Part shown: one piece after another, positions 1 to 26,068 of the stretch
Position numbering within the stretch: the first letter of the stretch is position 1
How the letters are laid out: the number at the start of each line of letters is the position of its first letter
From: a virus
Direction: 5' to 3' (one strand)
Length of the DNA stretch: 26,068 nucleotides
IMG/VR virus record: IMGVR_UViG_3300017756_003603
Coordinates: 1-26,068 of that record
Translations under genes and position numbers: made by a program
Notes under the pieces: generated by a model
What the model was told of the DNA's origin: nothing
The model's input: the letters and a program-made list of their open reading frames with translations, nothing else
Databases searched by the model: none

Positions 1-101
1 AAACCGGAAACTTCTGAGCAGAAACCGGAAACTTCTGAGCAGAAACCGGAAACTTCTGAGCAGAAACCGGAAACTTCTGAGCAGAAACCGGAAACTTCTG
101 A
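1..101 (+). repeat. 21-bp in-frame tandem repeat, about 4.8 copies, running off the left edge
   Basis: The unit AAACCGGAAACTTCTGAGCAG occurs four times without a mismatch (1-21, 22-42, 43-63, 64-84), and a fifth copy matches for its first 17 bases (85-101) before diverging. The period is a multiple of three, so copy-number change keeps the frame and only alters the number of KPETSEQ units. The array probably continues to the left of the window. Perfect identity between copies indicates recent expansion by slippage or recombination. Confidence 0.95.
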
Positions 102-336
102 AGAGGATCCGGAAAAATCCGGAGCATCAGATGAAGAGAATTCTTCTGAAGAAGAAAAGGTAAGCGATCATTATGAAGATGAACGTGGCCGAAAGTGGGC
201 TTTTAAAGAGAAAGCTCCTAAAACACTGAATATAGATGGGCACCCTATGAGCCAGAAAGAAATCCTTGAAACCGAGGAAATAATTTCTGAACTGGTATAT
301 GGGAACAGCTCCTTCTTAACCCAAATACACGAATAA
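1..336 (+). CDS. C-terminal part of a repeat-bearing phage protein, 5' end outside window
   Basis: This reading frame is open from the first base and stops with TAA at 334-336, so only the last 111 residues are visible. It opens with four perfect copies and one partial copy of the heptapeptide KPETSEQ, followed by a very acidic Glu/Ser-rich linker (about residues 34-60) and then a more globular C-terminus that contains the stretch NIDGHPMSQKEI and ends FLTQIHE. The next gene starts one base after the stop, so the two are translationally linked. I do not recognise the family. Its position just before a probable tail tube gene suggests a virion or head-tail protein whose repeat region is a flexible spacer, but that is inference only. 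Confidence 0.75.
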   Translation, partial: KPETSEQKPETSEQKPETSEQKPETSEQKPETSEEDPEKSGASDEENSSEEEKVSDHYEDERGRKWAFKEKAPKTLNIDGHPMSQKEILETEEIISELVYGNSSFLTQIHE

Positions 337-337
337 G

Positions 338-925
338 ATGGCTGAAAATTGCGAAGATCCAATTCCATTGGAAAATTTAGATTATTGCCCTAATGATGAA
401 ATTGCACCTGGTGTAAGTGAAGTAGGGGTTTATTTTGCTGCGCTTTCTGACTTTGCTTCTATTGCCAAAGTTCCAAAGAAGAGTGAAGCAGCAAGTTTAA
501 CAGCCCTTGGAACTATTGCTGAAGCACATACGTTCAAGGAAGGCCGAGGCTTTCACAAACTATACATAAAACCTGATACAGGTTTGGTAGATGGCGCCCA
601 AGCAGGTGAAAAAGGTGGTTTAAGTATTGCCAATAACTTTGGTGGTACATTGCCAAATACAGGCGCAAGAACTGGAGGTTGGATACGTAAGTATTTAAAT
701 GTTCCAGGAATTGTATTGGTTAGAGAGAGAACAGATCTTGTTAAGCAAATTGGTAGTGAGTTGTCTCCAGCTTATATGAGCGAAGTAACTCCAACCGGGG
801 GGCAAAAACCTGGTGATTCTGTAGGCGTGACAATTAAGATCACTGATAGTTCTGGTTCTATTGCTCCAGTATATGCAGGGACCATTCAGGAATTCCCTGC
901 ACCGGTACCAGAACCTGCACCATAA
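338..925 (+). CDS. Probable major tail tube protein
   Basis: This 195-residue protein has the layout I associate with major tail tube proteins of Bacteroidota siphophages. The N-terminus (GVSEVGVYFAALSDFASI, about residues 24-42) is followed by a central segment in which a glycine-rich GRGFHKLYIKPDTGLVDG run leads into a GEKGG turn, and by a C-terminal beta-rich part ending in a proline-rich tail. Tube proteins assemble as hexameric rings around the tape measure. The assignment rests on pattern memory, not on a catalytic motif, so it could also be another major virion protein. The ATG lies two bases after the upstream stop, and the stop overlaps the next ATG by one base, so 1-1233 behaves as one operon. 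No Shine-Dalgarno sequence is visible. Confidence 0.55.
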   Translation: MAENCEDPIPLENLDYCPNDEIAPGVSEVGVYFAALSDFASIAKVPKKSEAASLTALGTIAEAHTFKEGRGFHKLYIKPDTGLVDGAQAGEKGGLSIANNFGGTLPNTGARTGGWIRKYLNVPGIVLVRERTDLVKQIGSELSPAYMSEVTPTGGQKPGDSVGVTIKITDSSGSIAPVYAGTIQEFPAPVPEPAP

Positions 926-1233
926 TGAGTGAAGCATTTAAAATAGCACCCGGCCGTTTCCATATTCCCAATATTGGGTTTGTTGACGCGCAAAAGAAAG
1001 TAAGTGATGACAAAGCTTTTGCCATTTATAAACTTTCGCGCCGGGTCTTTCCCTGGATTCAATTAGGACCGGAGGCAGAAAGCTATTTAAAAAATCAAAA
1101 CCTTAATTATAAAGAGGTGGCAAAAATGATATTGAACTCCAGATCTCCTGAAGAAGCTGAACGCTTAGCTTCTTTAAGCGATACCAAGACAGTGGAACGA
1201 GTGCTGGAGACAAAATTGAAAGGCTTTTCCTAA
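925..1233 (+). CDS. Small phage protein downstream of the tail tube gene
   Basis: This 102-residue protein starts at the ATG that overlaps the previous stop codon (TAATG), which indicates coupled translation. It contains a hydrophobic N-terminal half with the segment RRVFPWIQLGPEA and a helical, charged C-terminal half rich in Glu and Arg. I do not recognise a domain. In siphophages the gene after the tube protein often encodes a tail assembly chaperone, which fits the size and helical nature, but here the tape measure gene is about 16 kb away, so that reading is weak. The gene is followed by a strong terminator, which makes it the last gene of its operon. Confidence 0.65.
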   Translation: MSEAFKIAPGRFHIPNIGFVDAQKKVSDDKAFAIYKLSRRVFPWIQLGPEAESYLKNQNLNYKEVAKMILNSRSPEEAERLASLSDTKTVERVLETKLKGFS

Positions 1234-1263
1234 GTATTCTTAATTTAATTTTAGTTAGTTAGC

Positions 1264-1297
1264 AAAAACCGCCTGTGCAATTCCAGGCGGTTTTTTT
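1264..1297 (+). terminator. Strong intrinsic terminator after the tail tube operon
   Basis: The arms AAAAACCGCCTG (1264-1275) and CAGGCGGTTTTT (1284-1295) are perfectly complementary over 12 bp around an 8-base loop, and the right arm runs into seven T residues (1291-1297). The promoter-like motif of the next operon begins two bases later at 1299. Confidence 0.92.
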
Positions 1298-1298
1298 A

Positions 1299-1338
1299 TG
1301 TCCTTTATTTTGACTTGTGCCATTCGGACTTTTGAAAT
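1299..1338 (+). promoter_or_regulatory. TGTCC-type phage promoter, predicted leaderless start at 1339
   Basis: TGTCCTTTATTTT begins at 1299 and the box GGACTTTTGA covers 1326-1335, with its G exactly 35 bases after the first T of TGTCC. The ATG of the next gene lies at +40 from the same point. The downstream box resembles the end of the Bacteroidota -7 element TAnnTTTG, while the TGTCC/T-tract occupies the place of the -33 element. Five other sites in this window share the layout. Confidence 0.65.
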
Positions 1339-2091
1339 ATGGAAATTAAAGAATGGCTCCAGGATAAGCACAAAGATTATGAGACCGGTGTAAAATTATA
1401 TGCCGAATCTTCTGCAGTAAAAACCAGAACCCTGGCAACATTGCAACGTGGAAAAAATCCTCGAAACCTCGCAGTGCTCATTAAGGAGCTTCGGCAATTA
1501 AGCAAGTCCAGGAAACCTGCAGCACCAGTTGCGAAAAAACCTGAACCTATTAAGAAAGCTCCCGCAGTAAAAACGGCAGCGCATCCGGATAAAGAAACTT
1601 TAATCCAAAAAAGCAGTCAGAGCTATTTTCAAAAAGTAAAGTACGGAGATCTTCCGGCGGAGCTTCGCCCCAGGTTTAAAAGAATTCGAGAAGTCTGGTT
1701 TGAGATGTGCGATTTAAAGTTCGAATTAAACGCGGTTCCTCCAGAGAAAGAAATTAAAGCCCTGGAGTTAATTCTTAAAATTGAGTTGCTGGATCAAGAA
1801 AAAGAAATGATCTGGAAAGAGATTGATCACTGGAAAATTCATAAAAGCTTACTCCCTACCAAAACAGAAGAAGACTTCAGTTCCCTTACCGGGCAGCAGC
1901 TCTATTTGAAAAAAGTTAACCTGGTTAACTATATCAATAAAAAAAATAAGCGAATAGATTCCTGGGAAAATAACCTGGATAAAGAAACCCGGAAAGAGGA
2001 GCGCTTAAAGATCAATCAGCAAATAAACCGCACAAAAAAAGCCGTTCACCGGCATCAGCTTGATTTAAAAAAGATTGAAGAGCTGTTATAG
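1339..2091 (+). CDS. Charged, coiled-coil phage protein of unknown function
   Basis: This is a 250-residue, very basic protein. The first 60 residues look like a small helical domain (EIKEWLQDKHKDYETG, then KTRTLATLQRGKNPRNLAVLIKEL). A Lys/Pro/Ala linker follows (about 60-85), then a long charged helical region (about 95-250) with predicted coiled coils rich in Lys, Glu and Leu. A DNA- or RNA-binding or scaffold role is possible from composition alone, but nothing diagnostic is present. It is the first gene after the 1299 promoter, and its ATG is the predicted first transcribed base. The next gene is separated from it by a 117-base region that holds a large inverted repeat, so the two may be regulated separately. 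Confidence 0.7.
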   Translation: MEIKEWLQDKHKDYETGVKLYAESSAVKTRTLATLQRGKNPRNLAVLIKELRQLSKSRKPAAPVAKKPEPIKKAPAVKTAAHPDKETLIQKSSQSYFQKVKYGDLPAELRPRFKRIREVWFEMCDLKFELNAVPPEKEIKALELILKIELLDQEKEMIWKEIDHWKIHKSLLPTKTEEDFSSLTGQQLYLKKVNLVNYINKKNKRIDSWENNLDKETRKEERLKINQQINRTKKAVHRHQLDLKKIEELL

Positions 2092-2111
2092 AGTCCCCCA
2101 GCTGCAAAAGT

Positions 2112-2208
2112 ATCTCACCACATTTTACAATTAACCCAACTGGGAACTGGAGGACCATAAGGCCTTCAACTATCAGTTGGGCATAAATAATCAAAAATGT
2201 GATGAGAT
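2112..2208. promoter_or_regulatory. Long imperfect inverted repeat in front of the ParB-methyltransferase gene
   Basis: The outer arms are 2112-2126 (ATCTCACCACATTTT) and 2194-2208 (AAAATGTGATGAGAT), complementary at 14 of 15 positions. The inner arms are 2135-2142 (CCCAACTG) and 2174-2181 (CAGTTGGG), complementary at all 8. The right outer arm ends one base before the start codon at 2209. It could be an operator, a binding site for the ParB-like protein, or an RNA hairpin that occludes the start codon. Confidence 0.7.
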
Positions 2209-3504
2209 ATGACAAAGTTAAGTAATTCAGAATTACTCGCGCCATTAGAATGGCACAATGAAAAAAGAAAAGTAAAAGACCTGGTACCCTTTGAGTACAA
2301 CCCCAGGATCCTTACCGAAGAAAAAAAGCAAAGACTTGTAAAAAGCCTGGAGAAATTTAACCTGGCCGAAGTTCCAGCCATTAACACCGACAATAAAATT
2401 ATTGCCGGCCATCAACGTGTAAAGGTTTTAATTCAGTTAGATCGAGGAAATGAAACTATTGATGTAAGAGTTCCTAATCGGGAACTCACCGAGGAGGAAT
2501 TCAAAGAATACAACATCACTTCTAACGTTCCTGCAGGTTTTTGGGATGCCGATGCATTGGAAGAACATTTTGATGATATAGATCTCGAGGCGCTCGGTTT
2601 ATACATCGGTGAAATTGATGTTCCAGATGATCTTGTTCCGGAGGAATTTCAAGATGAAGAAGAAAAAGATTTCGAGCCAGATCCTCCCGCGGATCCAGTT
2701 ACAGTAGAAGGAGATATTTATGAACTCAAAAGCTTAAAGAAAGAGCTTACACACAGAATTATTTGCGGAGATAGCAGAGCGCCGGAAGTTTATAAAAAGC
2801 TGCTTAGCGGCGAGCAAATTGATCTTACAGTAACAGATCCTCCTTATAATGTAGATTACCAGGGCGGGAATAAACAGAAGCGCGATAAAATTGCCAACGA
2901 TAAGATGGAAACGAAGTCTTTTTACGATTTCCTGTTGCAGTTTTATCAGCAAACTTTTGAGAATTCAAAAGAAGGAGCGCCCATTTATGTGTTCCACGCC
3001 GATACTGAAGGTGTGAATTTTAGGAGCGCACTGGTTGATGCCGGGTTCAAATTCTCTCAATGCCTTATTTGGAAAAAGAATTCTATTGTAATGAGCCGGC
3101 AGGATTACCACTGGTTACACGAACCATGTCTTTACGGTTGGAAAACCGGTGCTGCGCATCCCTGGCATAGCGATAGAAAGCAGCGCACTGTAATGGAGTT
3201 TGACCGGCCTTCAAAAAGTGCAGAGCATCCTACAATGAAACCTTTAAAACTTATTAGTTATTTAATTGGTAACAGCTCCAGGCAACGGCAAATAGTTTTT
3301 GATGCTTTCCTGGGATCGGGCAGTACTTTGATTAGTTGTGAGAAATTGTGGCGTGCCTGCAGAGGAATTGAACTGGATCCAAAATACTCTGATGTAGAAG
3401 TGAAACGCTGGGTTATTTATATGCAGGATAATGATCTGGACTTTGAAGTTTGGAAGAATGGTGAGAAGCTTGAAACCAGTGATTTAGAGGCTTATTTATC
3501 TTAG
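2209..3504 (+). CDS. ParB-like nuclease domain fused to DNA methyltransferase (DPPY type)
   Basis: This 431-residue protein has two recognisable parts. Residues about 18-100 form a ParB/Srx-type domain, with NPR at 31-33 and the signature GHQR at 67-70. Residues about 165-405 form an S-adenosylmethionine-dependent amino-methyltransferase: catalytic motif IV is DPPY (210-213), the AdoMet-binding motif is FLGSGST (367-373), and HPTMKP (340-345) is typical of the beta arrangement, in which DPPY precedes the FxGxG motif. The enzyme should methylate N6-adenine or N4-cytosine in phage or host DNA; no partner restriction gene is seen. ParB-methyltransferase fusions are frequent next to terminase genes in phages and probably serve self-protection or packaging control. 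The start lies directly after the inverted repeat at 2112-2208. Confidence 0.9.
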   Translation: MTKLSNSELLAPLEWHNEKRKVKDLVPFEYNPRILTEEKKQRLVKSLEKFNLAEVPAINTDNKIIAGHQRVKVLIQLDRGNETIDVRVPNRELTEEEFKEYNITSNVPAGFWDADALEEHFDDIDLEALGLYIGEIDVPDDLVPEEFQDEEEKDFEPDPPADPVTVEGDIYELKSLKKELTHRIICGDSRAPEVYKKLLSGEQIDLTVTDPPYNVDYQGGNKQKRDKIANDKMETKSFYDFLLQFYQQTFENSKEGAPIYVFHADTEGVNFRSALVDAGFKFSQCLIWKKNSIVMSRQDYHWLHEPCLYGWKTGAAHPWHSDRKQRTVMEFDRPSKSAEHPTMKPLKLISYLIGNSSRQRQIVFDAFLGSGSTLISCEKLWRACRGIELDPKYSDVEVKRWVIYMQDNDLDFEVWKNGEKLETSDLEAYLS

Positions 3505-3579
3505 TTCTTTAGCTTTAATTTAGCTTAATTAACTGGTAATCAAGGAAGGTGTGTGTTACTTTAGATCAAACGAAAAACA

Positions 3580-3723
3580 ATGAATATGTCTTTTATTGAA
3601 ATTTTAGAAAGCGAACACTACCACCTTATTGAAGCTTTAGAGCACGGAAGTTCGGATCCTGAAATTATGGAAAATTTAAAAACAGAACTTTTTGAAAAGA
3701 CCGGATTTAAATACACTGATTAA
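3580..3723 (+). CDS. Small acidic protein, 47 residues
   Basis: A short open frame starts with ATG at 3580 and stops with TAA at 3721-3723. The product begins MNMSFIEILE, is acidic, and is predicted to be two or three helices (EHYHLIEALEHG, then PEIMENLKTELFEK). A second in-frame ATG lies two codons downstream. The AT-rich leader contains TACTTTAG (3558-3565), one base off the -7 consensus TAnnTTTG, 14 bases before the start. The gene follows the methyltransferase by 75 bases and precedes another small gene by 30 bases. I do not recognise the family; coding is supported by its compact fit between neighbours and normal codon use. Confidence 0.55.
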   Translation: MNMSFIEILESEHYHLIEALEHGSSDPEIMENLKTELFEKTGFKYTD

Positions 3724-3753
3724 ATAATAACTAACGCTTAAATTTTTTACAAA

Positions 3754-4068
3754 ATGAAACTTTTTTATGTACCCAAAACCCTTACAAATGACCCTTATAA
3801 TAAGAGAGGCAAGGTTGGATTTTTAGTTGAAACAAAAGATGAAGATCTTCAAATAGAATTTTTAGACGGAACACGAGGCTGGTATCAATCCGACGCCATT
3901 GAGGAAATGGATGAAGATTTTACAATAGATAGAATTTTTAATACCAGCGCAACTATCCTTCTAAAACTAATTGCCTTGAAAAAATATGATGCCAGGGATT
4001 TAGCAATACAGGAATTAAGTCGAAGAGGATATAATGAAGAAGGAAAATTTATCGGATTTAAAAGATAA
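3754..4068 (+). CDS. Small phage protein, possible SH3-like beta domain
   Basis: This 104-residue protein begins MKLFYVPKTLT. Residues about 18-50 (KVGFLVETKDEDLQIEFLDG, then WYQSDAIEEM) alternate short beta strands and turns in a way that resembles a small SH3-like barrel, and the C-terminal half is helical and basic (IALKKYDARDLAIQELSRRGY). I cannot name a family. It is the last + gene before the convergent terminase block, and the two are separated by a bidirectional terminator at 4089-4119. Confidence 0.65.
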   Translation: MKLFYVPKTLTNDPYNKRGKVGFLVETKDEDLQIEFLDGTRGWYQSDAIEEMDEDFTIDRIFNTSATILLKLIALKKYDARDLAIQELSRRGYNEEGKFIGFKR

Positions 4069-4088
4069 TCCTCAGAAATTTTTGAATT

Positions 4089-4119
4089 AAAAACAGCCGC
4101 TTAAAGTGCGGCTGTTTTT
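4089..4119. terminator. Bidirectional terminator between convergent genes
   Basis: AAAAACAGCCGC (4089-4100) pairs perfectly with GCGGCTGTTTTT (4108-4119) around a 7-base loop. Both strands show a GC-rich stem followed by a T run, so it can end transcripts from both the + gene at 3754 and the - gene at 4101. The stop codon of the - gene lies in the loop (4101-4103). Confidence 0.9.
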
Positions 4120-4418
4120 CTTTTTAGAAAGTAAGCATAATCTGTATAGGCCGGCCTGAGTTCTTTTCCCGTTTCTTCATCGATTACCGGAGGCACTTCA
4201 TAGGAGAACATTTTAAAACCAAGATCGAGAAGTACATTATAAACATCGTCCTCGTAAATATACTGCGAAGGTAGCACCTTCATAACCTTTCCGGTTATGC
4301 TGGAAATGCTGTGCTTTTCAGTTTCTTCATCTGCGTCCAGTGGGCTCTCTACGACTTCAAAATAAGTTTCCAAAAAATATTTTATTTCCTGGTCCCAGTC
4401 TGTTTTTGGTACTGACAT
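4101..4418 (-). CDS. Small phage protein on the terminase strand
   Basis: This 105-residue acidic protein begins MSVPKTDWDQEIKYFLETYF. Its middle (residues about 42-75) reads as helix-turn-helix-strand, ending in a C-terminal strand with YFLKRK, so a winged-helix-like fold is conceivable but unproven. It lies 199 bases downstream of the large terminase gene on the same strand. Its ATG is preceded directly by ATCTCACCACAATT (4432 down to 4419), nearly the same sequence as the left arm of the inverted repeat before the methyltransferase gene, which suggests common control. The family is unknown to me. Confidence 0.65.
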   Translation of the reverse strand: MSVPKTDWDQEIKYFLETYFEVVESPLDADEETEKHSISSITGKVMKVLPSQYIYEDDVYNVLLDLGFKMFSYEVPPVIDEETGKELRPAYTDYAYFLKRKTAAL

Positions 4419-4617
4419 AATTGTGGTGAGATTTTATATTTATCATTTAATTTGCATCATTCTCATTTTTCAAAACTTAACTGAAAGTAAACCAGTTTTT
4501 TAAGCCTTCAAAAAGGTTTTTATTTTATCATTTTTTCGCCCATTGAACACGCCGTGACCTATACTGATATGACTTGTGCCATTTAAATTTAGTACGGAAA
4601 TATGAATCGACCCCCTG
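4419..4617. other. Intergenic region after the large terminase gene
   Basis: This 199-base stretch is AT-rich and carries no clear gene. It holds a copy of the ATCTCACCACA motif next to the start at 4418, several T runs, a weak hairpin AACTG/CAGTT near 4480-4500, and on the + strand near 4570-4604 a promoter-like segment (TGACTTGTGCCATT followed by GAAATATG) that would start only a 9-codon frame ending at 4631. No strong terminator for the terminase operon is visible. Confidence 0.5.
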
Positions 4618-6165
4618 TTAAAACGTGGTGATCGGCATATCGTCCTTGCCCACGTTATTTCCAATCAATTTATCCCAGAACTTCTCAAAGATAGGGTAGT
4701 CAAAAGTATCAGATAAGTGAGTGGCGTGCTCCTGCTCTACTCCCTTCCGTTGCTCAGGTCGTTTATCCTTCTCTAATCCTCGGCCACGATCGTATGCCTC
4801 TGCGTGCTCAAGTGAGACAATCAGGTTAGGGCAATTGGTTTGGTTAATTCTAATCTTCGGTAAGTTCTTTCGGCCATCATCCTTCAGCATCACATTCAAC
4901 AGCCTGAACTTATCGATATAACTCGGGTTCAATCCGGTGGTCATATTATGCACTGTCCAGCCGTGATCTTCCATAATTTTTTTAGCCTGGTCCGCAAAGG
5001 TCATCTTTGAGTTAGCTGTCCGGTTGTTACCCGTCCTATCATAATAGAAGTATACCGTTTTATTTTTATGGTTGGAATAGTAAGGCAGGAATTCCTCTAT
5101 AAATAAGTGGTCAAGGATCTTCGGTGATTTCACATAAAACTCCTTGAGTACATACCAGGTATCATTCTGTTGTTGGTGTACAGTCATCGCATTGATATTG
5201 GCTCCCCAATCGACAGAAACAATTAATGGGTCACTCTTAATAACATCAGCATCCTGCTTACTATTAAAATATTTATCCTGGCTCGAGATAGGATTTCCAT
5301 CAAGATCACTAAGCGGGATCCCCTCCAGGTAATCATTATCTTTATTGGTGTAATAATGGTCCTCAGTTAGCTGTGGGTAGAAACCGTCTGCAATCTCCCT
5401 TGGCCTAATATTCAGCATCTCGGCATTATATACCAGGTCGCTCGAATACGAGTCCTTCATATATTCAAAGTAATCCGATCGCACATTATCAAGGTTCCAA
5501 TGTGCCGTTGCCGAATGAAAGAAATAATCATCTGGCTTCTTCCTGGCCAGCTCTTCTCCTTCTATAAACCATTTCCCTTTCTTTGTTAATGGCGTGGAGC
5601 TTACGTAAGTTTCTGAGAGAGCCCATTTGTTATTCCCGTAAATACTCTCTTTTGATGATCGGTTGGTGTTCTTTACGTTAATGGAAAGTTTCTGGTTATC
5701 TAAGAGCGCCGCTTCATCGGCAAGAATTCCCGAGGAGTTAATACCTCGCCCACCATTAGAACTATTAGGATTGTCGAGTCCTACCAATTGAAAGACTGTG
5801 CCGTTTGAAAAGTGAATGATGTTCTTCCAATGGTTGGGCTTTTCATAGGGCATTTTAAAACCCATTCTTTTTCCGGCACTGGATCCAACCACATAATCGA
5901 TATCTTCATAGATCCCGAAGAACTCAAGTGCTGCTTTAGTAGATTTCAGCGTATTAGAGAGTACCTGGGCATAGGTATTTCCTACCAGGATAAATGTGGC
6001 CCTAGGCAGGTTTTTAACCATCATCAACATAAAATATGCGAGAATGGTACTCTTTCCGGTTCCCCTGCCCCACTCCAGGAACTTAATTTTCTGCTTGGCC
6101 AGAATAGCCACAATCTGGGCAAAGTTTAACGTGATCTTTCCTCTTACTCCTCTACGCTTCGCCAT
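4618..6165 (-). CDS. terL: Terminase large subunit (packaging ATPase/nuclease)
   Basis: This 515-residue protein is the motor that pumps phage DNA into the prohead and cuts it. The N-terminal ATPase has a Walker A motif GRGTGKST (33-40), a Walker B motif ILADEA (147-152, D150/E151) and a coupling motif in SETYVSSTP (184-192). The C-terminal RNase H-like nuclease shows the expected metal ligands: D319 in SVDWG (317-321), D376 in YYDRTGN, and D486/D489 in HLSDTFDY. Its length is normal for the family. The start overlaps the end of the small subunit gene by 14 bases. Both lie on the - strand, opposite to the portal and tail genes, which is unusual because terL normally precedes the portal gene in the same orientation. 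Confidence 0.95.
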   Translation of the reverse strand: MAKRRGVRGKITLNFAQIVAILAKQKIKFLEWGRGTGKSTILAYFMLMMVKNLPRATFILVGNTYAQVLSNTLKSTKAALEFFGIYEDIDYVVGSSAGKRMGFKMPYEKPNHWKNIIHFSNGTVFQLVGLDNPNSSNGGRGINSSGILADEAALLDNQKLSINVKNTNRSSKESIYGNNKWALSETYVSSTPLTKKGKWFIEGEELARKKPDDYFFHSATAHWNLDNVRSDYFEYMKDSYSSDLVYNAEMLNIRPREIADGFYPQLTEDHYYTNKDNDYLEGIPLSDLDGNPISSQDKYFNSKQDADVIKSDPLIVSVDWGANINAMTVHQQQNDTWYVLKEFYVKSPKILDHLFIEEFLPYYSNHKNKTVYFYYDRTGNNRTANSKMTFADQAKKIMEDHGWTVHNMTTGLNPSYIDKFRLLNVMLKDDGRKNLPKIRINQTNCPNLIVSLEHAEAYDRGRGLEKDKRPEQRKGVEQEHATHLSDTFDYPIFEKFWDKLIGNNVGKDDMPITTF

Positions 6166-6754
6166 CTTCCTTGGTATTTTTAATTTCCTCGAAATCGATG
6201 TCTACGGCATCACTCACATTCATATTAACAGCGCCACCGGTACCAAGAATTTTCTGAACCAGGCGTTCCTGTTTCTTGGAGATAATTATATCGTAATCTT
6301 GAGAAGCTATTTTCTCTAAATCAATTGGCGAGTCCTCTTGATCAAGCCCCAGCAGTTTATCTATTTCCTTATCAATTTTATAGGCTAGCTCTATATTCTT
6401 ATCCTTAAGAGCTAATTGATAAAGTTTGTGTTTACGCTCTATAGAAATGTATCTCCAGGCTTCCTTATCGAATCTTTTAAACGAACCAAACAACATCTCG
6501 CAGCGTTGTACATCCCGGTAAGCCGTTGCTTTGCTCACTCCAAAGAGATTCATTAACCGCTTTACCGCATCTTCAGGCGATCGGAATTCCAGCAATGCAG
6601 TAAATGCCGTTTCCCACCTTTTCTTTAAATCCTGGTCTGTTTTAGAGAGCTGCTTTTGCTTGACTTCTTCCGGTGTATCGGTGTCTAGATAATATGCCAG
6701 AACGTTCTCAAAATGAGTGTCACTGGAGCTTAGTTTCAATTCGTTATTTGCCAA
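6152..6754 (-). CDS. terS: Terminase small subunit, TTG start
   Basis: This 200-residue protein should recognise phage DNA for packaging. Residues about 63-85 form a helix-turn-helix (KRLMNLFGVSKATAYRDVQR), followed by a helical oligomerisation region (YISIERKHKLYQLALKDKN) and an acidic tail, the usual order in small terminases. Directly downstream is terL, overlapping by 14 bases. The start has to be TTG at 6754-6752: an in-frame TAA lies five codons upstream (plus-strand positions 6767-6769), no ATG occurs in the first 60 codons, and the predicted transcription start at about 6768 leaves a 14-base leader. Confidence 0.85.
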   Translation of the reverse strand: MANNELKLSSSDTHFENVLAYYLDTDTPEEVKQKQLSKTDQDLKKRWETAFTALLEFRSPEDAVKRLMNLFGVSKATAYRDVQRCEMLFGSFKRFDKEAWRYISIERKHKLYQLALKDKNIELAYKIDKEIDKLLGLDQEDSPIDLEKIASQDYDIIISKKQERLVQKILGTGGAVNMNVSDAVDIDFEEIKNTKEDGEA

Positions 6755-6767
6755 AATCTGCGTGTTT

Positions 6768-6808
6768 TAAGGTAAAATTCACGCATCGCCTGCCGCTAAA
6801 AAAGGACA
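6768..6808 (-). promoter_or_regulatory. TGTCC-type phage promoter for the terminase operon
   Basis: Read on the - strand, TGTCCTTTTTT starts at 6808 and is followed by GTGAATTTT, with AATTTT at offsets 29-34. Those are exactly the offsets of the same hexamer in the oppositely oriented promoter at 6819. The predicted start falls near 6768, 14 bases before the TTG of terS. Confidence 0.6.
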
Positions 6809-6829
6809 GCACAGGGCCTGTCCTTTTTT
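6798..6829. repeat. Perfect 12-bp inverted repeat made by two divergent promoter motifs
   Basis: AAAAAAGGACAG (6798-6809) and CTGTCCTTTTTT (6818-6829) are perfect reverse complements separated by 8 bases. Although the shape resembles a terminator, it sits between two divergent genes. Each arm is the upstream element of one promoter, so it is better read as a back-to-back promoter pair. Confidence 0.85.
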
Positions 6830-6858
6830 CCCGACCGCTGCTTTGTCAATTTTGGACT
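6819..6858 (+). promoter_or_regulatory. TGTCC-type phage promoter for the portal operon, predicted leaderless
   Basis: TGTCCTTTTTT starts at 6819, TTTTG occupies 6850-6854 with its G at offset 35, and the ATG of the next gene is at offset 40 (6859). This matches the spacing at 1299 to the base. Confidence 0.65.
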
Positions 6859-7212
6859 ATGGCAGAAGAAACCATCTATTTAAATGAAGTGCTGGAGATC
6901 ATGCGCACACCCAACTCAGAGGGTCGCGCAGTTAAATTTGATATTTCTGTTCGTACGCTTAATAAGAATTCTAAGACCGGCGGAAGGTTAGATGAGTATA
7001 AACAGGCAAAACTGGTAATGCACGAAAAAGGCCTGGATCCTAACAGCATTTATGCCCTGCAGAATTTTAAACCTTCCAAAGTCCAAAAAGAAAAAAAGAA
7101 CCCGCAGCACTTCGATAATAAGACCCGGAATATTCGCCTGGAGAATGGAGATATAAAAAAGATCCAAATCAAATACATCATCACCTTCAACGGTAAAACA
7201 GTAATCTATTAA
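6859..7212 (+). CDS. Small protein leading the portal operon
   Basis: This 117-residue protein begins MAEETIYLNEVLEIM. It is mixed alpha/beta and basic in the middle (KPSKVQKEKKNPQ) and ends in a beta-rich stretch (IKYIITFNGKTVIY). A longer frame is open upstream, but it would start inside the opposite terS gene and run through both promoters, so I choose the ATG at 6859, which also lies exactly 40 bases from the TGTCC element. The stop overlaps the portal ATG by one base (TAATG), so the two are translated together. The function is unknown; the position suggests a structural or assembly role at the head vertex. Confidence 0.75.
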   Translation: MAEETIYLNEVLEIMRTPNSEGRAVKFDISVRTLNKNSKTGGRLDEYKQAKLVMHEKGLDPNSIYALQNFKPSKVQKEKKNPQHFDNKTRNIRLENGDIKKIQIKYIITFNGKTVIY

Positions 7213-8549
7213 TGAGCTCAGTATATTATAACGATCATTTTTCAGTCGGTATGGGTAAGGTTTCGGCCGTTACATTTTCCGACTCGAAAGAAAAGCACAG
7301 CACTATTAATCCGGAAGAAACCGGAAGCTCTAAAATAGCCCCTTGGGGAGAGGATAATCGGTACCCGCAAAACTTTATGTCCACTTTAAAAAAGAATGGC
7401 GCCGGTGGATCCAGTTACCGATTCCTAAAAGCCGCCCATTATGGCCAGGGATTTCAAATTTTCCGTGAAGACACTTCAAAGGATGGAAAGCGAGACCGTA
7501 AAATTATCCCGATTAAGAGCCTTACAGATATCAACGCATTCCACAGAAAGTGTAAAATTGATAGGTTTTTTACTGAGATCATTGCAGATCTGGAAACCTT
7601 TAACCTGGCTTTCCCTGAGTTTATCCTTTCTAATGACTATAACAAGGTGGTTTCCATTAAGCGAATGCAAACCGCAAAAATGCGCTATGAGCGTATTAAT
7701 CCAAAATCCGGGTTAATCGAGAATGCCTACTTCTGCCACAATTGGCAAAGTGGTACATCTGTAGATAGTGAATTTGTTCAAAAAATACCGGTTGTAGATA
7801 GTTATTTCGGGGCAGAACAAATCAAGGAATACTGTAAGGCAAAGAAGATGCATAAGTTTACGATGCCGATTTTTTACCCGCTCATCGACGAAACTTATTA
7901 CCCCGAACCTGATCACCACTCGGTGTATAGGAACGGCTGGATGGACGTGGTAAATGCTATTCCAGATTACAAGAAAGCCTATTCCAAGAACCAGTTAAAT
8001 ATCAAGTACCTGGTTAAAGTTAGTGAAGAATACTTTCTGCGCACCTACGAAGAGGACTGGAAAAAATTCACTCCGGAAAAGAAGAAAGAAATTAGAACGC
8101 AGCTTACTGAAGCGATTGATGAACACCTTTCAGGAAATAAAAATGCCGGTAAATCAATCCAGGTTACAAGATTTAAAGACCGGAATACTGGTGATTGGGA
8201 AGACGGGATCACTATTGAAGAAATCGGTACAAAAAACAATGGTGAAGGCGCTGGCATTCTCGATGCCTCTGCCGGGAACCAGGAGATTATGAGTGCTATT
8301 GGAACCGATCCCAATTTGATGGGCGCCGGAATACCAGGTAACAAATTAGGCGATAGCGGTGGCAGCAATAAGCGTGAAGCTTTCTCCATCTTAAATGCCC
8401 TATTCAAAACCAAGCGGGAAACCACACTTGAGCCCTGGAGAATATTACGCGATTATAACGGTTGGGATGAGAACCTGGAGGGCGATTTTGCAGTAACAAA
8501 TCTCACTACACTCGATAAAAACCCAACCGGAACCCAAAACGAATTTTAA
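7212..8549 (+). CDS. Probable portal protein
   Basis: This 445-residue protein has the size and features of a phage portal, the dodecameric ring at the head vertex through which DNA enters. The N-terminal part contains WGEDNRYPQNF and a glycine-rich GAGGSSYRFLKAAHYGQG turn. The C-terminal part has SAIGTDPNLMGAGIPGNK followed by a glycine/serine loop and KREAFSILNALFKTKRE (about residues 355-400), resembling the helical stem and crown boundary of HK97-type portals, where a similar target-selection segment occurs. There is no catalytic motif, so the call rests on length, this C-terminal pattern and position after the terminase block. It starts by 1-base overlap with the previous gene. Confidence 0.7.
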   Translation: MSSVYYNDHFSVGMGKVSAVTFSDSKEKHSTINPEETGSSKIAPWGEDNRYPQNFMSTLKKNGAGGSSYRFLKAAHYGQGFQIFREDTSKDGKRDRKIIPIKSLTDINAFHRKCKIDRFFTEIIADLETFNLAFPEFILSNDYNKVVSIKRMQTAKMRYERINPKSGLIENAYFCHNWQSGTSVDSEFVQKIPVVDSYFGAEQIKEYCKAKKMHKFTMPIFYPLIDETYYPEPDHHSVYRNGWMDVVNAIPDYKKAYSKNQLNIKYLVKVSEEYFLRTYEEDWKKFTPEKKKEIRTQLTEAIDEHLSGNKNAGKSIQVTRFKDRNTGDWEDGITIEEIGTKNNGEGAGILDASAGNQEIMSAIGTDPNLMGAGIPGNKLGDSGGSNKREAFSILNALFKTKRETTLEPWRILRDYNGWDENLEGDFAVTNLTTLDKNPTGTQNEF

Positions 8550-8550
8550 G

Positions 8551-8727
8551 ATGAAAAAACTGAAACATTTCATTATTACAGTACTTCTAGCTTACCTATT
8601 AACAGCATTATGGTTGGGCTATTTCCCCTCAATAATCATCTCAATAATCGCAATTTTTATTATGGAAATTGTGGTCTGGTCCTTACATCTTTTGGTGCAG
8701 TTTATCTTAAAACGTAGGAAGAAATGA
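8551..8727 (+). CDS. Small two-helix membrane protein, 58 residues
   Basis: A short frame starts with ATG at 8551, one base after the portal stop, and ends with TGA at 8725-8727, overlapping the next ATG by four bases (ATGA). The product begins MKKLKHFIITVLLAYLL and has two hydrophobic segments (about residues 7-23 and 26-50) with a basic C-terminal tail (LKRRKK). It is therefore an inner-membrane protein with both ends probably in the cytoplasm. Tight coupling on both sides supports real coding. A holin-like role is possible from topology, but the gene sits among head genes rather than in the lysis region. Confidence 0.7.
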   Translation: MKKLKHFIITVLLAYLLTALWLGYFPSIIISIIAIFIMEIVVWSLHLLVQFILKRRKK

Positions 8728-9665
8728 AGACTTTAGTTCAAACCATAGAAACCTTTAAGCAGTTTGTAACCGTTCAATTTAATTTTGAATTCGAAGCTGT
8801 GTCTCCATATATCAAAAAACAGGAGCGCAAACACATCCAGTCTGTTATTGGGCGGGAGCTATATAAAGAATGGGGTGAAACGCCTCCGGAAGAAGGAATT
8901 CAAAAAGAAGTTTTTGAGTTGCTTCAGGAAGCCTCCTCACACCTGGCATTACTTTCTTACACCAAGGTTGGGATTATTTCAATCTCCCAGTCCGGGTTTC
9001 TTATTTCTACTGCTCAAGATGCCAAGCCGGCCGAATGGTGGCAAATTAAGGATCTGCGGGTAGAACTTCTTAAATCTGGTACCGAGGCCATAGACGAGGC
9101 CCTCGAGCTAATGGAATCTGAACCCGAAAGCTTCCAGAAATGGACAGCTTCAGATAAGTATACTGTTTTCAAGGAACTGTTTACAATACAGACCAAACAC
9201 TTTCAACAATATTTTAATATCAACAAAAGCCGTCTCACCTTCCTCGCCTTACGCCCGCACCTACTTAAAGTGGAAACTAAGTACTTCAAAGGTTTGTTGG
9301 GAGCTGAGACGCTTTTACAAATCAAAGAAGCCGGATCTCCGGAAGCAAAAGAAGCCCTGGAACTTTGCCGGGCTGCGCAGGTTCCGTTTTGCGTTGCAGA
9401 AGTGGCCAGCGAAGGAATTTTTGAATTAAATGCCGGCGGGCTCTTTACCTCTTACGATGAAATTCCCGGACAGAAAAAAACCAAAGCAGATCTCCTGGAA
9501 CTCGAGCGACTTAAATCTGCTAAAACGGTAGAAGGAAACGAGCAGCTGAAAGAGCTTCTTGATTACTTAAGAGAATATCCTGCAGTTTTTGTGGATTTTG
9601 CCGAAAAGGAAAAAGCCCAAACCCAATCTACCGCAGTGAACACTAACTCGATTCTAAGTTTCTAA
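8724..9665 (+). CDS. Probable head completion or connector protein
   Basis: This 313-residue protein begins MKTLVQTIETFKQFVTVQFNF and is largely helical. The first part (residues about 25-110) includes ERKHIQSVIGRELYKEW, and the C-terminal part contains two further helical repeats (EALELCRAAQVPFCVAEVAS and LLELERLKSAK). I recall a family of this length and layout in Bacteroidota phages (possibly DUF6712) located just after the portal gene, which would fit a head-tail connector or completion protein. I cannot verify the match. It overlaps the small membrane gene by four bases and is followed two bases later by the tail fibre gene. Confidence 0.6.
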   Translation: MKTLVQTIETFKQFVTVQFNFEFEAVSPYIKKQERKHIQSVIGRELYKEWGETPPEEGIQKEVFELLQEASSHLALLSYTKVGIISISQSGFLISTAQDAKPAEWWQIKDLRVELLKSGTEAIDEALELMESEPESFQKWTASDKYTVFKELFTIQTKHFQQYFNINKSRLTFLALRPHLLKVETKYFKGLLGAETLLQIKEAGSPEAKEALELCRAAQVPFCVAEVASEGIFELNAGGLFTSYDEIPGQKKTKADLLELERLKSAKTVEGNEQLKELLDYLREYPAVFVDFAEKEKAQTQSTAVNTNSILSF

Positions 9666-9667
9666 AT

Positions 9668-10870
9668 ATGGCACAGGCACCAAGACCAAGTAATGGTTTT
9701 AAAAATAAGCAGAATGTAAATCCTTCATTAGATAGGAATACAGAAGCCTCCGCTGAAGATTTTCAGGAAGCGGCCAGTCTTTTTGAGTGGTTTGCCGATT
9801 GGGTAGATAACCAGGTGCAACCAGAGAAATTCTATCAGTTCCATACCAGCCTGCCTAATCTCGCTGCTGCGCATCCCAATGCAGAAGAAGATGGTTGGGC
9901 AATTATAGTACCCGATAACGGAAACACACCTTTTGTAGCAACTTTTACCGATGGTGAATGGGTAGCAAGCCAGGTTGAACCACCAGTACAATTTTTTGAT
10001 ACCAAAATAGCAAGGGACCAGGCCGGGGATGGCCAGGAGGGCATTTTTTATATTATTAAAGATGCGAAGCTTATCTCCCTTTGGTACAATAATAAGTACA
10101 ACGATTTTGGTAAAGACGGGAATAACGGACTTGACGCTTATCAGGTAGCCTTAGCTTTTGGTTTTGAAGGAAGCGAGCAGGAATGGCTAGAAAGCCTTAA
10201 AGGGAAATCTGCCTATCAGAGTGCTGTGGATAATGGCTTTGAAGGTACAGAAGCCGAATGGATAGAAAGCCTTGGAGGTATTCCCGGAAAAAGCGCATAC
10301 CAGGTATGGCTAGATGCCGGGAACCAGGGAACAGAAGCAGACTTCTTTTTAAGTATCACAGGACCCGATGGGAAAAGTGTCTATCAAACTTGGTTAGATG
10401 AAGGAAACCAGGGAACCGAAGCTGATTTTCTGGCCAGCCTTGAAGGGGATCCGGGAGATCCTGGAAAAAGTACGTATCAAATCTGGTTAGATGCAGGAAA
10501 CCAGGGAACCGAAGCTGATTTTCTTTTAAGTATAAAAGGAGAACCCGGTGCTGGTTTTGAAAACATACCTGCTGAAGCAAATAAGATCCCGGTGACAGAT
10601 GGGGAAGGTGGGATTAATTGGGAAGAGAAGTCTTCCGACCCTGGAACCGGTGGTAGTGGAATGGGAAATATAGACTTCGGACTTACCGGAGCTATTGATG
10701 GTACAAATAAAGTTTTCCAAACTTCAGCTGAATTCCCAGCAGGAAAAGTATTGATCTTTTTGAACGGGATTGCGCAGACTTTAGGTGATGATTACACTGA
10801 AAGCACAACGCAAATAATTGAATTTATTGAAGCTCCTCACCAGGGCGATAAACTTATAGCAGTTTACTAA
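9668..10870 (+). CDS. Tail fibre protein with about five GKSxYQxWLDxGNQGTEADFL repeats
   Basis: The 400-residue product has an N-terminal domain (1-150), a repeat region (about 154-296) and a C-terminal beta domain (about 333-400). The repeat region holds five copies of a 28-31 residue unit in which a G-K-S-x-Y-Q start, an aromatic/acidic middle and a G-T-E-A-[DE] end recur, joined by collagen-like GxxG linkers such as GDPGDPGK. Such units are common in fibres of dsDNA phages and form elongated trimers. The C-terminal domain (GTNKVFQTSAEFP, then VLIFLNGIAQTLGDDYT) is a widespread tail/fibre module. It sits directly upstream of the putative receptor-binding protein, so it probably carries or positions that protein. 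Confidence 0.8.
   Translation: MAQAPRPSNGFKNKQNVNPSLDRNTEASAEDFQEAASLFEWFADWVDNQVQPEKFYQFHTSLPNLAAAHPNAEEDGWAIIVPDNGNTPFVATFTDGEWVASQVEPPVQFFDTKIARDQAGDGQEGIFYIIKDAKLISLWYNNKYNDFGKDGNNGLDAYQVALAFGFEGSEQEWLESLKGKSAYQSAVDNGFEGTEAEWIESLGGIPGKSAYQVWLDAGNQGTEADFFLSITGPDGKSVYQTWLDEGNQGTEADFLASLEGDPGDPGKSTYQIWLDAGNQGTEADFLLSIKGEPGAGFENIPAEANKIPVTDGEGGINWEEKSSDPGTGGSGMGNIDFGLTGAIDGTNKVFQTSAEFPAGKVLIFLNGIAQTLGDDYTESTTQIIEFIEAPHQGDKLIAVY
10128..10550 (+). repeat. Imperfect tandem repeats inside the tail fibre gene
   Basis: About five units of 84-93 bp encode the GKS-Y-Q...GTEAD repeats. The last three units share long identical stretches, for example GGAAACCAGGGAACCGAAGC near 10403 and 10496. The first two are more diverged, so the array has probably grown towards its 3' side. 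Confidence 0.85.
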
Positions 10871-10871
10871 T

Positions 10872-11705
10872 ATGGCACTAACAAGAGTAAGAGCAGGGCA
10901 AATAATAGGGCTAACAAATAATTTTGCTCCAATTTTAAGACAATTAATTCCTAATAGTCATTTACCCAACGTAACAGGGAATATTAGGCTTATAGGAAGT
11001 TTTTTCACTCCTACTATGACGGTAGAAATTGAAGATCAAACAATTAATTATATAACATTTGTGAACGATAATGAAGTTCTGGTAAATGTAACCACTTCTT
11101 CAAATGAAGGATATTTTAATGTAATTCTGAATAATGGAATATCCGTTACGTACACGAATGCACTTTTGCTTGTGTTAGGAGATGTTTTTTCTCCTGAATC
11201 TCCAGAAGATTGGAATAATGCAACTCCTAAATTAGTTTTTCAGTCCGGCGCTGTTAAAATAGGGGAATATGGAATAAATCAAAGTGCATATTGGAATAAA
11301 ATATTTGATTATACAAAGGATTTTTCATTTAGATTCAGTATAGAAAAATCATCTTTAGGAGATCCAAATGCAGCAGGTTATAAAGATTTAGTATCCTTAC
11401 AAACTGTTTCCAATAATACAGAATTATTTCGGTGGCGTTATGAGTACTCTGGCAGTCATTCCCGCTTAATTCCGTACGGAGATTCAATAGGTTATTTGGA
11501 TTTCAGGCATCCCTATGAAACATTTTGGGAATTAGCTCCAAACACTACTTTTGAATTCAGATTTTTAGATGGATTTATGTCTGTATATATAGATAACACT
11601 CTAAAAAGATCATTTTCTACGGAAGTTAATGATGATCTACAAGTTCAAATATTCCTATCAATATTCGATTTGACCAATATTAAATATATCGAACTAGCAA
11701 CTTAA
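10872..11705 (+). CDS. Putative receptor-binding tail protein with TIG-like and lectin-like domains
   Basis: This 277-residue protein starts one base after the fibre stop. Residues about 30-100 look like an IPT/TIG-type immunoglobulin fold (NVTGNIRLIGSFFTPTMTVEI). Residues about 105-277 are all beta and carry the features of a concanavalin A-like or LamG-like jelly roll (FDYTKDFSFRFSIEK, FEFRFLDGFMSVYIDNTLKR). This suggests glycan binding at the host surface. The gene is clearly richer in A and T than the genes around it, as expected for a recently exchanged host-range gene. Both domain calls come from pattern recognition and are uncertain in detail. Confidence 0.6.
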   Translation: MALTRVRAGQIIGLTNNFAPILRQLIPNSHLPNVTGNIRLIGSFFTPTMTVEIEDQTINYITFVNDNEVLVNVTTSSNEGYFNVILNNGISVTYTNALLLVLGDVFSPESPEDWNNATPKLVFQSGAVKIGEYGINQSAYWNKIFDYTKDFSFRFSIEKSSLGDPNAAGYKDLVSLQTVSNNTELFRWRYEYSGSHSRLIPYGDSIGYLDFRHPYETFWELAPNTTFEFRFLDGFMSVYIDNTLKRSFSTEVNDDLQVQIFLSIFDLTNIKYIELAT

Positions 11706-11711
11706 AAAATT

Positions 11712-12254
11712 ATGAAATTAATACCAATTACAGGTAAATACATTTCTCCATTACTTAACCAGGGAACTTTTGAAAATGTAGCCATAGAAGATCGTGAGAT
11801 CATTGTACGCAGGAAAGAGAATTTTCTTTCCGTAAAGTTTGTCCTGTTTTACATTAAAGAGGGCAAAGAAATTATTATTGGTGCCAAAACGGTAGAATTT
11901 ATAGGCTTGGAAAGTGATTATGCCAATAGCACTAATCAAACTACCTTCTTTAAATATCCCAATCCCGCATTTGTTTCATTTGAAGAAACTCCAGAGGAAG
12001 TTGAGTTTTTCGGGAATATTCCATTAATGCAGTATCTCGAAGAAAATAATGGTGTAATGCCTGAAGGTGCAATAATTACTGAATACGGCTTCCCAACTTA
12101 TGAAGCGGTTTTAGATTATTTTGAAGGCGGTACGCTTCAATCCCCAGAGATCAATATTAATGATCCGCTTGCCGTTGGTTTTCTTCTTAACAAGCTTTCC
12201 ATAAACGGTGAAGTAGTAGGCAAGCAATTTAAGTTTGAAGAAAGTCAGCCCTAA
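11712..12254 (+). CDS. Tail-associated protein of unknown function
   Basis: The 180-residue product begins MKLIPITGKYISPLLNQG. The first half (1-95) is beta-rich (VKFVLFYIKEGKEIIIGAKTVEFIG) and the second half is acidic and mixed. No signal peptide or membrane segment is visible. It follows the putative receptor-binding gene by six bases and ends the portal-to-fibre operon, since the next promoter motif starts six bases after its stop. It could be a fibre assembly chaperone or a minor virion protein; no family is recognised. Confidence 0.65.
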   Translation: MKLIPITGKYISPLLNQGTFENVAIEDREIIVRRKENFLSVKFVLFYIKEGKEIIIGAKTVEFIGLESDYANSTNQTTFFKYPNPAFVSFEETPEEVEFFGNIPLMQYLEENNGVMPEGAIITEYGFPTYEAVLDYFEGGTLQSPEININDPLAVGFLLNKLSINGEVVGKQFKFEESQP

Positions 12255-12260
12255 TTCTCC

Positions 12261-12300
12261 TGTCCTTTTTTTAAAACCTCTCAATCAGGACTTTTGATTT
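12261..12300 (+). promoter_or_regulatory. TGTCC-type phage promoter before the lysis region
   Basis: TGTCCTTTTTTT starts at 12261, and GGACTTTTGA occupies offsets 27-36 (12288-12297), the same ten bases at the same offset as in the promoter at 1299. The predicted start is near 12301, leaving about a 21-base leader before the ATG at 12322. Confidence 0.6.
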
Positions 12301-12319
12301 CAACATTAAAAGTCCTGAT
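12284..12319. promoter_or_regulatory. Perfect 12-bp inverted repeat overlapping the promoter before 12322
   Basis: ATCAGGACTTTT (12284-12295) and AAAAGTCCTGAT (12308-12319) are perfect reverse complements with a 12-base spacer. The left arm contains the -7-like box and the right arm ends two bases before the start codon. Because transcription should begin between the arms, this is more likely a DNA operator than an RNA hairpin. Confidence 0.7.
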
Positions 12320-12321
12320 CA

Positions 12322-12852
12322 ATGAAATCAAAATTATCCTCCCTGCTTTCCTGGACAAAGGAAGCTTTTCAAAACATCGCCGGTCTTATAGGATCCCTTT
12401 TCCTAAACCTGCTGGCAATTATTCTATTTGTTGTTTGCTTTTTCCCGGCAATTATCTGGAAGGTTGTGGCCTCCATTGGTCAGAAAAAAAGAAAGATTCG
12501 GGATATCCTTACCGGTACCACTAAATTCTTCGTTGGGATTGCTATTGCATTAGACCAGGTGGGCAATGTTGCTTTTGGAGGTTTCTTTAACTGGCTATTT
12601 CTCAAGGATCCTGTCACCTTTCCTTTTGGAAATACCCACGAAACAGTAAGCGAAGTCCTGGGCTGGAACCAGACTGTCGACAACCTTAATCGCAAAGGGA
12701 AACTTATGGTCTCCATTCTAAATGTAATAGAAAAAGATCACTGCCTTAAAGCTATGACTTCGGGATTATTTGATGCTAAATACAAAGTCTCAGCCTTTAA
12801 GGAGATCGAGACCATTAATGATCGTAAGGCTTTTATAGAAAAATATTCTTAA
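12322..12852 (+). CDS. Membrane-associated phage protein
   Basis: This 176-residue protein has a basic N-terminus, one long or two short membrane segments (about residues 18-50), a basic loop (GQKKRKIRD), a second hydrophobic stretch (about 68-95, with ALDQVGNVAFGG) and a soluble C-terminal part with a conserved-looking VIEKDHCLKAM. The ALDQ...GG followed by ETVS pattern resembles small proteins that I recall from many tailed phages, none with a settled function. It is the first gene after the 12261 promoter and is followed by secreted and lysis genes, so a role at the cell membrane late in infection is reasonable but inferred. Confidence 0.7.
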   Translation: MKSKLSSLLSWTKEAFQNIAGLIGSLFLNLLAIILFVVCFFPAIIWKVVASIGQKKRKIRDILTGTTKFFVGIAIALDQVGNVAFGGFFNWLFLKDPVTFPFGNTHETVSEVLGWNQTVDNLNRKGKLMVSILNVIEKDHCLKAMTSGLFDAKYKVSAFKEIETINDRKAFIEKYS

Positions 12853-12886
12853 CAATTTTAATTATTAATCCATTCAAATCTAAATC

Positions 12887-13468
12887 ATGAAAAAATTATT
12901 TTCAATCTTAATCATTTCCCTGGTCGCACTCTCTAGTTATGGCCAAAACCGTTTCAGTGAAAAATTTGCTGATGCAGATCTAGCTTTTAACCTGGAAGAA
13001 AACAAGTACCAGGAAGCCGCTACTACAGCCGCTATTATCACAGACGCACAACCTGAAGTTATAGCCTTTGAAAAAGAGCTAATCAAAGATTTTCAGGAAC
13101 TAGAAAATAATCTTGTGCCGCTTTCAGAACCTCAAATTGATACAATAACCACAAACTTTAGAGTAGTAGATCTCTCCGGAGATTCCGCTAAAATTATGAC
13201 CTCTCACGGTGGTAGATTTTATGTTGCATCTGCAACTCCAGAGCTAAATCCCTTCGGTTATGTTCTCGAGGTGGAACGGGAATTCACAATTGCTATAGAA
13301 GTAGATAAGAATCTCATCTATCAAAAACAAACCAGGGGACAAACCGGAATCGTACCTGCTAGAATAATTTGGCTTACTGTTTCTCCAGATCAACTTAAAC
13401 GAGACCAGCTCCAAATTAAAAGATACCTGGAAGAAGAACCCGGCTACGATCGTAGCCCTAGGTACTAA
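12887..13468 (+). CDS. Exported protein with a Sec signal peptide
   Basis: The 193-residue product begins with a textbook signal peptide (MKKLFSILIISLVALSSYGQ) with a likely cleavage site after residue 19. The mature part is acidic and mixed alpha/beta, with the segment FRVVDLSGDSAKIMTSHGG in the middle and a basic, proline-containing C-terminus. There is no lipobox cysteine. It sits between a membrane protein and the lysis genes, so the mature protein should act in the periplasm of the infected cell or lysogen, perhaps in lysis control or superinfection exclusion; that is inference. I do not recognise the family. The leader is AT-rich and has no Shine-Dalgarno sequence. Confidence 0.7.
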   Translation: MKKLFSILIISLVALSSYGQNRFSEKFADADLAFNLEENKYQEAATTAAIITDAQPEVIAFEKELIKDFQELENNLVPLSEPQIDTITTNFRVVDLSGDSAKIMTSHGGRFYVASATPELNPFGYVLEVEREFTIAIEVDKNLIYQKQTRGQTGIVPARIIWLTVSPDQLKRDQLQIKRYLEEEPGYDRSPRY

Positions 13469-13485
13469 TCTAAACTAAATCTACA

Positions 13486-13848
13486 ATGACCGAATTCCTA
13501 CTTAATAACTGGCAATTTCTTCTAGGCATATTAGGCTCTGTTATAACCTTTCTTACAGGATGGAAACTAAGAACCATCAATGTAAAAAAGGAAGGAGCCT
13601 CTGCACTGGAGAGTATCCAGAAAGTTTATGACACTTTTTCCACACAAACGAACAAAAAGTTCGATGAATTATATGGAGAGATCAAAAGCCTAAAGGAAGA
13701 AAATCTTCAACAGCGTAAATCAATCCGGGAACTCCAACGAGACAACCGAGATCTTCATAAAGAAGTATCTAAACTGATGCAGAAAAACAATGAGCTGCTT
13801 CTCGAGAACCAGAGATTGAAACTTGAAAACACAACCCCGGCACCATGA
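13486..13848 (+). CDS. Membrane-anchored coiled-coil protein of the lysis region, holin or spanin-like candidate
   Basis: This 120-residue protein has one N-terminal membrane segment (about residues 8-26, with WQFLLGILGSVITFLTGW) followed by a basic turn and a long coiled coil (about 62-115) dominated by Glu, Lys, Leu and Gln. It ends by overlapping the endolysin start by four bases, so the two are translationally coupled. A single-span protein directly before the endolysin could be a holin-class or lysis-regulating protein; the coiled coil also recalls the inner-membrane half of a two-component spanin. The downstream protein already looks like a one-piece spanin, so the exact role is open. 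Confidence 0.65.
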   Translation: MTEFLLNNWQFLLGILGSVITFLTGWKLRTINVKKEGASALESIQKVYDTFSTQTNKKFDELYGEIKSLKEENLQQRKSIRELQRDNRDLHKEVSKLMQKNNELLLENQRLKLENTTPAP

Positions 13849-14489
13849 ACCAACTCCAAAAATGGCAAAAAAGCCACGGATTATTAAATGATGGTATTCC
13901 TGGAAAGAAAACCCTGGGAAAAATGAAGTCGGTTTTTTGTCTTACAAATGAGCAGCTTGCCCACTTTATAGGGCAAATGGCTCACGAATCTCAGAACTTT
14001 ACCCGGGAGTTTGAAAACCTGAATTATTCTTGCGAGCGATTGCTCCAGATATTTAGTTACGATTTTGATCGTGACAAGAACCGGATCCTTTCTGCTGAAG
14101 AAAAGGAGATGGCAATGATCATCGCCAGGCAACCTGAGAAGATCGCAAACTTTGTTTACGCAAACCAGGGTGGCAATGGAGATGAATTCTCCGGAGACGG
14201 TTGGAAATTCCGTGGTCGTGGTCCACTACAATTAACCCTTCGAGATAATTATGAGCGCTTTGCTAAATATGCCAAGGATCCGAAGATAGTTTGCAATCCG
14301 GATGTCGTAGTCGAAAAATACTATTTCGATTCTGCATTATGGTTTTTTAAAGTAAACCGTTTGTGGCCAATCTGCACCCAGGTTAATGATGATTCAATTA
14401 AAAAATTAACCAAGAGAATTAACGGCGGTTACAATGGCCTGCAGGACAGAATTGAAAAGACGAACCATTTTTATAGCCTACTCACATGA
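13845..14489 (+). CDS. Endolysin, glycoside hydrolase family 19-like
   Basis: The 214-residue enzyme should cut peptidoglycan glycan strands at the end of infection. It begins with a short segment resembling the end of a peptidoglycan-binding repeat (LQKWQKSHGLLNDGIPGKKT). The catalytic domain follows, with MAHESQNF (candidate acid E48), FENLNYSCERLL (E57 as a candidate second acid) and the substrate-cleft motif GWKFRGRGPLQLT (about 122-134). A segment DRDKNRILSAEE (75-86) fits an EF-hand calcium loop except that the usual glycine is arginine. There is no signal peptide, so it needs a holin for release. It overlaps both neighbours by four bases. Confidence 0.88.
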   Translation: MNQLQKWQKSHGLLNDGIPGKKTLGKMKSVFCLTNEQLAHFIGQMAHESQNFTREFENLNYSCERLLQIFSYDFDRDKNRILSAEEKEMAMIIARQPEKIANFVYANQGGNGDEFSGDGWKFRGRGPLQLTLRDNYERFAKYAKDPKIVCNPDVVVEKYYFDSALWFFKVNRLWPICTQVNDDSIKKLTKRINGGYNGLQDRIEKTNHFYSLLT

Positions 14490-14959
14490 AAAAACTAGTA
14501 CTCCTATTCCTGGCCTTCTCCTTTTTAAGCTGCAGCACTAGAAAATCTGAAGTTCAAAAAAAAGAAGAATCGGTTTCGGTATTGAAACAAAACGATATCA
14601 AGAAAACCGAGCTGGAGAAGATCCAGGCCGATATCATTACGATCTCTTCTAGGCAGGATATTAATCTCTCGCCTCGAGATCCAGAAAAAGAAATGAAAAT
14701 CGTTTACGGTAACGACACTCTTGTGGCCACCAATGCCGATATCAACATCAGCAATCGCCGGGATGCAGAAAAAGACAAATCCCAAACTCAGCGTGAAGCT
14801 TCAGAAACCGATAAAACCTCTGAAGCTTCAGAAACCGATAAAAGCGAAAAAAAACGAAAAACCGATCGCCAATCAGCAAGCTGGGGACTTAACCTCGGGA
14901 TCATCTTTGGAATAATTGTCATAATAATAGTTGGTTATATACATTTTAGAACTAAATAA
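14486..14959 (+). CDS. Putative unimolecular spanin (lipoprotein with C-terminal membrane anchor)
   Basis: The 157-residue product begins with a lipoprotein signal (MKKLVLLFLAFSFLSC, acylated cysteine C16) and ends with a strong transmembrane helix (about residues 133-153) followed by a short basic tail. Between them lies a highly charged periplasmic region with helical parts and two copies of EASETDK. A lipid anchor at one end and an inner-membrane span at the other is the defining topology of a u-spanin, which links the two membranes and fuses them after peptidoglycan is cut. Position immediately after the endolysin, with a 4-base overlap, supports this. The lipobox has Phe at -3, tolerated in Bacteroidota. 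Confidence 0.7.
   Translation: MKKLVLLFLAFSFLSCSTRKSEVQKKEESVSVLKQNDIKKTELEKIQADIITISSRQDINLSPRDPEKEMKIVYGNDTLVATNADINISNRRDAEKDKSQTQREASETDKTSEASETDKSEKKRKTDRQSASWGLNLGIIFGIIVIIIVGYIHFRTK
14794..14843 (+). repeat. Two-copy 27-bp-period direct repeat in the spanin-like gene
   Basis: TGAAGCTTCAGAAACCGATA followed by three further A residues occurs at 14794-14816 and again at 14821-14843. The period is 27 bases, so copy change adds or removes nine residues in the periplasmic linker without changing frame. Confidence 0.85.
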
Positions 14960-14961
14960 TT

Positions 14962-14980
14962 CCCCCTTTGGGGGCTAGGG
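14962..14980 (+). terminator. CCCCC/GGGGG hairpin after the lysis genes, possible terminator
   Basis: CCCCCTTTGGGGG (14962-14974) can form a tight stem with a 3-base loop, and a second G5 run just downstream (14978-14982) offers alternative pairing. It lies between the stop at 14959 and the promoter motif at 14984. The T tract that follows belongs to that promoter, so true termination is uncertain. I recall similar C-run/G-run intergenic elements from flavobacterial genomes. Confidence 0.45.
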
Positions 14981-14983
14981 GGC

Positions 14984-15023
14984 TGTCCTTTTTTTAAATC
15001 CGCTCCTACTGCATCTTAGCAGT
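14984..15023 (+). promoter_or_regulatory. TGTCC-type phage promoter, predicted leaderless start at 15024
   Basis: TGTCCTTTTTTT starts at 14984 and the ATG at 15024 is exactly 40 bases away. The downstream box is weaker here (ATCTTAG, G at offset 35) but sits at the same place as TTTTG in the better copies. Confidence 0.6.
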
Positions 15024-15887
15024 ATGAAAGCAATACGTTTTATCCAGGATTTGATTTTATGGATCCTTTTGGTCCTCTTTGGCCGAAATATTAAACTAGC
15101 AAAGTCCTGGAATGAATTAACGGACTCCCAACTTCAAGAAATCGCTTATTCCCTTGAGTGGTACCACAAGAAAAAACTGGAGAAGAAAAACACAGCCATT
15201 TATTTATATTCAAAACTTTTTCTTTCTCTAATCAAACAATTGCTGAGAACTAACAATGCGGTTAAAGTTTGGATAGCGCTTCGGCAAATTCCTCCGGAAG
15301 AATATAAAAGCCACGTTTCATTTTTAACAGCAGAGATTTCCAGAACTAAATTTCCTGCAGCAATTAAAATAAAAAAGAAGATCTTCTTTTCTCCGGGAGA
15401 TCGCCTTCAAAATATCTCTATAAAAGAATTTTCCTTTGTCGATTCCCTGTATTACAACTGGAGAAAAACAAATGATAACCGCTTCTTAAATTTACTTTGC
15501 GCAACACTTTACAGGACAAAGAATGCCATTTCAAACCAAGATGAAATTGATATCCGGAAACCATTCAATAAAATATTTGTCGAGCGGGACTCTCCTCTTT
15601 GGTATGATGTACCGGTAAAAAAGAAACTGGCCATCGCTTATGCCTACGAAGGTAGCCGGAATTATATCGTGCAACAATATCCGCACGTATTCCCAAAACC
15701 GGTAAAAGAAAAGGTTGATGAGAACCAGGTAAAAAAAGAAGTTCACTACACCCCATTTGGAAAGCTGCTTCACTTCAAGATCCAGTTTGATCACTCAAAG
15801 CTGGAGGCCACTCAAAACCTAAATGTGCACGACTTCTTTGGTCCTTACGAAAATGAACTCATTGAATTGAAAAAACAAAAGAAATGA
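15024..15887 (+). CDS. Phage protein of unknown function heading the tail operon
   Basis: The 287-residue product begins with a hydrophobic, partly amphipathic segment (residues about 5-22, IRFIQDLILWILLVLFG) that may touch the membrane or pack inside a helical bundle. A helical region follows with NELTDSQLQEIAYSLEWY, then a basic middle and a C-terminal part ending in FFGPYENELIELKKQKK. No catalytic motif is visible. It overlaps the next gene by four bases and leads the run of tail completion, tape measure and hub genes, so an assembly role such as a tail chaperone is plausible. The ATG is the predicted first transcribed base of the 14984 promoter. Confidence 0.65.
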   Translation: MKAIRFIQDLILWILLVLFGRNIKLAKSWNELTDSQLQEIAYSLEWYHKKKLEKKNTAIYLYSKLFLSLIKQLLRTNNAVKVWIALRQIPPEEYKSHVSFLTAEISRTKFPAAIKIKKKIFFSPGDRLQNISIKEFSFVDSLYYNWRKTNDNRFLNLLCATLYRTKNAISNQDEIDIRKPFNKIFVERDSPLWYDVPVKKKLAIAYAYEGSRNYIVQQYPHVFPKPVKEKVDENQVKKEVHYTPFGKLLHFKIQFDHSKLEATQNLNVHDFFGPYENELIELKKQKK

Positions 15888-16390
15888 TCGCCCCAACTCA
15901 CAAACCAATTATCGACTACTTCGAAAGCCTGAATACAGCATTAAAGGATTTTCCGGATAAATCATTTTTCCGGATGGATCTCTCAGAGATTAAAGGAGGC
16001 ATCCGCAGCGGGATTAAATTTCCATGCATGACTGTAGAGAGCCCAGATGGAAATGGTGAGGGATCTACTTCCAATAGTTCGGTGGCCGGGAGAATGTTTG
16101 CTTTCACGATTTACATGAATCCCAAACAAACCAATTACCAGGAACAAAATGAAATGATAGATCAGTGTGAGCAGATCGGAAAAAAAATCCTTTCCCGGAT
16201 GCGTCTTGATAATTCAAATCCTGATCATTTGTTGTACGGTAAATTTTCAATCGATTCTTGCCGGTGGCATAAGGTTGGACCAATATTTACGCAGATGCTT
16301 TACGGCTATCGTTTTACCGGTTTAATTTCCGGTACCGAATCCTTCAAAGTCAATAAGGAAGATTGGGAAGACCTGGAAACTGTGTGCTAA
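15884..16390 (+). CDS. Probable tail completion or head-tail joining protein
   Basis: This 168-residue protein begins MIAPTHKPIIDYFESLNTAL. The layout, an N-terminal helix, a beta-rich centre with MFAFTIYMNPK, a helix with QNEMIDQCEQIGKKILSRM and a final beta pair (LYGYRFTGLISG), recalls tail terminator/completion proteins of siphophages, which cap the tail tube and join it to the head. The match is structural intuition only. It overlaps the previous gene by four bases and ends six bases before a further TGTCC promoter motif. Confidence 0.5.
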   Translation: MIAPTHKPIIDYFESLNTALKDFPDKSFFRMDLSEIKGGIRSGIKFPCMTVESPDGNGEGSTSNSSVAGRMFAFTIYMNPKQTNYQEQNEMIDQCEQIGKKILSRMRLDNSNPDHLLYGKFSIDSCRWHKVGPIFTQMLYGYRFTGLISGTESFKVNKEDWEDLETVC

Positions 16391-16396
16391 AATCCC

Positions 16397-16446
16397 TGTC
16401 CTTTTTTTAAGCGTCTTCCTTAGCCAACTTGCCTAAAATTCGCAAG
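16397..16446 (+). promoter_or_regulatory. TGTCC-type phage promoter before the tape measure operon
   Basis: TGTCCTTTTTTT starts at 16397, and a weaker box AACTTG has its G at offset 34. The expected start near 16437 would leave about a 10-base leader to the ATG at 16447. The ATG is 50 rather than 40 bases away, so this copy differs from the four leaderless ones. Confidence 0.5.
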
Positions 16447-16929
16447 ATGGCCAGAAGTCCGGAACAGGATAAAATATTCAGAGAAGAACGTAAAATAGGT
16501 CGTAAGGCTGCTAAGATGGCCGAGAACTATCTTATGCAGGTTCTTAACCAGAAGCTTAACATCAGGAACGAAGGTTTTCCTGAAGGTCCTATTCTGGACG
16601 ATACCAGGGTAAAGCACAAAATGGGAGATTACCGGCTCCTTGGGCTTAATCTAACATCTTCTAAGACCGGGTTTATTCTTAATTATGGATTTGTAGGGGT
16701 ACGGGAAGCAACTACAGTTTACCTGGAGCACTCCCGGTACCAGAAAACAAAAACCCAAAGAAAACGGCACAACTTCAATTTGCCGGCAAAAAACATTTTT
16801 GAAAATATCTATAACGAAAGTGGCGCTGTAGACTTCCTGTTTTCCGAACTGAGCCGAACCAGAACCGAAGGCACTCAAATTCGCCTGGATGAATTGGTGC
16901 TAAAAATAAACTCAAAAGATGGCCAGTAG
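16447..16929 (+). CDS. Small basic tail-region protein
   Basis: This is a 160-residue basic protein from the ATG at 16447. A TTG 18 bases upstream is in frame, but it lies before the predicted transcription start, so I prefer the ATG. The N-terminus is a charged helix (SPEQDKIFREERKIGRKAAKM). The middle is beta-rich with two turns (GDYRLLGLNLTSSKTGFIL) and contains basic residues KTKTQRKRH. The end overlaps the tape measure start by 11 bases. Position before the tape measure gene suits a tail assembly protein, perhaps a minor tail protein, but I do not recognise the family. Confidence 0.65.
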   Translation: MARSPEQDKIFREERKIGRKAAKMAENYLMQVLNQKLNIRNEGFPEGPILDDTRVKHKMGDYRLLGLNLTSSKTGFILNYGFVGVREATTVYLEHSRYQKTKTQRKRHNFNLPAKNIFENIYNESGAVDFLFSELSRTRTEGTQIRLDELVLKINSKDGQ

Positions 16930-19756
16930 TAATAAAGCGCTAAACCTTAAAATTAAGGTTAATGACACCCAGGTTGACAGCACCCTAAAGGAGCTTAATG
17001 GTCAATTTTATAAACTCCGCAATTCAGTTAATAAACTCGAGGAAGGAACTGAGGAATGGTATGAGGCCCAAAAGAAATTAGCCCTCGTAGAACGAGATCG
17101 AAAAAAGGCTATTGAAAACCAGCGTATTTATCGAAAGGAGCTTCTAAAAACTATAGATGCTGAAGAGCATCAAAATGAAGTTCTCGAGGAATTTAGCGGA
17201 AATTTAACTGAACTTTTTACTGCCATAAGAGCTGGAGATCTTTTGGCTTTTAGAACAGCCTGGATGGGATTGGCTGGTGGAATTAGAGCTGCTACTTCTG
17301 CAGCTATGGGGTTCATCGCTACACCTATGGGCGCTACCCTTCTAGCGCTTGCCGGTATCGCTTTAGCTACCCGGGAATGGTTTCGGTACAATGAAGAATC
17401 CCGGGAAGCCAATATGCTTACCCAGCAAATTACCAGGTTAAGCGGTGAAGCATTAGACCAGGCTCGTGTTAGAGCTACAGCAATAGAGAAAACCTTCGGC
17501 ACAGACTTTAAAGAGTCTCTAACTGCAGCTTCAACCTTAGTGGAAGCTTTTGGTATTTCTTACGAGGAAGCCTTCGATAGAATTGAAGATGGTTTAATTC
17601 GGGGAGGAAAAGAGAACTCAGAGTTTATGGATAGCATAAAGGAATATCCTAAACTATTTGCCCAGGCTGGTTTCTCGGTAGAAGATTTTCAACGTCTCTT
17701 AAACACCGGTATTGACCTGAAGATCTATTCCGATAAACTTCCGGATGCGATTAAAGAATTCTCTTTATCTGTAAGGGAGCAAACCACAGCATCCAGGGAT
17801 GCTTTAGAAAATGCTTTTGGCAAACAATTTACAGATGAGCTCTTCAAAAATATCAATAACGGCAGTATTACGGTTAAGGATGCGCTGGAACTGGTTGCTT
17901 CTGAAGCTGAAAATATAGGTCTTAATGCCCAACAATCTCAGCAACTGACAGCAGATCTATTTAGAGGCGCAGGTGAAGATGCCGGTGGAGCTCTATTAAT
18001 ATTTGAGGCCGTAAATCAATCTTTAAGTGATCAGGCTCGAGCTCTAACGCCATTGGAGCAGGAATTACAAAGAGTTGCCGATGCTAATAAAAGGTTAGAA
18101 CGGGCACAGAACGATGCTCTGAAATCCGATCAATATTCTGCTTTTGTAAACAACATAGAAGTGGCCTGGATAAACTTCAAAGCAGGATTCTTTGAAGGAA
18201 TGAACGGTGTTCTGGAAGGATTGGCCACCGCCGATACTGCATTTAGGAAATTTGTTTTTCAAAGTGTGCAGTATGTAAAAGATGCCTTTACCATTGGCGC
18301 AGATGCCGATTGGGAAGCATTAGGGAAACAATTTGATGAACAACAAAAGAAAATTGAAAAGGCAGCTTCCGATAAGAAAAAGAAGGAAAATAAAGAGCAG
18401 GATCCTGAATACATTGCAAAACAGGAAGCCCTTAGAAAACAACGCGAAGCTGAAGAAAAAGCAGCTGCAGAGGCTGAAAAATTAAAAGAGGAACGGGCAA
18501 AAGCGGCTCTGGACGCAGAAAAACAGCGCCTGGAAACCCTGGAGAATCTACAAAAAGAATACACTAAACGCAGGGAAGATCGCCTGGCGAATACAGCTCT
18601 TAAAAAAGCGGAACTAGATAAACAACGAGCCCTTCAGGAACTCAATAATCTTCAAGCTTCTCAGGAACTAATAGACCAGGTTACTGCAGAGCACGATGCA
18701 AAAATTGAAGAAGCCAGGAAACTAAAAGAAGAAAAAGAACTTGCAGATATCGCTGCCTTCCGCGAAAAAAAGCAGGCGCTAATTGATGAGTTGCGTATCT
18801 CTCAAAAAGAAACCGACCAGGAACGCGAACTGGAGGAAGAAGAGCTTCGGTATGAAAAAGAGTTAGAGAAGTTCCAGGAAGAAATGGAACGCCTCAAGCT
18901 TAACAAGCAGGAGAAGGATGAAGTTATTCAGATCCTGGAACAAAAACACCAGGATATTTTACAGGATATCCGGGACAAAGCCAATAACAAGAAGCTTGAA
19001 TCTGACAGGGAATTATACGAAACCAGGAAAAAATTAATTAATGATTCCCTTAATGCTGCTATAAATGCAGCTGGATCAGAAACCAAAGTTGGCCAGGCAT
19101 TATTACTTGCAAAACAAATAATGGCGGCACGGGAAATGGCCATACAATTAGGGTTGTTTAAATCAAAAATGGCTTTAAATGTTGCAGAAGCCACTGGAGA
19201 CACTGCTAAAGGTTTAGCTAAAACAACATCAGCCGCTCCTTTCCCTGCGAACATTCCATTGATTATAGGTTTTGCTGCACAGGTGGCCGGAATTATTGGA
19301 GCCATAAAAAGTGCTTCACAAACAGGTAGTTCGGTTAAAACTTCAGGTTTTTACTATGGTGGAGATACCGGAAGCAACGGTTTAGGTTTTATTGATGATT
19401 CCGGTCACGAGCCGGTGGGCTATGTCCATAAAAATGAATATGTGATTCCGGAGGTTCTAAGAAAGGATCCTGAAATGCCACAAATAGAAAATTACATCGA
19501 AAAGAAAAGAAGAAAGAAGTTAGGACTTTATTATGATGGTGGCCCAACTTCTTCTCCAGATTCAGATCCAGAAAATATTAATCCTATCGGTTCCGGATCA
19601 GATGCAATGTTAACCCAGGCTATTTATCTGCTAATGGAAAGGCTAGACATTCCATTAGAAGCGGTTGTTTATTATGACGCAGAGGCCGAAATAAAAAGGC
19701 AGGAAACCCAAAAGAAAGTAGACCGGCTAAAAAACAAATCCAAAATTAAAAACTGA
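16919..19756 (+). CDS. Tail tape measure protein
   Basis: The 945-residue product sets tail length and later helps DNA pass the cell envelope. It has an N-terminal coiled coil (about residues 20-85), a hydrophobic segment (about 108-160, rich in Ala and Gly), a long helical middle, a highly charged coiled coil (about 470-700, Glu/Lys/Arg/Ala), a second hydrophobic segment (about 775-805, with PLIIGFAAQVAGIIG) and a C-terminal part with EPVGYVHKNEYVIP, a pattern common at the end of tape measures. At roughly 0.15 nm per residue the tail would be about 140 nm long. It overlaps the genes on both sides, so it is part of the 16397 operon. Confidence 0.9.
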   Translation: MASSNKALNLKIKVNDTQVDSTLKELNGQFYKLRNSVNKLEEGTEEWYEAQKKLALVERDRKKAIENQRIYRKELLKTIDAEEHQNEVLEEFSGNLTELFTAIRAGDLLAFRTAWMGLAGGIRAATSAAMGFIATPMGATLLALAGIALATREWFRYNEESREANMLTQQITRLSGEALDQARVRATAIEKTFGTDFKESLTAASTLVEAFGISYEEAFDRIEDGLIRGGKENSEFMDSIKEYPKLFAQAGFSVEDFQRLLNTGIDLKIYSDKLPDAIKEFSLSVREQTTASRDALENAFGKQFTDELFKNINNGSITVKDALELVASEAENIGLNAQQSQQLTADLFRGAGEDAGGALLIFEAVNQSLSDQARALTPLEQELQRVADANKRLERAQNDALKSDQYSAFVNNIEVAWINFKAGFFEGMNGVLEGLATADTAFRKFVFQSVQYVKDAFTIGADADWEALGKQFDEQQKKIEKAASDKKKKENKEQDPEYIAKQEALRKQREAEEKAAAEAEKLKEERAKAALDAEKQRLETLENLQKEYTKRREDRLANTALKKAELDKQRALQELNNLQASQELIDQVTAEHDAKIEEARKLKEEKELADIAAFREKKQALIDELRISQKETDQERELEEEELRYEKELEKFQEEMERLKLNKQEKDEVIQILEQKHQDILQDIRDKANNKKLESDRELYETRKKLINDSLNAAINAAGSETKVGQALLLAKQIMAAREMAIQLGLFKSKMALNVAEATGDTAKGLAKTTSAAPFPANIPLIIGFAAQVAGIIGAIKSASQTGSSVKTSGFYYGGDTGSNGLGFIDDSGHEPVGYVHKNEYVIPEVLRKDPEMPQIENYIEKKRRKKLGLYYDGGPTSSPDSDPENINPIGSGSDAMLTQAIYLLMERLDIPLEAVVYYDAEAEIKRQETQKKVDRLKNKSKIKN

Positions 19757-21681
19757 TGCCAGAAGAAACTAAAGGATTTAATCCTAAGATAGTAAGTCTT
19801 AATTATCGCAAAAACTCTGGAGTTGTTCCCAATGTATCGGTACGTATAATTCCAGAAATACCTTATTCTTCTGGTAGTTCTCTGGAAGTTATTCAAAAAC
19901 CAAACTGGCTAGCGGTAATTTTAGATGATCTAGAAGAAGCTGATGGCTACGTAAACAAAGTAGCTTATAGCATAGCAATTAACCCACAATATGCTAACAA
20001 TCTAGCTGCGGGACTGCATTCTGCAGAAGTTAAAGTAAGAGGTAAAATTAGGATTGGCCCAATACCCGGTACACTTACTTATACTTTAAAAGTAAATTTA
20101 AGAATCTTAGAATATACCCCACTTTCTATAAGTCCCGGAATTTTAAGTTTTAGTTTTACCAGGGGCGGGAACATTCCTCCAGGAGAATTTCTAAGAATTT
20201 CAACCAATAATAACTGGAGTATTTCCGGGAATCAGTCCTGGCTTTCTTTTTCACAAAATAATGGGCAGGGAAATACTACGATCTCTTTAAATGCAGATCC
20301 GGCGGGAATGCCTAATGGTTTACACCTTGCTACTTTTATAGTTTCTGATGGTGATACAGAAAAAACCGGTTCTGCTTACCTGGTAATTCGAGGCACTGGC
20401 GATGAAGCTGATTATTTAAATGTAAATCCGAAAATACTTACTTTCTCAGAAAACTATGGCGAACCTTCTACAAAAGATGCCCAGTTTACTGTAGATGCTT
20501 CGGTAAATTCCAGCCTTACCACCAATGTAAACTGGTTATCTCTGGAAACCGCCAATATCCAGGCAGGTATCAATTCTGTAAAAGTGAACACGCAAAATAC
20601 CGATATATTGGAGGTAGGCAGCTACCCGGCACAAATTGAAATTTCGGGAGAAGGCTTTGGTGTAGAAATAATTGAAATTTTACTTACTGTTGTTTCCGAA
20701 GAAATCTCAGGCATTGAAAGTAATGCGCTGTATTTTGCAGACGATAGGGTGACACTGCAGTTAACTTCTGCAGATGCCAATGCCGAGGCAATTATAGATT
20801 TTAATACCAAGGGAACCCTAGAGAATTCCCGATATCGAAAAAAGGCGCCGTTTTATAGAAATGCTGCCTCCATAATCATTGGCCAGGAAACAGATATTCT
20901 ATTGGTTCCCTCTCCGGTACCAGAAATGGCCAGCCAGGTTTTTAACCCGGTTTCACCAATAGCAATGGATTTTTCGGTGTATGATAAGCAAATGGGCAAT
21001 GCAGCGATGTACCTTCGAGAATCTTACACTAATGTAAAATTTTTAAATGGTACAAGTCCGGAGAATAATGTACTCACCAAATTACCTGAAGAGATTACCG
21101 TGCCCGCAGATGGAGTGGTTTGTTTTTCTTTTCTTCAGGAAGAATCAATTAACGAAGCTGCTATTTCCGGAGATTATACCGGTAGTATTCCAGTAAATCA
21201 ATCTGGCACTGTGGTTACTTTTTTACTGGAGCTGAAAGATCTAGAACTTCAGTCCAGGAATAAAATCCAAATTTCCTGCGGGCCCGTTCAACTTTCGGTA
21301 AGGATCAAACCAACCGAAATGCCTTCTACATACCTTATTTGGCAAAACGAATGGGATTGTCCTGAAGTCTTTAGTTGTGACGGAGTACTTACCATTCAAG
21401 GGGAGCGCGATAATAAAATCGTGGTAAACAATCGCGCTGGGAAAGATTACTCTAGCATCATCGATATTAAACGACCTAAGTCATTCTCTATTGGCACCGG
21501 GAATATTTATTCTGAAACTGAAACCGAATTTTTGGCCGGCATTCTAGATAGCCGCCGTGTTTGGTTAGAAAGTGCCGGAAAACGCTGGGAAGTTATTCCT
21601 GATTTTAGAAGCTTAGCAACTTCAGAGACCAGGAGAGTAATAAGAAATTTCACTTTAGATTTTAATTCTGCAGTAAAATGA
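19756..21681 (+). CDS. Tail tip protein with three BACON-like modules
   Basis: This 641-residue protein starts by 1-base overlap with the tape measure stop. Residues about 10-120, 121-215 and 218-315 form three related beta modules, each with a conserved Trp-Leu core (NWLAV at 50, SWLSF at 161, NWLSL at 259) and a G-x-[HY]-x-A strand start (GLHSAEV, GLHLATF, GSYPAQI). The middle one is a good match to BACON domains, Ig-like folds typical of Bacteroidota and known in gut phages. The remaining 330 residues are beta-rich with no motif I can name. Its place between tape measure and hub points to the distal tail, where BACON modules could bind host glycans. Confidence 0.75.
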   Translation: MPEETKGFNPKIVSLNYRKNSGVVPNVSVRIIPEIPYSSGSSLEVIQKPNWLAVILDDLEEADGYVNKVAYSIAINPQYANNLAAGLHSAEVKVRGKIRIGPIPGTLTYTLKVNLRILEYTPLSISPGILSFSFTRGGNIPPGEFLRISTNNNWSISGNQSWLSFSQNNGQGNTTISLNADPAGMPNGLHLATFIVSDGDTEKTGSAYLVIRGTGDEADYLNVNPKILTFSENYGEPSTKDAQFTVDASVNSSLTTNVNWLSLETANIQAGINSVKVNTQNTDILEVGSYPAQIEISGEGFGVEIIEILLTVVSEEISGIESNALYFADDRVTLQLTSADANAEAIIDFNTKGTLENSRYRKKAPFYRNAASIIIGQETDILLVPSPVPEMASQVFNPVSPIAMDFSVYDKQMGNAAMYLRESYTNVKFLNGTSPENNVLTKLPEEITVPADGVVCFSFLQEESINEAAISGDYTGSIPVNQSGTVVTFLLELKDLELQSRNKIQISCGPVQLSVRIKPTEMPSTYLIWQNEWDCPEVFSCDGVLTIQGERDNKIVVNNRAGKDYSSIIDIKRPKSFSIGTGNIYSETETEFLAGILDSRRVWLESAGKRWEVIPDFRSLATSETRRVIRNFTLDFNSAVK

Positions 21682-23450
21682 TAGTAATACAAACAGAAAC
21701 TTTTCAATTAGATATAAGTACGTTTGGTGTGACCTTAAAAGAAGAGAACGATCTTTTTACCAACAGTATAAATAGAAATTATTCTCTCCCCTTTTATTTA
21801 GATGGCACACCCGATATACTTAGAAAATTAGGAATCCCCACGCTAAAAAACATCAGCAATCTAGAGACCAAAATCTCCTGTCGTATAATTATGCCAACCA
21901 GGCACTATTCAGCCATTCTATTTTTAGGAGAAGTTACCGGTAGCAAAATTGAATGTGACCTGGTGTATGGTGATGAAACTTTACCGGTTTACGATAGGGA
22001 ATTAAAAGATCTTCCCTGGCCAATAAATATCACTACCAGTGCTGCTATGCTGGCCAAGGGAAATTCAATAAAATCCTGGCCTCAGGTAGGCTTTAATTTT
22101 CCTATGTTGTATCGCCCTAAAATTAAAGAAGATTCTAATTACGAAGCTTTTGAAGGTTTTGTAAATAATTACCAGGGCTTTGATTATGTTGAAAACGAAG
22201 AAGTAAATGGTGAGTTTCTTAACCGCAATGTTTTGGCACCCTTTCCTTATGTTCTCGAGATCCTGCGTTTTATTTATGAAACGGCAGGGAAACGTGTAAT
22301 GGGTAAAGTTTTTGAAAATGAATTGTTGCAGAAAGTGCTTTACGTTCCAGAAAATTACCTGGAGAAATTTAGAGGAGCCGAATATGTGCAGTTTAGTTTT
22401 TCAACTCCCGTTGATACAGAATTTAGCTATTATGGCCCGTTGGGAATTTATGAACGTGAATTTACACCAACTTTGCCCGGCGACTATGAAGTTGATTATA
22501 ATTTAAACCTGGATCCTGTACTTGCCAGGTATTTTGAATTCAACATTTTTTCAGAAGATGCCTTAAGCGGAGCTCGAACACCACTATTTGAAGCCAGCTC
22601 TCAAAACAATCGGGTAAGTTTGGACGATAATTACAGCGTTAATATTCCGGAGGCCGATCAGTATGATAAGATCGTGGTGCAGCTTAAGCTTAATCATACC
22701 ACTGAAGACATTAGCGAATGGAATAATTTTGAGTACAGTTTCAAAGGTGGCCAGCTCAACCAATTTCCAAATGTTTTTAGTTTAAAAAATTTTGTTCCCG
22801 ATATGACTGCAGGGGAATTTGTGAATGAAATTGCGAACTGGCTTAACCTGGATATTGATATAAACGAGCGATTTGTCAATATCAATTTTGCCCAGGAATC
22901 GGTGCTGCAGAAAAATGTACGAAAACATGATCATCTTGAAATTCCCGAACCAACTATTACCAATAACACCAACCGATTCTATAAATTGAGTTACGCCAAT
23001 GGCGAGCGTGTATTTGTAAATAAAAACGGGAGGATCTATTCAGACCAGGATGAAGAAGGCGATGATGTAGTGAATATAGATATGGATGTTCAGCCATTGG
23101 TGGTTGAAAGGAACAAAGATATTACTACCGCAGTATGGCCGGAAGAAAAAGCAAAAATTAACCTGGTAGTTTACGATGGTTATGATCAAAACAATTTGCC
23201 TACCTGCAGCGAAAAATTAACCAGGCAAATATCGCTTGATAATATATTTAAAACTTGGTGGAGCTCCTGGATAGATTTAAGGATCCACAGCAAAACTTTT
23301 AAAGAGAGCTTCGAATGCTCGGCCCATCAAATTATTGATATAAAAGAACTCAGCTACAAATACAATGAGCAGCACATTATAAAAGAGCTTACTATTAAAA
23401 GTGTAAATGAAAAAGTGGTGAAGGTGGATCTGGAAAGTGAGACGTTTTAA
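21678..23450 (+). CDS. Probable tail hub/baseplate protein
   Basis: The 590-residue product follows the BACON protein with a 4-base overlap. It opens with a beta domain typical of baseplate hub proteins (FQLDISTFGVTLKEENDLFTN), which continues through a short domain with LYGDETLPVYDREL-like strands, an insertion with LPGDYEVDYNLNLDPV and a C-terminal half with WLNLDIDINERFVNINF. In siphophages the protein after the tape measure and distal tail proteins is usually the tail-associated hub that opens on infection; this order and size fit. There is no visible peptidase or glycosidase motif. Its TAA shares bases with the stop of the opposite gene. Confidence 0.6.
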   Translation: MIVIQTETFQLDISTFGVTLKEENDLFTNSINRNYSLPFYLDGTPDILRKLGIPTLKNISNLETKISCRIIMPTRHYSAILFLGEVTGSKIECDLVYGDETLPVYDRELKDLPWPINITTSAAMLAKGNSIKSWPQVGFNFPMLYRPKIKEDSNYEAFEGFVNNYQGFDYVENEEVNGEFLNRNVLAPFPYVLEILRFIYETAGKRVMGKVFENELLQKVLYVPENYLEKFRGAEYVQFSFSTPVDTEFSYYGPLGIYEREFTPTLPGDYEVDYNLNLDPVLARYFEFNIFSEDALSGARTPLFEASSQNNRVSLDDNYSVNIPEADQYDKIVVQLKLNHTTEDISEWNNFEYSFKGGQLNQFPNVFSLKNFVPDMTAGEFVNEIANWLNLDIDINERFVNINFAQESVLQKNVRKHDHLEIPEPTITNNTNRFYKLSYANGERVFVNKNGRIYSDQDEEGDDVVNIDMDVQPLVVERNKDITTAVWPEEKAKINLVVYDGYDQNNLPTCSEKLTRQISLDNIFKTWWSSWIDLRIHSKTFKESFECSAHQIIDIKELSYKYNEQHIIKELTIKSVNEKVVKVDLESETF

Positions 23451-23659
23451 ATTTCATTGCCGTTATGGTCTAACCATTTGACGACTTCTTTTCCATTGTA
23501 AAAAGATGTAATTGGTGTTGCGCATCCAAAAGGGAAAGGTAGTATTACTGGCTCTATCATTTTGTTTACTAAATCGATCTCGAATTCGTAACCCTGGACA
23601 TGATCATCCCAAGTTTTAATTAATCTATCTCTTGAATATTTATTTTTGACTTTTGCCAT
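23447..23659 (-). CDS. Small basic protein, 70 residues
   Basis: The product begins MAKVKNKYSRDRLIKTWDDH, has a basic N-terminal third and a hydrophobic centre (MIEPVILPFPFG), and ends WLDHNGNEI. The gene converges with the hub gene so closely that the palindrome TTAA at 23447-23450 provides the stop codon of both. It is the last of four small genes that read away from the integrase with short gaps. The function is unknown; such a place behind the integrase is typical for accessory genes expressed in the lysogen. Confidence 0.55.
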   Translation of the reverse strand: MAKVKNKYSRDRLIKTWDDHVQGYEFEIDLVNKMIEPVILPFPFGCATPITSFYNGKEVVKWLDHNGNEI

Positions 23660-23671
23660 AATGCACAGGGT

Positions 23672-24061
23672 CTAACCAATTGTGCCGGTTATCTTTCTAT
23701 TCTCGTGGGTAAACCTAACCCTGTTTTCATGAGTTAAACCAATCAGTTCTCCACTATCCTCTTCTGAAATAAAATCTAAGTAATAATGAACTTCTTCCTC
23801 TTCTCTAAATTCAACTCTTCGGATCCTTTCTTTGCAGAATTCAAAAAACTCATTTTGATTTTTAAATTCGTATCCTCGTTTTTTTAGATTTTCAACCAGG
23901 TATTCCTCTAATTTAAGGGAGAAATCAGTTCTCATTTTTCTTTGTAACTCATCAGCTATGTAATCAGTATGAGACAGGAAGTTTTTTAAATCAAAATCAC
24001 CACACAAATTCTGGTCAATTTTTTTCGGCGTCCAATTACCGCAAGTCGGTTTGTTTTCCAT
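23672..24061 (-). CDS. Unknown acidic protein of the integrase-side cluster
   Basis: This 129-residue protein begins MENKPTCGNWTPKKIDQN. It is helical in its middle (IADELQRKMRTDFSLKLEEY, then LVENLKKRGYEFK) and has a very acidic segment (REEEEVHYYLDFISEEDSG) and a basic C-terminus with HENR repeated twice (LTHENRVRFTHENRK). Only three cysteines are present, so a zinc site is unlikely. It starts with an ATTATGG context shared by its neighbours. I do not recognise the family. Confidence 0.6.
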   Translation of the reverse strand: MENKPTCGNWTPKKIDQNLCGDFDLKNFLSHTDYIADELQRKMRTDFSLKLEEYLVENLKKRGYEFKNQNEFFEFCKERIRRVEFREEEEVHYYLDFISEEDSGELIGLTHENRVRFTHENRKITGTIG

Positions 24062-24079
24062 AATATAAATCTAAGAAAT

Positions 24080-24459
24080 TTATCCGCAATCTGTACAGCT
24101 AGCTTTGGTAGTATTTGTTTTGCCAATTAAACCGCCGGTACGAATATATTTTCCGCATTTTGGACAAACGGTGTAGGATTCCCATTAGCTATTCGCATTC
24201 GCTCACTCCAATGTTCATTTTTTATAAACCTGGTATTGTCGTAATTAAAATGGCCAATCATTTCACCTTTATTAAAGCTCGATTCAAATTTCCATTGAAT
24301 AGAAAGGCATCCTCGATCTATACCTTCCATAATTACGCAGTCCTTTAGATCCTCCGGGTATTTCAAAAATCGGAATTCTAAAGCTTCCTGAACCTGAACT
24401 TCGCAGCCTTTCGGAATTTGAAGTTTCAAAACTCGAGATCTATTTAAAATTTTTTCCAT
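24080..24459 (-). pseudogene. Zinc-ribbon protein split by a one-base frameshift
   Basis: The frame from ATG at 24459 encodes a plausible protein (MEKILNRSRVLKLQ onward) up to codon 93 (24181-24183, GGG), then runs on for 17 unlikely residues to a stop at 24127. Read one base back from 24181, the sequence continues as ESYTVCPKCGKYIR and ends KASCTDCG at a TAA (24080-24082). This supplies two CxxC knuckles of a zinc ribbon. One extra G in the GGG tract would join the two parts into a 126-residue protein. It may be a real lesion, a sequencing error in a G run, or programmed slippage. The intact protein would be a small zinc-ribbon protein of unknown function. Confidence 0.75.
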
Positions 24460-24470
24460 AATATTATTAT

Positions 24471-24746
24471 TTAGAAAATGAACGGATCACGAGGTTTTGA
24501 TATTCCGTGATAAACAGCGTGATTGTGTAAATATCGATCCAGATCTTCAGCGTCTTCATAACTCAAAATCTTCTTCTTAGATATTTTCTGAAAATCTTCT
24601 ATATTGAAATAGTGCTCTTCCATATAGTGAACAAAGGGAATTACTTCATTTTCCTTTACGAAAGCGAGCCACTTTTTTTTAATGTGCTTTAGATCGAGAT
24701 CGTTAAGATCGAATTTTCTTTTACTATGGAAAATTTTATGTGCCAT
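24471..24746 (-). CDS. Small charged protein next to the integrase
   Basis: This 91-residue protein is read from the ATG at 24746 (MAHKIFHSKRKFDLND). An in-frame TTG two codons upstream overlaps the -7-like box and is not preferred. It is helical and strongly charged (LDLKHIKKKWLAFVKENEV) with an acidic C-terminal helix (YEDAEDLDRYLHNHAVYHG). The sequence TATCTTTG, a perfect TAnnTTTG -7 element, ends three bases before the ATG, which suggests a separate leaderless transcript. It begins 11 bases after the integrase stop. The function is unknown; small charged proteins at this place can be excisionase-like, but no helix-turn-helix is evident. Confidence 0.6.
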   Translation of the reverse strand: MAHKIFHSKRKFDLNDLDLKHIKKKWLAFVKENEVIPFVHYMEEHYFNIEDFQKISKKKILSYEDAEDLDRYLHNHAVYHGISKPRDPFIF

Positions 24747-24749
24747 AAT

Positions 24750-24757
24750 CAAAGATA
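24750..24757 (-). promoter_or_regulatory. Consensus Bacteroidota -7 box between integrase and next gene
   Basis: Read on the - strand the sequence is TATCTTTG, matching TAnnTTTG fully. It starts one base after the integrase stop codon and ends three bases before the ATG at 24746. No clear -33 TTTG box is visible about 20 bases further upstream, inside the integrase gene, so the promoter is a moderate-confidence call. Confidence 0.45.
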
Positions 24758-26068
24758 CTAAAAATCTAAAGTGAAAATATTCGAGTGATCTGGAGGAATG
24801 GATTTTTTATGTTTCCGGAGGTAGTTTTTTATTCCGGCAATAGATCTATGTTGGGTGATGGGCATTAATTGGAATAGGATCTCCATTTCCCCTTTTCCTT
24901 CATCTACCAGAGAATTGTATAAATTCATTATTGCCGTATGCCTGGCAGAGTAAATTCCGTATTCCCGGCCAAAACCTAACCTTGTCTTTACCACCCGGAA
25001 CCGCTTTCCAAAATGATCGGCCATTGTCTTCAGGGAAGCATCCCAATCGGCCGGCTGATCTTTATTGCTAAAAAGATTATAAGAAGGCGGATACTTCTCG
25101 AGCTCCATCTCTTTAATAGTTGGTTTTAGCTTTTCAATAATTCGGCGAACGCTTAGATCTTCTGTTTTCGTTTCCACCTGCAGCAACCAGTTTTTTGTAT
25201 TGAGATCTTTTACTTTTAACCTGCAGATCTCCAACGGCCGTAAAAGTGAATAAATCACAAAGGCCATATAATGTTTAAGGTAAGGATCTGTTTTCTCCAG
25301 CTCTTCTTTGATAAGCTGGAGCTCTTCCATAGTAAATGCTTTGTTGTTTACCGGTTCTGCCTCGACGTCTGGAATATCCTTTATAAAATTGAAAGGAATT
25401 AGCCGTTCGTTTTTCATTGTGGTAAATAATGCTGAAAGACTTCCTTTATGGTTATTAACCGAACTGCCGGAAACTTCCCGGCCGGTATTTTCATTCACAT
25501 AATCAAAACGAAGCCAATCCAGGAACTCATAAAACTGATCTATTCCAAACCGCGCCGGATCCAATCCATAATAGCCGTTATTTTTTGCCCATTCCAGGAA
25601 CCGGTTCTTGTGAAATTCATAGCCGTTAAGAGTAGAAGGTTTTCTTCCGGACTTTAATTTGATCTTATAAGCATAATCTACAGCGGTCCCTAGATTCATA
25701 TTAGGACCGCGTTTTTTTGCTTTAGCAGATTTCCGTTCTTCCTTATCTGGAACCCAACCGCGCTCCAGGGCATAAGTCAAAATTGAAACCAGGTGTTTCC
25801 CTGCAGTCTTTCTTTCTTTAACAGTTTTAAGTCGGTTGATTTTTTTTGTAAAGGAAAATTTACGGTCTAACGGTCCTTTCGGATCTGTTCGCCAATAGAA
25901 TGAGACATACCACCTTTTTCCCGGAGCAACGGAAGGTTTGCCGTTAACCCTGGGGATATATAATTTTGGCTGCGAATATCTCTTTTCCGCCATAGATATC
26001 TCAATAGAAATTACAGAATTTCCAGGTACGTTTACAGGTACGATTTCGTTTTTCTTCTTATTTTTCAT
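24758..26068 (-). CDS. int: Tyrosine recombinase (phage integrase)
   Basis: The 436-residue product integrates and, with helpers, excises the element. It has an N-terminal arm-binding part (1-120), a SAM-like core-binding domain (about 125-225) and a catalytic domain (about 245-425). Visible catalytic residues are R277 (SLLRPLEI), a candidate lysine K301, R376 (YSARHTA), H407 (TQHRSI) and the nucleophile Y416 (IKNYLRK). In the second box the usual first histidine of HxxR is tyrosine (Y373), seen in some Bacteroidota integrases. The start codon is the last three bases of the window, so an upstream start cannot be excluded. The attachment site is probably nearby, outside the window. Confidence 0.92.
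   Translation of the reverse strand: MKNKKKNEIVPVNVPGNSVISIEISMAEKRYSQPKLYIPRVNGKPSVAPGKRWYVSFYWRTDPKGPLDRKFSFTKKINRLKTVKERKTAGKHLVSILTYALERGWVPDKEERKSAKAKKRGPNMNLGTAVDYAYKIKLKSGRKPSTLNGYEFHKNRFLEWAKNNGYYGLDPARFGIDQFYEFLDWLRFDYVNENTGREVSGSSVNNHKGSLSALFTTMKNERLIPFNFIKDIPDVEAEPVNNKAFTMEELQLIKEELEKTDPYLKHYMAFVIYSLLRPLEICRLKVKDLNTKNWLLQVETKTEDLSVRRIIEKLKPTIKEMELEKYPPSYNLFSNKDQPADWDASLKTMADHFGKRFRVVKTRLGFGREYGIYSARHTAIMNLYNSLVDEGKGEMEILFQLMPITQHRSIAGIKNYLRKHKKSIPPDHSNIFTLDF

Follow-up and report, generated by a model that had tools for sequence, protein, structure and literature searches.

Thirteen families of unimolecular spanins (u-spanins) have been distinguished, and no periplasmic cysteine is present in any of 58 u-spanins (PMC6139136). 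The gp11 protein of phage T1 complements lambda Rz/Rz1 (PMC6139136). Among Cellulophaga phages, Ingeline and Nekkels have been reported to encode u-spanins, accompanied in Nekkels by a GH19 endolysin (PMC8776804), and according to a 2025 survey u-spanins are the only type of spanin used by phages of Bacteroidetes (PMC12596118). These two studies contradict a statement in the sequence-only reading of the locus described here, that u-spanins are rarely described in Bacteroidota phages. In the same survey u-spanins were said to be absent from temperate viruses (PMC12596118).

Lysis genes of the phage

The sequence studied was the virus record IMGVR_UViG_3300017756_003603, and its whole length of 26,068 bases is referred to here as the window. 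Terminase, portal, tape measure and integrase genes were found, giving a tailed phage that was assigned as temperate because the integrase is of the tyrosine type (Table 1). The window terminase has relatives of 79–88% identity on Zunongwangia, Mesonia and Aequorivita chromosomes or contigs, which points to a member of the Flavobacteriaceae as the host. The region 13486–14959 very probably forms the central part of the lysis cassette of this temperate flavobacterial phage, which would be of the holin-endolysin-u-spanin type. The region contains three genes that overlap by four bases at each of two ATGA sequences (13845–13848 and 14486–14489), and the ORF coordinates thus agree with the overlaps described in the sequence-only reading. 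The products named in that reading, a single-span coiled-coil membrane protein, a GH19 endolysin and a lipoprotein with a C-terminal membrane helix, were all seen, and the predicted topology, the gene order and comparison with other loci support its interpretation of the region as a compact lysis cassette ending in a putative u-spanin. The secreted-looking 193-residue protein encoded immediately upstream has a signal that follows the Q rule described for signal peptidase I signals of Bacteroidota (PMC10367356), and was weakly conserved in a Zunongwangia prophage.

Table 1. Positions of the lysis-region features and of the integrase gene in the window.
Feature	Position	Strand	Basis
176-residue membrane protein with N-terminal anchor; second candidate in the holin region	12322..12852	+	sequence, Zunongwangia prophage homologue
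193-residue protein with signal-peptidase-I-like signal SYG^Q	12887..13468	+	Bacteroidota Q rule; adjoins cassette upstream
120-residue membrane protein, single span and long coiled coil	13486..13848	+	sequence, model, homologues
GH19 endolysin (214 residues) with marginal N-terminal peptidoglycan-binding-like segment	13845..14489	+	Pfam, PHROG, solved homologues
Putative u-spanin of 157 residues, a lipoprotein related to PHROG 5885 with its membrane helix at the C-terminus	14486..14959	+	
Signal peptide, residues 1–15, ending at lipobox FLS^C	14486..14530	+	sequence, rule-based, invariant Cys
Cys16 and STRKSE (+2 to +7), basic R19-K20 at +4/+5	14531..14551	+	sequence/alignment
Predicted beta-hairpin, residues 69–82, beside conserved D65 and N83	14690..14731	+	low-confidence model
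C-terminal membrane helix, about residues 137–153, then HFRTK	14894..14944	+	rules and model
Tyrosine-type integrase	24758..26068	-	

The endolysin passed the Pfam cut-off for PF00182 (27.9 against 25.5 bits), matched PHROG 181 ('endolysin') at 1.7e-53 and resembled GH19 endolysins of known structure, for example 9ms6 and 4ok7. Neither a signal nor a transmembrane (TM) segment was detected in the enzyme, which would therefore depend on a holin. GH19 genes in the other genomes L035–L040 were located in other contexts, without a lipoprotein of the 157-residue type.

Further features were observed elsewhere in the window. The large terminase gene and an adjacent gene, which probably encodes the small terminase and gave no PHROG match, are on the minus strand at 4618–6754 with the portal and tail genes opposite, and terminase and portal genes diverge likewise in relatives. 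A probable tail-fibre protein (9668–10870) contains repeats of the type YQxWLDxGNQGTEADFLxSIxG, whose copy number seems to vary among relatives. The very start of the record (1–115) is a tandem repeat of 5.5 copies of a 21-base unit, and a phage-encoded DNA methyltransferase fused to a ParB-like domain is located at 2209–3504.

The 157-residue lipoprotein and its family

The lipobox FLSC of the 157-residue protein occupies residues 13–16, with lipidation predicted at C16, and is combined with a single C-terminal hydrophobic segment of mean Kyte-Doolittle value 2.66, both having been assigned by simple rules. This topology was found in 1 of the 43 window ORFs of at least 80 residues, namely the 157-residue product, and in 3 of 987 ORFs from 800 kb sampled across two Flavobacteriaceae genomes, all three judged on inspection to be multi-pass false positives; the counts used a looser lipobox rule, the stricter one missing the Zunongwangia copy. 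Asp, Glu, Lys and Arg make up 41% of the periplasmic stretch, and no cysteine is present in residues 17–132. The AlphaFold model, built from two sequences, was mostly of low confidence (mean pLDDT 58) with a value of about 91 for the block 141–150, and its low-confidence periplasmic part consists of one hairpin, a long helix and disorder.

The protein matched PHROG 5885 over its full length (E 1.6e-4, residues 1–156 to profile positions 1–126 of 127) with a modest score, and is a distant member of this family, which is listed as 'unknown function'. Flavobacterium phage FCL-2 gp19 and Cellulophaga phage phi17:1 gp65 are more typical members, the latter standing after a holin and an amidase, and full-length matches to the family were likewise obtained for relatives. 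Comparison with the 'Rz-like spanin' PHROGs gave a single weak match, to phrog_9385 (E 0.016). In an alignment of 12 members the lipobox cysteine is invariant and the Lys at +5 nearly so, a short core includes D65 (near-invariant) and N83 (invariant), and all sequences have a hydrophobic stretch at the C-terminus. The Zunongwangia lipoprotein is 50% identical to the window protein, and its dN/dS of 0.24 against a close relative indicates that the gene is under purifying selection.

These relatives were reached through terminase and whole-genome searches and through a homologue closer to the consensus. A direct scan of viral contigs gave no relatives of either the 157- or the 120-residue protein, and tblastn of the 157-residue protein against annotated phages gave none. 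Matches in L026, L028, L029 and L030 were excluded as host lipoproteins without the C-terminal helix. Two class-wide matches were also rejected, one for in-frame stops (L140) and one because it has several membrane spans and no endolysin was visible near it (L141), and most of the weaker phrog_5885 matches, which fall inside longer ORFs, were left out.

The 157-residue protein is most likely a u-spanin. Its predicted topology and its genomic context are those of one. The single feature looked for and not seen was homology to T1 gp11, and the protein could not be related by sequence to any spanin that has been tested. The class is delimited by topology and function rather than sequence, so homology to gp11 is not required. 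PHROG 5885 would thereby gain a likely function.

Gene order among relatives and the holin

Sixteen proteins with a lipobox and a C-terminal helix were compared (the window, L008, L022, L023, L024, L025, L027, L031, L034, L101, L130, L131, L009, L010, L002 and L004). Thirteen of them are encoded directly behind an endolysin or endolysin-like gene, 12 of these preceding genes being identified by a Pfam match or by clear homology to GH19; the gene preceding the L101 lipoprotein gave no Pfam match. One or two genes lie between endolysin and lipoprotein in FCL-2 (L130) and Arctus_1 (L004), and several in Nekkels (L002). The enzymes across the set comprise GH19, GH108, M15 peptidase, DUF5675, PF11860 muramidase, Amidase_2 and Amidase_3, so that the lipoprotein slot is kept while the endolysin switches among at least six unrelated types. 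Among terminase-related prophages the slot is occupied in Zunongwangia (behind GH19), Mesonia HuA40 (M15) and Aequorivita (amidase), and in other Flavobacteriaceae homologues stand behind GH19, GH108, M15, DUF5675, PF11860 muramidase or Amidase_3. The Zunongwangia atlantica prophage cassette (L008) has the lipoprotein in the same slot behind an endolysin 63% identical to that of the window, but differs in that a 118-residue single-span protein, with no detected similarity to the 120-residue protein, replaces the latter.

The 120-residue protein was modelled as one long helix over residues 9–116 (AlphaFold, mean pLDDT 84). No basic residue precedes its TM segment and K/R/K/K follows directly behind it, and the positive-inside rule therefore predicts an N-out/C-in orientation, as do the charges of its homologues. 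Homologues of 44–45% identity were found in two Mesonia prophages, each upstream of a different endolysin. A coiled-coil membrane protein encoded in one operon with a lipoprotein would also supply the rough parts of a two-component spanin, with the 120-residue protein as inner-membrane and the 157-residue lipoprotein as outer-membrane subunit. An i-spanin, however, needs an N-in TM segment and a periplasmic coiled coil, whereas the coiled coil here is predicted to be cytoplasmic; moreover the gene lies upstream of the endolysin and the lipoprotein has an inner-membrane anchor of its own. The Zunongwangia prophage swaps the 120-residue protein and keeps the lipoprotein, while the reverse is seen in a Mesonia prophage. 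A two-component spanin is thus very improbable, and was rejected on the predicted topology and the replacement of the 120-residue protein in a relative.

The 120-residue protein is instead a probable holin or holin partner. It matched the 'hol-like' PHROG 8369 weakly, and no Pfam holin family was matched above cut-off by it or by the upstream 176-residue protein. The latter is a serious alternative as the holin, with the 120-residue protein as antiholin or regulator; the Zunongwangia prophage retains a copy of it that is 58% identical, while the 120-residue protein has no match there. This assignment is possible but the less probable one, since the C-terminal part of the 176-residue protein is long and soluble, and in several relatives (the window, L008, L011, L027 and L004) the gene immediately before the endolysin encodes a protein with one membrane span and a charged C-terminal tail resembling a coiled coil. 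The order in phage T1 likewise puts the holin directly before the endolysin.

Other arrangements were observed behind endolysins. No u-spanin was found in the scanned stretch of the Mesonia prophages L011 and L013 and of phage immuto (L003). Each has an overlapping gene pair downstream of the endolysin (L011:1729-2371(-), L013:1464-2106(-), L003:5591-6254) encoding an N-terminal-TM coiled-coil protein of i-spanin topology and a protein with a C-terminal hydrophobic helix. In the two Mesonia prophages this second protein lacks cysteine and its signal, SYS^Q, is not of the lipid type. The pair is possibly a lipid-free spanin pair. The Croceibacter phages P2559S and P2559Y, listed as spanin-less (PMC6139136), encode N-terminal-TM proteins right behind the endolysin (L136:27300-28065 and L137:22998-23621). 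An unannotated overlapping ORF of P2559S ends ...GGRLSFAIW and the P2559Y protein ends ...LAGYEFSIFDLKK, which reads like outer-membrane beta-strands. No Pfam match above cut-off was obtained for the proteins of either phage; they are possible spanins whose anchor in the outer membrane would be these beta-strands.

Periplasmic facing and comparison with known u-spanins

We infer the lipidation, localisation and membrane fusion, as well as the identity of the holin, in the following course of lysis. The holin, most likely the 120-residue protein and possibly also the upstream 176-residue protein, would open the inner membrane, and the GH19 endolysin would gain access to the peptidoglycan and cut it. 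After lipidation at C16 the 157-residue protein would be delivered by the Lol pathway to the outer membrane, with its C-terminal helix remaining in the inner membrane, a single chain thus spanning the periplasm. Once the wall was cut, this protein would collapse and join both membranes, destroying the outer membrane.

The surface-export signal of Bacteroidota lipoproteins is acidic, with QKDDE, SDDDD or SDDFE at +2 to +6 (PMC5080379). At least two acidic residues at these positions were found in 20 of 38 host lipoproteins and in none of the 16 u-spanin-like proteins, and Lys or Arg at both +4 and +5 in 1 of 38 and 15 of 16, respectively; the 16 are partly biased in that homologues were found by sequence, and the 38 were pooled across orientations, so that the contrast may in part be one between periplasmic and surface lipoproteins generally. 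The four proteins chosen by position and topology alone (L009, L010, L002 and L004) all have the basic pair. The lack of an acidic export signal after C16, which had been remarked on from STRKSE, therefore holds in all 16 proteins. The 157-residue protein is expected to face the periplasm because this signal is missing, basic residues are present instead and the chain is tethered to the inner membrane. Tentatively, and with considerable doubt, the conserved pair C-x-x-[KR]-[KR] in Bacteroidota u-spanins may be a periplasm-retention tag that blocks the surface-lipoprotein pathway; the inner-membrane tether by itself might prevent export. With basic residues where the acidic signal would sit, the question of periplasmic facing becomes a simple mutational test.

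Many lipoproteins are exported by Bacteroidota and phages carry lipoprotein morons, a common background against which the 157-residue protein could be a surface or superinfection-exclusion lipoprotein placed beside the endolysin by chance. Against this stand the missing export signal, the C-terminal membrane helix and the place behind the endolysin, which is kept next to many unrelated enzymes and is therefore not expected of an unrelated moron. This reading is most unlikely.

Like the 157-residue protein, T1 gp11, the prototype u-spanin, has a lipobox, a single C-terminal TM segment and no periplasmic cysteine, and the T1 order of holin, endolysin and u-spanin, with the spanin last, is that of the window cassette. 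With hhalign the two proteins aligned solely around the lipobox, over 14 residues with a probability of 36%. Gp11 has STASAL after the cysteine, without the basic pair of STRKSE, and T1 uses a SAR endolysin and a pinholin (PMC6139136), whereas the window GH19 enzyme has no signal. A beta-rich periplasmic domain was proposed for gp11, in contrast to the mixture of helix, hairpin and disorder in the low-confidence model of the 157-residue protein.

The Zunongwangia, Mesonia and Aequorivita copies of the lipoprotein lie on contigs of bacterial genomes, next to prophage terminases. Together with the window integrase, this argues that the absence of u-spanins from temperate viruses (PMC12596118) is not generally true, and u-spanins would be present in temperate phages, against the statement of that survey.

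Cellulophaga phage Nekkels resembles the window as a flavobacterial phage with a GH19 endolysin and a predicted u-spanin. The Nekkels candidate identified in the present analysis (L002:5869-6342) is annotated as hypothetical in GenBank. It differs from the window protein in being encoded several genes downstream and in belonging to another sequence family (PHROG 30696), but has, like the window protein, basic residues after the cysteine (CRTKKEV).
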